Assembly: GCF_006874625.1 (NCBI RefSeq)
Contig: NZ_CP030034.1
Span: 62,001 to 126,000 of the forward strand
Direction: 5' to 3'
Origin: Bdellovibrio sp. NC01
GTDB lineage: Bacteria; Bdellovibrionota; Bdellovibrionia; Bdellovibrionales; Bdellovibrionaceae
DNA length: 64,000 bases
Of the stretch, positions 1-64,000 are shown in pieces. The notes under the pieces are model-generated. The model did no database searches. It was not told the DNA's origin and saw only the letters and a program-made list of their open reading frames with translations. The translations under genes and the position numbers were made by a program. The number at the start of each line of letters is the position of its first letter. Position 1 is the first letter of the stretch.

Positions 1-1
1 A

Positions 2-706
2 CCAGGTGATAAAGTTTATTACAACTCTCCTCACCGCCCAGACGATTCAGCTCGTATGGTTACTTATTATGAAGATAACGGTATGGCTCCAGAAACTTAC
101 ATTGCTAAGTCTGGCGACAATATCCGTAAAGTTTCTAAAAATCTTTTGGGTTACTCTGATGCATGGAAAGAAGTTTGGGCTTCTAACTCTGTAGATTCAA
201 AAGGTGTGATCCCTGAAGGTACAGAACTTCACTACTGGAAAGGTGGCCAACAAGTTGCTGCTGCCCCAGCTATGAATGAAATGCCTCACGGTGAAATTGC
301 GCAACCTCAGCATCAAGACATGGGCCAACAAGCTCCACCGCCGCCGATGCCTGAGCAACCGCAACAACAAGCGCAAATGGATATTCCTCCTCCACCTCCA
401 ATGCCAGAGGCACAACCTCCAGCTCAAGAGATGGCTCCGCCTCCTCCGCCACCAGATATGGCACAAAACCAAATGGCGCCACCACCACCGCCTCCAATGG
501 AAGCTGTGAATCCGCCACCTCCTCCACCGAAAAAACATCAAGTGGAAGAAGCTCCGGCTGGTGGCATGGACAACGACACAACTTTAGCGTTGGCAGTTGT
601 TGGTCTTGCGGCAGCAGGTCTTGCGGGTCTTATCGTGATGAGAAAGAAACGTAAGCAAAAAGAAGCTGAACAACAAGCGATGGATAACACGCACGTTGGC
701 ACTTAA
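2..706 (+). CDS. LysM/proline-rich membrane-anchored protein (5' end outside window)
   Basis: The reading frame is open from base 2 with no start codon, so the N-terminus lies upstream; 234 codons are visible. The visible start holds a LysM-like stretch (ETYIAKSGDNIRKVSKNLLG ... IPEGTELHYW), which in this family binds peptidoglycan. A long low-complexity middle has repeated runs of five to six prolines alternating with Met/Gln/Ala. Near the C-terminus is one hydrophobic segment (LALAVVGLAAAGLAGLIVM) followed by a Lys/Arg cluster, so the tail is probably cytoplasmic and the LysM/Pro part periplasmic. The proline region may span the periplasm. Partner and exact role unknown. A terminator follows directly. 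Confidence 0.8.
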   Translation, partial: PGDKVYYNSPHRPDDSARMVTYYEDNGMAPETYIAKSGDNIRKVSKNLLGYSDAWKEVWASNSVDSKGVIPEGTELHYWKGGQQVAAAPAMNEMPHGEIAQPQHQDMGQQAPPPPMPEQPQQQAQMDIPPPPPMPEAQPPAQEMAPPPPPPDMAQNQMAPPPPPPMEAVNPPPPPPKKHQVEEAPAGGMDNDTTLALAVVGLAAAGLAGLIVMRKKRKQKEAEQQAMDNTHVGT

Positions 707-730
707 TAGAATTTGAAATTCTAGAAATGG

Positions 731-767
731 AAAAACCCGCATCTTACACAGACGCGGGTTTTTTATT
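731..767. terminator. bidirectional intrinsic terminator
   Basis: Stem AACCCGC / GCGGGTT with a 13-base loop, flanked by A5 on the left and a T-run on the right. It can end the LysM gene on the plus strand and the PilZ gene on the minus strand. Confidence 0.8.
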
Positions 768-789
768 TTTCATCATTAGCAAAATTGTC

Positions 790-1158
790 TTAGCCTACTT
801 TTTTGAAAATCGAATCCATCACAGAGCGAGCTTCTGTGCGACCGTTCTCTACGAAGTAAATTAAGTCATCGACGATTTGTACGTCGCGATTATTCGTCGG
901 CATGAACTTGATACCAACTCCTGCAGAGTTAATCCAAATTACCTGCGCCGCGATTTTGCGTTCGCGACCTGCTACAACGAAGAAAAGGTTAAGCTTCTCA
1001 TTGGTGCGTACGTCTCCACCTGAAAACTCTAAAAAGGCTCCCGTGATGCTGATATTCTTAAGCGTGCCGATTGTCTCTTCGCGCGCGTAATTGCGTTTAA
1101 AAGAAACTTCGAGGTTTAGAGGGGTTCTAGGTGCCGGAACTTTAACAGTGTCCTCCAC
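790..1158 (-). CDS. PilZ-domain protein
   Basis: About 122 aa. I chose the GTG at 1158 because AAGGAG lies seven bases upstream; the longer frame to an ATG at 1248 has no such site and would overlap the promoter. The protein fits a stand-alone PilZ domain: RTPLNLEVSF near the start, then KNISITGAFLEFSG, which carries the N-x-S-x-x-G half of the c-di-GMP binding signature. The usual RxxxR half is incomplete: only the second Arg (of APRTPL) is present, with Lys five residues before it. It may therefore bind c-di-GMP weakly or not at all. PilZ proteins are numerous in Bdellovibrio, where c-di-GMP controls predation and motility. Monocistronic. Confidence 0.8.
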   Translation of the reverse strand: MEDTVKVPAPRTPLNLEVSFKRNYAREETIGTLKNISITGAFLEFSGGDVRTNEKLNLFFVVAGRERKIAAQVIWINSAGVGIKFMPTNNRDVQIVDDLIYFVENGRTEARSVMDSIFKKVG

Positions 1159-1186
1159 GTTTGATCTCCTTGTGCTTATTATTGCG

Positions 1187-1214
1187 ATACTATCTTTTCG
1201 GAATGGCTGGACAA
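1187..1214 (-). promoter_or_regulatory. sigma70-type promoter of the PilZ gene
   Basis: On the minus strand TTGTCC (1214-1209), 16-base spacer, TAGTAT (1192-1187); predicted start about 20 bases before the GTG. Confidence 0.5.
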
Positions 1215-1711
1215 AAATTAACGGCCCTCGACCCATATTTTTACGCAAAACGAGTTAAAACTCGGAAAACTGGACGTCTCGAAGGGATACTTAACGTCTT
1301 GAAAGACCTTGAATATTTCCGAACTCCTGGGGGTGAGTAGCAGATGCGAGTTCATATCGCCATGTTTTGACTGCTTCTTAATTGGGCAAGAAAAAGTCGG
1401 CGAAACTGTCGAACTTCTTATCTGATTTTGCATCGAAACGGTGGACGAAGTAGACGTAGAATTTCGGTCTCAGAAGAAATCACCATGAAAATTTAATGGA
1501 GTAGAGGCCCATCCTAGGTCTAAAAAATTACAAGAAATATCAATAGCTTAGTCGTGATTACGGCGGGGTTGGTATTGAGGCTTCCGGGGTGATCTGCTTT
1601 TCGGTTGACAAAAACTCACCAAGTCTAGGAAAGTGAGGGCAAGCAATACAGTTTAGTTCCAGTCGGATCAAACTTCTTAAAGATCGATCTTTATTTCTTT
1701 TATTAAATCCC
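1215..1711. promoter_or_regulatory. long gene-free leader upstream of rho
   Basis: About 500 bases with no credible gene. Visible structure: a palindrome CGAGTTAAAACTCG at 1251-1264; two direct repeats ACGTCTCGAA (1274-1283) and ACGTCTTGAA (1294-1303) exactly 20 bases apart; a TTGACA hexamer at about 1604-1609 without a good -10; and a perfect 14-base palindrome AAAGATCGATCTTT at 1679-1692, 22 bases before the rho ribosome binding site. Such a leader could host rho autoregulation, which is known in other bacteria, but the sequence does not prove it. Confidence 0.35.
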
Positions 1712-1726
1712 ACAAGGAGAGTTCGT

Positions 1727-3508
1727 TTGTCTGAACCCAAAGATCAACCAGGCGTTGAGGTAGTTAAAAAGCGCACGCGCACTAAAGCTACATCTGAAGA
1801 GACACCTCAAGCAGCAGCCTCTGCACCGGAAGCCGCTCCAGCCGCACCTGCACCAGCTCCCGAAGCTCCAGCAGCAGCTCCAACTGCTCCCGCACCAGAA
1901 GCGAAAGCCGATGGCGCCGCAGCCCCTGAGCAACAACAACAAAGACAAGATCGTCCTCAACACCAAAATCAACGTCGCGAATTCCGCCCGAATAATAGAG
2001 ATAATCGCAATGACCGTGGTGGCCACCGCCATGATCGTAACGATCGTAATGACCGCGACAGAGACAGAAATGACAGAGGCGATCGCAACGACCGCAATGA
2101 TCGCAATGATCGCAACAACCAACGTCGTGACTTCCGTTACGGAAGAAACAACGAAGACCAACAACCTTCTGGTGACGAACATTCACAAGTTCCACAACAA
2201 GCTCAAGATGTTGATTTGGCAGATATCCAATTAACAGACGAAGAGAAATCTTGGTTGTCGTCGAAAGACCTTAAATCAAAAAACATCACTCAATTAACTG
2301 AGCTTGCAACAAAATTGAAAATCGAAAATGCTGCCGGTCTTCGTCGTCAGGATATGATTTTCGAAATCTTGAAGCGTGCAGCGAAATTGGGTCAGGATAT
2401 TTATGGTTCTGGTGTTCTTGAAATCTTGCCTGATGGTTACGGTTTCTTGCGTTCTCCAGACTTTAACTACTTGCCAGGTCCGGATGATATCTACGTTTCT
2501 CCATCACAAATTCGCCGCTTCGGTTTAAGAACCGGTGATACTGTGACGGGAACAGTTCGTCCTCCAAAAGAGGGTGAACGTTACTTCGCACTTTTGAAAG
2601 TTGATTCTCTGAACTTCGAGACGACTGAAAAAGGTAAAGACAAAATCCTATTCGACAACTTGACGCCGCTTTACCCAAATCAGCGCTTGAAACTTGAACA
2701 CAACCCAGGCGATTACACGACTCGCGTTGTGGACTTGATGGCGCCACTTGGTAAAGGTCAACGTGCTTTGATCGTTGCTCCACCAAGAACAGGTAAAACA
2801 GTTCTTATGCAACAAATCGCTAACGCGATTACAACAAATCACCCTGAAGTGAAGTTGATCGTTCTATTGATCGATGAACGTCCGGAAGAGGTGACTGACA
2901 TGCAACGTACTGTAAAAGGTGAAGTTGTATCGTCTACATTCGATGAGCCACCAACTCGTCACGTTCAAGTTGCAGAAATGGTTATCGAGAAAGCAAAACG
3001 TTTGGTTGAACACAAACACGACGTTGTAATCTTGCTCGACTCTATCACTCGTTTGGCTCGTGCTTACAATACGGTTGTTCCGCCTTCTGGTAAAATCTTG
3101 TCAGGTGGTGTGGATTCCAACGCCCTTCACAAACCAAAACGTTTCTTCGGTGCCGCTCGTAACATCGAAGAGGGTGGTTCTTTGACGATCATCGCAACAG
3201 CATTGATCGACACAGGTTCGCGTATGGATGAAGTTATCTTCGAGGAATTTAAAGGTACTGGTAACGCCGAGATCCACTTGGATCGTAAGCTTATGGAAAA
3301 ACGTATCTTCCCTTGCATGGACATCAACAAATCAGGAACTCGTAAAGAGGACTTGTTGATTGATAAAGCAGATTTGAACCGTCTGTGGATCCTAAGAAAA
3401 GTATTAGCACCGATGAACGTTGTCGATGCGATGGACTTCTTGTTGGATAAAGTATCTAACACGAAATCAAATACTGACTTCTTGAAAGCGATGTCAGGCC
3501 CAGGCTAG
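1727..3508 (+). CDS. rho: transcription termination factor Rho with long low-complexity N-terminal insert
   Basis: 593 aa versus about 420 in E. coli. TTG start, chosen because AAGGAG sits at 1714-1719. Order: Ala/Pro-rich segment (about 20-65), Asn/Asp/Arg-rich segment built on NDR/DRND units (about 85-145), Rho_N-like helices (about 180-217), the cold-shock RNA-binding fold with GYGFLRS (about 234-240), then the RecA-like motor with Walker [10 protein letters not shown] (about 349-357), [10 protein letters not shown] and Walker [17 protein letters not shown]. All core motor motifs are intact, so it should be an active hexameric RNA helicase that ends transcription. The insert is an extra RNA-contacting or condensate-forming region of the kind seen in some actinobacterial and Bacteroides Rho proteins. 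Stand-alone gene with its own terminator. Confidence 0.97.
2081..2113 (+). repeat. nine-base tandem repeats coding for NDR units in rho
   Basis: AACGACCGC, AATGATCGC, AATGATCGC in a row (2087-2113), preceded by a partial GATCGC unit. Each unit encodes Asn-Asp-Arg; similar degenerate units extend back to about 2030. In-frame, so copy number could vary without breaking rho. Confidence 0.75.
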
Positions 3509-3533
3509 GGCTGACTGAAAATTCAGAAAAAAT

Positions 3534-3564
3534 AAAAGGGGAAGTTTGTAGCTTCCCCTTTTTA
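3534..3564. terminator. bidirectional terminator after rho
   Basis: Stem AAAAGGGGAAG / CTTCCCCTTTT with T-rich tails on both strands; serves rho and the converging lipoprotein gene. Confidence 0.85.
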
Positions 3565-3575
3565 TTTGCGAGGCC

Positions 3576-3659
3576 ATGATGTCTAAACTCACAACCATTG
3601 CACTGATATTGTTCGCGGTTTTGCTTGCGGCCGCGATGATTTATTCCGAACTTCACTAG
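3576..3659 (+). CDS. possible 27-aa single-pass membrane peptide
   Basis: Short frame starting MMSKLTTIALILFAVL and ending YSELH. It has one continuous hydrophobic helix of about 17 residues after a Lys, and a GAGG motif at 3570-3573 five bases before the second ATG. It sits directly after the rho terminator and its stop overlaps the end of the converging lipoprotein gene by four bases. Composition is typical of real bacterial micro-membrane proteins, but no independent promoter was seen, so it may be chance. Confidence 0.4.
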   Translation: MMSKLTTIALILFAVLLAAAMIYSELH

Positions 3660-4066
3660 CGACAATTGATCGCGCGGCCGTCACGGTCGAATACTAAATT
3701 GCCATTACAGCTTCTATTGTAACAGCGAATCTCGCGACGCTTGCCTTGGTAAGGAGCGTAGTATTGGCCTTCGCACTGGCGCGGTTGCAAATACAATGGT
3801 CTGTAATTATTCGCGCAGTAGGAAGCATCAATGCGCACACCGGCGTTGTTATAACAATAACCATTCACAGAATAGGCGTTCGTCACATTCTGACAATAAT
3901 ATGTATCGACGATTTGTCCTGCTTGATTGTAGCACTGACCATTTGTTGAAACTGAATATGGAAGCGAAGTTGTCGCAGTCGTTGTATCACTGCCATTGTT
4001 AGAACTTTTTCCGCAACCGACAGCCATGAACGCAGCAACAGTCATCACAATTAATAAACGAAGCAT
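3656..4066 (-). CDS. small Cys/Tyr-rich lipoprotein
   Basis: 136 aa. Signal peptide MLRLLIVMTVAAFMAVGC ends in a lipobox (MAVGC), so the mature protein is probably attached to the membrane at Cys18. The mature part is rich in Cys, Tyr and Asn and contains repeated pieces of the type GQCYNQAG..VDTYYC and GYCYNNAG..IDASYC, followed by a basic Cys-containing tail ending INCR. The paired cysteines suggest disulfide-held loops in the periplasm or on the surface. No family recognised. Its leader contains TGCAATA and CTCC-rich sequence resembling the leaders at 41.1 and 41.5 kb. Confidence 0.85.
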   Translation of the reverse strand: MLRLLIVMTVAAFMAVGCGKSSNNGSDTTTATTSLPYSVSTNGQCYNQAGQIVDTYYCQNVTNAYSVNGYCYNNAGVRIDASYCANNYRPLYLQPRQCEGQYYAPYQGKRREIRCYNRSCNGNLVFDRDGRAINCR

Positions 4067-4261
4067 ATTGAAACTCCCCCGAGTTAATAAAGAGGAGACC
4101 TTATTGCATAATTTTTTCTTCGAGGCGCGATACTAAGATTCACTTTGCGAAAATTTCAAAAAGCTTCCACAAATTGTCCATAATGCCTTTCAAAATTTCA
4201 CGAACAGTGTTGCTTCGACACTGGTGCACTTTGGAAATAGGCCTCTGGTGCGGTTTTGCTT

Positions 4262-4969
4262 CTACCACAGACTTTGCGATTTATTCAGCCAGCGGGCGAA
4301 GACCATCATCTCTTTAAATTCTTTTGCGATCTTTTTCGGAAGATCTTTTTTGTAAGCTGCTTCTTCGGGAAAAGAAATAGAGACGAAGAATTGTTTCAAT
4401 TTAAAATATTCCGCCAACTCGTGATCTGCAGAAATTCCCGCGGGAACTTTTTTAAGTTTCTCGCCTTGAATTTCGCCGAAGTGTTTTTTGAAAACGCGAT
4501 TATCGACGATATCGCTAAAGGCGTCGGGATTTTGTAAAATCATTTCGCGAATTTTTCTGAGTTGTTCAGTGGAGGGTTTATAAATTCCTCCGCCGATAAA
4601 AAATTCTCCGGGTTCGAAGTGAATGTAGAAGCCTAAGCTATCGACATCTTTGGTTGCTGTGCCGAATGGAAATTTCGCGGCGACAAAATCTTTGTACGGA
4701 GTTTTGTCTTTACTAAAACGTGTGTCGCGATAAATGCGCAACAAAGACTTGCGGGGATCAAAGCGAATTTCGGGGGCAAAACTTTTGCATTCTTCCGCCA
4801 GTTCACACACCAAAGCCATCATCGGTAGGTGCAGAAGCTGTTCATAATCGTCTTTGCGGGGTTGAAACCACTCGCGGCGATTGTTGCGTTTAAGGGCCTT
4901 TAGAAAGCTTGCCGCCTTCGGGGAGAAACCCTGAAAGTCCGGAATTTCGATAGTCGTTTTGCCTGCCAT
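4262..4969 (-). CDS. DUF2461 (TIGR02453) family protein
   Basis: 235 aa from the ATG at 4969, preferred over an ATG 18 bases upstream because GAGGAAG lies about eight bases before it. The sequence has the features of the DUF2461 family: F-x-GFSPKAASFLKALKRNN-REWFQ near the start, KSLLRIYRDTRFSKDKTPYK in the middle, then an FxxGGGIYKPS segment. No signal peptide, so cytoplasmic. Family members are widespread and of unknown function; the invariant Arg, Lys and Trp residues suggest ligand binding. Transcribed alone. Confidence 0.85.
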   Translation of the reverse strand: MAGKTTIEIPDFQGFSPKAASFLKALKRNNRREWFQPRKDDYEQLLHLPMMALVCELAEECKSFAPEIRFDPRKSLLRIYRDTRFSKDKTPYKDFVAAKFPFGTATKDVDSLGFYIHFEPGEFFIGGGIYKPSTEQLRKIREMILQNPDAFSDIVDNRVFKKHFGEIQGEKLKKVPAGISADHELAEYFKLKQFFVSISFPEEAAYKKDLPKKIAKEFKEMMVFARWLNKSQSLW

Positions 4970-5166
4970 AAAACGAAACTTCCTCATGGATGGTTTTGTT
5001 TAAGCCATTGAAAATACAAGATTATTATCAAACCGGGACCGCCAAACCGCAAGCTGATTGTTGCCAAAAAAAGCAGCGATTAATGCTCGACATGGGGGAC
5101 CCCCTGTGTTAAACCCTTTTAGCTTACAGACCAAATAGATTTGATTTTTTAGAAGGAAACCAGGTC

Positions 5167-5412
5167 ATGAAACAAAACTTGCATCCAAAAGTAAACACAG
5201 TGGTATTCAAAGATATCTCTTGTGATTTCTCATTCTTGGGTACTTCCACTTTGCACTCTAACGAGACTGTTAAATGGGAAGACGGTAAAGAATATCCACT
5301 TATTAAAGTTGAGATCTCTTCTGCATCTCACCCGTTCTTCACTGGTAAGCAACGTGTGATGGATACTGAAGGTCGTATCGATCGTTTCAAAAAACGTTAC
5401 GGCAAAAAGTAA
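5167..5412 (+). CDS. rpmE2: 50S ribosomal protein L31 type B
   Basis: 81 aa, typical type B length. Starts [16 protein letters not shown] and ends [12 protein letters not shown], both family signatures. It lacks the CxxC zinc site of type A L31, keeping only one Cys in DISCDF, so it is the zinc-independent form. GAAGGAAA ribosome site just upstream. The 179-base upstream gap contains a GGGGGACCCCC inverted repeat at 5094-5104 of unknown meaning. In other bacteria type B L31 is induced under zinc limitation through Zur; no clear Zur box was recognised here. Confidence 0.95.
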
Positions 5413-5447
5413 ATTGCAGACCTCCATCTGGAGGAACATCTTGCTTG

Positions 5448-5483
5448 AAATGCGGTTCAATACTCGAACCGCATTTTCATTTT
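5448..5483 (+). terminator. terminator after rpmE2
   Basis: Perfect 11-bp stem AAATGCGGTTC / GAACCGCATTT with a 7-base loop, then TTCATTTT. Confidence 0.8.
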
Positions 5484-5520
5484 AGCGCATCACGATTTTT
5501 CGATCTCAGGAGCTATTCCC

Positions 5521-6594
5521 ATGTTCTCAAAATTAGCTGAAGTTGAATCTCGCTATGAAGAAGTCAATATGTCTCTTCAAAGGCCTGATATTGCTTCTAA
5601 TCAGACGCAGTATCGCGCGCTAATGAAAGAATTGGGAAATCTAGAAAAGATCGTCATCGTTTATCGCGACTACAAAAAGAAAACTGAAAATCTTAAAGCT
5701 AGCAAAGAACTTCTGACTGCGGAACAAGACCCAGAAATGCGTGAAATGATCCGTGAAGAAGTGAAAGAGCTTGAGGCAGCACTGCCAGAGCTTGAACAGC
5801 AGCTTAAGATTGCGTTGATCCCGAAAGATCCAAACGACGACAAGAATATTATCTTGGAGATCCGTGCGGGTGCCGGTGGTGACGAAGCTTCTTTGTTCGC
5901 TGATGAATTGTTCCGTGGTTACGTTCACTATGCTTCCACTCAAGGTTGGAAAGTAGAAATGCTTTCGTTCTCGGAAGGTAACGTGGGCGGTGCTAAAGAA
6001 ATTATCGCAAGCATCACTGGCGACTCTGTTTACAGTAAGTTGAAATACGAATCAGGCGTTCACCGCGTGCAACGTGTTCCAAAAACTGAAGCTGCAGGTC
6101 GTATCCATACCTCAACAGTGACAGTTGCTGTGATCCCCGAAGTAGAAATCACTGAAGTAAAAATCCCGATGTCTGACGTTCGTATCGAGACAATGCGTTC
6201 TCAAGGTTCGGGCGGTCAGTCGGTAAATAGAACTGAATCTGCAGTTCGCGTTGTGCATTTGCCTACCGGTTTGGACGTAAAGTGCCAAGAGGGTAAATCT
6301 CAATCTGCCAACCGTGAACGCGCTTTCCAGATTCTTTACGCTAAGTTGCAACAAATCGAAGACGAAAAAGCACGCCAACAGGCTTCAGACGTACGTTTAG
6401 AGCAAATTGGTACGGGCGATCGTTCAGAACGTATCCGCACTTACAATTTCCCTCAGACTCGTATTACCGATCACCGTATCGGTTTGACGATTCATCAGTT
6501 GGATTCAGTTATGGGCGGATCTTTTGAGTTGCTGATTGACCCACTCGTTGCTAACTTCCAAGCAGAGGCTCTTAAAAAACAAACCTCTGCTTAG
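5521..6594 (+). CDS. prfA: peptide chain release factor 1
   Basis: 357 aa, normal RF1 length. Reads UAA/UAG stop codons and releases the peptide at the ribosome. The GGQ catalytic tripeptide is at about 231-233 in [14 protein letters not shown]; the stop-codon recognition tripeptide PxT is P-K-T at 187-189 (E. coli has PAT). [13 protein letters not shown] is the conserved domain 2 entry. AGGAGCT ribosome site precedes the ATG. First gene of prfA-prmC-murA, with only five bases before prmC, so RF1 and the enzyme that methylates its GGQ glutamine are made together. Confidence 0.97.
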
Positions 6595-6599
6595 GTTGA

Positions 6600-7484
6600 A
6601 TGAAACTCAAAGAAGTACTCGATAAGACCACCGCTTTTTTCAAAGAAAAGAAAATAGAGACACCACGCCTCGATGCTGAGCTTTTGTTCGCACACGGACT
6701 GAAGCTTACTGAGCGCATCCAACTTTATTTAAAATTCGATCAGCCTTTATCTGAAGCGGAGCTTACAACTCTGCGTGAATTGGTTCGTCGTCGTGTTCAA
6801 GGTGAACCGGTGGCGTACATTCTTGGCTATCGTGATTTTTATGGTCATCGCTTTGAAGTGAACTCTTCTACTTTGATTCCTCGTCCAGAAACTGAACACA
6901 TCGTTGAAGAAGTCACGAAGTGGGCAGATGATAAGGACAAGGAATACAGAATCATCGACTTGGGCGCAGGCACGGGTTGCATTGGTTTGAGTTTGTTGAA
7001 GGAGCTGCCTCAGGCAAAATTGCTTTCGGTCGACGTATCGGAAGGTGCACTTGAAGTTGCGAAACGTAATGCGGTTGCGCTTGAAGTTGCCGATCGTGTG
7101 CAGTTCGTTCATGCCGACGCAGGTAATGTCGATCTTGTAATGTCAGCTTTCAAAGACTTCATGAGACATGACAATGTGGACGTATTAGTCTCGAATCCGC
7201 CCTATATCGCGAACAACGATCCGGCAGTTGAAGAGAACGTAAAAAAATTTGAACCCGCAAGTGCTCTTTTTGCGGACGATGAAGGTTTGGCTCTTCTGAA
7301 AAAATGGTCGCAAGCATACGCACCATTTTTGTCTCCGAACAGTGTGATGCTGATGGAGATGGGTATGAGTCAAGGTTCTGCTATGCAGAACCAATTTGAG
7401 AGCTTGAATTTATTCAATAATGTTCGTGTAGTTAAAGATCTTTCCGGACACGATAGAGTGATCTACGGGGTGAAGCATGGATAA
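6600..7484 (+). CDS. prmC: release factor glutamine methyltransferase
   Basis: 294 aa. Methylates the Gln of the GGQ motif in release factors using S-adenosylmethionine. The SAM-binding motif I is IIDLGAGTGCIGLSLL and the catalytic NPPY tetrapeptide is at 199-202 in VLVSNPPYIA. The N-terminal helical domain (about 1-85) with RRRVQGEPVAYILGYRDFYG is typical of PrmC/HemK. Placed straight after prfA, the standard arrangement, and overlaps murA by eight bases. Confidence 0.96.
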   Translation: MKLKEVLDKTTAFFKEKKIETPRLDAELLFAHGLKLTERIQLYLKFDQPLSEAELTTLRELVRRRVQGEPVAYILGYRDFYGHRFEVNSSTLIPRPETEHIVEEVTKWADDKDKEYRIIDLGAGTGCIGLSLLKELPQAKLLSVDVSEGALEVAKRNAVALEVADRVQFVHADAGNVDLVMSAFKDFMRHDNVDVLVSNPPYIANNDPAVEENVKKFEPASALFADDEGLALLKKWSQAYAPFLSPNSVMLMEMGMSQGSAMQNQFESLNLFNNVRVVKDLSGHDRVIYGVKHG

Positions 7485-8730
7485 AATGGTAGTAACAGGC
7501 AATGGCCCTTTGCGTGGAACAGTTGCGGCAAGTGGCGCGAAAAACGCGGCTCTTCCGATTCTTTTCTCAACTCTGTTAGCAGAAGGCCGACACGTTTTCA
7601 AAAACGTTCCAAAACTAAAAGATATCGAATCAACTGCAGAGCTTCTTGAAAGCTTGGGTTGTGTGACGAAATGGGAAGGCGATGCTTTCACTGTCACAGT
7701 AAGTCCGCTTCAATCTTACGAAGCGTCTTATGACCTTGTTCGTAAAATGCGCGCAAGCTTCTTGTGCATGGGACCTATGCTTGCGAAGTATGGCGAAGCC
7801 GTTGTGTCTCAGCCAGGCGGTTGTGCAATTGGTTCTCGTCCTATCGACTTGCATCTTGAAGGCTTCAAAGCTTTGGGTGCAACGATCACACAAAAAGAAG
7901 GTTACGTTCACGCGGCTTCTCCGAAATTGAAAGGTTCCACTTTCTTGTTCGAGACAGTGACTGTCGGCGGAACTGAAAACGTGATGATGGCGGCAACTCT
8001 TGCTGAAGGCGTGACGGTTTTAGAAAACGCCGCAAAGGAACCGGAGATCGTAGATCTTGCAGAGTACTTAAATAAAATGGGCGCGAAGATCACTGGTCAC
8101 GGTACAAGTGTGATTCGTATTGAAGGTGTTAAAAAACTTCACCCAGCAGAACACTCAATCATGCCAGATCGTATCGAAGCAGGTACGTTGTTGATCGCAG
8201 GCGCAATCACAAAAGGCCAAGTCACTGTGACTAAATGTGTACCATCACACTTGGAAGCTTTGATTTTAAAAATGCGTGAATCAGGTTTCAAAATCGAAAC
8301 GACTGCTGATTCAATGACAGTCTATCCAGCAGACAAATGGGAAGCGGTTGACGTAACAACAGCTCCTCACCCATTGTTCCCAACAGATCTTCAAGCGCAG
8401 TTCATGGCATTGATGACGGTTGCTCAAGGCACAAGCGTCATTACAGAAACAGTTTTCGAAAACCGCTTCATGCACGTGACTGAACTGACTCGTTTGGGCG
8501 CAGACATCACACCAAAAACAAGAGTCGCAGTAATCCGCGGCAACCCAGGAAAACTAACAGGCGCCCCAGTTATGGCAACAGACCTAAGAGCCAGCGCTTC
8601 ATTGGTACTAACTGGTTTGATCGCCGAAGGCGAAACAGTAGTAAACCGCATCTACCACTTGGACCGCGGCTACGAAAAACTAGAAGACAAGCTATCATCA
8701 TTAGGCGCAACAATCCGCCGCACGGAATAG
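7477..8730 (+). CDS. murA: UDP-N-acetylglucosamine 1-carboxyvinyltransferase
   Basis: 417 aa, usual length. Catalyses the first committed step of peptidoglycan synthesis, transfer of enolpyruvate from PEP to UDP-GlcNAc. The catalytic Cys is at 116 in [15 protein letters not shown], so the enzyme is of the fosfomycin-sensitive type by that residue. KNAALPIL near the start and [17 protein letters not shown] near the end are family signatures. Its ATG lies inside the end of prmC, suggesting translational coupling. The last 200 bases use noticeably more CTA, AGA and C-ending codons than the rest of the gene, with no break in the protein. Confidence 0.97.
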
Positions 8731-8754
8731 CAACCAAACCAAATCCAAAAAAAC

Positions 8755-8791
8755 AAAAAAGGGAAGCTCTACAAAAGCTTCCCTTTTTTAT
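8755..8791 (+). terminator. terminator of the prfA-prmC-murA operon
   Basis: 14-bp stem AAAAAAGGGAAGCT / AGCTTCCCTTTTTT followed by ATT. Confidence 0.9.
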
Positions 8792-8838
8792 TCCCAAAAA
8801 AACGACAGACACCTTTTCTCGCCTAACGCACCATAGAC

Positions 8839-8867
8839 CTAAAAAAGTGCCAGGCACCCTTTTTTTA
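8839..8867. repeat. palindromic GTGCCAGGCAC hairpin with A/T tails
   Basis: CTAAAAAAGTGCC followed by A and GGCACCCTTTTTTAG form an almost complete inverted repeat. It looks like a terminator on either strand, yet murA already has one just upstream. A related GGTGCCTGCTTCTTTTTT follows serS at about 14425. It is the start of the gene-free stretch 8792-9224, which has no credible reading frame and holds this hairpin, the cassette at 8940-9076 and two hairpins at 9122-9207. Confidence 0.55.
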
Positions 8868-8939
8868 GAAAGAACCCAGGGAGGTCAAGAGGTCCTCTTT
8901 TCTTTTTTCTGTTAGAAGTTGAATCATCAAATCTACGAA

Positions 8940-9076
8940 ATTTTCTGTTTATAAAAAGAGCTGATCCGAAGAGAGCCCTTCGCGGGGCCTGGATGGCCCT
9001 CACCACGAAGTGGTGAAGCGACGAGGCAGGAAGCCGTGCCGAACGAAGTGAGCAGATCTTTTTATAAATAGAAAAT
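8940..9076. repeat. 137-base cassette bounded by 24-base inverted repeats
   Basis: The arms 8940-8963 and 9053-9076 are reverse complements at 22 of 24 positions; both contain TTTATAAAAAGA. The 89-base interior folds into several short hairpins: GCCC-TTCG-CGGGGC, GGCC-TGGAT-GGCC, CACCAC-GAA-GTGGTG (9001-9015) and GGC-AGGAA-GCC. There is no reading frame. It could be a miniature inverted-repeat element, a REP-like unit or a structured RNA. Copy number elsewhere in the genome is unknown. Confidence 0.6.
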
Positions 9077-9121
9077 CCCCGCAGGAAGCGAAAGACTCAA
9101 ATCACGAAGGGGAGAAAAAGA

Positions 9122-9156
9122 AAAAGGCCAGCAAGGAGGGGATCCGCTGACCTTTT
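9122..9156 (-). terminator. second hairpin downstream of the 9225 gene
   Basis: AAAAGGCCAGC / GCTGACCTTTT, 11 bp with one mismatch. Read on the minus strand it ends in a T-rich tract, so it can act as a back-up terminator. Its loop carries AAGGAGGGGATCC on the plus strand. Confidence 0.55.
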
Positions 9157-9175
9157 AGAAATTTTAAAAAGAAAA

Positions 9176-9207
9176 GTCTCAGCCCACGGAGGGGATTGGG
9201 GCTGAGA
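9176..9207 (-). terminator. terminator of the 9225 gene
   Basis: Perfect 10-bp stem GTCTCAGCCC / GGGCTGAGAC, followed on the minus strand by TTTTCTTTTT. The loop carries ACGGAGGGGATTG, nearly the same as the loop of the neighbouring hairpin. Confidence 0.7.
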
Positions 9208-9224
9208 CCCAATGATACAGGTTA

Positions 9225-9620
9225 TTATCTAACCTCAGAGATACCGAACACGAAGAAAATAACCGAGTTGTTCCCAGAGTTGATTCCAGGGAGGGGGTCC
9301 ACAGAATCAAGCCCGTAAGAGGGAGCAAGTTGCTGATCAAGTTCAATACCGCTAATCATAACTTTAGAACCAACATAACCTGTAAGATCCGATTGTGCTT
9401 TAAGAACGAAAACATTTTGCTGAGCAGTCACTAGAACTAGCGAACCATCAGCCAAAGCCACAACTTCACCTACGTGTGTTTTGAAATTATAGTTTTGAAG
9501 TTCAGACGCTGTGATCTCTTCACCTTCGATTGCGTTGTTAGGTAGTACACCTGCACGAGCTACTGCGGAAATCGCAAGAACTACTAAGATGTAAATTGCT
9601 ATCAAGGCGTTTCTAATCAC
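9225..9620 (-). CDS. exported hypothetical protein
   Basis: 131 aa from a GTG start with AGGAG upstream. The N-terminus MIRNALIAIYILVVLAISAV followed by ARAG is a signal peptide or anchor. The mature part (about 105 aa) is rich in beta-forming residues (GEVVALADGSLVLVTAQQN, FVLKAQSDLTGYVGSKVMI), suggesting a small barrel such as an OB-like fold. No family is recognised and there are no cysteines. Monocistronic, with a sigma54-like promoter upstream and two terminator hairpins downstream, so it appears to be a separately regulated small exported protein. Confidence 0.8.
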   Translation of the reverse strand: MIRNALIAIYILVVLAISAVARAGVLPNNAIEGEEITASELQNYNFKTHVGEVVALADGSLVLVTAQQNVFVLKAQSDLTGYVGSKVMISGIELDQQLAPSYGLDSVDPLPGINSGNNSVIFFVFGISEVR

Positions 9621-9659
9621 TGTCTGCTTCTCCTAAATTCCAAAGACACTTTCCCTATA

Positions 9660-9675
9660 AGCAATGGCTGTGCCA
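9660..9675 (-). promoter_or_regulatory. sigma54 (-24/-12) promoter-like sequence
   Basis: On the minus strand TGGCACAGCCATTGCT matches TGGCAC-N5-TTGCT completely, with the GG and GC ten bases apart. It lies 40 bases before the GTG start of the 9225 gene, a normal leader length. Confidence 0.65.
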
Positions 9676-9889
9676 ATTTGAGACAAAGGTCAGATCTAAT
9701 ATATTGGATTTAAGGCTTGGGATTCGGAGCGAGAACCCATTCCGGAACTTTTAGGTAATTCCAGAATGGAACGGGGGTTCCACCCTGGAACCACTGAAGT
9801 GGCACTTGCTTGGACTAAAGCACAGACCTTGTGATTGCACACTCACGCACATAGTTCTTCAGAAAAAAGCTCAGTACAATCAAGTGTCT

Positions 9890-12781
9890 ATGTCGCGCAT
9901 ACAAGTCACTTGGGTTGTGAAAACACGAACGGGTCAGGTCAAAGGACCTTACTCTACTGAAGCCATTCTTCGCATGATTGGTGAGGGTGTGTTTTCGGGC
10001 CAAGAGATGATTTCAAAATTGCCTGATGGGCAATGGACATTGATTTCAAAAGAGCCTGCGTTTTACGACAAACTTTTAGAAGCACTCGAAGGTGTTGTCG
10101 AAGTCGATCCAAAAAAAGCGCAGAAGATGGAAGCGGAAACTGTGATCATGCGTCCGCCGCCAACTCAGCAACCAAAACAAGAAGCACCGAAGCCTCTGAA
10201 TTTTGAAAACATCGCGCCACCAGCGAATTCAAAACTTCCGACGGTAGATATTTATCAACAGCCAGCGCAAATCGCTCCGGCCTCTATCCCCGTTCCGAAC
10301 ATTTCTTCAAATGAAGGCAAAGACAAAGTTATCGAGCTTTCGAATTTGAAGAACATGGAAAAGGGCGAGTTGTTTAAAGCATTGCGCGGCCCTGCTGCGG
10401 TTCTCGTAGTTGTGATTTTAGTTGCTGTGTTTTTGTTGTGGGATACGGGACCTGCGAAAGGTGACAAGATTCACTTGTTAGCTCCCGGCAAAGCTGGTGC
10501 TTCACTTTCTGAAACGCAAGTGAAAGACAAGTTGAACGAAGCCTTGTTTTCAATTGAACAAGATACTTTTGATTCATACTTGGATGCACAAAATAAACTG
10601 GTCGGTATCATTGAAGGTGCGCCTTCGAATATCGAAGTTCGTGCATTGCTGTGTGTGGTCTATCGCGAGCTGTGGCCGTATGCCAAACAAGATGCGCAAG
10701 ACGTAAAGACGATCACGATGGTGACGCAAGCAACGCGTGCGTTGAATGTCGTCAGTCCATTGGGACAAGTGTGTGAATCTGTGAAGCTTATGACTTCAGG
10801 TCGTTATCGTGAAGCGCGCGGTACGGTTGAGGCCACCCTTGAATCGACAGAGCCGTTTTCATTGTTGCCGGTTTTATACGGCTACAAAGCGGAACTTCTG
10901 CAAGGTGAAAAAGATTATCTGAATGCTGTTCCCTACTATGAAAAATCGATTCAGTTGTGGGACAAGTGGTTGCATCCGCAAGTGCAATTGGGCGTCTTGT
11001 ACATGGAGCAACAAAGTTTTGCAGATGCATCTCGGATGTTTCAAGAGGTGTTAAAGAAAAATCCAAGACATCGTGAAGCCAAATTCTTATTAGGTGTGGT
11101 TGAGTATCGTGGTTACAAAAAATCCGATTCAGCGTTCACCCTTTTATCTTCAGCTGCGGATTCGAAGATGCGCGTACCTTCATTGATTGAAGCGCAAGGT
11201 CTTCATGCTTTAGCGGAAATTTATGTTCTTCGTAACGAAAAAAGAAAAGCGTTAGAAACGGCTCAAAAGGCATTTTCATTAAATCCAAACAACAGCGATC
11301 TTCGTCAATTGGTCGTGCGTTTGGGTGGTTCTGACAAAGTGAAGGCCGATAAAAATCAGAATAACGAAATGTTGTTCTTGGGGGATCAATACGTCAGACA
11401 AGGTGACAATTTAGCAGCGCAAGCCGAATTTAAAGCCGCCTTTGAAGCAGATCCAAAAAATGGAACGGCCGCGATGAAAGCAGCTAAAGCATTGTGGCAA
11501 CTGAATCAAAGCTTTGAAGCGATCGAGTGGTTATCGAAAGCCATGCGTGCAGAGCCGAAATTAATTTCTGCCTACGTACTTCAAGCGGACTACATGTCGC
11601 AACGTTTTGATTTTAATGGCGCAATGATGGCATTAACAAACGCGACACGCATCTCGCCAAATAACTATGAAGTGCAACGTGGTTTAGCGCTTTTAGAATT
11701 CCGTAAAAATAACATGATCGGTGCGATCAGTTACGGAACTCGTGCGGCAAAAATTTACGACGGTGATATTGAAACTTTCATTCTGCTTTCGAAAGCAAAT
11801 GCAATCTTGGCGCAGTCAATTGTGCCATTGAATAAAAAAGAAATTGAAAGAAAAGAAAATGCCGGAAAAGACGCTGTTCGCTACGCAACCAAAGCGGTAG
11901 AGATCGATGCGACAAATCCAGAAGCACAAATTACTTACGCAAAAACTTTGGCGGCAACTCAAGGTGTGGATGCGGGGATTACTTATCTTAATGAATTGAT
12001 TAAACGCTTCTCGTACACGTTGGATTATCGTGTCGCGCTTGCTGAAGTTTATAAATCTGAAGATCGTTATACTCAGGCGCGTGATATTTACGAAAAAGTT
12101 GTTGAAGCAGATCCGCGTAATAAAAAAGCGTGGCTGGGACTTGGTGAAGGTAGCAAAGCTTTGGGTATGAATGACAAAGCGTTGAAGGCATTCTTGCAAG
12201 CGGCAGTACTCGATCCAACGGATGGTGAGGCACTTTTCCGTGCGGGTCAGTTGTATTTGGAAACAAGTCGTTTTGATGAAGCGATTCAACAATTCCGTCG
12301 TGTGCAGCGTTTGAATCCAAATTATCCGCGAACGAATTATTATATCGGTAAAGCGGCCTTTGCATCAGGGGACTTCAACGGCGCGATGGAAGCAGCGAAA
12401 GCGGAAAAGCGTTTGAATCCAAATGTGGCGGATTCTTACATTTTGGCGGCAGAGATCTATACGGCTCGTCGTCAATATCAAGAGTGTGCTGGGGAGTATT
12501 CGCAAGCAATGAAACTTCGTCCGCAAGGTGCGGATATTTACGTGAAATCAGCGCAGTGTTATCGCCAATCGGGTGCAATAGATGTGGCAGAAGACATGTT
12601 AGCACTGGCGGCGGCACGCGAAAGTGGTTACGCGGATATTTACCGCGAACAGGGCGCGATTTATGAAATGAAGGGCGATACTCGCTCTGCGGCAACAGCA
12701 TACAATAAATATATTGGCCTCTCCCCAAATGCACCGGATCGTGCTGAAATAGAGGCCAGGATTAATCGTTTAGGTAATTAG
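9890..12781 (+). CDS. GYF-like domain, transmembrane and TPR-repeat protein
   Basis: 963 aa from the ATG at 9890; the frame stays open 28 codons further upstream without a ribosome site, and the start is uncertain (GTG two codons before is an alternative). The N-terminus (about 4-65) resembles a GYF_2-type domain: WVVKTRTGQVKGPYSTEAIL ... DGQWTLI. A proline-rich linker leads to one transmembrane helix at about 165-186 (AAVLVVVILVAVFLLW). The remaining 770 residues are a long array of TPR helices (for example NPRHREAKFLLGVVEYR, DPRNKKAWLGLGEGSKALG), predicted periplasmic. Such proteins act as scaffolds; Myxococcus and Bdellovibrio carry several in gliding or envelope machinery. Specific partner unknown. 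Confidence 0.85.
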   Translation: MSRIQVTWVVKTRTGQVKGPYSTEAILRMIGEGVFSGQEMISKLPDGQWTLISKEPAFYDKLLEALEGVVEVDPKKAQKMEAETVIMRPPPTQQPKQEAPKPLNFENIAPPANSKLPTVDIYQQPAQIAPASIPVPNISSNEGKDKVIELSNLKNMEKGELFKALRGPAAVLVVVILVAVFLLWDTGPAKGDKIHLLAPGKAGASLSETQVKDKLNEALFSIEQDTFDSYLDAQNKLVGIIEGAPSNIEVRALLCVVYRELWPYAKQDAQDVKTITMVTQATRALNVVSPLGQVCESVKLMTSGRYREARGTVEATLESTEPFSLLPVLYGYKAELLQGEKDYLNAVPYYEKSIQLWDKWLHPQVQLGVLYMEQQSFADASRMFQEVLKKNPRHREAKFLLGVVEYRGYKKSDSAFTLLSSAADSKMRVPSLIEAQGLHALAEIYVLRNEKRKALETAQKAFSLNPNNSDLRQLVVRLGGSDKVKADKNQNNEMLFLGDQYVRQGDNLAAQAEFKAAFEADPKNGTAAMKAAKALWQLNQSFEAIEWLSKAMRAEPKLISAYVLQADYMSQRFDFNGAMMALTNATRISPNNYEVQRGLALLEFRKNNMIGAISYGTRAAKIYDGDIETFILLSKANAILAQSIVPLNKKEIERKENAGKDAVRYATKAVEIDATNPEAQITYAKTLAATQGVDAGITYLNELIKRFSYTLDYRVALAEVYKSEDRYTQARDIYEKVVEADPRNKKAWLGLGEGSKALGMNDKALKAFLQAAVLDPTDGEALFRAGQLYLETSRFDEAIQQFRRVQRLNPNYPRTNYYIGKAAFASGDFNGAMEAAKAEKRLNPNVADSYILAAEIYTARRQYQECAGEYSQAMKLRPQGADIYVKSAQCYRQSGAIDVAEDMLALAAARESGYADIYREQGAIYEMKGDTRSAATAYNKYIGLSPNAPDRAEIEARINRLGN

Positions 12782-12804
12782 AACGTTTCGAAGGGAAAGC
12801 AGCC

Positions 12805-13113
12805 ATGGGAATCGGCGATAAAATGAGAGGTTTAGCAACCAATGTTCAAGATGGCGTGAAATCATCCACGCTTTCATTCATGCACATCATGCTCCGCTTG
12901 ATTACAGGTTTTTTAGTTGGTTTGACTTTGGCTTTGATCGGTCAAGAGTTGATCGGCTATGGAACATTTGCTCTCATTTTTGCAACGGTTGTGGTTCTTG
13001 CGGTCATCATGAAGCTCTTGTCGAATTGGTCCTTCGGTCAAATTCTTATTTTTGATTTGATCGTCGTTCTTGTCGGTATGCTGCTAAGAATGTATATTCT
13101 GGTCGCACCTTAA
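12805..13113 (+). CDS. small integral membrane protein
   Basis: 102 aa. After an amphipathic N-terminus there are three hydrophobic segments (about 30-45, 50-70, 78-100), so it is an inner-membrane protein with two to three helices. No family recognised. It lies 23 bases after the TPR protein and 17 bases before serS, so it is probably cotranscribed with both; an accessory role to the TPR protein is possible but not shown. Confidence 0.75.
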   Translation: MGIGDKMRGLATNVQDGVKSSTLSFMHIMLRLITGFLVGLTLALIGQELIGYGTFALIFATVVVLAVIMKLLSNWSFGQILIFDLIVVLVGMLLRMYILVAP

Positions 13114-13130
13114 ATTTGGGATTTTGAAAA

Positions 13131-14423
13131 ATGATCGATATTAAACTTCTTGAGAAAAAAGCAGAAAACGGACCTTCTTATTACGACGAATATAAGCAGG
13201 CGTTGATCAATCGTGGTGGTACGCCAGAGATTCTTGAGCAAATCATGGATCTGAATAAGAAACGTAAAGAAATGATTGCCCAAGCTGAGTCAGCAAAAGC
13301 CAATCAAAATAAACTTTCTGGTGAAATTGGCAAATTAAAGCGTGAAGGCAAAGATGCTTCTGAAATTTTAGCAGAAGTGGAAAAACTTAAAGGTGCCGTG
13401 AAGGACCTTGAAGCGAAAGCGGCGGAAGCAGATCAGCAAGTTATGAACTTAGCGCTGGTGATGCCGAACAAACCACATTCTTCTGTGCCAGTGGGTGCAT
13501 CTGCTGATGAGAATAAAGAACTTAAGATCGTAGGAACTCCGACGAAGTTCTCTTTCAAAGCTAAAGAGCACTGGGAGTTGGGTGAAAAACTAAACATCAT
13601 CGATTTCGAACGCGCTGGTAAAACGACAGGCACACGCTTTGCGTTTTTAAAAGGTGCAGCGGCACAGATGGAACGTGCTTTGATTCAATTCATGATGGAC
13701 ATGCACTCGTCTCGTCATGGTTATACGGAAATGATTCCGCCATTCATGGTGAACTCGAACAGCTTGTTGGGAACAGGAAATTTTCCAAAGTTCAAAGAAG
13801 ACGTTTTCCATCTTGAAGGTTCGGATTTGTTTTTGATTCCAACAGCGGAAGTTCCGGTGACGAATTACTACAATGGCGAAATCTTGGATGAAAAAGATCT
13901 GCCACAAAGCTTCTGCGCATATTCTCCGTGCTTCCGTTCTGAAGCTGGAAGTGCGGGTCGCGATACGAAGGGTCTTATTCGTCAGCATCAGTTCGATAAA
14001 GTTGAATTGATGACGTTCTGTCATCCGGATAAGTCTTATGAAATTCACGAGGCCCTGACATCTCATGCAGAACAGGTATTGATGGATTTGGAGTTGCCAT
14101 TCCGTCGCATGCTTTTGTGTACAGGAGACATGGGATTTGGATCTGCCAGAACCCATGACCTTGAGGTTTGGTTGCCGGGACAAAATATGTATCGTGAAAT
14201 CAGTTCATGTTCTAATTTCGAGGACTTCCAAGCTCGTCGCGCAAATATCCGTTTCCGCACAGCGGGTGGAAAACCTCAATTCGTACACACATTGAATGGT
14301 TCAGCACTAGCCGTGGGAAGAACATTGGTAGCCATTCTTGAAAACTACCAACGTGAAGATGGCTCTGTGGCGATTCCGAAAGCTCTTCAAAACTACATGG
14401 GCGGCAAAACCGAAATCAGATAA
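13131..14423 (+). CDS. serS: seryl-tRNA synthetase
   Basis: 430 aa, usual length. Charges tRNA-Ser (and tRNA-Sec where present). The N-terminal coiled-coil arm (about 25-110, [20 protein letters not shown] ...) contacts the long variable arm of tRNA-Ser. Class II motif 2 is [20 protein letters not shown] and motif 3 is [21 protein letters not shown] tRNA-Ser gene lies 88 bases downstream on the same strand. Confidence 0.97.
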
Positions 14424-14474
14424 AGGGTGCCTGCTTCTTTTTTACAACCACACCGCGTCATTGTGGATAACTGC

Positions 14475-14503
14475 TTGATGTCTCTCCTCAAAACCCATAA
14501 AAC
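14475..14503 (+). promoter_or_regulatory. candidate promoter of tRNA-Ser(UGA)
   Basis: TTGATG, 17-base spacer, TAAAAC; ends eight bases before the mature tRNA 5' end. Confidence 0.4.
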
Positions 14504-14510
14504 GGTCGAC

Positions 14511-14600
14511 GGAGAGTTGGTAGAGTGGTTGAATACACCAGTCTTGAAAACTGGCAGCCCTTCGCGGGGCTCGAGGGTTCGAATCCCTCACTCTCCGCCA
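14511..14600 (+). tRNA. tRNA-Ser (anticodon UGA)
   Basis: 90 bases including an encoded CCA. Acceptor GGAGAGT pairs with ACTCTCC; anticodon stem CCAGT / ACTGG displays TGA; a long variable arm with a CCC-TTCG-CGGGG type stem; T-arm GAGGG-TTCGAAT-CCCTC. All class II (Ser) features are present. Confidence 0.95.
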
Positions 14601-14623
14601 TTTAGCTTCGGCTAATAAAAAAC

Positions 14624-14657
14624 AAAAAAGCGACCCAATGAGGTCGCTTTTTTTATT
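14624..14657. terminator. bidirectional terminator after tRNA-Ser
   Basis: 12-bp stem AAAAAAGCGACC / GGTCGCTTTTTT; serves the tRNA and the converging exported-protein gene. Confidence 0.9.
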
Positions 14658-14672
14658 TCTGGCCCTATCGAT

Positions 14673-15275
14673 TTACTTACAAGCCGGAATCAACGATTCA
14701 TTTACATCAGTCCCGTCATCGCCCACCGAACCAAGCATTAATACTGTGTTCGATTTAACGTTGTAATTGTCCCAGGCTTTTGACGCAAAATCAGATTCGT
14801 TTTCAGCGCTGCCCAAGTCTTTATCTTGTCCCAATCTCCACGCCATCACTGTGTATTGATCTGAATAAACGCGGTCCGCAAGTGAAGCTGCTAATTCAAC
14901 AACACCTTTCGCGTCGCCACGATAGCAGGTGTAAGCTTTTTTAGTGCTCCATTGACCGGGATAGTACTCACCCATCGCCTGTGCGTTCTTAATACCCGCT
15001 GCTTGAATGGCAGTATCTAAAGCATCGCGAATTGCATAAGTATCAATGTTTGAAGCATCAGAAATTTCAAGAGCTTCTGGTTGAGCTTTTTGGCCTTTTT
15101 GAATGAGCACTTTATTGAACTCTGCAACCGGCACGTATGTGTATTTAGGATTCGGCTGTGCGCCTGAAGTGACTTCGACAAATAGAGGAATGTGCAAAAC
15201 AGTCTTTGCCCCTGCATTTGCGAAAGCACTTGTTAGTAAAGAAAACATCAATGCTGAAAAGCAGAACTTGTTCAT
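14673..15275 (-). CDS. exported hypothetical protein
   Basis: 200 aa. Signal peptide MNKFCFSALMFSLLTSAFANA with cleavage near residue 21. The mature protein is acidic, with a central stretch (DASNIDTYAIRDALDTAIQAAG) that looks helical and two Cys residues (CYRGD and the C-terminal ACK) that could pair. No known domain recognised. A predicted periplasmic or secreted protein, transcribed alone and divergently from the 15517 gene. Confidence 0.8.
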   Translation of the reverse strand: MNKFCFSALMFSLLTSAFANAGAKTVLHIPLFVEVTSGAQPNPKYTYVPVAEFNKVLIQKGQKAQPEALEISDASNIDTYAIRDALDTAIQAAGIKNAQAMGEYYPGQWSTKKAYTCYRGDAKGVVELAASLADRVYSDQYTVMAWRLGQDKDLGSAENESDFASKAWDNYNVKSNTVLMLGSVGDDGTDVNESLIPACK

Positions 15276-15516
15276 GTGAACTCCTTAAATCGAGAGAGCT
15301 TGTACCACAGCCATTAACAAAAGATTCTTTCGAAAATGGAAACTTGATATTTTTCCGATGCATAGATGTAACGTCGGATTTTAATTACAATCCTGTCAAA
15401 AGCGTGGGCAGCTGGTCTTGCCAGGGTGTTGATTTAGAGCGCTTTTAAGCTGACGAAATATCAACAGTCTCTTTGGTGCAATCCTGCTAATTAATCTGCA
15501 TAGAAGGAGAGAACTT

Positions 15517-15915
15517 ATGAAACTTATTAAAGCTTTGGTATTTACTGTTTCTTTGGTTGCTGGTGTAAATGCATTCGCGGCGATCGCGTGCGGTCCTGGT
15601 ATGGGCAACTGTCCTCCAGAAGATGGTGGTGGTGGAATTCCTGCTCCGGTTGATAGAAGCATGACTGTGATTGGTTACGCAGAAGTGGCGTCTCCAGATT
15701 GTGATCCTGCGGATCTGCAAATCGCACTTAAACAAGCGCATAAAAAAACATTCGCAGAAGCGCTTTCCAACGCGAAAGCTTATTTCGGTGGTAAATACGT
15801 GATCACTCACCAGATTCATTTTTCACAACAATGTGAACAAGGTATCTATGCGAATTCAGCACCAGGAAATTCTTGGATCGTTCAAGGTTTCATGGGTATC
15901 GCTCCAGCTCGTTAA
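15517..15915 (+). CDS. small exported Cys-containing protein
   Basis: 132 aa. GAAGGAGAG ribosome site; signal peptide MKLIKALVFTVSLVAGVNAFA. A Gly/Pro-rich linker (CGPGMGNCPPEDGGGGIPAP) is followed by a compact domain with a predicted beta strand (MTVIGYAEVAS), an Ala/Lys helix and further strands, plus two Cys (SPDCDPAD and QQCEQG) that may form a disulfide. The pattern loosely resembles the exported protein at 28275. Function unknown. Confidence 0.8.
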   Translation: MKLIKALVFTVSLVAGVNAFAAIACGPGMGNCPPEDGGGGIPAPVDRSMTVIGYAEVASPDCDPADLQIALKQAHKKTFAEALSNAKAYFGGKYVITHQIHFSQQCEQGIYANSAPGNSWIVQGFMGIAPAR

Positions 15916-15985
15916 ACACTGGCTTTAGGGCTAGGTAAGCCGTATTCCCGCGGTAAAATGAAAATGCCTGCGATATGCTTAACAT

Positions 15986-16648
15986 ATGAAAACAGCATTT
16001 CTTTTGGTCATGATTCTTTTTTCGGGGCGTTCTTTTGCGGCTAATTGTGATTCTGTGATGACGGCGATTCAAGAAAAGGAATCGCTGTCTGAAAAAACAA
16101 AAGGCATCAAAACAAAAAAAATGGCAATGGATTCGGCCGCTATTCAAAAAAAGCGCGAGTACTATCAAGCCAATGCCATCTACAACATCAAGCCAGATCC
16201 TGTGTATGGAGATATCTTCGATCTTCCTGAAGACATCGATCTATTTATGATGGATAAAAAACATTTCACGCAAATTCGTGAATACTCTGATGCGAATAAA
16301 ACTCTGCGCGTGTTTGATAATTTAAAAACAAAAACTCTTCAGGGATTTTCAATTAAGTCGGGAAAAGGTTTAAGTATCTTTGCTTTCAAGCCAGATTGTT
16401 CGATTGAACAAGCAACAATGATATTGGATGGAGCGCGCTGCTACCTAAAAAGAACCGACTGCCTTGATGTGGAACCGGCAACGGCCGCAAAACTAAAAAG
16501 CAAATGCTCTTACTTCAATGATTTCTCTGAAAAGACTGTCAAAAATTTCGGAAAAACTTGTGATTTGTTAACATCTGAGTTCACTCAATCAACAAATCGT
16601 AAGGAAAAAGCGGCAGAGCGCAAAGACAAGTCACCTGGAGTAAATTAG
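15986..16648 (+). CDS. exported hypothetical protein
   Basis: 220 aa. Signal peptide MKTAFLLVMILFSGRSFA, mature start at AANCDSV. Rich in Lys, Ser and Asp, with six Cys residues in the mature part (NCDSV, PDCSI, RCYLK, DCLDV, KCSY, TCDLL), enough for three disulfides, which suggests a periplasmic or secreted stable fold. The C-terminus is a charged Lys/Glu tail. No family recognised. It precedes the DedA gene by 34 bases and may share its transcript. Confidence 0.8.
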   Translation: MKTAFLLVMILFSGRSFAANCDSVMTAIQEKESLSEKTKGIKTKKMAMDSAAIQKKREYYQANAIYNIKPDPVYGDIFDLPEDIDLFMMDKKHFTQIREYSDANKTLRVFDNLKTKTLQGFSIKSGKGLSIFAFKPDCSIEQATMILDGARCYLKRTDCLDVEPATAAKLKSKCSYFNDFSEKTVKNFGKTCDLLTSEFTQSTNRKEKAAERKDKSPGVN

Positions 16649-16682
16649 ACTCCCTCCATAACGTTATAAAGGATCGGCAACT

Positions 16683-17318
16683 ATGGCGATGGTTATGGAT
16701 ATTATTCTTCACCTTGATCAACACTTGGCGGATTGGCTTGCTTACTTCGGTCCGTGGACTTACGTGATCATGTTCCTTATTATTTTCTGCGAAACAGGTT
16801 TGGTGGTAACGCCATTTTTGCCGGGTGATTCGCTTCTATTCGCGCTGGGTGCTTTGACGAGTGTTGAGGGCGGTCTGAACCTATGGGTACTGTTAACTTC
16901 TTTGACAGTGGCTGGGGTGCTTGGGGATACGGCTAACTACCATATCGGTAAATATTTAGGTCCTAAGGTTTTCGACGATAACAGTCGCTTTTTTAAGAAG
17001 AAATATTTGGAAGATACTCAAGCTTTCTATTCGAAATGGGGAGCTTTTACGATTGTGGCAGCACGCTTTGCTCCAATTGTCAGAACGTTTGCGCCCTTCG
17101 TGGCTGGTATCGGGAACATGCACTATAAGAAGTTTCTTTCATATAATGTCGTGGGTGCGATCGCATGGGTGTTTTTATTCGTTTTGGCGGGTCATTTCTT
17201 TGGAAATTTGCCGGTTGTGAAACGTAATTTCCATATCGTGATTTTCGCGGTGATCTTCCTTTCGCTGATTCCAATGATCATGCCGTGGATTAAATCCCAC
17301 CTTGGCAAGAAAACGTAA
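16683..17318 (+). CDS. DedA-family membrane protein
   Basis: 211 aa. DedA/SNARE-associated family integral membrane protein; members of this family include undecaprenyl-phosphate and lipid translocases. Signatures: FCETGLVVTPFLPGDSLLF near the start (the reentrant Glu/Asp motif) and ARFAPIVRTFAPFVAGIGNM with its paired Arg residues. Four to six hydrophobic segments. AAGGAT ribosome site upstream. Exact lipid substrate cannot be told from sequence. Confidence 0.92.
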   Translation: MAMVMDIILHLDQHLADWLAYFGPWTYVIMFLIIFCETGLVVTPFLPGDSLLFALGALTSVEGGLNLWVLLTSLTVAGVLGDTANYHIGKYLGPKVFDDNSRFFKKKYLEDTQAFYSKWGAFTIVAARFAPIVRTFAPFVAGIGNMHYKKFLSYNVVGAIAWVFLFVLAGHFFGNLPVVKRNFHIVIFAVIFLSLIPMIMPWIKSHLGKKT

Positions 17319-17424
17319 AAGTGACGTTCTTGGGCCCTGGATTTTTCCAATTTTCCAAGGCCCCTCATCCCCCTCTGAAAACGAGCTAAGTATTGGTATC
17401 TTCTTAAGGTCGAAAAGGATCCTT

Positions 17425-18468
17425 ATGAAGGCACTGAAAAACACATGTAAAATCTCAGCTTTTCTTTCCTTCGCGCTACTTGCTGGCTGCGGAAATATCT
17501 CTAGTAGTATTACGACGAATGGTTCTTTGCAGGCGAAACAACAGCAACAAACGCAAGACTCGGTACAAACGATCCCACTTCACGATATGGGTGGTTCCAC
17601 TGATGAAGCGATGACGGAATACTTCGTCGAAGAGACGGTGGATTCTACCCCGCAATCTCCGGTGCAATTACCTGCGCAAAACGACGATGATACGGAAGCG
17701 AAGACTCCGGGTTTAGGAGAGACTCCGCAAAAAAATCCTGCGCCACAACCACAACAACCAGCTCCTGCTGAAGATGATACAAAACCTGCAACACCATCGG
17801 TAACGTTGCCGAAGCCTACAAATGATGACATTGCTGAGGCCGGAAAAACCAAACCGACAGTTTATTATTTCCCGGTATTCAACGAAGATAAAAATGGGTG
17901 TGATAAAGACGAAGTTAAAACTTTGCACGGAGTAAGCGGCGAGAAAATTATCAACGTTTGTCCGACGACGTTACTGTCATGTGGTATTCAAGGTTCGTGT
18001 GCGATCATTCAAAAAGGTGTTCGCCGTAGTTTCAATATTTCTGATCGCGTAAGCGGCCAAGACCGCTATTTTGAAATGACGAATAAAGAATGTCCTTTCG
18101 GTTATGGCGTCAGAAGCTCGTGTCTTGATCCATTCTTTACTGTGGCTGCGGATCTTGATGTGTATAAGCCAGGCGACGTTATTTTTATTCCATCAATCGT
18201 TGGTTTGAAATTGCCAGACGGAACTGTACACAATGGTTATTTCATCGTGCGCGATCAAGGCCGTGGTATTAACGGTAAAGGTCGTTTCGATTTCTATTCT
18301 GGTTTCTTAAACTGGAAAGATACAAAAAATCCTTTCCGTAAAGTTAAGTTCGAAGACGTTAAAACGTCAGTCACTTATTGGAAAGTGATTGGTGACAAAG
18401 CGGAAGCCGTTCGTAAGAGCCGAGCTTACCCAAAAATCCCAATGCCTCCATTGAAACAAAGCAATTAA
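17425..18468 (+). CDS. lipoprotein with a C-terminal 3D domain
   Basis: 347 aa from the ATG at 17425, chosen because it gives a signal peptide ending in a lipobox (LLAGC, Cys about 20) with AAGGAT upstream; the longer frame from 17302 has neither. A Gln/Pro/Thr-rich linker of about 110 residues precedes a domain with FFTVAADLDVYKPGDVIFIP, YFIVRDQGRGI and GRFDFYSG. This is the double-psi barrel 3D domain (three conserved Asp) found in MltA-type lytic transglycosylases and related proteins. The MltA N-terminal half is absent, so it is a peptidoglycan-associated or wall-modifying candidate, not a full MltA. Confidence 0.8.
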   Translation: MKALKNTCKISAFLSFALLAGCGNISSSITTNGSLQAKQQQQTQDSVQTIPLHDMGGSTDEAMTEYFVEETVDSTPQSPVQLPAQNDDDTEAKTPGLGETPQKNPAPQPQQPAPAEDDTKPATPSVTLPKPTNDDIAEAGKTKPTVYYFPVFNEDKNGCDKDEVKTLHGVSGEKIINVCPTTLLSCGIQGSCAIIQKGVRRSFNISDRVSGQDRYFEMTNKECPFGYGVRSSCLDPFFTVAADLDVYKPGDVIFIPSIVGLKLPDGTVHNGYFIVRDQGRGINGKGRFDFYSGFLNWKDTKNPFRKVKFEDVKTSVTYWKVIGDKAEAVRKSRAYPKIPMPPLKQSN

Positions 18469-18559
18469 AATTACTTTGGATCACTCGAACCTTAAGTCTT
18501 TTTAAGCGAGTGATCCATGCCTTGACTCCCGCAGTGGGCCTACCTACCGTGGCTTTCTT

Positions 18560-19027
18560 ATGAACAAAGACTTCATGATGAGAGCCATCGAGCTTTCCAA
18601 AATCAATATGCACAATGGAGCTGGTGGACCCTTCGGCTCTGTTATCGTTAAAGACGGAAAAATTATTGGCGAAGGCTGGAACAAAGTGACTTCGACCAAT
18701 GATCCCACCGCGCACGCTGAAGTTGTTGCGATTCGCGATGCTTGCGACAGAGCTCAAAATTTTTCTTTGGAAGGTTCAGAAATTTATACGAGCTGCGAAC
18801 CATGTCCAATGTGCTTAGCAGCGATTTATTGGGCGCGTATCGATAAGATTTATTACGCAAACACACGCGGCGATGCTGCGTTCATAAAATTCGACGATGA
18901 TTTTATCTATCAGGAAATTCCCAAAGAAATAAAAGACCGCAAAATCCCCATGGAGCAATGTGGACACACAGAGGCTTACGAAGTTTTCAAAGAGTGGTTA
19001 AACAAAGCAGATAAGATACACTACTAA
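18560..19027 (+). CDS. guaD: guanine deaminase (cytidine-deaminase fold)
   Basis: 155 aa, like the Bacillus enzyme. Converts guanine to xanthine. Zinc ligands and catalytic residues are visible: HAE (52-54) and PCPMC (81-85). The segments GGPFGSVIVKDG, NDPTAHAEVVAIRDAC, SCEPCPMCLAAIYWAR and FDDDFIY-EI fit the GuaD subfamily better than tRNA adenosine deaminase TadA. In a predator it could help salvage prey purines; hpt for purine reuse is at 53.6 kb. The ribosome site is weak. Confidence 0.85.
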   Translation: MNKDFMMRAIELSKINMHNGAGGPFGSVIVKDGKIIGEGWNKVTSTNDPTAHAEVVAIRDACDRAQNFSLEGSEIYTSCEPCPMCLAAIYWARIDKIYYANTRGDAAFIKFDDDFIYQEIPKEIKDRKIPMEQCGHTEAYEVFKEWLNKADKIHY

Positions 19028-19084
19028 GGCCTAGTAAACATATCAGGACTCCAAGGCGTTGGTTTTGTTAGAGAGAATAGAGGG

Positions 19085-21124
19085 ATGAGAAATTTAATTT
19101 CATTCCTCTTTTTATTTTTGGGCGTTTTAGTTTTCTCAGCTTGCTCTACAAAAGAAAAAAAACTCCCACGCGACATCGCTTCTTTGCAGATGAATAACGC
19201 TGTTGAAGGCATTTGGTTCCTTCAAGGTACGAGTTCTTCGCGTGGACCCTATAACGGTGAACTTGAATTAAGAAAAAGCAGCGACGGCACTTACAACGTC
19301 GTTCGTGTTGTGACGTATATCAATTACTTTTATGACGGATTGAAAGTTCAAGAAGTGTGGACTGGTAAAGCAGTTGCCGAAGGAAATCTATTAACCGTTA
19401 GTTATGACTTGAAACAAGCGGACTTCATCACCAAACTGGGTGGACAAAGTCGCGATGTCGTTGAATTTAAAAATACAATCAATGTGCTAGAGCGCTTTGC
19501 CCCGTCTGAAAAAGGTTTAACCACGGCATTCACAGATAGAAAAGCTTCCAATTACACGGAATGGTTGACGACTCGTCGTGATTTAGAAGCTCGTCCGTTG
19601 TGGCAAGATGAACGCAGAAACATCGACGCCAAAGGCCCACGCATTCCAGTACCCGTTCGTGCTGTGATTGCAGCGTTCAAAGCAAAAATTGGATATGATA
19701 AAGATCCTTTAGTGAAGTCCTACAAAAATCGTAAAGAGTTTGAAGACGAAAGACCTTATATCGTTTTTGATCCAACCGACTTTGCTTTTTATCGCGAAAA
19801 TAAAGATGTGATTCGCGTTGTTAACAAAATCACTGATGACATTAGCATTACGGAAGCTTCAATTAAACGTAATGCTTACGCTCCATCGCTTGAGGAAAAA
19901 CAACGGGGTTATGAAAAGAATACGGTTGATCATCACATCAATGATCAAGGTATGTCGGCGGTGGCAACTGTTGATGAGCGCGGTCGCTTAGTTCGTTATG
20001 AAAACGATGGTGATTCAGCATTGTGGACAGGAATGTATATCGGTTCACAAGCAATGCGCTATCTAGCGACGAAAGATCAAGCGGCTCTTGCTAATGTAAG
20101 AAAATCTTTAAAGGGCCTTTTCATTTTGATGGATATCACCGGCAACAAGGGCGAATTTGCGCGCACTCTGGCGACATATGTTCCTGGCCAGCCAATTCCT
20201 GAAAAGTGGCATCAAGGTGCAGCTCCATTCCAAAATATTATTTGGCAAGAAGGTGGCAACAACGACATGGTCAAAGGGATCATGCACGGTTTCTTGTGGG
20301 CATCGATTGTTATTCCAGAAAGCGAAACAGAGATCTGGGGTCATCTTAAAGAGAAGTCTGCTCGTTTGATCGATTTGAATGTGATGGATGATAAACCTCA
20401 GAATCGTCCATTAGCATTGGGCCTTGCTGCCTTAATCACAAAGCAGTCAGGATTCCGCGAACGTTATGTAAAGGCGTATAACTCTCTTCCGGTGAAATTC
20501 TCGGGATATTCTTTCGATACAAGTTTCTATTGGCATGGCGTTGCTGATTGGAGCGGTATTAATTTGGGCATTGTTGGTGATATCACGGCAATCACAGTTG
20601 CCGATCGTTTAGGTGAAACTAAAATACGCGATCGCTTGCGTGAACGTTTGATGGATTCATGGGTGACGTATGCCCCGGCACAGCGACACCTCGTGACGCT
20701 AGCGGCTTATGGCTTTGCTTATTCTCACGGAACGCGTGGGGATAACTTTAGATCCGATAGCAGTGATGAAAAATTCCAGGCGGCATTGACTCAAGCTGTT
20801 TGGGGTTTGCGTGAAATCCCATTCCCTCGTCCGAATTTGGACATTCAATATGATCACTCGTTAGATCGTGAGTGGTCCGTATCACCTATTCCACGCATGT
20901 TCTGGAAGGCGGTCAATAAACCGATTCCGCCGATGGAATTCTTCTATCAAGGTCTTTATGACTACCCGGTTTTTGAAAAAGCCGGCATTGATAGCAACTT
21001 TATTTGGAAAGAAGGCGCCTTCCTTTACAAAGGGGGCCGTTCTAAAGGTATTGAGTACGGCGGTATAGATTATTTATATGGCTATTGGCTGGCTCGTTAT
21101 TCGAAAGTACCTAACTTGAACTAA
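19085..21124 (+). CDS. large lipoprotein, helical-toroid-like
   Basis: 679 aa. Signal peptide with lipobox FSAC (Cys about 18). The first part (about 38-150) is beta-rich: VEGIWFLQGTSSSRGPYNGE and a following strand series. From about 290 there are repeated helical pairs with aromatic and acidic residues (DGDSALWTGMYIGSQAMRYL, GNNDMVKGIMHGFLWASIVI), reminiscent of alpha/alpha six-hairpin proteins such as glycoside hydrolases or lyases. No catalytic motif was identified with certainty. Likely an envelope protein with a sugar- or polymer-related role; this is inference. Confidence 0.7.
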   Translation: MRNLISFLFLFLGVLVFSACSTKEKKLPRDIASLQMNNAVEGIWFLQGTSSSRGPYNGELELRKSSDGTYNVVRVVTYINYFYDGLKVQEVWTGKAVAEGNLLTVSYDLKQADFITKLGGQSRDVVEFKNTINVLERFAPSEKGLTTAFTDRKASNYTEWLTTRRDLEARPLWQDERRNIDAKGPRIPVPVRAVIAAFKAKIGYDKDPLVKSYKNRKEFEDERPYIVFDPTDFAFYRENKDVIRVVNKITDDISITEASIKRNAYAPSLEEKQRGYEKNTVDHHINDQGMSAVATVDERGRLVRYENDGDSALWTGMYIGSQAMRYLATKDQAALANVRKSLKGLFILMDITGNKGEFARTLATYVPGQPIPEKWHQGAAPFQNIIWQEGGNNDMVKGIMHGFLWASIVIPESETEIWGHLKEKSARLIDLNVMDDKPQNRPLALGLAALITKQSGFRERYVKAYNSLPVKFSGYSFDTSFYWHGVADWSGINLGIVGDITAITVADRLGETKIRDRLRERLMDSWVTYAPAQRHLVTLAAYGFAYSHGTRGDNFRSDSSDEKFQAALTQAVWGLREIPFPRPNLDIQYDHSLDREWSVSPIPRMFWKAVNKPIPPMEFFYQGLYDYPVFEKAGIDSNFIWKEGAFLYKGGRSKGIEYGGIDYLYGYWLARYSKVPNLN

Positions 21125-21167
21125 CAACGGATTGCTATTCACATTTCAATCAGATAGAAAACCGCCT

Positions 21168-21686
21168 ATGAAAACGAAAAAGAAAAACGGTCGCGACGTA
21201 AAAGAGCTAAAAGATTTCGCCTTGGGCGAAGTTAAAACCGATTATCCACAGACTTATGCACCTGAAGTTCTAGAAGCATTTGATAACAAAAATCCAGGCA
21301 AGATCGCTTGGACCACTTTCGTTTGCACAGAATTTACTTCATTGTGTCCTAAAACAGGCCAACCGGATTTCGCTAAGATTTTTATCAACTACATCGCTGA
21401 TAAAAAAATGGTCGAATCAAAATCGGCGAAGTTGTATCTGTTCAGCTTCCGTAATCACGGCGATTTCCACGAAGACTGTGTTCAAACAATTTGTGATGAT
21501 CTTGTGGCACTTTTGAAGCCTAAGTATTTAGAGGTCATTGGTGAATTTACTCCACGTGGTGGCATCGCAATCTTCCCTTACGCAAGTTATGGGAACAAAG
21601 AAAAGTTCTTCCAAGATCTTTGGCAAAAACGCATGTCTGAATTTGCTCCTGGCAAGTATTCGATGGAGCTTAGTAAGCTGTACTAG
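21168..21686 (+). CDS. queF: NADPH-dependent preQ0 reductase
   Basis: 172 aa from the ATG at 21168; the frame extends 12 codons upstream without better support. Reduces preQ0 to preQ1 in queuosine tRNA biosynthesis. EFTSLCPKTGQPDFA holds the nucleophilic Cys (60) and Asp (67); ESKSAKLYLFSFRNHGDFHEDC is the substrate and NADPH signature. Single-domain (YkvM) type. No other queuosine gene or preQ1 riboswitch was seen nearby. Eight bases separate it from the ppc-like gene. Confidence 0.93.
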   Translation: MKTKKKNGRDVKELKDFALGEVKTDYPQTYAPEVLEAFDNKNPGKIAWTTFVCTEFTSLCPKTGQPDFAKIFINYIADKKMVESKSAKLYLFSFRNHGDFHEDCVQTICDDLVALLKPKYLEVIGEFTPRGGIAIFPYASYGNKEKFFQDLWQKRMSEFAPGKYSMELSKLY

Positions 21687-21694
21687 AGGCTTAC

Positions 21695-24034
21695 ATGCAA
21701 AAAGAACTTTCCCCAATATTCACGCATCTTGTTGATTGGTCGGTATCCATTCTGGGCCAAGTGATCGAGTTGAAATTGGGGAAAGCGGCTTTCAATAGAA
21801 TCGAAAAGATTCGCCGCTACGTTAAGACCGCGGATGGCGGCAGCTTGCAAGGCCTTCTTAAACTTAAAAAAGATCTTTCAAAACTTTCCGCTGAAGAACA
21901 ATACGATATCGCCCACGCTTTCGGTTTGATGTTAGAAATAATCAATTCCTGTGAAGCGGCCTATCGCGTTTTTCGCCTGCGCCAGTCAGAACCACTTGAA
22001 GTCGAAGTGGAAGATCATTCAGGTCGTATTATTCACGTGCTGACTGCGCACCCGACAGAGTCACGTAATCCCGAAATCATCGTGTATCTTAAGAAGATTC
22101 AGAATCTGCTGGAAAAACATTTAGAAAAGCCAGAAAGCAAAGATACCCAAGAGCTATTCGAAAGCATTTGTTTGGCGTGGGTTTTACCGCTATCGAAACA
22201 GCGCAAACCTTCAGTGATGGACGAAGCGGAATATATTTATTCTCTTTCACTTCATCCCGACATCATTGATTTGTATTTAGAGCAAAAACAGAAAGCGCAG
22301 TCTTTTTATATTCGTACCTGGGTTGGGGGCGATAAAGACGGTCATCCCGGAGTGAATGAAATAACGATGCATGGAAGTTTACAGCTGTCGCGTAAGCACC
22401 TGCAGCACTGGTTTGATCAGAAATGTCGTAAATTGATCGCAGAACTTCAACCGGCCCTGAAGTCTTCCACAAGCGAACGCAAGCATCTTATCAAGCTTGT
22501 GAAAGGTGTGCGCCTTGTGCAGGCACGGGCTCGTGCTATCAAAATTTTAAAGAACGGTGACGCTAAAAAAATTCGGACACTTCAAGAACTGTTACTTGAG
22601 GTTTCCGAAAGCTACGATTGGACCGTTGGTTCACGTTCGGAAATCTTAAATCAGCTCAATGATCTATTTAAGGTTTTTCCCGGATTGGTTGTGCCACTTG
22701 AACTGCGCGAAGATTCTGCTCTTGTACATGAAGCTTTAAAAACTCAGCGTTCCGATACGAATATCGAGCGCATGCTTAAGAAGTTGTCGCAGTTAAGCTT
22801 AGAACACGATCCCCGTTTTTATGTGCGTGGATTCGTTTTAAGTCAGTGTGAATCCGCGGCAGATATTCAGGCAGGAATAGATCTCACACGCAAATATCTT
22901 GGTAAAGCAAGCCTTCCAGTTGTGCCGCTTTTTGAAAGTGCACATTCGTTGGAAAACTGCGTATCAATCATTGAAGAACTGCTGTCAAAAAAAGCGATCC
23001 TGCCTTTGATTAAAAGGCAGTGGTCATCGCAATTGGAAGTGATGCTGGGTTATTCGGATTCGGCGAAAGAAAATGGTTCGTTCCCTTCGCGCTTCTTAAT
23101 TCAATCCGCAGTTCTGGATTTAGAAAAACTTATTTCTAAAAAAGGCTTAACGCCGATTTTCTTCCATGGCTCTGGGGGAAGTGTTGAGCGTGGTGGTGGT
23201 TCCATCCAGGAACAAACAGAATGGTGGCCACAGTCTGCTTTGACGACTGTTAAAATGACGATACAAGGTGAAGTGATTTATCGTAATTACACTGCCAAAG
23301 AGTTATTATCACGCCATTTGCAGTTGCTAACGCAAACTCGAGAAGAGCATAAAGGCAATGTTCGTCTGCGTAAGGATAGCGTGAAAGCGATGGAAGATCT
23401 TGCGACCTATGTTCGTCATAGTTATCAGGATATTTTGTCAGAGCCAGAGTTCTTAGATCTGATTGAACACGCAACACCGTATATGTTTATGAAAGATCTG
23501 CGTTTGGGGTCTCGCCCCTCAAAACGCCAGGGCAATTTGCAGCTAAAGAACTTACGTGCGATTCCGTGGGTATTGTGTTGGACACAGACGCGGGCGTTGT
23601 TCCCAAGTTGGTGGGGTGTCGGTCATTACTGGTCAACACTGTCACGCGCTCAGAAGGCTCAATTAAAAAGAGCTTTCAAAGACTCGGCACTGTTGCGCTC
23701 GTATATTAAGGTGCTGGGATTTACTCTAGAAAAAATCGAACTCGATATCTTCAGTCTGTACTTGCATTCATCAAAACTTTCTAAGCAAGTGGTGGATGAA
23801 TTTGATCTCCGCTTTCGACAAGAATTTGAACTTTGCAAAAAATGTGTTCGTGAAATTTCCGGGGAGCGTAGTTTGCTGTGGTATCGCCCATGGCTAGAGA
23901 CAAGCATTGCATTGCGATCCCCCCTGATTCATCCATTAAATATTCTTCAGCTAATTGCACTGGAAACAAAAAATATCCATTTGCTTCGTGAAACTGTAAC
24001 CGGAGTTGCTAGTGGAATGTTAACTACTGGTTGA
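21695..24034 (+). CDS. ppc: phosphoenolpyruvate carboxylase, divergent
   Basis: 779 aa, shorter than the usual 880 or more. Expected reaction: PEP plus bicarbonate to oxaloacetate. Motifs present: LTAHPTES (catalytic His), TWVGGDKDGHPG, MLGYSDSAKENG, and TEWWPQ. Deviations: the FHGRGG loop is FHGSGGSVERGGGS, so Ser493 replaces the first Arg (E. coli Arg581 position) while Arg499 (Arg587 position) is kept; and the C-terminus is SGMLTTG instead of AGMRNTG, losing the Asn that binds the aspartate inhibitor. It may be unregulated by aspartate or have changed kinetics. Lies just before aceB-aceA, consistent with anaplerosis. Confidence 0.85.
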   Translation: MQKELSPIFTHLVDWSVSILGQVIELKLGKAAFNRIEKIRRYVKTADGGSLQGLLKLKKDLSKLSAEEQYDIAHAFGLMLEIINSCEAAYRVFRLRQSEPLEVEVEDHSGRIIHVLTAHPTESRNPEIIVYLKKIQNLLEKHLEKPESKDTQELFESICLAWVLPLSKQRKPSVMDEAEYIYSLSLHPDIIDLYLEQKQKAQSFYIRTWVGGDKDGHPGVNEITMHGSLQLSRKHLQHWFDQKCRKLIAELQPALKSSTSERKHLIKLVKGVRLVQARARAIKILKNGDAKKIRTLQELLLEVSESYDWTVGSRSEILNQLNDLFKVFPGLVVPLELREDSALVHEALKTQRSDTNIERMLKKLSQLSLEHDPRFYVRGFVLSQCESAADIQAGIDLTRKYLGKASLPVVPLFESAHSLENCVSIIEELLSKKAILPLIKRQWSSQLEVMLGYSDSAKENGSFPSRFLIQSAVLDLEKLISKKGLTPIFFHGSGGSVERGGGSIQEQTEWWPQSALTTVKMTIQGEVIYRNYTAKELLSRHLQLLTQTREEHKGNVRLRKDSVKAMEDLATYVRHSYQDILSEPEFLDLIEHATPYMFMKDLRLGSRPSKRQGNLQLKNLRAIPWVLCWTQTRALFPSWWGVGHYWSTLSRAQKAQLKRAFKDSALLRSYIKVLGFTLEKIELDIFSLYLHSSKLSKQVVDEFDLRFRQEFELCKKCVREISGERSLLWYRPWLETSIALRSPLIHPLNILQLIALETKNIHLLRETVTGVASGMLTTG

Positions 24035-24205
24035 ATTCGCTGTGCACTGACATCTTTAGAATTTTTGCTCTTGAGTACCAACTCTAAGACCGTGAAATCA
24101 CACAATTAATTTCAACAACGTCATTTGAAGTTCAAGCCGTCATGCAGGCACCCTTATTAAATCTTACTTCCGATTTCTTGGAAGAAGCACTCAAGGGAGC
24201 CATGG

Positions 24206-25813
24206 ATGATCACCGAAAAGTTGAAACAAGAAATTGTCACGCCTGAAGCGGCAGAGTTTTTAATTTCTCTTCACGCGAAGTTCGATAATCTTCGTCGTCA
24301 TTTTCTTATTAAAAGAAGAACTTTAGCAGGAGAGTTCGCACAGGGACGTCTGCCAAAATTTTTAGGAGAAACCAGATCCATTCGTGAAGGTGATTGGAAA
24401 GTGGCCGATGCGCCAGCCGACTTACGTGATCGTCGTGTGGAAATCACAGGTCCCGCTGAACCTAAGATGCTTATTAATGCATTGAATTCGGGCGCAAAGG
24501 TGTTCATGGCGGATATTGAGGATTCTTTGTCGCCGTCATGGGAAAATGTCTTGCTTGCGCAAGATACGCTTCGTAAAGCCGTTCGTCGCACATTGGTTCA
24601 CGAAGGTGATAACGGAAAAATCTATTCATTAAATGAAGAACTTGCGACGTTAGTGGTTCGACCACGTGGTTTACATCTAGAGGAAAAGAATTTTCTGATT
24701 CGTGGCCAGGCGATTTCGGCATCGCTTTTTGATTTCGGTCTTTATTTCTTCCATAACGCAAAAGAACTCATTCGTCGAGGCAGCGGTCCTTATTTCTATT
24801 TACCAAAACTAGAAAATCATGAAGAGGCTGGCTGGTGGAATGACGTCTTCAATTTCACACAAGACCGCTTGAAAATTCCTCGCGGAACGATTCGCGCCAC
24901 AGTGTTGATTGAAACCATCACGGCAGCTTTTGAGATGGAAGAGATTCTGTATGTCTTAAAAGATCATGCTTCGGGATTAAATGCAGGACGCTGGGATTAT
25001 ATTTTTAGTTTGATCAAAAAATTTCATACTCAAAAACGTTTCTTACTTCCCGATCGTGCGCTGGTGACTATGAATACATCATTCATGAACGCTTATTCGC
25101 GCTTGCTGGTACAAAGTTGTCACAAACGAAATGCCCACGCCATCGGTGGAATGGCGGCGTTTATTCCAAATAAATTTGATCCTGAACTGAACGCGGCTGC
25201 TTTAGAAAAAGTTGCGAAAGACAAACATCGTGAAGCGCGCATGGGCTTTGACGGTTCATGGGTGGCTCATCCAGGTCTTATTCATACGGCGAAAGAACAA
25301 TTCGATCGCGTGTTTGGTGAAGAACAAAATCAGAAATCAGTCATACCTCTTATTGCTGTCACTGAAGATGAACTTCTTGATGTGGCACCAGCATTGGGTC
25401 TGATCACTGAAGAGGGAGTACGCTTAAACATCAATGTCAGTCTTTTATATCTGGATCGTTGGCTCGATGGAGTTGGCGCTGCGGCCTTACATAATTTGAT
25501 GGAAGATGCAGCGACGGCAGAGATTTCGCGCAGTCAATTATGGCAATGGTTGCACCACTCAGTACCGCTCGCGGACGGAAGGATTTTTTCGCCAGAACTG
25601 TATCACGAAATTTTGCGCGACGAAGTTCAGAAACTTATTCCACAAAGACTTCCTTATTTAGATAAGGCCATCAGTCTTTTGAACTCGTTGGTTCTTTCGA
25701 ATCACTTCCAAGAATTTTTAACTTTAAGTGCTTATGAAATTTTAAACCAAATCGACAAGGGAGATAACGATGATCTTGAGTTTAGAGCTGCAATCGCGCC
25801 AGCTGGATTATAA
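24206..25813 (+). CDS. aceB: malate synthase A
   Basis: 535 aa. Condenses glyoxylate with acetyl-CoA to malate in the glyoxylate shunt. [48 protein letters not shown] and [20 protein letters not shown] are MS-A signatures (the Arg of RPRG and the Glu of ETI are active-site residues); [20 protein letters not shown] carries the catalytic Asp region. AAGGGAG ribosome site at about 24193. Forms an operon with aceA, whose start overlaps its last 44 bases. Confidence 0.96.
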
Positions 25814-27113
25814 TTGGACAACGGACAAACGCTGGGGTGGCGTACAACGTAATTATACGTCAACGGATGTTGTGAAATTGCGTTCCTCACTACCTGTGAA
25901 ATATACGATCGCTGATCATGGAGCTCGTAAACTTTGGAAAGGTTTAACCTCTGAAGGATACTTGAATACATTCGGTGCGATGACGGGTGCTCAAGCCGTG
26001 CAAATGGTGAAGGCTGGTTTGCAATCGATTTATTTAAGCGGTTGGCAAGTGGCGGCTGATGCGAATTTGGCGGGACAAACGTATCCTGATCAAAGCTTGT
26101 ATCCATCGAACTCAGTCCCAGCTGTGGTTAGAAGAATTAATAATGCTCTAGCTCGCACAGATCAGATTGCAAATCAGACGAATAAAGATGTGCGTGGTCT
26201 TGATTGGTATGCACCGATTGTTGCTGATGCCGAAGCAGGTTTTGGTGGGCCACTGCATGCGTTTGAATTGATGAAGTCGATGATTGAAGCAGGTGCTTCG
26301 GGTGTTCACTTCGAAGATCAATTAGCTGCGGAAAAGAAATGTGGACATCTTGCTGGAAAAGTCTTGGTGCCTACATCTAATTTTGTGCGCACTTTGCAAG
26401 CGGCTAGATTGGCGTCTGATGTTTTAGATGTACCGACTGTGATTATTGCCCGCACCGATGCTTTAAGTGCGACGTTGATGACTTCTGACATTGATCCTGC
26501 CGATCGCCCCTTCCTTACAGGTGAAAGAACGCCAGAAGGTTATTATACGATTCGTGGCGGTCTTGATTACGCAATTGCACGTGCGTTGGCGTATGCTCCA
26601 TGGGCTGATGTATTGTGGTTCGAAACTTCAAAACCCGATATGAAAGAAGCCGAAATTTTCGCAGAAGAGATTCATAAAAAATATCCAGGTAAAATCTTGG
26701 CTTACAACTGTTCGCCATCTTTTAATTGGAAAATGCATCTTTCCGAAAGCGAGATCGCACAATTCCAAGGACGCTTAGGCAAATTGGGATACAAATTCCA
26801 ATTTATCACTTTAGCGGGCTGGCACTTGTTGAATTATCACAGCTTCGATCTGGCCCACCACTATGCAAACGAAGGGATGTCGGCTTATGTGCGCCTGCAA
26901 GAGGAAGAATTCGCAGCAGCCTCACGCGGTTACACAGCGGTGAAACACCAGGCAGAAGTGGGCACGGGTTACTTCGATGAAGTCCTGCAAACCATCATGG
27001 AAGGCAAGGCTTCAACGGGCGCCCTGAAAGGCTCTACTGAAGAGCAATTCCACGATCATAGCCATGACCACGTTCGGGATCGCGATCCTGTTCAACAACC
27101 GCTATCTCATTAG
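25770..27113 (+). CDS. aceA: isocitrate lyase
   Basis: 447 aa. Splits isocitrate to glyoxylate and succinate, allowing growth on acetate or fatty acids. The KKCGH signature is at 189-193 with catalytic Cys191; [17 protein letters not shown] and [22 protein letters not shown] are typical. The C-terminal tail is His/Asp-rich ([12 protein letters not shown]), unusual for the family and possibly metal-binding. Starts inside aceB with its own AAGGGAGA ribosome site. Confidence 0.97.
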
Positions 27114-27119
27114 AAATTT

Positions 27120-27153
27120 ACGACGCCTGTGACGTGCAGGCGTCGTTCTTTTA
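27120..27153 (+). terminator. terminator of aceBA
   Basis: 10-bp stem ACGACGCCTG / CAGGCGTCGT, 7-base loop, then TCTTTT. Confidence 0.85.
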
Positions 27154-27252
27154 GACACCCACCTAAAAATTTCCATTACAGAATAGTAGCGCGAAGTATT
27201 TTCGAACATTCGTTATAACCGCTCATCAATTAAAAATTAACGAGGAGTTAAA

Positions 27253-27618
27253 ATGAAAGCGCTTGTATCTGCCTTATTGATTTCGTTTGTTTCTTTCTCT
27301 GCTTCGGCAAGAAGCATTATCCCTGTAAATACATTTAAAGATGCGTCTTTGAATGTATGCCCTAAAGATATCGTGGGTTGTGCACATACGATTAACTTGG
27401 ATGGTAAAAAGACTGCCTTGGCAGTTGATGAAGATTCTCGTGCAGCAGAGCAAACAATCAACACGTTGATCGGCAATGCTCAATTTCACAAAATGAAGCA
27501 AACGGCTCCATTCACTGTGAAAGGTTACTACACGGTTCGTGGTGTATTCCCAAATCCAACAGTGAAAAGAACTGTGTTCGTAGTTCTTGAAGTTTCTGAT
27601 GTTAAACTAGCTCGTTAA
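27253..27618 (+). CDS. small exported hypothetical protein
   Basis: 121 aa. Signal peptide MKALVSALLISFVSFSASA with an ACGAGGAGT ribosome site. The mature part has one Cys pair (VCPKDIVGCAH) eight residues apart and a beta-rich C-terminus (FTVKGYYTVRGVFPNP, TVFVVLEVSDVKLAR). A small periplasmic or secreted domain; no family recognised. Monocistronic. Confidence 0.75.
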   Translation: MKALVSALLISFVSFSASARSIIPVNTFKDASLNVCPKDIVGCAHTINLDGKKTALAVDEDSRAAEQTINTLIGNAQFHKMKQTAPFTVKGYYTVRGVFPNPTVKRTVFVVLEVSDVKLAR

Positions 27619-27711
27619 TAGAGCGGTTTCTTATCTCGCTATAATTATCCGCCTGACAAAGGCGTCTTCTTAGTTAAACATAAGAGGCGCCCTTGTTCGG
27701 TAAGGATAATT

Positions 27712-28083
27712 ATGAAGACAGCAATTCATGAAGTGAACGGTATAAAAATATTTGAAGTTATTGGAGATGGAGTTTTGATACACACTCCGAGTGACGCTGT
27801 TCAGATCATGATGGATATAGCTGCCCAAGGTTCCCGTAAAATCATTCTTCATCAAAAAAATCTTGCGCCAGAATTCTTTGATCTAAAAAGCCGTCTAGCC
27901 GGCGAGATCCTGCAAAAGTTTGTTAATTATTCTATTCAAGTCGCGATCGTCGGTGATTTCACTGACGTCAAAAGTGAAAGTCTGAAAGCATTCATTATTG
28001 AATCCAACCGAGGCAAACAAAACTTCTTTGTGAATGATTTGTCTACGGCGCAGTCGCTTCTTTTGAGCAGAAATCCTTTCTAG
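27712..28083 (+). CDS. DUF4180 protein
   Basis: 123 aa, cytoplasmic. The order MKTAIHEVNGIKIFEV, DAVQIMMDIAAQGSRKIILH, FFDLKSRLAGEILQKFVNY, VAIVGDFTDVKSESLKAFI and ESNRGKQNFFV matches the DUF4180 family throughout. The fold resembles a STAS/alpha-beta type domain, and the function is unknown. AAGGATA upstream, terminator downstream. Confidence 0.85.
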   Translation: MKTAIHEVNGIKIFEVIGDGVLIHTPSDAVQIMMDIAAQGSRKIILHQKNLAPEFFDLKSRLAGEILQKFVNYSIQVAIVGDFTDVKSESLKAFIIESNRGKQNFFVNDLSTAQSLLLSRNPF

Positions 28084-28091
28084 TCTTTTGT

Positions 28092-28120
28092 GCCCGCGTG
28101 AAATGCGCGGGCTTTTCTTT
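28092..28120 (+). terminator. terminator after DUF4180 gene
   Basis: GCCCGCG / CGCGGGC stem followed by TTTTCTTTG. Confidence 0.8.
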
Positions 28121-28274
28121 GTGGGTGTTCCAAAAAGCTTCCTAGTTCAAGAATTTTCATAAGTATTTCCTTAAGTCACAGTTAGGCATCTACCAGTTTT
28201 ACCTGTGCGGATCTTGGGTCTAACGTTGTTTTTGTCAGAACGAAACAAAACCAATTCAAAACATGGAGATTCAA

Positions 28275-28655
28275 ATGAAAAAGTTTTTTGTACTAGCGGT
28301 GATGGCTCTTACGGTTCAAGTTTCTGCGCAAGCGGCAACAACCGCTTTTACGGTGGCCGCTCGACGTGATTGTGACACGGACTGCGCTGTTGCTGTGGCG
28401 GATGCGAAAGCTGAAGCAATCGCAAAAGCAAATGGCACTTGCTCGCCAGGCAAAGCAGAGCAAATAACAGATTGGACTGTTCAGGTTGTAAACTACGGTA
28501 CCGCTCAAGTTCATGCGGTGTTTACATGCGGAGCGGCCTCTTGCCATAGCCGTCAACCTGTGGGGCAATTTGAACATGTTTGCCGCGAAATCGACAATGC
28601 TCAAGATTGTGGTGCTACATTCGACAACGGCGTTGATTGCGTTTGGGGTTACTAA
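28275..28655 (+). CDS. small exported Cys-rich protein
   Basis: 126 aa from the ATG at 28275; the ATG four codons earlier lies on the TGGAG ribosome site, so it is less likely. Signal peptide MKKFFVLAVMALTVQVSAQA. The mature part holds eight Cys (DCDTDCA, GTCSP, FTCGAASC, VCREI, DCGAT, DCVWGY), probably four disulfides, and an Ala-rich helix (AVADAKAEAIAKA). Probably secreted and stable. No family recognised; loosely similar in layout to the 15517 protein. Confidence 0.75.
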   Translation: MKKFFVLAVMALTVQVSAQAATTAFTVAARRDCDTDCAVAVADAKAEAIAKANGTCSPGKAEQITDWTVQVVNYGTAQVHAVFTCGAASCHSRQPVGQFEHVCREIDNAQDCGATFDNGVDCVWGY

Positions 28656-28742
28656 GAACCAGCGCTTAAGAACCTGTTAAATTCATCAAAGGCGCAGAAT
28701 TAAAAGCTGCGCCTTTGAAATTTTCTCGTCATAATTATTGAG

Positions 28743-29237
28743 ATGACAAAAGCAGGTACAAAACTTTCCTTTCAAGCGAAATTAGAAAACTGGGCCGAGG
28801 GCATGGATTATTGTGCCATCGCGGTTCCCGCCAAGATCACGAAAACTCTTGGTACGACGAAGGCCGTTCTTGTTATGGCTTCTTTAAACGGGGGCGAGCC
28901 CTTTCAAGTGAGTTTGTTTCCTGCCGGCGGTGGTCAGCACTATATTCGTGTGCGTGCGAAGGTTCGCAAACAAATGGATCTTCATGAAGGCGATAAAGTT
29001 AAAGTACAAATCGTTGTTCAAGACCGAGCTGACGTTGATTTGCCTCAAGATTTAATTGCAGCTTTAAAAGCTGAAGGCGCGTTGAAAGACTTCAATGCTT
29101 TGACGCCCGGGAAAAAGAATTACGCCGTCAGAAAAATTAACGACGTCGCAAAACCAGAAACCCGCAAAAAACGTATCAATGAGGCAGTTGAGTTGGCGTT
29201 ACAAGAAGCCGAGAAAAAAAGAGACCGCGCAAAATAA
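28743..29237 (+). CDS. DUF1905 / YdeI-like protein
   Basis: 164 aa, no signal peptide. The first 95 residues fit DUF1905 (FQAKLENW ... YCAIAVPAKI, YIRVRAKVRKQMDLHEGDKVKVQ), a small barrel. The C-terminal 70 residues (DLPQDLIAALKAEG, FNALTPGKKNYAV, KPETRKKRINEAVELAL) match the bacteriocin-resistance YdeI/OmdA-type region. Proteins with this pairing are common and poorly characterised. The start follows a short spacer with weak ribosome site; terminator downstream. Confidence 0.82.
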   Translation: MTKAGTKLSFQAKLENWAEGMDYCAIAVPAKITKTLGTTKAVLVMASLNGGEPFQVSLFPAGGGQHYIRVRAKVRKQMDLHEGDKVKVQIVVQDRADVDLPQDLIAALKAEGALKDFNALTPGKKNYAVRKINDVAKPETRKKRINEAVELALQEAEKKRDRAK

Positions 29238-29252
29238 TAACTTGATAATAAG

Positions 29253-29285
29253 AAAAGAGAGATAGCAATGCTCCCTCTCTTTTTT
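29253..29285 (+). terminator. terminator after the YdeI-like gene
   Basis: 9-bp stem AAAAGAGAG / CTCTCTTTT followed by T. Confidence 0.7.
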
Positions 29286-29318
29286 GAATTAAGTTTTCTT
29301 TTGTAAAGATTCATAATT

Positions 29319-29342
29319 CTCAATTTCTCAATTTCTCAATTT
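29319..29342. repeat. three tandem copies of CTCAATTT
   Basis: An exact 8-base unit repeated three times, immediately after the stop codon of the minus-strand hydrolase gene and between two converging genes. Possibly a slippage tract; no role seen. Confidence 0.8.
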
Positions 29343-30140
29343 CTATATTTCAGGAGTTTCTAAGATAGAAACTAAGTCCCGATTGAATTGATCCGCTTGT
29401 TCAAGTGGGTAATAGTGACCGACGTCGGGCACAATCTTAAAGCTCGCGTGAGGTATCGCGTGACTCAAGGTACGGACGGCTTCCAGGGGAACAGCTTGGT
29501 CTGAAGCCCCGGCAAAAACGAACGTAGGAACTTGGATCTCTTTAAGTGAATCTAAAATATTCCAGTTGAAGATTCCTTCAGAGTCGCGAAGGCTCGCCAA
29601 GTAACTTTCCTTAGTGAAGTTGTCTTGTGTGCGAAAGACTGAATTTAGGTATTCAAATATTTCTGGTTTCTCTGTTTTCGTTCTTTCTGAAAGAGATCCT
29701 TGAAGCATAAATCCAAAAGCGGCTTCGAAGCGCTCTTGATACGCTTGCAAGGCCACTGCAGGAACATAAGGTGCCAGATTGGTTCCACAGCTTATCAATA
29801 CCAAAGCCTTCACATACTGTGGTGATTGCAATGCAAGCTGCATAGCAATCATTCCACCAACGGAAACTCCAACAACTACAGCTTTTTCGTCACCTACTGC
29901 TTTCAGAACAGCTTCAACATCAAGAGCAAGTTTTGGAATTGAATAACCACTCGCGGGCTTATCTGAAAGACCGTGACCACGAAGATCTATCACAATAACC
30001 CGATGCTTTTGCGCCAGAGTAAAAATCTGACGACTCCAAAAATAACGGTTGGTTGAAAATGGATGCAGCAACACCACAGGTGTGCCGCTTCCATAAGTTT
30101 CAAAATAGATATTAACACCGCTTTGCTGTGCAAAAGGCAT
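29343..30140 (-). CDS. alpha/beta hydrolase
   Basis: 265 aa from the ATG at 30140, preferred over the upstream 30185 ATG because AAAGGG lies about nine bases before it. Alpha/beta-hydrolase fold: oxyanion region VVLLHPFSTN, DLRGHGLSDKP, nucleophile elbow GVSVGG (Ser93), catalytic Asp in FAGASDQAVP and His in DVGHYYPLE. Layout resembles 3-oxoadipate enol-lactonase or esterase relatives, but no aromatic pathway genes are near, so the substrate is unknown. No signal peptide. Confidence 0.9.
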   Translation of the reverse strand: MPFAQQSGVNIYFETYGSGTPVVLLHPFSTNRYFWSRQIFTLAQKHRVIVIDLRGHGLSDKPASGYSIPKLALDVEAVLKAVGDEKAVVVGVSVGGMIAMQLALQSPQYVKALVLISCGTNLAPYVPAVALQAYQERFEAAFGFMLQGSLSERTKTEKPEIFEYLNSVFRTQDNFTKESYLASLRDSEGIFNWNILDSLKEIQVPTFVFAGASDQAVPLEAVRTLSHAIPHASFKIVPDVGHYYPLEQADQFNRDLVSILETPEI

Positions 30141-30236
30141 GAGGGAACCCTTTCTGTTTCCACCTGGAAACAAAAACAGCCGCAATGAAGCAGCTGAATG
30201 TTGAAAAATAATCTTTTAAAAACGGGTGGTTAAAAT

Positions 30237-30268
30237 AAAAAAGCCGCAGAACGGCGGCTTTTTTAAAA
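30237..30268. terminator. bidirectional terminator
   Basis: AAAAAAGCCGC / GCGGCTTTTTT stem with six-base loop; ends the tRNA-Ser(GCU) transcript on the minus strand. Confidence 0.8.
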
Positions 30269-30281
30269 AACAAAATTTAAA

Positions 30282-30374
30282 TGGCGGAAAGGGCGGGATT
30301 TGAACCCGCGGTACACCTTTTGAGTGTACGAGCGTTTAGCAAACGCTTGGTTTCAGCCACTCACCCACCTTCCC
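30282..30374 (-). tRNA. tRNA-Ser (anticodon GCU)
   Basis: 93 bases with encoded CCA. Acceptor GGGAAGG pairs with CCTTTCC (one G-U pair); anticodon stem AGCGT / ACGCT shows GCT; long variable arm GTACACT..AGGTGTAC; T-arm GCGGG-TTCAAAT-CCCGC. Confidence 0.93.
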
Positions 30375-30493
30375 GCGGTCGTTATAAGCGACTAGAAACG
30401 TAAAAGTGCCATAGCCGAGTCCCCAAAGCAAGGATTGGGAAGGGTTTGGCCAGGTGCTTTTTGCAATTTTCTATAAGAAAGCTGCAAGAATGC

Positions 30494-30522
30494 TTGATTT
30501 TTCCATGTCCGCGGCTTAGAAA
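30494..30522 (+). promoter_or_regulatory. promoter of tRNA-Arg
   Basis: TTGATT, 17-base spacer, TAGAAA; 17 bases before the tRNA. Confidence 0.55.
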
Positions 30523-30539
30523 TACGTCTCTTTCACAGT

Positions 30540-30616
30540 GCACTCGTAGCTCAGCTGGATAGAGTACTTGACTACGAATCAAGTGGTCAGAGGTTCGAAT
30601 CCTCTCGAGTGCACCA
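30540..30616 (+). tRNA. tRNA-Arg (anticodon ACG)
   Basis: 77 bases with encoded CCA. Acceptor GCACTCG / CGAGTGC, anticodon stem CTTGA / TCAAG with ACG in the loop, T-arm AGAGG-TTCGAAT-CCTCT. The ACG anticodon implies deamination to ICG by tadA elsewhere. Confidence 0.96.
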
Positions 30617-30766
30617 TTTTTTCCCCTTTTTATTCCTGATGTTCGCAAATAAAATGACGCAGCCGTTAAAACCAACGGGATGAGACGTATTTTCGTCATC
30701 GAATTTCTGTTTAGACAGTTAGTTCGCCGTCGACTTCATTTTAATTCATTTTTAGCGGGCACAAAT

Positions 30767-30782
30767 CTGGCTAAAGAACTTT
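30767..30782 (+). promoter_or_regulatory. weak sigma54-like sequence
   Basis: GGGCACAAATCTGGCT keeps GG and GC at the required ten-base separation but differs from TGGCAC-N5-TTGC at two conserved positions. About 55 bases before the 30838 gene. Confidence 0.3.
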
Positions 30783-30837
30783 CCGGTACATACTACGAAA
30801 CTCATTTTTAATCCCCTGGAATGGGAAAGGATCTTTT

Positions 30838-31533
30838 ATGAAGTCTTTAGCAGTTTTAGTTGCGGGCTGTATGCTTTCAACTTCGGTATTTGCTCAGCAA
30901 GTTAGTGTCGAGCGTTTAGCTCAGACGGTAGCCAATGAAATTCAGCAAAAAGCGTATACGTTGTCGATGGCCGAAAAAGCGGAAATCAGTAGAAAGCTTC
31001 AAGAGATTCGCCGAGTCGTTAATAGAGGTGGAGCAGAAATTCCATTGCCTCCACCACCTCCGGCGCCGCCTGCTCCGACAAGCAGCTACACGTGCGTTGC
31101 GCGTGATAACGATGGCAAGGCTCCTTATGTTATTGGTGTTCGTGAAGGTTTAAATGTGACTCGTACGAAGATCACTTTCCAAACAATTGCAGACTGCGAA
31201 ACTACGATTGGTAGAGTTCGTTACGTTAATGGTCAGGCTATGCTGTGCGTGTCTCGTGATTTTGATGGCTATGAGCCTTATGTTATGGCGACTTTGCGAG
31301 GCAAGGACGTGCAACGTTATCCTAGAACAAACGGCTCAAAAGGGATGTGTGAAGATATGTTGCGCAGTCTGCAACCAGACATCACTGGCAATGCGGTTTT
31401 CTGTACATCTCGTGATAGCGACGGTCACGCTCCATTCGTTACGACAGAATTGAACATTGTGACGGGCTATAGTCGCAATAGTTCTGAAACTTTCCAAACG
31501 ATGGATTCTTGTAAGTCGTTCCTTGGACAGTAA
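30838..31533 (+). CDS. exported protein with three SRDxDGxxP repeats
   Basis: 231 aa. GGAAAGGAT ribosome site; signal peptide MKSLAVLVAGCMLSTSVFA. A helical stretch (about 20-60) and a PPPPPPAPPAP linker precede three homologous units of about 45-50 aa: YTCVARDNDGKAPYVIG, MLCVSRDFDGYEPYVMA and VFCTSRDSDGHAPFVTT, each with a later partner Cys (DCET, MCED, SCKS). The conserved D-x-D-G could bind calcium and each unit probably holds one disulfide. No known family recognised; a surface or periplasmic binding role is a guess. Confidence 0.82.
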   Translation: MKSLAVLVAGCMLSTSVFAQQVSVERLAQTVANEIQQKAYTLSMAEKAEISRKLQEIRRVVNRGGAEIPLPPPPPAPPAPTSSYTCVARDNDGKAPYVIGVREGLNVTRTKITFQTIADCETTIGRVRYVNGQAMLCVSRDFDGYEPYVMATLRGKDVQRYPRTNGSKGMCEDMLRSLQPDITGNAVFCTSRDSDGHAPFVTTELNIVTGYSRNSSETFQTMDSCKSFLGQ

Positions 31534-31560
31534 TTAAAATCTAAAGTGATTTAAAAATTT

Positions 31561-31607
31561 AAGACCTCGTGCGGTTTTCTCTCTTCCCCGCACGAGGTCT
31601 TTTTTTT
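31561..31607 (+). terminator. strong terminator after the repeat protein
   Basis: Stem AGACCTCGTGCGG / CCGCACGAGGTCT (13 bp) and a run of eight T. Confidence 0.92.
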
Positions 31608-31678
31608 GTGCTTGAAAATATTCGATGTCTTCGGGTCTGACCTTACAGTATCTTTTCAGATAAGGCGGAGGCTTCGCA

Positions 31679-32140
31679 GTGAATCCGAAATTATTAGTTA
31701 AGACAGTGATTCTGGTTATTGCTCTGGCAGCAGTGATCTATGGAATTAAAAATTTAAACTCTCCAGAGTTCGCAACGAACTCGCAAGATCCGAACAGTGC
31801 AATTTCAGCGTTGTTAGGTGCAGATGTAAGACCGTTGAACTGGTGTCCTGCTCAGGTCCAAAAAATTGAAGTCATGATGTCGTCAGAAGTGCGTAAGAAT
31901 TTAAGTGAAGCCAAGGATCTGACGTCGCTTTGTGAAATCATGATCGGCGGGGTGACGGCGGATCAGTTAGAAAAGGCTCGTTTCGTGAAACGTGCAGTTG
32001 CAACGGGTTCGGGCGGCGATGAAAGAGTTTTGGAACAGGTCCCGGGAGCTTCCGGAGCCATCATTTTTAGGGTTCAAGGGATGCCTTTCAGCTCGCCAAT
32101 GCTGGAAAAAGCCCTAAACCGCCTGGAAGAAACAAAATGA
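31679..32140 (+). CDS. membrane-anchored hypothetical protein
   Basis: 153 aa from a GTG with GGAG nine bases upstream. One N-terminal hydrophobic segment (LLVKTVILVIALAAVIYGI) without a clear cleavage site, so an anchored periplasmic protein. The soluble part has two Cys (NWCPAQV and SLCEIM) and alternating charged helices. No family recognised. It is followed by tRNA-Asn on the same strand with its own promoter. Confidence 0.75.
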   Translation: MNPKLLVKTVILVIALAAVIYGIKNLNSPEFATNSQDPNSAISALLGADVRPLNWCPAQVQKIEVMMSSEVRKNLSEAKDLTSLCEIMIGGVTADQLEKARFVKRAVATGSGGDERVLEQVPGASGAIIFRVQGMPFSSPMLEKALNRLEETK

Positions 32141-32164
32141 CCCTAGATTCGGCCGGATTTCTGT

Positions 32165-32193
32165 TTGACAAGAAAGATCGGGTCCACTAATTT
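32165..32193 (+). promoter_or_regulatory. promoter of tRNA-Asn
   Basis: Consensus TTGACA, 17-base spacer, TAATTT; 16 bases before the tRNA. Confidence 0.7.
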
Positions 32194-32209
32194 AGCCTCT
32201 CACCGATGT

Positions 32210-32285
32210 TCAGGAGTAGCTCAGTCGGTAGAGCAAGCGGCTGTTAACCGCTGGGTCGGGGGTTCGAGTCCCTCCTCCTGAGCCA
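32210..32285 (+). tRNA. tRNA-Asn (anticodon GUU)
   Basis: 76 bases with encoded CCA. Acceptor TCAGGAG / CTCCTGA, anticodon stem AGCGG / CCGCT with GTT in the loop, T-arm GGGGG-TTCGAGT-CCCTC. Confidence 0.96.
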
Positions 32286-32300
32286 TTTTTTTCGAAATTC

Positions 32301-32332
32301 AACCCCAAGTAACCCTTGGGGTTTTTTATTTT
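32301..32332 (+). terminator. terminator after tRNA-Asn
   Basis: AACCCCAAG / CTTGGGGTT stem followed by TTTTATTTT. Confidence 0.85.
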
Positions 32333-32416
32333 CTGCGGACAAATCCAAACCAAAGGTAAGCTCGTTTTAAGATACATGTTGTCCGCGAACGCATAGATCT
32401 GTAGGATTTTTCTTAG

Positions 32417-32992
32417 ATGAAATACTCTAAGTGCGTTTCTAAATATCTTATTTTCTTTGCCTTTTGTTCTTTGCTTGCTTGTTCAAGCTCAGACTATTCG
32501 AATCCGGCGCCGGCTGCTCCCGATAATAATTCTGCTGCTCAGAAACCTGTCTACAATAATATTGCGGAAGGCTTAGTGAATGGCCGATCGTGGAAATTCG
32601 TTTCGGGTAAAGCAAGTCTCTTTAAGCGCAATGGGAAATTCTATTTAGAAGTAAAGCTGTGGAATGAAGTTTACAGCGATCCTTGCAATCAGTATTTCGG
32701 TTCGACTTATCAAATTCGCCTGTATGCGGAAAACAAAGTTGGTGAGGGAAAAATCGATCCAGGTGATCCCTTCAACTTGATTCCAACAATCATTTTTTCT
32801 GACTTAACTTCGAGTGGCGACTATCGCAACAACATGGTCGCAAGCGAAGGCGTGATCCACGTGCAAAGCATGGCAAATGGCCGAGTGGTGGGCGCGGTTC
32901 AGGGGAATTTCCGCTCAAGCTCTGTCGGTCGCACGGAAGTTATCGGGAACTTCGATGTTCCTTTCTGTGAATCAAAACGCGCCTCAAACTGA
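32417..32992 (+). CDS. lipoprotein of unknown function
   Basis: 191 aa. Signal peptide with lipobox (LLAC, Cys about 22) and Ser residues after it, which favour transport to the outer membrane. A short Pro/Ala/Asn linker leads to a beta-rich domain: GRSWKFVSGKASLFKRNGKF, YLEVKLWNEVYSDPCNQYFG, TYQIRLYAENKVGEGKI and a late GAVQGNFR strand. Two Cys in the domain may pair. Resembles generic exported lipocalin-like lipoproteins but the family is not certain. Monocistronic. Confidence 0.8.
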   Translation: MKYSKCVSKYLIFFAFCSLLACSSSDYSNPAPAAPDNNSAAQKPVYNNIAEGLVNGRSWKFVSGKASLFKRNGKFYLEVKLWNEVYSDPCNQYFGSTYQIRLYAENKVGEGKIDPGDPFNLIPTIIFSDLTSSGDYRNNMVASEGVIHVQSMANGRVVGAVQGNFRSSSVGRTEVIGNFDVPFCESKRASN

Positions 32993-33107
32993 CACAAAAG
33001 GGCTTACTGAGGCCCTCAAACCCAATATATTGCAAATGAGTCATAAATTGACGGGCACGAGCTTTGTAACACATGGCTCCGAATAGCTCACGTCTGTTGG
33101 AGGACTC

Positions 33108-33668
33108 ATGAACCCTGTTAAACATCTGCCATTAATCGCATTTATCGCGATGACCGCTTTCACAATGAAAGCGCAAGCGCAGTCCTCTATGACTCAAACC
33201 CAAGTTCCAGTGGCAACGACTGCCCAGGCAGCTCACGTAAAAAGCTACCGCGAATGGAAGCATGAGCTTGTTCTAGATGCACAAAACCGCGTTACTATTA
33301 TCAAAACTCAAATCGAAACTCGCAAAGCTTTGCGTACGGCCGCTATGGGCGTTGATCCTAATATGGCGCGCACACGTGGTCTTGAGGCCGTGGCGTCTCG
33401 TGATTTGGCTTTAGAGAAATTGGAAAAAGACCTTCGTGAAGAGCAATACGACCTTGATGTTGCGAACGATCTGACTGTGACTGATTATTTCGTAGGTTAT
33501 TTGACGAAGGTTCAAAACAAGAAGGCCGCATTCCAAGAAGTCGCAGGCAAGCTTTCTCCAGAGGAAGTGGCAGAGCTTATGACCGCTTATGCGAACTCTG
33601 TTTTCGGTGCGCATGCGGCTGATTTGCCAGCAAGTGCTGCGAATATTTCTAAAGAACCAGGTAAGTAA
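33108..33668 (+). CDS. periplasmic coiled-coil protein
   Basis: 186 aa. Signal peptide ending KAQAQ (about residue 25). The mature region from about 50 to 130 is strongly helical and charged (RVTIIKTQIETRKALR, SRDLALEKLEKDLREEQYDL), consistent with a coiled coil, followed by TDYFVGYLTKVQNKKAAFQEV and a helical tail. No known domain. Possibly structural in the periplasm. A GCTTC / GAAGC hairpin with a short T stretch follows at 33683-33702. Confidence 0.78.
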   Translation: MNPVKHLPLIAFIAMTAFTMKAQAQSSMTQTQVPVATTAQAAHVKSYREWKHELVLDAQNRVTIIKTQIETRKALRTAAMGVDPNMARTRGLEAVASRDLALEKLEKDLREEQYDLDVANDLTVTDYFVGYLTKVQNKKAAFQEVAGKLSPEEVAELMTAYANSVFGAHAADLPASAANISKEPGK

Positions 33669-33800
33669 TCATACGTACTCTGGCTTCGTGTTGAAGCAGT
33701 TTTAAAAATCCCTCTTAAAATCCCCGTCTTTGCTCTTTGCGTCAGGCCTTCTAGGCCTTTCTGTGCTTCATTTTTTTAATAAAATTTGGGGCAGCCGACC

Positions 33801-33828
33801 TTGACTTAAAACGCCACCGATTCATATT
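33801..33828 (+). promoter_or_regulatory. promoter of groES-groEL
   Basis: TTGACT, 16-base spacer, CATATT, 44 bases before groES. CCTTGAC with a downstream CCGATTCAT also gives a partial heat-shock sigma32-like reading. No CIRCE inverted repeat was found. Confidence 0.5.
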
Positions 33829-33871
33829 AGTTTCGTTCAAATTTTCTATATAAACTAACGGAGGCATTACT

Positions 33872-34174
33872 ATGGCTAAGAGTGAAATTGGCGTACGTCC
33901 ACTTCACGACAGAATTCTTGTTCGCAGAATGGCGGAAGAAGAAAAAACTGCTGGCGGTCTATTCATCCCAGACACAGCAAAAGAAAAACCACAAAAAGGT
34001 GAAATCATCGCAACTGGTAAAGGCCGTATCACTGAAGACGGAAAAGTTCTTCCTCTTGAAGTGAAAGTTGGCGACAAAGTTCTTTTCTCTAAATACGCAG
34101 GAACTGAGTTGAAACTTGAAGGCGCTGAATACTTGATGATGCGCGAAGAAGACATCTTGGGTGTTTTCCAATAA
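33872..34174 (+). CDS. groES: co-chaperonin GroES
   Basis: 100 aa. Forms the seven-subunit lid of the GroEL cage. [13 protein letters not shown] at the start, the mobile loop [18 protein letters not shown], and [18 protein letters not shown] are family signatures. ACGGAGG ribosome site. First gene of the groESL operon, 36 bases before groEL. Confidence 0.98.
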
Positions 34175-34207
34175 TTCTCTTTTCTAATAAGAAACTAAAC
34201 GGAGTAA

Positions 34208-35857
<1,650 letters not shown>

Positions 35858-35889
35858 TTCATCGCCTAAGCTTTGCTATAAAGGCTTAT

Positions 35890-35921
35890 AAAGCCCAGGT
35901 AACCCCTGGGCTTTTTTTATT
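35890..35921 (+). terminator. terminator of groESL
   Basis: AAGCCCAGG / CCTGGGCTT stem with T7. Confidence 0.9.
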
Positions 35922-36047
35922 TGATCTGATCAGTGTCATTTCTTGTGACATCCATGAACTAATTTCCTCTTACATTCCGGAAATTTGCGAAACATGAGTG
36001 TGTCACCTATAAATCAACCTCTATTGATCTAAACAGGGGTTATTAAA

Positions 36048-37298
36048 GTGAAATTCGTCCTTTTGCTTTCAATGCTTTTTGCTTCGCAAAGTTTCGCGGG
36101 GATTTTGTCAGTATCTTCTAAAGAAGTACGCTTTAACTACAAAGCGGAATTCCAAACTTCGCAAACTGAAGAAGATGCCGTTAATCTTTCTTATTCTCAC
36201 GCGCAACATTTATTCGGCTACTTACAATCACCTTCTGTAACTGGAAGTTTCGGTATTGATTCACAAACACTGGGTATCGGTGCGCCGAAGATGCCCCTGA
36301 ACTTCCAAATTATTTCAGATAAAAAAACAAAGGGTGTGCGCACAATTTCATATAAAGTCAGTGGCTTGATGATTCTGAATAAATTGGCTGAAGCACAACT
36401 GACTGAACAAAAAGAATGGCATATCACTTTGCCCTACGACCTTGATAATTTCTATGCAGAGAAATGTACAGACGAACACTATAGCTCGTTCGGTGACTTC
36501 TGGTATTTCTATGATCCATTCCGTAAAGGTTGTGGATTTTTGCAACAAGAACCAATGGCAAAACAAGTTGTCGTAAAGATAGCTCCGGTTGCGAAAGTCG
36601 AAGACACGTCAGCGCATTTTGCTGATCTTCGTGGCGACAATGGCAACGGTGATTTGTTTGATATCGCGACGATCAATGGCTTTTCTGACAGTGCGAAAGA
36701 CAGTGAAGATATCGGTCGTCAAAATTGGGAAGAAGGTAACGAATGGTTGCGCAGCCTTGGTTTCCAAGAGCGCATGGTTGCTAAATACCAAAATCGCCCA
36801 GTGATCGAGTTCACGAAAGATTTGAAAAAAGCTGATGGCAAAATCATTAAAGTACGTGTGACTCGCCTTCTTGCGGAAACAGGCATTGAATATAAGAACG
36901 TGACGTTCGCGAAGTTCTTTAAAAATGCTTTGGAAAAAGCAGACGTGGTTATCTATGAAGGTCATTCTGGTTTGGGTGGCAATTTGGATATTCCAGCGCT
37001 TGAAGAAAAAGCTGGCAAGATTACTTTTGATCCGAAGAAACGTCAGTTGTTCTTCTTCGATTCATGCTCAAGCTATTCTTATTATTTAAGTACGTTTGAA
37101 GCGCAGAAATCTAAAGGCAAGATCGATATTTTGACTCAAGGTTTGCAGAGTTATTTCTGGGCAGAGCTTCCTAGCTTGAAGGTCTTGTTCATGTACTTAT
37201 TAAGTCCGAACAAAGACCCTCAGTGGAGTGAAGTTTTAAGAGCGATGGAAAAGGTTCTTGAAGGCCAAACTCAAATGTTGAGTGTTGGTTCGATCTAA
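36048..37298 (+). CDS. exported protein with caspase-like (clan CD) His/Cys motif
   Basis: 416 aa from a GTG preceded by AGGGG. Signal peptide MKFVLLLSMLFASQSFAG. The N-terminal 200 residues form a beta-rich domain of unknown type. In the C-terminal part VVIYEGHSGLGG (His306) and LFFFDSCSSYSYY (Cys340) stand after hydrophobic strands, matching the arrangement of the catalytic dyad in clan CD cysteine peptidases (gingipain, clostripain, caspase relatives). The intervening 33 residues and the following helix are plausible for that fold. If active it would be a secreted protease, relevant to a predator. Catalysis is inference; it could also be an inactive homologue. Confidence 0.6.
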   Translation: MKFVLLLSMLFASQSFAGILSVSSKEVRFNYKAEFQTSQTEEDAVNLSYSHAQHLFGYLQSPSVTGSFGIDSQTLGIGAPKMPLNFQIISDKKTKGVRTISYKVSGLMILNKLAEAQLTEQKEWHITLPYDLDNFYAEKCTDEHYSSFGDFWYFYDPFRKGCGFLQQEPMAKQVVVKIAPVAKVEDTSAHFADLRGDNGNGDLFDIATINGFSDSAKDSEDIGRQNWEEGNEWLRSLGFQERMVAKYQNRPVIEFTKDLKKADGKIIKVRVTRLLAETGIEYKNVTFAKFFKNALEKADVVIYEGHSGLGGNLDIPALEEKAGKITFDPKKRQLFFFDSCSSYSYYLSTFEAQKSKGKIDILTQGLQSYFWAELPSLKVLFMYLLSPNKDPQWSEVLRAMEKVLEGQTQMLSVGSI

Positions 37299-37301
37299 GA
37301 A

Positions 37302-38918
37302 CTAGAACAGATACTGAACACCACCCATCAGCGTCGTCATCTTGTGACTGATGCTAGAAGCGGGATCGGTTCTTTGACCGGTTCCGCTAAAGTCAGAGCT
37401 GTAATTTTCAAACAGCAATTCCCCGCGAATCTTGAATCTGGTTTTCATTCTATAATCCATGAAGAAACTAAAGGCGTTGATCTTATTATCTGAAGATCCG
37501 CCGCTTGAACTGCTTTCGCTAAGACTTGGATTCACGTACAAATCGAACTTACCGCCCAAGTCGATGGGAATTTCATCGGACAATGGGAACTGACCTTCGA
37601 TACCTAGAAGCAAACCACCGTATTTCATCGATGTGAAGGCCGTTGGTGTGCTGTCGTCGACTTTGAAATCAGTCACTGCGTAACCGGCGTTGATGCGGAT
37701 TTTTGGACCGAAGAAATCACTCGTTAGTAAGAAATTGTATCCACCGTTGATGCCGTATTGGCTCATCGACATGTTCAATTTGCCTGGTGATGAACCAGCA
37801 AGATCGTTATCAATCGAGAACACCGATTGGCGTAATGTTAAACCGATAAACCATTCTGGATTCAACCAGATTTCACCACGCACTAAAATGTTAGGTGCAA
37901 AGTTGCTGCTGCCGCTGATTGATCCCGCAGTTCTTAAGTTCGCATTTTGTGTGTATGAAGAAAATCCCGCTAACAATTCCACTTTACCGAATTGGGGAGC
38001 CGATTCCGGAACCCACTCTTGCGGATTTTCACCAAAGGCCACGTCTTTATCTGGGCGTTGAGTGATATCGGTCATCACTTTCCCAGAGGGAGTCACCACA
38101 GGTGTAGAATACTTCACGAATTCATCCGGCATTACCTTAGAGCCAACCGCGATCACACCATTTTCTTTTTCAAGTTCAATGTAACCGAAGCTTAGATACT
38201 GTTCGACCTTGAACAGTTTCACGCGACCTAAAACTTCTTTTTCCGTGCTAACCATGAATTTCAATTTTGGATGACGATTTACTTTGATGATTTGCACGAT
38301 CGACACAAAGCTGCCAGGTTTTAAACCATAGTTACTACCTAAATTCAAAGTCACTTGCTGACCGCGGCGACTTAAGATCGTCGCACGGAATGGCATGCGG
38401 TTTTTGATATTTTCAAACAACCGAGCGGCTTGTGACTTGATGTCGTTGATTTCAAAACCTTTGTAATCAGTAAGCGTTTCTTGCAAAAGGGGTAAACCGT
38501 CGCGACCGACGAACAAAGTCATCGTGATTGAAATGCCACGCGGGCCTTTGATAAGTTTTGTAGTTAAAGCGGCTTCTGATTTTCCGGCTTGCAGAATTTT
38601 TTTAACGTCTTCAGGGTGTTCATCCAAAAGTTCCGATTTGATTTTTAAATCTTTTGGATAATCGGTTAGTGACCACTGTTTATCATCATTCAAAACTTTG
38701 CGCAGTTCTTCATCCAATGGTTTTGCGTAGATACCACCAACGTTATCTGTCGTCGGAACCAGTACAATTGATTTGATAGCTAGATCTTGGTCAACAGCGC
38801 TGACGTAAACATTCTGTGTTTGCTGGGCAATCGGCTGGGAATTTGCCTGTGCATAAGCAAACTGAATATGAAAAAAACCGACGAACACGCTGAAGGAACA
38901 AAGAAGGAATGATTTCAT
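37302..38918 (-). CDS. outer-membrane beta-barrel protein with N-terminal periplasmic domain
   Basis: 538 aa from the ATG at 38918, which gives a signal peptide (MKSFLLCSFSVFVGFFHIQF then AYA). Residues about 30-290 contain a globular region and a segment resembling FlgT-C-type barrels (ATILSRRGQQVTLNLGSNYG ... LKPGSFVSIV). From about 310 to the end are alternating aromatic/polar strands (VELLAGFSSYTQNANLR, GINGGYNFLLTSDFFGPKIR) ending VQYLF, with the terminal Phe typical of BamA-inserted barrels. Predicted outer-membrane protein. Convergent with the caspase-like gene (3 bases apart) and divergent from the next barrel gene. Confidence 0.75.
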   Translation of the reverse strand: MKSFLLCSFSVFVGFFHIQFAYAQANSQPIAQQTQNVYVSAVDQDLAIKSIVLVPTTDNVGGIYAKPLDEELRKVLNDDKQWSLTDYPKDLKIKSELLDEHPEDVKKILQAGKSEAALTTKLIKGPRGISITMTLFVGRDGLPLLQETLTDYKGFEINDIKSQAARLFENIKNRMPFRATILSRRGQQVTLNLGSNYGLKPGSFVSIVQIIKVNRHPKLKFMVSTEKEVLGRVKLFKVEQYLSFGYIELEKENGVIAVGSKVMPDEFVKYSTPVVTPSGKVMTDITQRPDKDVAFGENPQEWVPESAPQFGKVELLAGFSSYTQNANLRTAGSISGSSNFAPNILVRGEIWLNPEWFIGLTLRQSVFSIDNDLAGSSPGKLNMSMSQYGINGGYNFLLTSDFFGPKIRINAGYAVTDFKVDDSTPTAFTSMKYGGLLLGIEGQFPLSDEIPIDLGGKFDLYVNPSLSESSSSGGSSDNKINAFSFFMDYRMKTRFKIRGELLFENYSSDFSGTGQRTDPASSISHKMTTLMGGVQYLF

Positions 38919-38996
38919 ATTTTTTATTCTGCCTTGAGAGTGAAAACTGGTCAATTTGACATCAAGAAATTCAGACCGAGTGCCGAAAGAAATTTT

Positions 38997-40181
38997 ATGA
39001 AGTCGACTATTTCATTTTCATTGTTAATTGCTGCAATCATGGGAAGCTCATCGGCGCTAGCACAGTCTAGTCTAGAAGGCTTCTCTTCAGGACGTTACGA
39101 GCTTCACAAGACGACTAAGTCGACGAAGAAAAACCGTAAGCCAACCTCAGAAGAAGAATCCCAAAAACCTGTGACGGATGCAGATGGTGTGCAGGTTCGT
39201 GTGTTAACCCCAAGTCAATTGGCGGCAGAAAAGGCCGAAGAGCAAAAACAGATCGCTCTTAAGAAAGCAGCGGAAGAAAAAGCTGCGGCTGACAAAAAGG
39301 CACAAGAGGAAGCTGCAAGCAAAGCAGTTCTTGTGGCACAAGCAAATCCAAATCCAGCCCCTGTGGAAAAGTCGGTGGAAGAACCAAGTATCTCTGAACA
39401 AGCAGAGTCTTTGTTTTCTGCAAACCCAGAAAAAGTTTACGATTACTATCGCCAAGAAATTCACCCAGACGACATTCGCAACAACAAGGTCGAGGTCGAG
39501 TTTTCTCCGGTAGTGGCCTATAACGATTCAAAATCTAATTACTCTTTCCGCGATTATCAAAGTTTCTTTGAAGCGATGAAATTGAAAGCGAACGTATGGC
39601 TGACTCCGTTGATTGGTGTGTCGGGCCAATTCATGTTTTCTTTTGGCGCTGATATTGATGATGGCAATTCATCCAAGGTTTCCACTAAGTACGAAATGAT
39701 GGATTTGGCTTTGAACTTTAGGAAGTTCTTTGGCCTTTCCCGTAAAGCAAATTCTTTGGAATTTGCAGTTTTGTACAGCGACAACAACTTTAAAGTATCA
39801 AACGACAGCGTTTCCCATCCGCGCTCGAAATCTTCGGGGTTTGGTGTGGGCTTAAAAGGTCGCTTTCCAACTTCAGATTCTTATGCGTGGACTGTTGGTG
39901 GAACGTTCTTCCCAAGATTGTCGCATTCAGAATCGGCGACGGCAGTTAACGTCAGCTCTGGTTCTTCGGATGAAAACATCCGTATTGGTTTTGATGTTGG
40001 GGGAGAATGGAAATTTTCACGTCACAGTCAAATGCTGTGGAACTTGGGCTTAACGACGGAAAAGAATTTGTTCACAGGTTCTGCGTCTTTGCCAGATCCC
40101 ACGACAGGTGTAACGCCTTCAAGTGTTAGCGTTACCAACTCTTTGTATATGTTCAACCTAGGCTATCGTTGGGGTCACTAA
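38997..40181 (+). CDS. outer-membrane beta-barrel protein with Lys/Glu/Ala coiled region
   Basis: 394 aa from the ATG at 38997; an in-frame ATG 21 codons upstream lacks a signal peptide context. Signal peptide MKSTISFSLLIAAIMGSSSA. A charged helical stretch (about 85-125, AAEKAEEQKQIALKKAAEEK) may cross the periplasm. The last 230 residues are beta strands (NKVEVEFSPVVAYNDSKSNY, LKANVWLTPLIGVSGQFMFS), ending NLGYRWGH. Shares a 78-base divergent promoter region with the 38918 barrel gene, so the two may be co-regulated. Function unknown. Confidence 0.75.
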   Translation: MKSTISFSLLIAAIMGSSSALAQSSLEGFSSGRYELHKTTKSTKKNRKPTSEEESQKPVTDADGVQVRVLTPSQLAAEKAEEQKQIALKKAAEEKAAADKKAQEEAASKAVLVAQANPNPAPVEKSVEEPSISEQAESLFSANPEKVYDYYRQEIHPDDIRNNKVEVEFSPVVAYNDSKSNYSFRDYQSFFEAMKLKANVWLTPLIGVSGQFMFSFGADIDDGNSSKVSTKYEMMDLALNFRKFFGLSRKANSLEFAVLYSDNNFKVSNDSVSHPRSKSSGFGVGLKGRFPTSDSYAWTVGGTFFPRLSHSESATAVNVSSGSSDENIRIGFDVGGEWKFSRHSQMLWNLGLTTEKNLFTGSASLPDPTTGVTPSSVSVTNSLYMFNLGYRWGH

Positions 40182-40224
40182 AATCCCCTCATCAAACGCC
40201 TGATATCTTCATATACTGTTTTGG

Positions 40225-40617
40225 ATGAAGATACGTTTCGCTGTTGTAGATGATGCCGCCTTTCTTAGAGAACTCATAAAAAATATCGTGAGTTCCGCTG
40301 GTGGCATTTGTGTTGGCGAAGCTGAAAATGGCGATGATGCCATTAAGCTTGCTCAAGCGACTCTGCCCGATCTTGTTTTCCTTGATATGGTGATGCCGTT
40401 GCGAAACGGAATTGAAACTGCGAAGGCATTGAAAGAGCTGATGCCTGAAGTGAAAATCATTGGCTGTTCGACAATCGACAATGAAGCATTGATTGAACAA
40501 GCACATCAAGCGGGATTCGATGCGTATCTGACGAAACCGTTTACTAAAGATCAAATTTTAAAAACAATTTCCAAAGTATTACCGCAACAAGGGGAATCGA
40601 CCCATGGAAGAACTTAA
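40225..40617 (+). CDS. single-domain response regulator (CheY-like)
   Basis: 130 aa, a receiver domain only. Acidic pocket D9-D10, phospho-acceptor D54 in VFLDMVMP, Ser/Thr in GCST (82-83) and Lys104 in LTKPF, all complete. No output domain, so it signals by protein contact, like CheY or a phosphorelay carrier. No kinase is adjacent. It overlaps the next gene by 14 bases, so the two are cotranslated. Confidence 0.92.
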   Translation: MKIRFAVVDDAAFLRELIKNIVSSAGGICVGEAENGDDAIKLAQATLPDLVFLDMVMPLRNGIETAKALKELMPEVKIIGCSTIDNEALIEQAHQAGFDAYLTKPFTKDQILKTISKVLPQQGESTHGRT

Positions 40618-40864
40618 GTTCGTTCTTAAAACCTTTGCCTTTACATGCTTGATGATCGTTTTGATGCAAGTGAAGGTTGGTGGCGCAACTATCGAATCAT
40701 ATTCATTCAGATGGTTGCAACACTCAACAGTGTCGCAGTGGATTCAAAGCGCTGCCGCTGGTGGAGCAATGGCTTTAAGAAATTTGGGTGGTCACGTGAA
40801 AGATGGCGTGGCTAGCACTGTTGACGGATTCCAAGAAGGCGCTCACGAAAAAGCTGTTCGCTAA
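40604..40864 (+). CDS. small membrane protein coupled to the receiver gene
   Basis: 86 aa. One N-terminal hydrophobic helix (FVLKTFAFTCLMIVLMQVKV), then a polar tail with HSTVSQWIQSAAAGGAMALR and an amphipathic C-terminus. No family recognised. Its start lies inside the receiver gene with GGGGAAT upstream. The partnership suggests a membrane anchor or target for the receiver protein; unproved. Confidence 0.65.
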   Translation: MEELKFVLKTFAFTCLMIVLMQVKVGGATIESYSFRWLQHSTVSQWIQSAAAGGAMALRNLGGHVKDGVASTVDGFQEGAHEKAVR

Positions 40865-40885
40865 AGCGCACCCGTCTGATTTAAA

Positions 40886-41080
40886 TTATTTGATAGCTTG
40901 ATTTGAAGTCGCTGCAGTAGCAGTTGTCGTCGTACCTTGCGTATTTGATGAAGGAGCTACTGTGTGAGCAAACAAGCTGTTACCTTGTGAACTCATCATG
41001 TGTTTGCATTTTGAACCAGCAAAAGAAGTTGAAGAGATTGTCATTACTGCTGCTGTGATGATGATTGTTGCTGCTTTCAT
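40886..41080 (-). CDS. small exported peptide, paralogue of the 41328 product
   Basis: 64 aa from the ATG at 41080, chosen for AAGGAG six bases upstream. Signal peptide MKAATIIITAAVMTISSTSF then AGSKCKH. The mature 40 residues are Ser/Thr/Ala-rich. KCKH, NSLFAHT and the ending TSNQAIK align with KCAH, GSLFAST and TSNGAIN of the neighbouring protein, so the two are paralogues. One Cys only, so a dimer or an exposed thiol is possible. Secreted or periplasmic; function unknown. Confidence 0.75.
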   Translation of the reverse strand: MKAATIIITAAVMTISSTSFAGSKCKHMMSSQGNSLFAHTVAPSSNTQGTTTTATAATSNQAIK

Positions 41081-41084
41081 TTGG

Positions 41085-41142
41085 TACTCCTTTGTGTTCA
41101 TTAATTCGTCGTACACAAAGAGGTATTGCATCACGCGTGCCA
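41085..41142 (-). promoter_or_regulatory. sigma54-like promoter and inverted repeat before the 40886 gene
   Basis: Minus strand TGGCACGCGTGATGCA (41142-41127) fits TGGCACG-N4-TTGCA except one base. Downstream, TACTCCTTTGTGT (41085-41097) and ACACAAAGAGGTA (41113-41125) are complementary at 11 of 13 positions and include the ribosome site. A CCTTGA-A-TCAAGG palindrome lies at 41174-41186, upstream of the promoter. Confidence 0.55.
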
Positions 41143-41269
41143 GATTTTTCGACTCACAATGAGATAGGGCCGACCTTGAATCAAGGACTTAGCCAAGGGG
41201 ATTCTTAGAATGAGATTGCCTGCGCAAAGACGCGCCTTTTTTGTTCCGCTGTTGAAAAAGCTTTGAACA

Positions 41270-41309
41270 AAAGGGGAAGGAGAGCGGCTGGGGGGAAACC
41301 ACTCTCCTT
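41270..41309 (-). terminator. terminator-like hairpin after the 41328 gene
   Basis: AAGGAGAG / CTCTCCTT, followed on the minus strand by CCCCTTTTG. Confidence 0.5.
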
Positions 41310-41327
41310 GGGGGCAATAATATTATG

Positions 41328-41522
41328 TTAGTTGATTGCGCCGTTCGAAGTTCCAGGAGCAACTGGGTTTGTTGGACCCGTAGACGAAGTTTTCGCCTTT
41401 CTTACTGGATTCGTCGAAGCGAACAAAGAGCCATTTTCCTTGTGAGCGCATTTAGGATCTGCTGACGCCATAGATGCAGTCGCAAGAACAACAGCGGCCA
41501 TTAGAATTTTCGCAAGTTTCAT
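41328..41522 (-). CDS. small exported peptide, paralogue of the 40886 product
   Basis: 64 aa. Signal peptide MKLAKILMAAVVLATASMAS then ADPKCAH. The mature part of about 42 residues ends GTSNGAIN and shares KC-x-H, SLFA-x-T and TSN-x-AI with the neighbouring product. AAGGAGTC ribosome site is placed in an inverted repeat with GACTCCTT upstream. It lies between the 40886 gene and the hit-like gene on the same strand but has its own terminator on each side, so each small gene seems to be a separate unit. Confidence 0.75.
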   Translation of the reverse strand: MKLAKILMAAVVLATASMASADPKCAHKENGSLFASTNPVRKAKTSSTGPTNPVAPGTSNGAIN

Positions 41523-41526
41523 AGGG

Positions 41527-41605
41527 GACTCCTTTACATGAATTAATCCTTCATAAGGAGTCTATTGCAGCGGTCATGCCATGAAATCTGTATCAGACTG
41601 AGACA
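41527..41605 (-). promoter_or_regulatory. sigma54-like promoter, dyad and SD inverted repeat before the 41328 gene
   Basis: Minus strand TGGCATGACCGCTGCA (41581-41566) keeps the GG/GC spacing. GACTCCTT (41527-41534) and AAGGAGTC (41555-41562) are exact reverse complements, including the ribosome site, with further pairing inside. Upstream is the dyad TGTATCAGACTGAGACA (41589-41605), of the form TGTnTCA-N3-TGAnACA, as expected for an activator site. Confidence 0.55.
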
Positions 41606-41635
41606 ATTAGCCGATATAAGCAGGTGTGAGGCGAA

Positions 41636-41670
41636 AATAAAAAGGCCCTGGGTGACCAGAGCCTTTTTCG
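41636..41670 (-). terminator. terminator at the end of the Tad/hit operon
   Basis: AAAAAGGC-C-CTGG-GTGA-CCAG-A-GCCTTTTT hairpin, T-rich on the minus strand (TTTTTATTTT). Confidence 0.85.
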
Positions 41671-41697
41671 TTCTTCCTGTGAAAACTAACTAGACAG

Positions 41698-41979
41698 TTA
41701 TTCTACGCCGTCTTTGCCTGCGCCTGAACCCGAAGAAGGATTCGAGCCAGAACCACTGCGTGGTTGAGCGGCAGTAGGGTCTTGCATACGCATATGTTTA
41801 AGACGAGCCAAACATTCCTTACACTCGCCTACTGAAGCCACCGAAGCACCTTGTGAAGTCATCGCTTCATTTGGGTCTTCGCCTGGATTTACAGTGCGTT
41901 TAGAATCGTCCTGTGCAAATGCAGAGAAAGCTGAACCTAGAGAAATCAAGATCGTTGTAGCGACTAAAATCTTCTTCAT
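41698..41979 (-). CDS. hit-locus-like small exported protein (bd0108 type)
   Basis: 93 aa. Signal peptide MKKILVATTILISLGSAFSA, mature start near QDDSKR. A CKEC motif (GECKECLARLKHMRMQ) and a Gly/Ser/Pro tail (PRSGSGSNPSSGSGAG) follow. Position (next to a YD-repeat exported protein at the end of a Tad cluster), small size and export signal all fit Bd0108 of the B. bacteriovorus hit locus, which is 101 aa and unique to Bdellovibrio. Published work: loss lowers pilus extrusion, and a 42-base in-frame deletion in it accompanies host-independent growth. GAGGTGA ribosome site; 13 bases after the YD-repeat gene, so cotranscribed. Homology rests on context; the sequence was not aligned to HD100. Confidence 0.75.
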   Translation of the reverse strand: MKKILVATTILISLGSAFSAFAQDDSKRTVNPGEDPNEAMTSQGASVASVGECKECLARLKHMRMQDPTAAQPRSGSGSNPSSGSGAGKDGVE

Positions 41980-41992
41980 ACATTCACCTCTC

Positions 41993-43645
41993 TTACAGAT
42001 AAAGCTCAGCTGTAGCTGGAGCGATAATATCTAGCAAGTTATTAAATGTGCTGGCCACTTGCATTGCCACTGAAGGACCTTCTTTACTGTCCACTTTATT
42101 GATGTCGCCATTCTGTTTATAAGATACTTGGATAGTTCCAAGACCTGGGCGAGTTACAACAGCTGGTTTACCATAGCGTTCTTCGTACTCAATCTTAACA
42201 ACCTTTTTCGCTTGATCCGTGATAGTCGCGATACGTCCGCGGTTATCATAAGTCATAGAGATTTTTTGGCCATCAGAGTTTTGTGCGAACGCTAAGTTAC
42301 CTTTTGCATCGTATTTAAACTGCGTTTGTTTCGTCGCAACTTTTGCACCCTTCGCATTGAAGAATGTTGAAGTCACTTCGCTTACTTTTTTGATTTTTGG
42401 ATCATATTCGTAAGCCATGCGCATTGCCGCTGTTGCTTTTACTTTTACAAGACCATCTGGATAGTACTCGTAAGAGATACGATCAGTGTTGCGACGGATG
42501 GAAGTCGGTTTGCCGAATACTTCATGGTAAGTGATATCAGTTACGTTACCGTTTACAGTCGTAGCTACACGTTGCAAATAGAACTGACCATCAGCGCGTT
42601 GTTGATGCCAGAATTCGTATTTGTTATCAGCGATCGTTTCTTTGCCGCAGACTTTCTTAACTGTAGACCAGTAGTGATTTTTAGGATCGTTCGTCGCGAA
42701 TTCGTATTTATACGACTCCACACACTTGTCACGATCCGCAAAACCGATAACCCAGTCATTCTTTTTATCGTATTTCAAAGCGATGAATGTTTTATCTGGC
42801 CAAGAAGCTTTCGTTAAGTTGTGAAGATCATCGTACTCGTACGTATAAGTCTTCAACCAAGCATTCTTTACTGATGCAAGATCGTCCAGGTTTGCGAACT
42901 TGTATTCAGCCATCAAACCATTTGGACCCGTGATCGATTTAACTTTTTTGTTTTGGAAATATTTGAAACCAAGACGACGACCGTTGTTATCTTCGATTTG
43001 CGCGATAACGTCTTTGTCGTAAGTAAATTTCAGGAAGTTACCATTTTTATCGTAGATGTGAGTCAGTTTACCTTGAGTGCTGAAGCGTTGTGCGCTTCCG
43101 TCTGGAAGATTACGAGTGTAGTAAGTCTTATTGAATACGAAGTGTTCAACTTCACGACCGTTAGCGAAGAACTTAGTGCCTTCCTTAACTGGAGCCGTCA
43201 AACCGTATTTCGCAGCTAGTTCAGAACGAGCGTTGTCATCTTCAACCAACTGAGTTTTCAAGCTGTTGATGTAAGCTTCAGTCACGCCGACTTTTTTCTC
43301 GGCTTTCATTTTCGCTACGATGGCATTGATTGTGTTATCAACGTCTTTACGGCTTACTTCGCGAGGAGAGAACGTGACTTCAAGACCGCCACCGCACTCT
43401 TTCACTTTCAAGTTACCTTCAGCCGTGATTTCCATGCTTGTTTCGAAGTCAGAACACCAGCCGAAGCCGAACATACCGTTGAAGAGTGAACGGCTGTTAT
43501 AAGTTCTAACGATTTTCAAATCATAACCACTACCTGGAACATCCATATCGATCCATGTATTGGAATAGTTGGCATTTTTCATGTCGACAAGCGCGTGCGC
43601 CTGCGCAGAAAAAAGAACTGCGATTGCCAAGAGAGTTTTCTTCAT
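41993..43645 (-). CDS. exported YD/RHS-repeat protein (bd0109 type)
   Basis: 550 aa. Signal peptide MKKTLLAIAVLFSAQAHA. Residues about 25-90 match the N-terminal DUF6531-like cap of RHS proteins (MDVPGSGYDLKIVRTYNSRS ... FGFGWCSDFETSM). Then many YD-type repeats: YDKNGNFLKFTYD, YEYDDLHNLTKASWPD, YEYYPDGLVKVKA, YDAKGNLAFAQNSDGQK. No toxin domain and no RHS core-cleavage motif are seen, so it is not a polymorphic toxin. In B. bacteriovorus the equivalent Bd0109 has YD repeats, binds Bd0108 and could not be deleted. Probably regulates or contacts the pilus at the cell wall. 31 bases after the tadB/C gene. Confidence 0.88.
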   Translation of the reverse strand: MKKTLLAIAVLFSAQAHALVDMKNANYSNTWIDMDVPGSGYDLKIVRTYNSRSLFNGMFGFGWCSDFETSMEITAEGNLKVKECGGGLEVTFSPREVSRKDVDNTINAIVAKMKAEKKVGVTEAYINSLKTQLVEDDNARSELAAKYGLTAPVKEGTKFFANGREVEHFVFNKTYYTRNLPDGSAQRFSTQGKLTHIYDKNGNFLKFTYDKDVIAQIEDNNGRRLGFKYFQNKKVKSITGPNGLMAEYKFANLDDLASVKNAWLKTYTYEYDDLHNLTKASWPDKTFIALKYDKKNDWVIGFADRDKCVESYKYEFATNDPKNHYWSTVKKVCGKETIADNKYEFWHQQRADGQFYLQRVATTVNGNVTDITYHEVFGKPTSIRRNTDRISYEYYPDGLVKVKATAAMRMAYEYDPKIKKVSEVTSTFFNAKGAKVATKQTQFKYDAKGNLAFAQNSDGQKISMTYDNRGRIATITDQAKKVVKIEYEERYGKPAVVTRPGLGTIQVSYKQNGDINKVDSKEGPSVAMQVASTFNNLLDIIAPATAELYL

Positions 43646-43676
43646 TATTTCTTACCTCTTCCTTGAAACTGACAAA

Positions 43677-44552
43677 CTACACTTTAATGGTAACAAGCTT
43701 TTTAATTACGACGCCACCGATAATTTGAAGAGCAAGCATCACGAACAACAACACTAGACCAAGGGTTGTAGTAAACATAGGTTTAATGAAGTTCGGATCT
43801 ACCATCATAAATACGCCCATCAAAATAAACGGGATCAAAGTCACGATAATCCCTTGCATCAGGCCTTGCGCGGTAAGGGCCTGAATTTTTTTCTCTACCT
43901 TTTGACGTTCACGGATAACAGTCACGATCGTTGTAAAAGTTTCGGCCAAGTTACCGCCGGTCTCTTTTAAGATGTTGATCGACGTTACGAACATCTGCAC
44001 GTCAGGGCGAGGAATGCGATTGCCTAAGTCATTCAATGCGCTTTCAAAACTATCACCGACTTGCATTTGATAAAGAACTTGCGAGAACTCTTGGCTGATC
44101 GGATTGCCCATGATCTCTACCACGCGCTTCATCGATTCCTGTGGATTCGATCCGGCTTTAATACCGTTCGCCATGATAGTAAGACCGTCCACCATTTGAT
44201 CGGTGAATGTTGAACAACGTTTTTCATAAATCAATTTTACTAACAGCAAAGGCAACTGCCAGCCACCGACAGTCAAGGCCGCGCCAAAGACGGAACCGAT
44301 AAGCACGTTCGGCCAGAATGCCAAGAAGGCAAGGGCGCCCACACCGAAGCTCATCAATAAAATGATGATCGTGATCTTCTTTTCATCAACATCGTTACCC
44401 ATCACACGAAGAAGTTTTACGACTTCTTCTCTTTGTCCAAGACTGCGTGCATGCAACCACGTAATTGCTTTCTCCGCCCACATCAGAACGATGACGAAGA
44501 TGCAAATACCGAATATAGGAATCATGATCCATTCGTTATATAAGAAATGCAT
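43677..44552 (-). CDS. Tad pilus inner-membrane platform protein (TadB/TadC family)
   Basis: 291 aa. Type II secretion F-fold: an N-terminal helix, two helices near 60-100, the cytoplasmic TFTDQMVDGLTIMANGIKAG-NPQESM domain, then two C-terminal membrane segments. Typical Tad systems have both TadB and TadC; only this one was found here. Its ATG follows the tadZA stop by three bases, with the GGGG ribosome site inside the end of tadZA, so they are translationally coupled. Confidence 0.88.
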   Translation of the reverse strand: MHFLYNEWIMIPIFGICIFVIVLMWAEKAITWLHARSLGQREEVVKLLRVMGNDVDEKKITIIILLMSFGVGALAFLAFWPNVLIGSVFGAALTVGGWQLPLLLVKLIYEKRCSTFTDQMVDGLTIMANGIKAGSNPQESMKRVVEIMGNPISQEFSQVLYQMQVGDSFESALNDLGNRIPRPDVQMFVTSINILKETGGNLAETFTTIVTVIRERQKVEKKIQALTAQGLMQGIIVTLIPFILMGVFMMVDPNFIKPMFTTTLGLVLLFVMLALQIIGGVVIKKLVTIKV

Positions 44553-44555
44553 AAT

Positions 44556-46772
44556 CTACCCCGTTTTCTTCGGAGGAATAACTCCAGGCATTTTTGGAGC
44601 CGCGATATTTGGTGCTGCTGGCTTCGCTGCCGGAGCAGGGTTGGCCGCTGCTGGATCGTTCGCGAAAATTTCACGAGGAATCACAACACCTTTATCGCTC
44701 AGTTTTTGGATAAAGCTTGGAATTGTACCGGTTGCTTGGAACACACCTTGGATCTTACGATTTTTATCGTAGCCCGTTTCTTTGAAACGGAAGATCTCTG
44801 CAAGAGTTACGATCTCACCTTGCATGCCCGCAACTTCAGTGATGCTCAAAATTTTACGGCTACCATCTGATAGACGAGAAATCTGAACGATCAAGTTAAC
44901 CGCGCCCGCAATTTGTTCACGGATCGCACGAACTGGAAGATCCATACCAGACATCATACAAAGAGTTTCAAGACGCGCGATACATTCACGAGGACTGTTG
45001 GCGTGAGTTGTCGTCATTGAGCCATCATGACCTGTATTCATCGCTTGCAACATATCAAGAGCGGCGCCGTCACGACACTCACCGACGATGATACGGTCAG
45101 GACGCATACGCAGGGCATTCTTAATCAAGTCACGAATTGTGACAGAGTGAGTTCCTTCCATCGAAGAAGGACGAGTTTCTAAACGCACGACGTGTTCCTG
45201 TTGCAATTGCAACTCGGCCGCGTCCTCGACTGTGATAACACGTTCATTCGAAGGAATGAATGATGACATCATATTCAGTAAGGATGTTTTACCGGAACCA
45301 GTACCACCAGAGATCACGATGTTTAAACCGTTCTCTGCACAGATACGAAGGAAGTCGATCATGTTTTTCGTGATACTTCCGTACTCGATATACTTTTCAG
45401 GTGTGATACCACCTTTTTTAAATTTACGAATAGTCAAAGCAGGTCCGTCGATCGCCAGTGGTTCAATCACGGCGTTCACACGCGAACCGTCTTTTAAACG
45501 CGCATCCACGTAAGGAGTCGAGTCATTGATCTGACGACCCAGTGGAGTCACGATACGTTCGATGATACGGCGTAGGTGATCATTCGAAGTGAAATGCACA
45601 GGGCTTAATTGCACCTTACCGCTTTTCTCGACGAAGATCTTTTTGAAACCATTGACCATGATCTCTGACACGGCAGCATCGGCAAGTAAGTCTTCAAGAG
45701 GACCCAAGCCTAATGCTTCTTCTAAAACTTCTTTGATAATTTTTGAACGCTCTTCACGTGAAAGATCCGGAGCTTCTTTATCGACGATCAAAGTGATTTC
45801 ACGTTTTGTTTTTTCGCGAATCTCTTTTTCTTTATTTTCGTCCTGCTTCGTATCCATCAAAAGCTTTTTCAAATCCACAGTACGAATCAATTCGTTATGC
45901 ACGCGGATTTTAGTCAACGTACGCGGGTCCATGCCTGAAGAACCAGAAACAACCGCAGCGTTACCGCCGCCTTCAGTCGCTGCTGGAGCCACAGGCTTAG
46001 GACGGGCCAATGTTTTAAGTCTTTGTAGGACGCCGCCAGTTAGTTTTCTAGCAACGTCAAAGTAAGCCGCTGTGACTGGAGCTTTTGGAGCTGACAACAC
46101 AAACGGCTGATATTTTTGTAACGCCATCATTGAAGTGGCTTCATCGGCTGGCACGATTCCCAAGAAAGGAAGTTGCAATTGATTTGAAATCGCTTGCGGA
46201 GACAAACCTGTTGGTGAAGCTTTATTGATCACCAATTGGAACATGTCTTTAGGGAATGTCGCTGATAAAAGTTCATTCACCAAGCGTTGCGTTTGAGTGA
46301 CGACAAGAACTTCTGGAGTTGTCACGATCATGATGGCTGTGGCTTCTTGAAGAACAGCCATTTGCGCAGGACCCAAGTCATTACCCACGTCGACCACTAC
46401 GAATTTAAATGCACGACTGAAGAAGTCCATCAACTTGCCCAACATATCAGGCGAAATGTTCATGCTTTCTTCAGGTCCACGCACGGCACCGACATAGCCA
46501 AGGCCAGAAGCATGCATCGTTACAAGAGTATTCATTGGTTGAGAATTTAAAGAACCTTGGAAAGAAGATAGTTCTTTCAAAGTTTTGACTGGCTTAAGCC
46601 CCATGATCACGTTTTGATCGCCGACTGATTTAGAGTCTGCATCGACAAGCAAAACCTGAGTACGTAGCTCTGTCATAAGGGCGCAGGCAAAATTCGCGGC
46701 AAAGACGCTCTTACCGACGCCACCTTTACCACCAACAACAGCGATGAGATTACAGTTAGGATTAATAGCCAA
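44556..46772 (-). CDS. fused TadZ (ParA-like) and TadA (secretion ATPase)
   Basis: 738 aa, TTG start with GGAGG upstream. Residues about 1-265 are a TadZ/CpaE-type ParA-fold ATPase with deviant Walker A KGGVGKS (16-22), [12 protein letters not shown] and a PEVLVV segment; TadZ localises the pilus machine, usually to a pole. After a linker (about 265-300), residues about 300-690 form a TadA/CpaF GspE-type ATPase with GGTGSGKTS (489-497, Lys495), [19 protein letters not shown] and the [19 protein letters not shown] Walker B/His region. A Pro/Ala tail ends the protein. In most Tad clusters these are two genes; here one polypeptide links localisation and powering. Confidence 0.9.
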
Positions 46773-46790
46773 TGCGGACCTCCGTCATCC

Positions 46791-46818
46791 TTATCGGCCA
46801 ACATGTCGAACCTTTTTA
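46791..46818 (-). promoter_or_regulatory. sigma28 (FliA)-like promoter before tadZA
   Basis: Minus strand TAAA (46818-46815), 16-base spacer, GCCGATAA (46798-46791), an exact copy of the E. coli FliA -10 box. Twenty bases before the tadZA TTG start, so the transcript would begin just before the GGAGG ribosome site. Confidence 0.6.
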
Positions 46819-46827
46819 CGAGATGAA

Positions 46828-46878
46828 GGTCCCAATTAAGGGACCCGGCTAAAGTCCTACTCCTGCGCAAGCAGGAGT
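46828..46878. other. two hairpins between the secretin and tadZA genes
   Basis: GGTCCC-AATTAA-GGGACC (46828-46845) and ACTCCTGC-GCAA-GCAGGAGT (46859-46878), both perfect stems, in the 119-base gap. They could stabilise or attenuate the polycistronic mRNA, or mark the end of an upstream transcript before the sigma28-like start. Confidence 0.65.
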
Positions 46879-46891
46879 GCAGACCAGCGTC

Positions 46892-48409
46892 CTAATCGCG
46901 TAGGCGGAACTTCTTCTTGATTTGCTCAGCACCGGCGCTGGCTGAAGTCTTAACGACTGGAGTCACAAACACCACGAACTGGCTTTGATCTTTCGAGAAG
47001 TCCTTCGAAGCGTAAAGACTGATGATTGGGTTCTTCACGTTGTCAGGCATTTTATTATAGTCCGTTGTTGCAGTATTACGGATCAAACCACCGACTGCAG
47101 CACTTTGACGGTCACGCACGATCACTGACGAATTCATTTCATTCGAGCTTGTGATTGGCGCACCACCAGAACGACCCACCATGCTTGTCACTTTGAATGA
47201 CAGATCCATGTGCACGCTTCCTGATTTTTCACCAAGAAGCATTGGTGTGATCGTACTTACGATACCAACTTCCGCAAACGCAGTACCTTGAACGTTATCT
47301 TTACCGATAACCGCGTAAGGTTGGTTGGTTACCTGTTTGATTTCACCTTTTTTACCGTCTTCAACAATCAAGCTAGTACTTTCAAGTACGCGAGCATGAC
47401 CGTGTTGTTTCGCCCAGTTTAATTTCGGCAACAAGTTTGAAACTGTGCCTGTGATAGAACTGACGATACCGCCTGGAGTGCTGCCACCACCAGTCACAGT
47501 CAATTGCGAGTTGTCACCCAATTCAGGAGTGAATTGGAATTTGAACGCCTTCGAGTAGTTTTTATTCAACTCAACGTAATGCACGACAAGTTGAATCATC
47601 TTAGAAGGTGGTTTTGGTGCAGCCTCTTTGACTTGGATCAAGTTAATGACACCGTCATTGGCAGGCTTACGCTTTTTGATCACACCTTTTTCTTCGGCAG
47701 CTTCGATCACGATATCTGGTAGATATGTTTTCGCGATGATCTCTGCACGAACTTTTTCATCGTCACTGTTCGCCCAACCTTGAAGAATGATTTTGTCATT
47801 CACGGCGCGAACTTCGATTTCTGGATTGTTGATATCGCGCGTAATGAACTCTGCGATTTTCTTTTGTGCTAATGGGCTGAGTGTCACAAGCGATGAAGCT
47901 TGATCGCCGAACTGCTGAACGACGTTGTAGATACGAGCAAGATCTTTCGGAAGAAGGATCTGACCATCGACGACAACTTTATTATTTACGATCTTGATGT
48001 TGATACCTTCGATATCACCAAGAAGTGCACGCATTTCGCGAACGACTTTATCAAGCTTACTTTTCTTAACGTCAATACGGTATTCGGCAACGATCTTGCC
48101 GTTTTTCTTATCGTGAATTGTTAGTGTCGCAAAACCTTCCGCTTTAGGGGCGAAGCGGATAACGTTCAAGTCTTTAGCGAAAGAGGCTGTTACGATACGG
48201 CGGAAATCACCTTTGAATTCTACGCCTTCAGGAATAGGAGGAAGTTTTTCGTCGTGTTCGATGCCTAAAGTCAGGCTGACGAACTTACGCGAGCGATAAG
48301 CGCCACTATCTTCAACCGATACAGATGGATCGGCAGACAGATCGTCTTCTGCGCGAACGTATCCACTCATGCTTAATAGTAAGCTTAGAGTGAGCAGTTG
48401 ATATTTCAT
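46892..48409 (-). CDS. cpaC: Tad pilus secretin (RcpA/CpaC)
   Basis: 505 aa. Signal peptide MKYQLLTLSLLLSMSGYVRA. N-terminal BON-like/N-domain region (about 40-280, with GINIKIVNNKVVVDGQILL) followed by the secretin core from about 285: IQLVVHYVELNKNYSKAFKF, ARVLESTSLIVEDGKKGEIK, MLLGEKSGSVHMDLSFKVTS and RDRQSAAVGGLIRN. It forms the outer-membrane channel through which the Flp fibre leaves. TAAGGGG upstream of the ATG. Confidence 0.93.
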   Translation of the reverse strand: MKYQLLTLSLLLSMSGYVRAEDDLSADPSVSVEDSGAYRSRKFVSLTLGIEHDEKLPPIPEGVEFKGDFRRIVTASFAKDLNVIRFAPKAEGFATLTIHDKKNGKIVAEYRIDVKKSKLDKVVREMRALLGDIEGINIKIVNNKVVVDGQILLPKDLARIYNVVQQFGDQASSLVTLSPLAQKKIAEFITRDINNPEIEVRAVNDKIILQGWANSDDEKVRAEIIAKTYLPDIVIEAAEEKGVIKKRKPANDGVINLIQVKEAAPKPPSKMIQLVVHYVELNKNYSKAFKFQFTPELGDNSQLTVTGGGSTPGGIVSSITGTVSNLLPKLNWAKQHGHARVLESTSLIVEDGKKGEIKQVTNQPYAVIGKDNVQGTAFAEVGIVSTITPMLLGEKSGSVHMDLSFKVTSMVGRSGGAPITSSNEMNSSVIVRDRQSAAVGGLIRNTATTDYNKMPDNVKNPIISLYASKDFSKDQSQFVVFVTPVVKTSASAGAEQIKKKFRLRD

Positions 48410-48454
48410 AATTCCCCCTTAACTAACAATTCCCCTTAACAAAACCCGAACGAA

Positions 48455-49384
48455 CTACAATGTATGGAAGCCACCAGGTCGCTGTTGCGGAGGTGCCGTA
48501 CGTTGTTGCATAGGCGGAGCAATACTTGGGCGAGCCGGCATTTGCTGCTGTGGAAGGATCGTCGGTGGCGCTACTGACGCCGGCGCTGGTCCATCCAAAG
48601 AAACAACAGGCTTACCCGCTACTGAATCAGAAGTAGAGCTTGGCATACGCGGTGGAATTGTTCTGTCGCTTGGATTTCTTAAAGCGAAGAACAAGTTACC
48701 CGGTGCCGTTGACAAGATATAAAATAAATCTTGTGCTTCTTTCGGAGTCGCCTCAATCGTGATCGTCGTATATTTCGTGTCACCAGTTAAAGCGATCTGA
48801 CTTAAGTTTTTACCTGAAGAGTCCAATTCGAACATACGTGGAATGTTATTTACAACACTCACGCCTGTCGCTAGGACAACAACGTCATTCATCATAGTGA
48901 AGACTTCACGACGTTGATTCACACCTTTACCGTTATCAACTGCTGCATAGATATCCACGCGGTCACCCGGACGGATTAGCTTTGCAACCGCACGGACTTC
49001 ATCCACTGGAATCGTTACCGCACGTTTACTTGGAGCCACTTGCAACGAGATCCCTGTGTCAGGACCCGGTGTTAATAAGTTATTTTTCAAAACCATCTGA
49101 CCTTTACGAATAGGAACCGCAGCCACGTTACCGATGATTTCATCAGGAACTGTGATCGCATCTGGCTGAATGAAGTCAGCAGGAAGTTCTTTTGTTTCTA
49201 CCATCGTATCGTAGATCGTTTGCATTTCAGCGATATCGTCTTTGGCGATAACTACACGTTTCGTTGAACCGAAGCGTTTGTCGTACTCTGCTTTTTTCTC
49301 TTGAGAATAGCTGTACAGAAGGAATGTCGCGAAGACTCCTGCGCCAATCGATAACCATAGGTTTCTAGTATCATTCGGTCCCAT
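48455..49384 (-). CDS. cpaB: Tad pilus assembly protein (CpaB/RcpC)
   Basis: 309 aa from the ATG at 49384, chosen for TTAGGAG just upstream; the longer frame would overlap the preceding gene. One N-terminal membrane helix (NLWLSIGAGVFATFLLYSYS), then a SAF/AFP-type domain: VVIAKDDIAEMQTIYDTMV, VPIRKGQMVLKNNLL, KRAVTIPVDEVRAVAKLIRPGDRVDIYA with the last residues typical of RcpC. A Pro/Gln-rich tail follows. It supports the secretin in the periplasm, probably by binding peptidoglycan. Confidence 0.92.
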   Translation of the reverse strand: MGPNDTRNLWLSIGAGVFATFLLYSYSQEKKAEYDKRFGSTKRVVIAKDDIAEMQTIYDTMVETKELPADFIQPDAITVPDEIIGNVAAVPIRKGQMVLKNNLLTPGPDTGISLQVAPSKRAVTIPVDEVRAVAKLIRPGDRVDIYAAVDNGKGVNQRREVFTMMNDVVVLATGVSVVNNIPRMFELDSSGKNLSQIALTGDTKYTTITIEATPKEAQDLFYILSTAPGNLFFALRNPSDRTIPPRMPSSTSDSVAGKPVVSLDGPAPASVAPPTILPQQQMPARPSIAPPMQQRTAPPQQRPGGFHTL

Positions 49385-49391
49385 AGCGCTC

Positions 49392-49907
49392 CTAAGTTCC
49401 ACAAGCTGCATTCAAGCAGATGCCGTATGAAGTTTTAATCCAGATGGGGTTCACGCTAACATTCTCATTACGAGGGTTGCTGCAATCTTTACCTTTAACG
49501 TCGTAGTCACACACAGTACTGACTTGCTTTTGATGGAAGTCTTTACTTTTCATATCAACTTCAGGACGATTACCGAAATCGAAGAAGTCGATCTTACGAG
49601 TTGAAGCGGCCCATTTCGCTTCACCACCAGATTCGTCACGTGTACCGTGTACGCGCATTTTATAATCGTTGTAGTGAAGATTGCCGCTATCAGTTTTACG
49701 GAAATAGGTAAGGTTCGCTCGGTGAGAGAAACTTCCCATCGCATAGTTTCGAGCAGACATTGAATTCATGATGCCGGTGTGAATGGCGCCAAAGAAACCC
49801 AATGCGAAGTTAATAAATAAAACGACAACAACCATGACGGGAATCATCTCGAACATGGCCATACCTTTTTCATTATTTAATCTGGAAGATTTTTTAGACT
49901 TTAACAT
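49392..49907 (-). CDS. TadE-like minor pilin
   Basis: 171 aa. Class III prepilin leader MLKSKKSSRLNNEKG cleaved after Gly15, giving Met1 and the conserved Glu at position +5 (MAMFE). The hydrophobic helix MIPVMVVVVLFINFALGFFG follows. The C-terminal 130 residues are polar with four Cys (STVCDYD, DCSN, GICLNAAC). Typical of TadE/TadF pseudopilins that initiate or modulate pilus assembly. Its start overlaps the stop of the upstream gene by seven bases. Confidence 0.85.
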   Translation of the reverse strand: MLKSKKSSRLNNEKGMAMFEMIPVMVVVVLFINFALGFFGAIHTGIMNSMSARNYAMGSFSHRANLTYFRKTDSGNLHYNDYKMRVHGTRDESGGEAKWAASTRKIDFFDFGNRPEVDMKSKDFHQKQVSTVCDYDVKGKDCSNPRNENVSVNPIWIKTSYGICLNAACGT

Positions 49908-50581
49908 CCGTTATCCTCCAGTGGTACGTATTTGCTGTTGCCAGAGCTTCCCAAAGTTTTATAACGAGAAGACAGATTTAGAATCGCTTCGTTACGTGCT
50001 TTCATTTGCACCAGACATTCTTGTTGGGAAGGTTCACGAATCATGAACGCTGTAAGATAGGATTTGAATCCAGAATCGGAATCAGATGCCGTCGTACCCA
50101 AGAATGCGATTTTTAAATTCAGAATGCGCGGAACGAATGCAACACGAACACCAGTGATCGGTACCGTCGCTGCTTCAACAGCCGCCTTCGGAATGGAGTA
50201 GATGTTAGAAAAATCTTCTCCGTTATAACCGCCCTTAATATCGATCTTCGGAGCAGAGCCATCAGTTTCTGCACCAAGCAGGAACCAACTACCGCCGCCT
50301 TTTTTCGCGAATAGATCTTGAAGAACAGGTTTGCTTAATAGTTCGTTGAATTTGTCAGTACCCATTTTGGCTTGCATCGCAGGATCCACGTGTGCAGCCG
50401 CGTGAGCACGCGAAGCAGAGAAGGCAATGTATTGGCCAACTTCTGCCATTGACAATGTGAACGTCAAAGAGAACAAAACAATGCAAAGCCCCGCACACAA
50501 CGTGAGCGAAAAAATGAAATCTGCCGAGATCATACCTCGGGAGTTTCCAATTATGATTTTGCTTGCCGCATTCCTTTTCAC
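49901..50581 (-). CDS. TadE/TadF-like pseudopilin with Asp at +5
   Basis: 226 aa, GTG start with AAGGGTGA upstream. Prepilin-like leader ends SRG (Gly16), then MISAD: the usual Glu at +5 is Asp. Helix FIFSLTLCAGLCIVLFSLTF follows, then a large soluble domain (AFSASRAHAAAHVDPAMQAK is typical of TadE-like proteins). Asp in place of Glu is known in some minor pilins and could affect methylation or assembly order. Overlaps the next gene by seven bases. Confidence 0.8.
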   Translation of the reverse strand: MKRNAASKIIIGNSRGMISADFIFSLTLCAGLCIVLFSLTFTLSMAEVGQYIAFSASRAHAAAHVDPAMQAKMGTDKFNELLSKPVLQDLFAKKGGGSWFLLGAETDGSAPKIDIKGGYNGEDFSNIYSIPKAAVEAATVPITGVRVAFVPRILNLKIAFLGTTASDSDSGFKSYLTAFMIREPSQQECLVQMKARNEAILNLSSRYKTLGSSGNSKYVPLEDNGC

Positions 50582-50594
50582 AACTTCACCCTTA

Positions 50595-50843
50595 CTAAGG
50601 TTTCAAAGACACACTTCGTTGACTTTGATTCGGGTGGTTCTTGCATGCAGTAGCGGGTGAACCCCAGCTTCCGCATTCAAGCATCCCCGAAACTTCGGCC
50701 CAAGGACGTTCGATCATGTTCGCAAGGTATTTGCCCTCGCGAAGAGTCTTCATGCTGGCGATGAATATCGACACCATGACGATCATGAGCAGAACGCCTT
50801 CGATTACGAATTGACCGCGTTGGTTCCTAACTGTGCGTAACAT
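50595..50843 (-). CDS. TadE-like minor pilin (short)
   Basis: 82 aa from the ATG at 50843, just after the stop of the preceding small gene, with GGGGGA upstream. Class III leader MLRTVRNQRG then QFVIE: Glu at +5 is present. Hydrophobic helix GVLLMIVMVSIFIASM, then a short tail with two Cys (LECGSWG and TACKN). A likely minor pilin. Confidence 0.78.
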   Translation of the reverse strand: MLRTVRNQRGQFVIEGVLLMIVMVSIFIASMKTLREGKYLANMIERPWAEVSGMLECGSWGSPATACKNHPNQSQRSVSLKP

Positions 50844-50844
50844 G

Positions 50845-51027
50845 TTATTCCCCCCACTGTTGAACTTTGCCTTTGGTTTGGAAACCGCCGCCTGTCTCAA
50901 GTTGCATTTCGACTCTGGCACCCATGCGGGGACCAGATTCTTTAAATGCTTTCGCTGGAGCTGAAATGAAAACTTTCAGCCCAATGAAGAACACTGCGAA
51001 AAGCAACAAGACATATTCAACTGTCAT
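50845..51027 (-). CDS. pilin-like protein without leader peptide
   Basis: 60 aa. Starts directly MTVEYVLLLFAVFFIGLKVF: the EY pair and helix of a Flp pilin are present at residues 4-5, but the usual Lys-rich leader and Gly cleavage site are absent, and an in-frame stop (TAG) lies three codons before the ATG. So it cannot be a normal prepilin-peptidase substrate unless translation starts differently. It may be a membrane-integrated accessory subunit. Sits between flp and the minor pilins, one base before the next ATG. Confidence 0.7.
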   Translation of the reverse strand: MTVEYVLLLFAVFFIGLKVFISAPAKAFKESGPRMGARVEMQLETGGGFQTKGKVQQWGE

Positions 51028-51058
51028 TTCGTTCTAAGCCCTTCTTAAGCTAGCGAAA

Positions 51059-51247
51059 CTACTGAACAGTAACTTGGCCCATGCCGTCTTTAAGCTGACC
51101 AATTTTATCTTGCACAGCAGACTGAATGTCTTTTTTGAAAATCATCACAAGGCTAACTACAACCACTAGCAATAGGATGTACTCAGTCGCACCTTGACCT
51201 GATTGATTTTTAAAAAGATTTTTAGAAAAGTTCTTAAACTTTTTCAT
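51059..51247 (-). CDS. flp: Flp-type major pilin
   Basis: 62 aa. Leader MKKFKNFSKNLFKNQSG cleaved after Gly17, mature start QGATEYILLLVVVVSLVMIF with Glu at +5 and Tyr at +6, the Flp signature. Mature length about 45 aa. The short polar tail IQSAVQDKIGQLKDGMGQVT would face outwards. First gene of the Tad operon; its promoter carries an exact GCCGATAA box. Confidence 0.92.
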   Translation of the reverse strand: MKKFKNFSKNLFKNQSGQGATEYILLLVVVVSLVMIFKKDIQSAVQDKIGQLKDGMGQVTVQ

Positions 51248-51268
51248 GATGTTTCCCCCTTTGGGTTT

Positions 51269-51294
51269 TTATCGGCTCAAACGGGGATTCTCTA
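51269..51294 (-). promoter_or_regulatory. sigma28 (FliA)-like promoter of flp
   Basis: Minus strand TAGAGAAT (51294-51287), 10-base spacer, GCCGATAA (51276-51269). The -10 is an 8 of 8 match, the -35 matches TAAAGTTT at five of eight. The transcript would start about 15 bases before the flp ATG, keeping AAAGGGGG. Confidence 0.6.
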
Positions 51295-51344
51295 AAGGGT
51301 GGACAGAGGGGATTATGAGGATGTCTGCGTCTCAAGATGAGAAT

Positions 51345-51369
51345 AAAAAAAGGGAGCCAGGCTCCCTTT
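51345..51369 (-). terminator. terminator of the MCP/51393 unit
   Basis: AAAGGGAG-CCAGG-CTCCCTTT stem with TTTTTTT on the minus strand. Confidence 0.85.
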
Positions 51370-51392
51370 GATGTTTTCCAATTTTGGATAAC

Positions 51393-51698
51393 TTATTTAC
51401 ACTCAGATTTCTCGTCGAAAGTCTTGCCAAGGTCTTTGCCATCAAATTTGACAGTGACCTTCTTTTCGCTCAACGTGCCTTTACGAACGATTTTAGCGCT
51501 TTTTTCAGCGAATTTTTCGCATGCATCAGCACTGTCTAATTTTTTGCTTTCGTCTGTCGGGTTCTTACCATTGTATGGTTTTAGGGCGTCAACTTCTTTG
51601 CCAGGGCAAGCTTTGCGATCAACAGTGATCGTGCAATCGCCAGCGAAAGCCATGTGCGCAAAAAGTGATGCGGCTACAAATAGGGTGATTTTTTTCAT
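51393..51698 (-). CDS. small exported hypothetical protein
   Basis: 101 aa. Signal peptide MKKITLFVAASLFAHMAFAG with AAGGAG seven bases before the ATG. The mature part has four Cys (DCTI, ACPGK, ACEKF, SECK) and many Lys/Asp residues, and a KKVTVKFDGKDLGKTFDEKS strand pair. Two disulfides are likely. 26 bases after the chemoreceptor stop, so cotranscribed. It has the length of Bd0108 but not its context. Confidence 0.8.
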   Translation of the reverse strand: MKKITLFVAASLFAHMAFAGDCTITVDRKACPGKEVDALKPYNGKNPTDESKKLDSADACEKFAEKSAKIVRKGTLSEKKVTVKFDGKDLGKTFDEKSECK

Positions 51699-51724
51699 TT
51701 AGATCTCCTTCTTAATACTTTTGA

Positions 51725-53191
51725 TTATGCTGCTGAAGATTCCTCTTCGTTATTTTCATTAGATTCTTTTTTACCAACTAATTGATGTAGTGCATACATC
51801 ATTTTGTTTAGTTCTTCTGATTGGTCCTGCATCTCTCCGGTAGAGTTGCTGACCGTGCTCATAGAAGACGCTACACCTTGCAAGCTTTGATCGATTTCCG
51901 TCAGAGCTTTGTTCATTTGTTCGATACCTTGAGATTGCTCCTGCGAACCTTGTGCGACCTGCTGAATTAGTTCCGATACTTTTTGCGTGTTAGAAACGAT
52001 TGTCTGCAACGAGCTTTCGCTTTCAGCTGCTAACTTCACGCCCAAAGTGCTTTTTTCATTCGCTTCGACGATCAAAGTACTAATTTCCTTTGCGGCCCCA
52101 GCACTTTTTTGCGCCAAAGCGCGAACCGCATCAGCGACAACAGCAAAGCCTTTACCTTGTTCGCCTGCTCTTGCAGCTTCAACCGCAGCATTCAGCGCAA
52201 GCAAGTTTGTTTGAAAGGCAATGTCATCAATCATAGTCAAAATTTCTTCGATCTTTTTAGCGTTCGAAGAAATATCGTTCATGACTGTGATCATGCCTTG
52301 CATTTTGCGTTGGCCATCGACCACAGCAGATTGACCGTCCTTAGAAAGATTAGCGGCTTCGCTGGAACTTAAAGAATTCTGGCGAACCGTCGCAGTCAAC
52401 TCTTCCATTGAAGCCACGATTTCTTCAAGCGAAGCTGCTGTCGACGTCGTGTTAGAAGAAATCTTTTCGCTAGAGTCGACAAGTTCCAATGAACGAGTGC
52501 GCACCACTTGCGAAGAAGAATCCAAACCATCAGCAACTGAACGCAATGATTTTTGTACGGAACGGATATTAAGCCAACTTGCTGCCATACCAATAAGAAT
52601 ACAGACAGAGACGATCGAGATCAGAACGATCAACGTCATCTTAAATGATTTACTGACGTTTTCTGACTTTTCAACGCCGGCCAGGTAACTGGCGTCAGTT
52701 AAGCTTTTCAAGGCCTGATAACTTTTTAAATAAAATTTGTCCGAATCACCGCGCAGAATTTGTTCTGCTAAAGTCGCATTTTCTTTATCAACAGCGGCTT
52801 TAAACTTATCGCTTTCAGATTGATACGAATCCCATGAGGCTTGGAAGTCCTCGAAAGATTTTTTAAGCGCGTCCGTTGCCAGCAATGGATCTAAAGTCTT
52901 TGAATAGATCATGATATTGCCGTTAAGGCTGTCCATCTCTTCAAGGATGCTTTTGCGTTCATCCGTGCTTTGTGTTGCCAACAACTCAAATTCCAAACGG
53001 CGATAGTTCACGACGTTAATGTTAATATCAGACGACTTACCTACCAACGGAAGCCATGTATCGCCGATTTCTGATGTCTGTTTGTTTTGTGAATACATGC
53101 GTTCGAGTGACAATGTATTAGTCACAAGAGAGATAAGAATTAAAAACGCAGTGATAAACAAAAATCTTCCGCGCAAAGATAGCTTCGACAT
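51725..53191 (-). CDS. methyl-accepting chemotaxis protein
   Basis: 488 aa from the ATG at 53191 (GGAGG seven bases upstream). Transmembrane helix 1 at about 10-30, a periplasmic four-helix sensor of about 150 residues, helix 2 at about 190-215 ([20 protein letters not shown]), no clear HAMP match, then the signalling coiled coil with tip [16 protein letters not shown]. The C-terminus is acidic without the NWETF tether. It feeds CheA/CheW and flagellar control. The upstream region has a GCCGAAAC box, six of eight to the sigma28 -10. Confidence 0.93.
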
Positions 53192-53413
53192 TGCAGGTCC
53201 TCCGAGCACCAACTCTTCAAATTACGAAGTGCTATCTATGTTTCGGCATTTCACTAAAGATAGTTTGCGGGCCTTAAGCCCAGTTATGTAAAAACATCTT
53301 GTCTGAAACCTGGTCTTCGGGCGAGTTTACGGCCGGTCAATGTGAAGAAACCAATGAATACAAGGTTGACGTAGGTCCTAAGAGGTCCTAACTTACCGAT
53401 AGGAGTTCTCATC

Positions 53414-53488
53414 ATGCCAAAACAACTAGTATTTCTATACGTATTTTGTGTCGTCGTTCTTTTTGTCGTGAACGTCGTTGTCTCTTAG
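53414..53488 (+). CDS. 24-aa single-pass membrane peptide
   Basis: MPKQLVFLYVFCVVVLFVVN and four more residues, almost wholly hydrophobic. TAGGAG ribosome site eight bases before the ATG at 53414 is as good as any in the window. It lies between two minus-strand genes, 222 bases from the chemoreceptor start, in an otherwise empty stretch. Strong site and composition favour a real micro-membrane protein; no promoter was identified. Confidence 0.5.
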   Translation: MPKQLVFLYVFCVVVLFVVNVVVS

Positions 53489-53499
53489 GATTTTAGACG

Positions 53500-53527
53500 A
53501 AAAAAAAGTTGGGTTATTCACCCAACT
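53500..53527 (-). terminator. terminator of the bamD-TPR-hpt operon
   Basis: AGTTGGGT / ACCCAACT stem, T8 on the minus strand. Confidence 0.8.
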
Positions 53528-53556
53528 CTTACTCTCACTAGATTTTTAGTCTTAGT

Positions 53557-54075
53557 TTAGTTTTTCATAGTGTAGATATCTGGATAGTTTCTTCCTACTT
53601 CTTCAGAATCCATTCCATAACCAACAACATAACGATCATCGATAGTTTTACCGATGTAGTCTGCTTTGATAGGCAATTCACGGCGAGCTGGTTTATCCAA
53701 CAATGTCACGATTTTCAAAGATGCTGGAGCTGATGCGAACAAACGGCTGCGCAAGAAGCTCAAAGTACGACCTGTATCGATGATTTCTTCAACCACGATC
53801 ACGTGTTTGCCAGCGATATTTACAGAGATATCTTTTACGATTTTGATCGCGCCACCGCGTTCAACGGCTTGAACGTGTACGAAATCTACTTGTTGGGGAA
53901 GATCAATTTTTCTCATCAAGTCTGCAGTGATGTGCATAGAACCACGAAGAGGGCAGATGAAGATGATCTCTTTTCCGTCGTAATCTGCTTCGATTTGTTC
54001 AGCCAAATTGATAACCAATTCGTTAATTTCTTCAGCTGTAAGGAAAGGAACCATCTGTTCTTTAAGTTGCGCCAT
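53557..54075 (-). CDS. hpt: hypoxanthine phosphoribosyltransferase
   Basis: 172 aa. Converts hypoxanthine/guanine plus PRPP to IMP/GMP, purine salvage. The PRPP-binding motif VVEEIIDTGRT is at 94-104 (most enzymes have VEDI-DTG; Glu replaces the first Asp). CPLRGSMHITADLMR and the C-terminal KADYIGKTIDDRYVVGYGMD are family features. Last gene of bamD-TPR-hpt (16 bases after the TPR gene). Salvage fits life on prey nucleotides. Confidence 0.93.
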   Translation of the reverse strand: MAQLKEQMVPFLTAEEINELVINLAEQIEADYDGKEIIFICPLRGSMHITADLMRKIDLPQQVDFVHVQAVERGGAIKIVKDISVNIAGKHVIVVEEIIDTGRTLSFLRSRLFASAPASLKIVTLLDKPARRELPIKADYIGKTIDDRYVVGYGMDSEEVGRNYPDIYTMKN

Positions 54076-54091
54076 TGTTCTGCCTCTATTT

Positions 54092-54817
54092 CTACAAGTC
54101 GATCGATGTAATGCCTGCTGCTTGCGCCATTTTCAAATAACGTAAGGCCTCAGGATGTTGTGGATCCCGAATGAGGATATTCTCCCATTGTTCTGTGGCT
54201 TCAGCAATATTGTTTGAATTGTAGTAAATCGCCCCAAGCTTTAGGCGAGCTGGAATTAAGTGTGGATACTCACGGATCAACGCTTTCAAATCTTTGATGG
54301 CGCGATCTGTTTGACCCAATTGAACGTTCACTTCAGAAATACGCATTGTGATTTCCGCTTTTCTGCTGGAAAGCTTCTGCGCCTTCAATAGTTGTTCAAG
54401 AGCTTCGTTGTAGCGTTTGTATTGATAGTACAAGTCAGCCAATTCTTCATGTTTAGAAGCAAGCTTTTCATCAACGAAGGGATCTTGTTTTCCAGATTTC
54501 TTGTCCAATTGCGATTGAGCATCCAGGAACACCTGTTTGCCTTCATCGTATTTACCAAGATCGTTTAAGATGATTGAAAGACCAACACTCGCGTCTGTGT
54601 AAGTTGGATCGATTTCCAAAGCACGACGGAACGTTTTGATTGCTTTGCTGAACTGACCTTTATCGTAAAAGATCGTCGCAAGCATTTGATACACTTCTGG
54701 ATTGCGAGTGTTTTGCAGAAGCATTTGGTTCAAGATAGGTTCAGCCATCTTGTAGTTACCATTGATAAAGTAACCGCGTGCTTCTGAAAGCATGTCATCT
54801 TGAAGAGAGTTAATCAC
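54092..54817 (-). CDS. TPR-repeat protein
   Basis: 241 aa, GTG start overlapping the bamD stop (GTGA) with AAGGAG inside bamD. Five to six TPRs cover it: EARGYFINGNYKMAEPILNQ, NPEVYQMLATIFYDKGQFSK, RALEIDPTYTDASVGLSIIL, KEEL-ADLYYQYKRYNEALE and LKLGAIYYNSNNIAEATEQW. No signal peptide, so cytoplasmic. Likely a scaffold; coupling to bamD suggests an envelope-related role. Confidence 0.85.
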   Translation of the reverse strand: MINSLQDDMLSEARGYFINGNYKMAEPILNQMLLQNTRNPEVYQMLATIFYDKGQFSKAIKTFRRALEIDPTYTDASVGLSIILNDLGKYDEGKQVFLDAQSQLDKKSGKQDPFVDEKLASKHEELADLYYQYKRYNEALEQLLKAQKLSSRKAEITMRISEVNVQLGQTDRAIKDLKALIREYPHLIPARLKLGAIYYNSNNIAEATEQWENILIRDPQHPEALRYLKMAQAAGITSIDL

Positions 54818-55554
54818 TTCATCTCCTTTTCAGCTGCTTTCAATTCAGAAGTTCCAGGAAAGTCTGCTGCCAGAATTTTCAAATATTTTTCGGCCTTCGG
54901 TTTGTCGTCGATTTTATGTGCGCTGATCACGATACGTGAAAGAGCTTTCTTATCGAAGCCAAGGCTGCCGTAATTTCTGTATAAACCTTCATAACGACCT
55001 AACGCTGAATCATAGATTTCGCGTTTGAAGTAGAAGTCCGCGATGTATTCTTCCTTCTCAGCCAACATTTTGATCGTCGCTGTGCGCTTTTCTTTCGCTT
55101 CAGCTACGTACTGAGAGTTCGGATATTTCTTAATCAAATCGCTAAGATTAAGGATTGTGTCATTCGCTAGAGATAAATCTCTGTCGATTGTCGTTGGCAA
55201 TTGTTGGAAGTAACTCATGCCCAAACGGAATTGCACGTAGTCTGCTTGTGGCGACGTCGGGTGCAGGTCTTTAAACATCTGATACGCCACTTGCGCCTCA
55301 GCGAAAGATTCTTGTTTGTAGTAAACGTCTGCAATCGCAAGTTCTGATTTTGTCGCGAAGTTGCTGTACGGGAATTTATTTTTCACTTCCGTATAGCGAC
55401 GAATCGCCTCTTCATAGCGCTCGCCCTTGTCGAATTCCTCGGCAATAGCAAAAGCACCCTCAGGAGTGTTGGAGTTTCTCTCCGTAGAAGAACAAGCCGT
55501 CATTAGAACGGAGCTTGCGCAAATAAGTGTCATGACTCGCAGCGTTTTTAGCAT
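54814..55554 (-). CDS. bamD: outer-membrane assembly lipoprotein BamD
   Basis: 246 aa. Lipobox MTAC (Cys about 21). TPR-type architecture typical of BamD: AFAIAEEFDKGERYEEAIRR, FKDLHPTSPQADYVQFRLGM-YFQQLPTT-DRD-S, LIKKYPNSQYVAEA and FYFKREIYDSALGRYEGLYR. Essential partner of BamA for inserting beta barrels. First gene of the bamD-TPR-hpt operon. Confidence 0.93.
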   Translation of the reverse strand: MLKTLRVMTLICASSVLMTACSSTERNSNTPEGAFAIAEEFDKGERYEEAIRRYTEVKNKFPYSNFATKSELAIADVYYKQESFAEAQVAYQMFKDLHPTSPQADYVQFRLGMSYFQQLPTTIDRDLSLANDTILNLSDLIKKYPNSQYVAEAKEKRTATIKMLAEKEEYIADFYFKREIYDSALGRYEGLYRNYGSLGFDKKALSRIVISAHKIDDKPKAEKYLKILAADFPGTSELKAAEKEMK

Positions 55555-55630
55555 AGGAGTTGATCATATTTTGGTCTAGGACCTACTGTCAATAAAGGCT
55601 CATCGATAGCGCGGAAGGAGGGTTAAAAAA

Positions 55631-55969
55631 ATGCCAATTAAGACATTAAAGCAGCATTTTTTTACCATTTTACTGGTCATAGAAATCCTCTACTTAATTG
55701 TAGCGCTTATGATCCCGCCATTGCCGGGTTGGAAGATGTTTTCCCGTGTGGAGTGGGTGCAGCAAATCACACTCACCGATGACCATGGGCATGAGGTTTC
55801 TTTGGCTGGCTATTTGCCAAAAACCCATTATGACTTCGATGAATCGACCGCTCGTGGGACCGCTGAATTTATCTGCCGCAAGCATCCTGAGATCGCAAAT
55901 TGGAATTTGAAAATAGAAGGAGCCAGCTATGAACTTCAAGCAAGTGACTGCACAGCTCGAAAAAAATAG
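55631..55969 (+). CDS. membrane-anchored hypothetical protein
   Basis: 112 aa, GGAGG ribosome site. One N-terminal hydrophobic helix (FFTILLVIEILYLIVALMIP), then a periplasmic domain of about 75 residues with two Cys (ICRKH and DCTARK). Its last 41 bases overlap the start of the next gene, so the two are coupled and probably partners. No family recognised. Confidence 0.72.
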   Translation: MPIKTLKQHFFTILLVIEILYLIVALMIPPLPGWKMFSRVEWVQQITLTDDHGHEVSLAGYLPKTHYDFDESTARGTAEFICRKHPEIANWNLKIEGASYELQASDCTARKK

Positions 55970-56720
55970 TCTGCAACTTTTCTATTTCTTCATGGGCGCT
56001 GCGGTGTTGTTGCGTTTAGTAGATGACGTGATGGTCGGACGTTACGCGATTCATGCGGGTGAGATTTTTTCGTATCGTCATCCCGGATATTTTCCACTGT
56101 ATGGCACAACGTTGTTGTTGATCGAGTGGGCGCTGACGTTCACGGGTGGCGTTTTGCTTTTCACGCAAGAACGAAAATGGGGCGCGTGGTTGGCAGCAAT
56201 TGGCATCACTATGAGTCTTACACAAATGATGCAAAACCAGAAAATTCTGCTGTGGATAATTTTGTGGACTATTGCCTTAAGTTCGTCGCTCGCCGGAAAT
56301 ATTCCGGCACGCAGATTTTTAAAATGGCAGATTATTTTGGTTTACGTTTTCGGTGCACTTTCAAAAGTTTTTGATCAGTTCATCACCGGGAAAACCTTGC
56401 AGACACTGGCTTTCGTGCAGACTCAAGATTCAACGGATCATTTGCTGAAAGTGTTATGGCAGCCGCTATTGTCATTGCCAACCGCGCAACTGATGTCGTG
56501 GACGGTGATTATTTTAGAAATTTTAATTCCGTTTTTATTAATGCGCAAAAAAGAGTTCGCGTGGATATTTGTGCTAGTGCTTCACGGCGGGTTTATGCTG
56601 ATGATGAAAGACATCGCATCGTTTTCCTTTGCGATGTTTGCACTTGCTGCGATCTTTTATTGTCCTGACGTGATAATCAAAGAAGAAGACTTAATCCAAC
56701 CCGTGAGTGAGCCCGGATAA
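55929..56720 (+). CDS. multi-pass membrane protein (HTTM-like)
   Basis: 263 aa, AAGGAG ribosome site inside the upstream gene. Six to seven hydrophobic segments, and motifs reminiscent of the HTTM/vitamin-K carboxylase-type membrane domain (FMGAAVLLRLVDDVMVGRYA, IFSYRHPGYFPLYGTTLLLI, YVFGALSKVFDQFITGKTLQ). The catalytic part of such carboxylases is absent. The 3' end overlaps the converging BatE-like gene by 64 bases. Confidence 0.7.
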   Translation: MNFKQVTAQLEKNSLQLFYFFMGAAVLLRLVDDVMVGRYAIHAGEIFSYRHPGYFPLYGTTLLLIEWALTFTGGVLLFTQERKWGAWLAAIGITMSLTQMMQNQKILLWIILWTIALSSSLAGNIPARRFLKWQIILVYVFGALSKVFDQFITGKTLQTLAFVQTQDSTDHLLKVLWQPLLSLPTAQLMSWTVIILEILIPFLLMRKKEFAWIFVLVLHGGFMLMMKDIASFSFAMFALAAIFYCPDVIIKEEDLIQPVSEPG

Positions 56721-57442
56721 GTTACTTGTGACCAGTCTTTATCGTTCGCTTTCACGATCACTTCCATACCGCCGTACAAATCTAAAATCGCCGCCTGGTT
56801 ATCGCCAGGTGCGGTTTGTAACGACACTTTATCTTCAGCAATTGTCGCGCGCATAATGTTTGAATCGTAAATTTTCAAAGTCAGTAATGTTAAAAACGCG
56901 ATGAATCCCACACAGAAAACAATCCCCAAAACCGGAACTGCCGGAGGAGCTTTTTCTTCAGAAAGGGCTGTGCGACGGCGGCCCAAATAAGATAACAACG
57001 TCCATCCGGCCGCGAACAACAACACTGCTGTCAGAATCAAATAAGCAAGCAATGGTACTGGAGCTAATAGTTTTGCTCTTACGCTTTCGTAAGTTTCAAG
57101 TTGATGTGGCACATCGCGATTTTCCATCTGCGATAACACAAACTTTAGTCCAGTACGCGCCGTAGAAAGTTCAGGATCGGCGGCCAAAGCTTTGCGCAGA
57201 AGGCCAACTGCTAAGGGCTTTTTACCAAGCTGAAACTGGGCTAAAGCCAAGTTGGTAAGCGCTGTTGCATTATGTGGATCTAATTCAACGGCTTTGGCAA
57301 ATGCGTCACGCGATTTTTCATATTCTTTCGCTACGTAGTGCTGAGTTCCCTCTTTGAAAAGTTCAGCAAAAGAGTTGTTTTGAGTCCACGCTAGAGTGGG
57401 CAAAATCAGAGTAAAAAAGAACACGATGAGTCGCTTCGTCAT
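56657..57442 (-). CDS. BatE-like TPR/SH3 membrane protein
   Basis: 261 aa. Signal-anchor MTKRLIVFFFTLILPTLAW, two TPRs (FKEGTQHYVAKEYEKSRDAF, NATALTNLALAQFQLGKKPL), two membrane helices (about 135-155 and 180-200), and a C-terminal SH3-like domain (VSLQTAPGDNQAAILDLYGG ... WIKSSSLI). This order is that of BatE in the aerotolerance (Bat) cluster of predatory bacteria, though no other bat gene is adjacent. Confidence 0.78.
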   Translation of the reverse strand: MTKRLIVFFFTLILPTLAWTQNNSFAELFKEGTQHYVAKEYEKSRDAFAKAVELDPHNATALTNLALAQFQLGKKPLAVGLLRKALAADPELSTARTGLKFVLSQMENRDVPHQLETYESVRAKLLAPVPLLAYLILTAVLLFAAGWTLLSYLGRRRTALSEEKAPPAVPVLGIVFCVGFIAFLTLLTLKIYDSNIMRATIAEDKVSLQTAPGDNQAAILDLYGGMEVIVKANDKDWSQVTYPGSLTGWIKSSSLIITSGQ

Positions 57443-57578
57443 AGGAACCTCAGTTTATAGATAAAAGTCTCTTCGTGTCTACCAGGTGTCTTGTCTTAGT
57501 CCTGACCCGAGAGTAAACTGGACGGGCATTTCAAATAACAGAGGTCTGGTAAAAATACGCAGACGTTCGAAAGGTATT

Positions 57579-58955
57579 ATGAGCTCTCTTGTAGGCCACC
57601 AAATTAAACAATCTGATAAAGTAAATAATTTGATCCAAGAACTTGTCGGTGAAGTTACTAAATTGAATTCACAACTCACTGGTATTCGCGGACCACAAGA
57701 AGAGTTCAAAGACGCTGCGAAAGCAAAACTAGATTCAACAGGTTTGTTCCGTGGTCGTCCTTTGCACTATCCGTACATGGGCACTGGTGCGGGTCGCGGT
57801 CCTTACGTTGAACTTGAAGATGGCAGCATCAAATTGGATTTGATCAACGGTATCGGTATTCACTTGATGGGTCACTCTCACCCACGTGTGATGGCTGCTG
57901 CGGTTCGCGGTTCATTGGCTGACATTTTGACTCAAGGTAATTTGCAACCAAATAACGAATATCGCCTGTTCACAGAAAAACTTGTGAAACTTGCTTCTAA
58001 AAAATCTCGTTTGAAGCACGCGTGGATTGCGACATGCGGTACAATGGCAAATGAAAATGCGTTGAAACTTTCTCGTCAAAAAAATTCTCCAGCACGCATG
58101 GTGATTGGTTTTAAAGATGCCTTCGCAGGTCGTTCAACAATGATGGCGGAAGTAACTGATAACCCAGCTTACAAACAAGGTTTGCCAGAATACCACGAAG
58201 TATTGCGTATTCCGTTCTTCGATAAACGTGATCCTAAATCTGGTGAAAAAGCATTAAGCGCATTCAAAGAACACGTGGCAAAACACGAAGGCAACATTTC
58301 TGTTTTCGGTTTTGAACCCATGCTGGGCGAGGGCGGTTATCAAGCAGCGCCTCGTGAATTCTTTGTTCCTATTTTGGAATTTGCGAAATCAAAAAATATC
58401 GCAGTATGGGCGGATGAAGTTCAAACTTTCACTCGTACAGGCGAATACTTTGCATTCGAAACTTTGGATTTGGGTCAATACATTGATCTTTGCACGATCG
58501 CTAAGACAGCACAGATTGGTGCGACTCTTTACACTGAAGAATACAATCCAAAACCAGGTTTGATCGCTGGTACGTTCTCGGGTTCATCTCCGTCATTGTC
58601 TGCGGGCATGGAAATGTTAGACATGTTGGGTGAAGGTTTCTTGGGACCAAACGGTCGCATTAATCAAATTCACAAACGCTTCATCGATGGCTTGAATAAA
58701 TTGAACGAAGGTTCATGCAAAGGTTTGGCTTCTGATGCTGGCGGTATGGGCTTGATGGTGGCATTCACTCCACACGACGGTAAAAAAGAAAGCGTAAATA
58801 CATTCTTGAATAAATTGTTCGCGAACGGCGTGATCGCATTCCCATGCGGTAAAGATCCAGTTCGTGCGCGCTTCTTGATCCCAGCAATTATCCAAGACGC
58901 GGATATCGATGTCGCTTTGAAAGCGATTGAAAAAACGCTTCTTGAAGGGGTGTAG
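57579..58955 (+). CDS. astC: class III aminotransferase (succinylornithine aminotransferase-like)
   Basis: 458 aa from the ATG at 57579 (AAAGG just upstream). PLP-dependent: AVWADEVQTFTRTGEYF with the conserved Asp, and TIAKTAQIGATL with Lys309 as the Schiff-base lysine. GNLQPNNEYRLFTEKLV and CGTMANENALKLSR (cofactor phosphate) are intact. The subfamily name rests on its neighbours astA and astD; sequence alone fits several ornithine/acetylornithine aminotransferases. Confidence 0.8.
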   Translation: MSSLVGHQIKQSDKVNNLIQELVGEVTKLNSQLTGIRGPQEEFKDAAKAKLDSTGLFRGRPLHYPYMGTGAGRGPYVELEDGSIKLDLINGIGIHLMGHSHPRVMAAAVRGSLADILTQGNLQPNNEYRLFTEKLVKLASKKSRLKHAWIATCGTMANENALKLSRQKNSPARMVIGFKDAFAGRSTMMAEVTDNPAYKQGLPEYHEVLRIPFFDKRDPKSGEKALSAFKEHVAKHEGNISVFGFEPMLGEGGYQAAPREFFVPILEFAKSKNIAVWADEVQTFTRTGEYFAFETLDLGQYIDLCTIAKTAQIGATLYTEEYNPKPGLIAGTFSGSSPSLSAGMEMLDMLGEGFLGPNGRINQIHKRFIDGLNKLNEGSCKGLASDAGGMGLMVAFTPHDGKKESVNTFLNKLFANGVIAFPCGKDPVRARFLIPAIIQDADIDVALKAIEKTLLEGV

Positions 58956-60302
58956 TTGGATTTCATCGAGGCTTGCCGTCAGTTTATTTCCATCGATAGT
59001 ACGCCCACGCATGGCAATCGTGAACTTGCTCGCTGGGCGGCCGCCTTCTGTCGCCGTCATGGTTTGGAAGTCGAAGAGCAAGAGGAAATAGTTGGTGATT
59101 TAGAACAAGTGAACATCATTGCGCGTCCTTCAAAAGAAAGACCGCAGGCTGAGTTCTTGTTGCAGAATCATCTCGACACTGTCGATCCTGGTCCGTTTTC
59201 ATTGTGGACTCAAACAGGAAGTAATCCGTTTGATGCACACATCATGGACGGCAAGATTTATGGTTTAGGCGCCGCTGACGTTAAACTCGATTTCTTATGT
59301 AAGTTGTGGGCGATTGCTTCTTTCGGAAATGATCGTGCGTGGAAGTTGCCACCAGTATTGGTTGGCACTTTCGGCGAAGAAACTGGAATGCAAGGAGCAC
59401 TTAAACTTATTCGCAAGAATAAGATCGCCGCAAAAATGGCCTTGATCGGGGAGCCAAGTGATTTGCAACTGATCAACGCCGCTAAAGGTTTTGCGAGTGT
59501 TGAAATTCGCGTGCCTTTTTCTGACGAGGAATTGCAGTACCGCCAAGAACACAATTTGCGCGAAAGTACTTCGACGCAATCTAAGATGTTCCGCGGAAAA
59601 GCAGCGCACTCCTCAACACCGCATTTGGGTGAAAGTGCGATTAGTAAAATGCTTGAGTATCTGATGATGCTTCCTGATTCAGTGAACATCATGGAAATCG
59701 ATGGTGGAATTAATTTCAACACTGTTCCAAGCAATGCGTTTTTAGAAATTGATATTGCTTCGCCGGTAAAAGAACCGATCGGCAAAAAGATCGTAAATAT
59801 TTTCCGCGCGTTGAAAAGTATGGAATTGCAGTTCTTGGATTACAAAGACAATGAATTCCATCCAAGTACTCCGACTTTGAACATCGGCTTGATTCGCACG
59901 AATGAAGACGACGTGCAAATTTCAGGAAGCTGCAGATTGCCACCGATCATCACTCATGAAGTGTATGAAACGTGGATGGATGAACTTCGCGCGGTCTGTG
60001 AAAAGAACGGCGCGATTTTCAGAGTGAACGACTATAAAAAACCTTATCGCACAGAACGTAATTCGATTCTGGTGAAAGGTTGTTTGGATGAGCTTCGTAA
60101 TCTTGGTTTGAGTGATAAACCCATCACGCAGCCGTCGACAAACGAAGCGAGTATTTTTTCACGCATTGGTATTGAATGCGTGTGTTTTGGTCCGGGCAAG
60201 CGTGAAGACAATGTGCACACGCCCACGGAACATGTTGCGATAGCGGATCTTGAAAAAGCTATCGAGTTTTATAAAAAGATTATCGAAAGGTTCTGCCTAT
60301 GA
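58956..60302 (+). CDS. M20-family deacylase
   Basis: 448 aa, TTG start immediately after the astC stop. Zinc-dependent M20 peptidase: H72xD74 in NHLDTVD, D108 in GLGAADVKLD, E141-E142 in FGEETG, E166 in IGEPSDL, and a late His in NVHTPTEH. Related to ArgE/DapE-type deacylases. Within this operon it could remove the succinyl group from succinylglutamate, replacing AstE (M14 family). No astE or astB was seen. Confidence 0.88.
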   Translation: MDFIEACRQFISIDSTPTHGNRELARWAAAFCRRHGLEVEEQEEIVGDLEQVNIIARPSKERPQAEFLLQNHLDTVDPGPFSLWTQTGSNPFDAHIMDGKIYGLGAADVKLDFLCKLWAIASFGNDRAWKLPPVLVGTFGEETGMQGALKLIRKNKIAAKMALIGEPSDLQLINAAKGFASVEIRVPFSDEELQYRQEHNLRESTSTQSKMFRGKAAHSSTPHLGESAISKMLEYLMMLPDSVNIMEIDGGINFNTVPSNAFLEIDIASPVKEPIGKKIVNIFRALKSMELQFLDYKDNEFHPSTPTLNIGLIRTNEDDVQISGSCRLPPIITHEVYETWMDELRAVCEKNGAIFRVNDYKKPYRTERNSILVKGCLDELRNLGLSDKPITQPSTNEASIFSRIGIECVCFGPGKREDNVHTPTEHVAIADLEKAIEFYKKIIERFCL

Positions 60303-61327
60303 GTTTTATCATTCGTTCGGTTCGACACGACGATTTGAATCAACTCTTTGATTTGGCTAAGCAGTTTAACTTGTTGAATTTGCCTGGTGATAAAAGAGTT
60401 TTGAAAGAAAAAATCGATCGCAGTGAACAATCATTTGCAAACAAACTTCCCAAAGACAAAGCAGAGTATTTGTTTGTCCTAGAAGATCTAGAAGAAAAAC
60501 TGATCGTTGGTAGTTCACTAGTTATCGCAAAACACGGTAACGATGAAGTTCCACACAGTGCTTTCAAAATTTTGAAACGCGATCATTTCTCTTCAGATCT
60601 TGGTATCGGATTTATTCATCAAGTTTTGCGCTTCCAGCTGGACTTTGACGGCCCAACTGAAATCGGAGGACTTCTTGTCGATAAATCGTATCGTCGTCGT
60701 CCTGAAAAACTAGGTAAGCAAATCAGCTTAAGTCGTTTTTTATATATGGCGATTCATCCAGAAAGATTCCAGGAGCGCGTATTGTGCGAACTGACTCCGC
60801 CACTGACGGAAGAAGGTCGTAGCGAGTTCTGGGAAGCGCTTGGCAGAAGATTCACAGGTCTTCCTTATCAGGAAGCCGATCTATTAAGCCAATCGCATAA
60901 GGAATTTATCGAAAGCTTGTTCCCGCAAGAAGACATCTATCTGGCTTTACTTGATTCAAAAGCACGTTTGGTTTTGGGTCGTGTTGGTGAAGCGACGAAA
61001 CCTGCGCAGCATTTATTGGAAAGCATCGGCTTCCATTATCTAGATGAAGTGGATCCTTTCGATGGCGGTCCACACTATGGCGCGGGCTTAAAAGAAATTC
61101 TTCCGATCAAGTACGGCAAACGTGCGAAGGTCACAGAATTTAAAGATGCTTCTTATAAAGATCAGATGTTGATCGCAACAACCGGCGAAGAGTTCATGGC
61201 AGCTCTATGTTCTGTCGATTTGCGTGATGGCGAAGTGGCAGTTGCACCGAAAGTGCGCGCAACTTTGAATCTTGAAATTGGCGATGAAGTTTATTTGGCA
61301 CCCTTTCACTACAATAGAGGAAAGTAA
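60299..61327 (+). CDS. astA: arginine/ornithine N-succinyltransferase
   Basis: 342 aa, overlapping the M20 gene by ATGA. Uses succinyl-CoA. FIIRSVRHDDLNQLFDLAKQ, EIGGLLVDKSYRRRPEKLGK, CELTPPLTEEGRSEFWEALG-RFTGL-Y-EAD and GRVGEATKPAQHLLESIGF are AstA signatures. Some family members accept ornithine (AruF/AruG type), which would make this operon an ornithine route. Confidence 0.93.
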   Translation: MSFIIRSVRHDDLNQLFDLAKQFNLLNLPGDKRVLKEKIDRSEQSFANKLPKDKAEYLFVLEDLEEKLIVGSSLVIAKHGNDEVPHSAFKILKRDHFSSDLGIGFIHQVLRFQLDFDGPTEIGGLLVDKSYRRRPEKLGKQISLSRFLYMAIHPERFQERVLCELTPPLTEEGRSEFWEALGRRFTGLPYQEADLLSQSHKEFIESLFPQEDIYLALLDSKARLVLGRVGEATKPAQHLLESIGFHYLDEVDPFDGGPHYGAGLKEILPIKYGKRAKVTEFKDASYKDQMLIATTGEEFMAALCSVDLRDGEVAVAPKVRATLNLEIGDEVYLAPFHYNRGK

Positions 61328-61330
61328 GTT

Positions 61331-62848
61331 ATGAGCACCACTATTTTTCCAACCACTTATAAAGGTGACTTTATCAATGGTCGTTTTTCTCCAGTTACAA
61401 AAGGCGATGGAGAATTCAAAGACATCAGCCCGGCTGATCTAAATGATCTTGTTATGACGGTGCCGTTCAAGCATGACCACATTGATGAGGCGTGCTTGGC
61501 AGCAAAAAAAGCTTATCCAGCGTGGGCTATGCTGACGATGGAAGAGCGCAGACAGTATATGTTGCGCTTAAAAGAAATGTACGACGCGAATGTCGAACAA
61601 ATGGCGCAGTTGATTTCACGTGATACGGGTAAGCCACTTTGGGATGCGATGACTGAAGCGAAAGCTTTGGGCGCGAAAGTCGATATTACGGTTAACCATT
61701 CTATTAAATTGATTGCTGAAGAAAGAATCGCGAACGCCCTTCCACAAGTTGATGGAGTGATTCGTCACCGTTCACGTGGTGTGATGGCGGTTGTCGGTCC
61801 TTTCAATTTCCCGGCGCACTTGCCAAACGGTCACATTGTTCCGGCGTTGATCGCAGGTAATACAATCGTATTCAAACCTTCAGAGCAAACTCCAGCAGTT
61901 GGCCAATTCATGGCTGAACTTTTCGAGAAAGCTAATTTCCCTCCAGGCGTATTCAACTTGGTTCAAGGTGATGGTGCTGCTGGCGGTCGCTTGGTAGCGA
62001 ATGAACATGTCGATGGCGTGTTGTTCACTGGTTCATACGAAGTTGGTTTGAAAATCAAGCAAGAGACTTTGACTCACTATTGGAAAATTCTTGCTCTTGA
62101 AATGGGTGGTAAGAACGCCACAATCGTATGGGATGATGCTGACATGAACAAAGCGATCTATGAGTCGCTAGTCGGTGCCTACATGACTTCAGGTCAACGT
62201 TGCTCTGGCACAAGCCGTATCATTCTTCATCCAAAGATTGCGGATGAGTTTACTGAAAAATTCTATCAAGCTGCGAAGAAGCTTTCGATCGGTCACTGGT
62301 CTGAAAATCCATTTATGGGAACTTTGATCAATGAAGCTGCGGTTGAAAAATACATCCGCTTCCAAGAAATCGCGAATCGCGAAAACTGTGAAAGTTTGAT
62401 GCGCGGTAAATCTTTGGACTTGAAACACAAAGGTCACTACGTAACACCGTCAATTCACTTGGTGAAAAAATTTGATCCAAACAGCGTTTATCAGAAAAGC
62501 GAAATCTTTGGACCAAACGTGGCGATCTATCAAAGCGATAACTTCGACGAAGTGATGAACATCACGAATTCGACAGGTTATGGTTTGGCGATGGCGTTGT
62601 TCACTAAGAAGAAAGAACTTTACGACGAAGCTTTGTTTAAAGCGCGCGTTGGTATCTTGAACTGGAATCGTACGACGAATGGTGCAAGCTCTCGTTTGCC
62701 ATTTGGTGGTATGGGTAAATCTGGTAATGACCGTCCATCTGCACACTTTGCAATTCAATATTGCACGGTGCCTGTGGCAAGTCTTGAAGATCCAACAGCC
62801 TTTGATGCGTCGAAGGTTCTTCCAGGCATGAATTTGGATATGAAATAA
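61331..62848 (+). CDS. astD: succinylglutamate-semialdehyde dehydrogenase
   Basis: 505 aa. NAD(P)-dependent aldehyde dehydrogenase: GPFNFPAHLPNGH at the coenzyme site, LEMGGKNATIVWDDAD with the general base Glu, SGQRCSGTSRI with the catalytic Cys, and KSEIFGPNVAIY. AstD-type by GDFINGRFSPV and operon partners. Its stop TAA shares a base with the mltG ATG. Confidence 0.93.
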   Translation: MSTTIFPTTYKGDFINGRFSPVTKGDGEFKDISPADLNDLVMTVPFKHDHIDEACLAAKKAYPAWAMLTMEERRQYMLRLKEMYDANVEQMAQLISRDTGKPLWDAMTEAKALGAKVDITVNHSIKLIAEERIANALPQVDGVIRHRSRGVMAVVGPFNFPAHLPNGHIVPALIAGNTIVFKPSEQTPAVGQFMAELFEKANFPPGVFNLVQGDGAAGGRLVANEHVDGVLFTGSYEVGLKIKQETLTHYWKILALEMGGKNATIVWDDADMNKAIYESLVGAYMTSGQRCSGTSRIILHPKIADEFTEKFYQAAKKLSIGHWSENPFMGTLINEAAVEKYIRFQEIANRENCESLMRGKSLDLKHKGHYVTPSIHLVKKFDPNSVYQKSEIFGPNVAIYQSDNFDEVMNITNSTGYGLAMALFTKKKELYDEALFKARVGILNWNRTTNGASSRLPFGGMGKSGNDRPSAHFAIQYCTVPVASLEDPTAFDASKVLPGMNLDMK

Positions 62849-63936
62849 TGAAGAAATCCGTTCTAGTTCTTCTTTCATCTGTTGTTGCGTTGGTGGTTGC
62901 AGTTGGCGCAGTCGTAGGCTTCTTGGCTTACGACTTTGCTCACAAAAGACCAAGTGAAGTTGGTCAGGAAGTCGTTTACGAAGTGGCTCCTGGCACGGCA
63001 TTCAATACAATCGCAAAAGATCTTGAAAACAAAGGCTTAGTTCGCAACGCCACTTTCTTTTCTTTGTATGCGCGTTTTAAAAACGAACGCTCCAAAGTAA
63101 AAGTGGGGGAGTACCTATTCCGTACCAACATGCTTCCTGATGAAGTTTTGTCGGTACTGGTTTCAGGTAAAAGCATTGCGCGTAGCTTTACAGTCAGTGA
63201 AGGTCTTAGCATTTATGAAATCGCAGATCTTTATGAAAAAGAAAAATTCGGAACGGCTGCAGAGTTTCTGTCATGGGCTCGCGACGGAAAATTGATCAAC
63301 AGTCTTTTGGGTGAAAATCTTGAAAGTCTGGAAGGTTATTTGTTCCCTGAAACTTACATGCTTACGAAGTACACGGATACAAAGACTTTAATTTCAAACA
63401 TGGTGAAAAGATTCTTGTACGTATACAACGAAATTGCGCCACAGTCTGAAATTCAAGGTTTTACACGTAATCAGATCGTAACTCTTGCAAGTATCATTGA
63501 AAAAGAAACGGGTGCTCCTGAAGAACGTCCGTTGATTTCTTCGATCTTCCACAACCGTTTAAATCGCAAAATGAAACTGCAAACGGATCCAACGATCATT
63601 TACGGTAAAGCGGAAAAATCTGGAAAGATTGTGATCAACATCACGCGCGCGGATTTGACGACACCAACTCGTTACAACACGTATGTGATTGATGGTTTGC
63701 CACCAACACCGATTGCGAACCCAGGCCGCGAAGCCTTGCTAGCAGCGATGAAGCCGGCACACACGAACTTCATCTTCTTCGTCAGTAAAAACGATGGAAC
63801 ACATATTTTCAGTGAAGACTACAAGGCCCATCAAAAAGCCGTACAAAGTTTTCAAATGAACTCCAAAGCCCGCGAAGGACACTCTTGGAGAGAGCTCAAA
63901 GAGAAAAAGACTTCACAAGTCCCAGCAAAACACTAA
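62848..63936 (+). CDS. mltG: endolytic murein transglycosylase MltG
   Basis: 362 aa. N-terminal membrane helix (VLLSSVVALVVAVGAVVGFL), LysM-like YEVAPGTAFNTIAKDLENKG, then the YceG catalytic domain with GLSIYEIADLYEK, SLEGYLFPETYML and ASIIEKETG containing the catalytic Glu. Cleaves nascent glycan strands and sets their length. The AST genes upstream have no link to wall synthesis; TAATG coupling suggests one transcript. Confidence 0.95.
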   Translation: MKKSVLVLLSSVVALVVAVGAVVGFLAYDFAHKRPSEVGQEVVYEVAPGTAFNTIAKDLENKGLVRNATFFSLYARFKNERSKVKVGEYLFRTNMLPDEVLSVLVSGKSIARSFTVSEGLSIYEIADLYEKEKFGTAAEFLSWARDGKLINSLLGENLESLEGYLFPETYMLTKYTDTKTLISNMVKRFLYVYNEIAPQSEIQGFTRNQIVTLASIIEKETGAPEERPLISSIFHNRLNRKMKLQTDPTIIYGKAEKSGKIVINITRADLTTPTRYNTYVIDGLPPTPIANPGREALLAAMKPAHTNFIFFVSKNDGTHIFSEDYKAHQKAVQSFQMNSKAREGHSWRELKEKKTSQVPAKH

Positions 63937-63940
63937 AAAT

Positions 63941-63972
63941 AAAAAAAGCGGGTAACAAACCCGCTTTTTTTA
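63941..63972 (+). terminator. terminator after mltG
   Basis: AAAAAAGCGGGT / ACCCGCTTTTTT type stem and T-run. Confidence 0.88.
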
Positions 63973-64000
63973 TTCCGCAAAAGGTACGGACTTACTTCCG

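Follow-up and report, generated by a model that had tools for sequence, protein, structure and literature searches.

The hit locus of Bdellovibrio sp. NC01: an exported YD/Rhs-repeat protein, its small exported neighbours, and a published small RNA that is most likely the mRNA of one of them

It has long been asked how Bdellovibrio changes from predatory to prey-independent growth and back, and the published model draws heavily on a small RNA of the host-interaction (hit) locus. In strain HD100 mutations in bd0108 give prey-independent growth and altered piliation (PMC3818213, PMC4267844), and a small non-coding RNA at 96455-96716, which was detected by RNA-seq and RT-PCR and was up in all bd0108 mutants tested, was built into a signalling model (PMC3818213). 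The corresponding DNA of Bdellovibrio sp. NC01 raises the question of which of these elements a related strain has kept, and what the transcript is. The window, meaning the whole stretch of DNA that was analysed, comprises 64,000 nucleotides of contig NZ_CP030034.1.

The region 41698-43645 is the hit locus of NC01, orthologous to the known locus, as the original prediction had supposed for a related strain. That prediction described an exported 550-aa YD/RHS-repeat ORF followed 13 bases later by an exported 93-aa ORF, the two being last in a Tad operon, and each of these elements is in place: the ORFs lie at 41993-43645 and 41698-41979 on the minus strand, the gap is 41980-41992, and T2SSF, CpaE/TadA, secretin and CpaB/TadE-like genes are found upstream on the same strand. 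By orthology the YD protein is Bd0109 and the small protein is Bd0108, and the pair closes the Tad operon.

43677..50921, minus strand: Tad pilus genes upstream (T2SSF, CpaE-TadA ATPase, secretin, CpaB, TadE-like), as follows
up to ~50.9 kb, minus strand: CpaB/TadE-like genes
46892-48409, minus strand: secretin
44556-46772, minus strand: CpaE/TadA fusion ATPase
43677-44552, minus strand: TadB/TadC-type T2SSF protein
41993..43645, minus strand: Bd0109 orthologue, exported 550-aa YD/Rhs protein (PF05593, PF20148)
41698..41979, minus strand: Bd0108 orthologue, exported 93-aa protein with VNPGEDPNEA, CKEC and a Gly/Ser-rich tail (NF053838.1; alignment of 23 genomes)

The YD protein is a full-length orthologue (85% identical to HD100 over 549 aa) with YD repeats and linkage to the Tad genes. 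The small protein is exported, has a CxxC and the conserved NPGEDPNEA segment, lies directly behind bd0109 and scores 125.1 bits against the NCBIfam model NF053838.1 hit_Bd0108, which has a cut-off of 40. Because dN/dS values against the nearest relative are low (0.02 for the YD protein, 0.13 for the small one), this is not a chance pair of ORFs. There is no better pair elsewhere in the NC01 genome, in which the Bd0108 orthologue has no second copy and a search for a second YD gene gave only weak partial matches, pieces of 1254-1306-aa ORFs. The literature facts quoted with the prediction are correct, and the hit-locus primers of PMC3818213 match HD100 (G003) at the expected places. The 738-aa protein encoded at 44556-46772 (minus strand) consists of a CpaE/ParA-like domain fused to a TadA ATPase.

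The hit loci of HD100 and NC01 have in common the gene order, spacing, Tad linkage and signal peptides, the VNPGEDPNEA and CxEC motifs and the curated equivalog model. NC01 differs in its small protein (93 instead of 101 aa, and 44% identical over residues 1-88, E 2.9e-12), in an extra microprotein gene downstream (ORF3, below) and in being without a 42-bp-spaced direct repeat. In HD100 Bd0108 is disordered and binds Bd0109, it has a C56-C59 disulphide, and NMR data suggest residues 24-66 as the Bd0109-binding part, with conservation strongest at 32-40 (PMC4267844). The HD100 gene contains a 10-bp direct repeat, CAAAGGCTCC, whose copies are spaced by 42 bp, in keeping with the common 42-bp deletion; in the NC01 bd0108 gene no direct repeats of at least 8 bp were found, and since the repeat is absent this class of deletion is not expected there. 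In the deposited genome of strain W (L114, G004) bd0108 is frameshifted in the region ~90770-91080, with the CPEC part intact in the other frame, which explains the reported missing C-terminus. This break resembles those of laboratory host-independent mutants.

The YD protein has a signal peptide and matches RHS_repeat (PF05593, 3.8e-12) and DUF6531 (PF20148, 6.7e-9). Its AlphaFold2 model (pLDDT 87.5, pTM 0.63) ends in a C-terminal helix, and combines YD repeats with a beta-shell fold whose structural matches are Rhs cores and teneurin shells. The best solved match is 8qjb, an Rhs core, with Z 24.4 and a large rmsd for 375 residues aligned within 18-524; for Tse5 the match lies within 19-392, where 283 residues align at 3.1 A with Z 22.6. 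The predicted fold of residues ~18-524 is common to Bd0109, the T6SS Rhs cores 8qjb/8uy4 and the teneurins (Z up to 24), whereas Bd0109 has about half their length, its own signal peptide and no toxin or autoprotease part. The model predicts Bd0109 to be a half-size Rhs shell, approximately half of a canonical one, with a conserved C-terminal helix. Residues 20-63 were proposed to form an N-terminal pilin-like fold (PMC3818213); in the full-length model they align as part of the Rhs shell and they match DUF6531, which argues against that proposal.

An Rhs fold followed by a small gene resembles the layout of Rhs toxins and their immunity genes, and the pair might accordingly be an ordinary Rhs protein accompanied by a small protein for immunity, or by an antitoxin, rather than a lifestyle switch. 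We regard this as extremely improbable, given that no variable toxin domain stands behind the repeats, where the chain ends in a strongly conserved helix, that both products are exported, that the YD protein, unlike polymorphic toxins, is conserved over its whole length throughout the class (within the family 48-95%), and that the small protein scores above the cut-off of the curated hit_Bd0108 model.

Two more small exported ORFs, at 41328-41522 and 40886-41080, are found downstream, outside the span of the original prediction.

41642..41672, minus strand: intrinsic-terminator-like hairpin after bd0108 (12-bp stem, about -18 kcal/mol), then TTTTTATTTT
41590..41604, minus strand: degenerate copy of the palindrome GTCTCA-N3-TGAGAC, immediately ahead of the -24 element of ORF2
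41565..41581, minus strand: sigma-54-type -24/-12 promoter of ORF2, TGGCATGACCGCTGCAA, its position conserved in the genus and beyond
41328..41522, minus strand: ORF2, 64-aa exported microprotein with signal peptide, invariant Cys and AAAGGAG ribosome site, NC01 counterpart of the HD100 'sRNA'
41277..41309, minus strand: terminator-like hairpin after ORF2, AAGGAGAGTGG...CCGCTCTCCTT then TTCCCCTTTT
41126..41142, minus strand: sigma-54-type promoter of ORF3, TGGCACGCGTGATGCAA
40886..41080, minus strand: ORF3, 64-aa exported paralogue of ORF2, 38% identical to it

ORF2 lies ~170 bp downstream of bd0108, and because terminator-like hairpins follow both genes it looks like a unit of its own, apart from the Tad operon. 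As far as the sequence goes, NC01 has after bd0108 a separate unit consisting of a sigma-54-type promoter, a small exported-protein gene and a terminator-like hairpin, plus a second copy. An alternative 82-aa reading of ORF3 starts inside the promoter region, and the ORF3 architecture is also present in genomes G013, G015, G017, G018, G022 and G025.

The HD100 'sRNA' and the NC01 ORF2 unit occupy the same place, as separate units of similar length, and the HD100 interval holds, at 96483-96683 on the minus strand, an ORF of 66 aa that has a signal peptide and AAAAAAGGAG ahead of its ATG. The strand of the sRNA is not stated in the text of PMC3818213. From its position the 66-aa ORF is probably the automatically annotated RefSeq gene BD_RS00505, which has been named at this place (PMC5941755). 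In the papers examined no link between BD_RS00505 and the hit-locus sRNA was found, no translation or mass-spectrometry data for ORF2 came to light, and the main text of the NC01 laboratory-evolution paper does not mention the hit locus.

At the ORF2 position, ~470-530 nt past the bd0109 stop, all 24 Bdellovibrio genomes have an ORF for an exported protein of 57-69 aa, each with the conserved ribosome site and the conserved signal peptide, and an ORF of this type occurs in 47 of the 58 family genomes with enough sequence (mean 0.17 in dinucleotide shuffles); these and all other genome counts across relatives given here are not corrected for phylogeny. Among five close genome pairs the 130 substitutions in ORF2 fall 25/14/91 on codon positions 1/2/3 (p ~1.5e-17) and dN/dS is 0-0.25, with similar values for bd0108 in the same pairs. 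Moreover, indels within ORF2 in close pairs are multiples of 3, whereas many of the flanking ones are not, and all 24 aligned ORF2/ORF3 proteins have a cysteine right behind the predicted cleavage site. Judged by these patterns of substitution ORF2 is under purifying selection as a protein, and for this reason the published hit-locus ncRNA is most likely the mRNA of a small exported protein. Unlike the publication, we would read the HD100 interval as an mRNA for the 66-aa exported protein with a sigma-54-type promoter.

The published reading, in which the transcript is a genuine regulatory non-coding RNA and the ORF is incidental, has in its favour the RNA-seq and RT-PCR detection and the sRNA signalling proposed with it (PMC3818213), and such an RNA could belong to a family as yet undescribed in Rfam. 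We nevertheless find it very unlikely, since a non-coding RNA should lack a conserved coding frame and here the third-position excess, the low dN/dS, the frame-keeping indels and the universal ribosome site and signal peptide in the genus all speak for one; in addition, RNAalifold gave no consensus RNA pairs in the ORF2 region and an Rfam scan of 30-60 kb gave no relevant family above the gathering score. The merRNA, which was considered as the hit-locus RNA and rejected, is unrelated and is located elsewhere in HD100 (1,073,741-1,074,185). Dual-function RNAs exist in other bacteria, and a microprotein mRNA that also acts by base pairing could use the predicted 5' leader of ~50 nt, which would be free for pairing; this leader is, however, poorly conserved in the genus except for the ribosome site, and we consider a dual function unlikely. 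The reading as an mRNA is the one retained. As to the protein itself, Pfam and NCBIfam have no family for ORF2 or ORF3, and AlphaFold2 gave no confident structure for ORF2, only the signal helix. One control in the ORF2 scan looked like a failure, as antisense matches appeared in 24 genomes, but these are one genuine convergent gene for an 86-aa Bd0103-like protein. This membrane protein (M[ED]E[LF]KF...LMQVK; 40604-40864, plus strand) is encoded beside the hit locus and is kept across the family.

A GG/GC -24/-12 site stands 32-70 nt ahead of the start in 52 of 52 family ORF2/ORF3 genes. In 39 of them it is strong, with 10 or more of the 12 positions matched; shuffles lead one to expect 0.13, and the region upstream of bd0108, which served as control, has a single strong site. 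These sites combine the GG and GC elements with the -24/-12 spacing and a conserved position. HD100 has one exact copy of the pattern TGGCAYRNNNNNTGCWA, at the ORF2-type gene, and NC01 has four, two of them at this locus; rpoN is present. We infer that ORF2 would be under sigma-54 control, with a corresponding activator.

Within the class Bd0109 is present in 138 of 144 genomes and in 68 of 69 genera, and a small ORF lies directly behind its gene in 58 of the 61 family genomes examined. Outside the genus the 35 ORFs at the Bd0108 position carry DPN in 12 cases and CxxC in 18 (1.0 and 1.95, respectively, expected in shuffles). A Gly third from the end is found in 30 of 58 Bd0108-position proteins (ORF1) and 20 of 47 ORF2 proteins, and the DPN motif is in none of the 47 family ORF2 proteins, so that it is not common to Bd0108 and ORF2 there. 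Any paralogy between Bd0108 and ORF2 would have to be judged from layout and tail, because the middle regions are not alignable. In 20 representatives of other families a second small exported ORF is usually present, often with a sigma-54-type site. The trio of Bd0109, a Bd0108-like protein and a microprotein thus recurs throughout the family and in most of the sampled outgroup families, B. exovorus included. The two small signal-peptide neighbours described beside the Bd0109 homologue of Bacteriovorax marinus (PMC4267844) fit this recurrence.

In B. exovorus A11Q_2207/2208 were proposed from synteny as the hit equivalent, and the ORF behind A11Q_2375 was not mentioned (PMC4267844). In strain JSS (G043) A11Q_2375 is the Tad-linked Bd0109, followed 10 bp behind by an ORF for a 124-aa exported protein with GEDPN and then by a sigma-54 microprotein gene, and for this reason the Tad-linked locus is the better equivalent. 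This genome has a second Bd0109 paralogue at 2249834-2251489, 38% identical and outside the Tad locus, with its own 85-aa CxxC-type partner, and extra YD proteins are also encoded in genomes G011, G012, G006 and G034. For strain SKB1291214 a '174-bp insertion' and a 'missing Bd0108' were reported (PMC5941755); we infer from length and place that these may be a third small ORF and a divergent Bd0108, as in the related genomes G013 and G017 (KM01).

We hypothesize that Bd0109 forms a small Rhs-type shell next to the pilus machinery, located in the periplasm or at the wall, and that Bd0108-type disordered proteins dock on it through their conserved (E/D)DPN segment, which lies in the part of HD100 Bd0108 to which NMR traced the binding. 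The microprotein with the sigma-54-type promoter would be a second disordered exported protein of Bd0108-like layout, with one cysteine and the G-x-R/K/N tail shared with Bd0108, and may act on the same Bd0109 shell or complex, or on the pilus. The rise of its transcript in bd0108 mutants could then be a readout of pilus state, with RpoN and an activator passing the signal on, and the transcript would not be an RNA regulator that switches replication on and off; the PilS/PilR control of sigma-54-dependent pilin genes in other bacteria offers an analogy for the RpoN step. As a whole, this explanation (an NC01 hit locus, the 'ncRNA' as mRNA, an Rhs shell with exported disordered partners, and a sigma-54 output) seems to us quite probable. 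More tentatively, and with a little less than even confidence, we suggest that the hit locus is a module found through much of the class Bdellovibrionia, made of the Rhs half-shell Bd0109, a rapidly evolving disordered exported Bd0108-type partner and a sigma-54-driven exported microprotein, and that the signal linking pilus state to prey-free growth is carried or reported by this microprotein instead of a regulatory RNA.

Instead of regulators, the small genes 1, 2 and 3 might encode minor components of the Tad pilus or of its tip, given that throughout the family they are found with the Tad operon and that other families have the trio as well. We think this improbable, because Bd0108 is disordered and binds Bd0109 (PMC4267844), its deletion reduced type IVa and not Tad pili (PMC3818213), and the structure predicted for ORF2 is a signal helix and nothing more. 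The NC01 hit locus is as such an orthologue of a known one, and what goes beyond this is the probable reading of the 'sRNA' as a microprotein mRNA with a sigma-54-type promoter. If the transcript is such an mRNA, protein partners of a periplasmic Rhs shell take the place of RNA signalling in the model of the switch, and attention turns to RpoN and its activator. The divergent but position-conserved partners across the family would also weaken the idea that Bd0108 is confined to few strains.

For the Tad operon a promoter that responds to FliA has been reported (PMC5430801). The palindrome GTCTCA-N3-TGAGAC upstream of ORF2 was considered as the site of the sigma-54 activator and rejected, as -24/-12 sites are missing near most of its other copies in the genomes. 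It has the look of an operator of wider use, belonging to an undescribed regulon: it has 25 sites in G003 (HD100), 14 in G000 and 21 in G009, where the reversed control pattern never occurs, and many copies precede genes for exported proteins.
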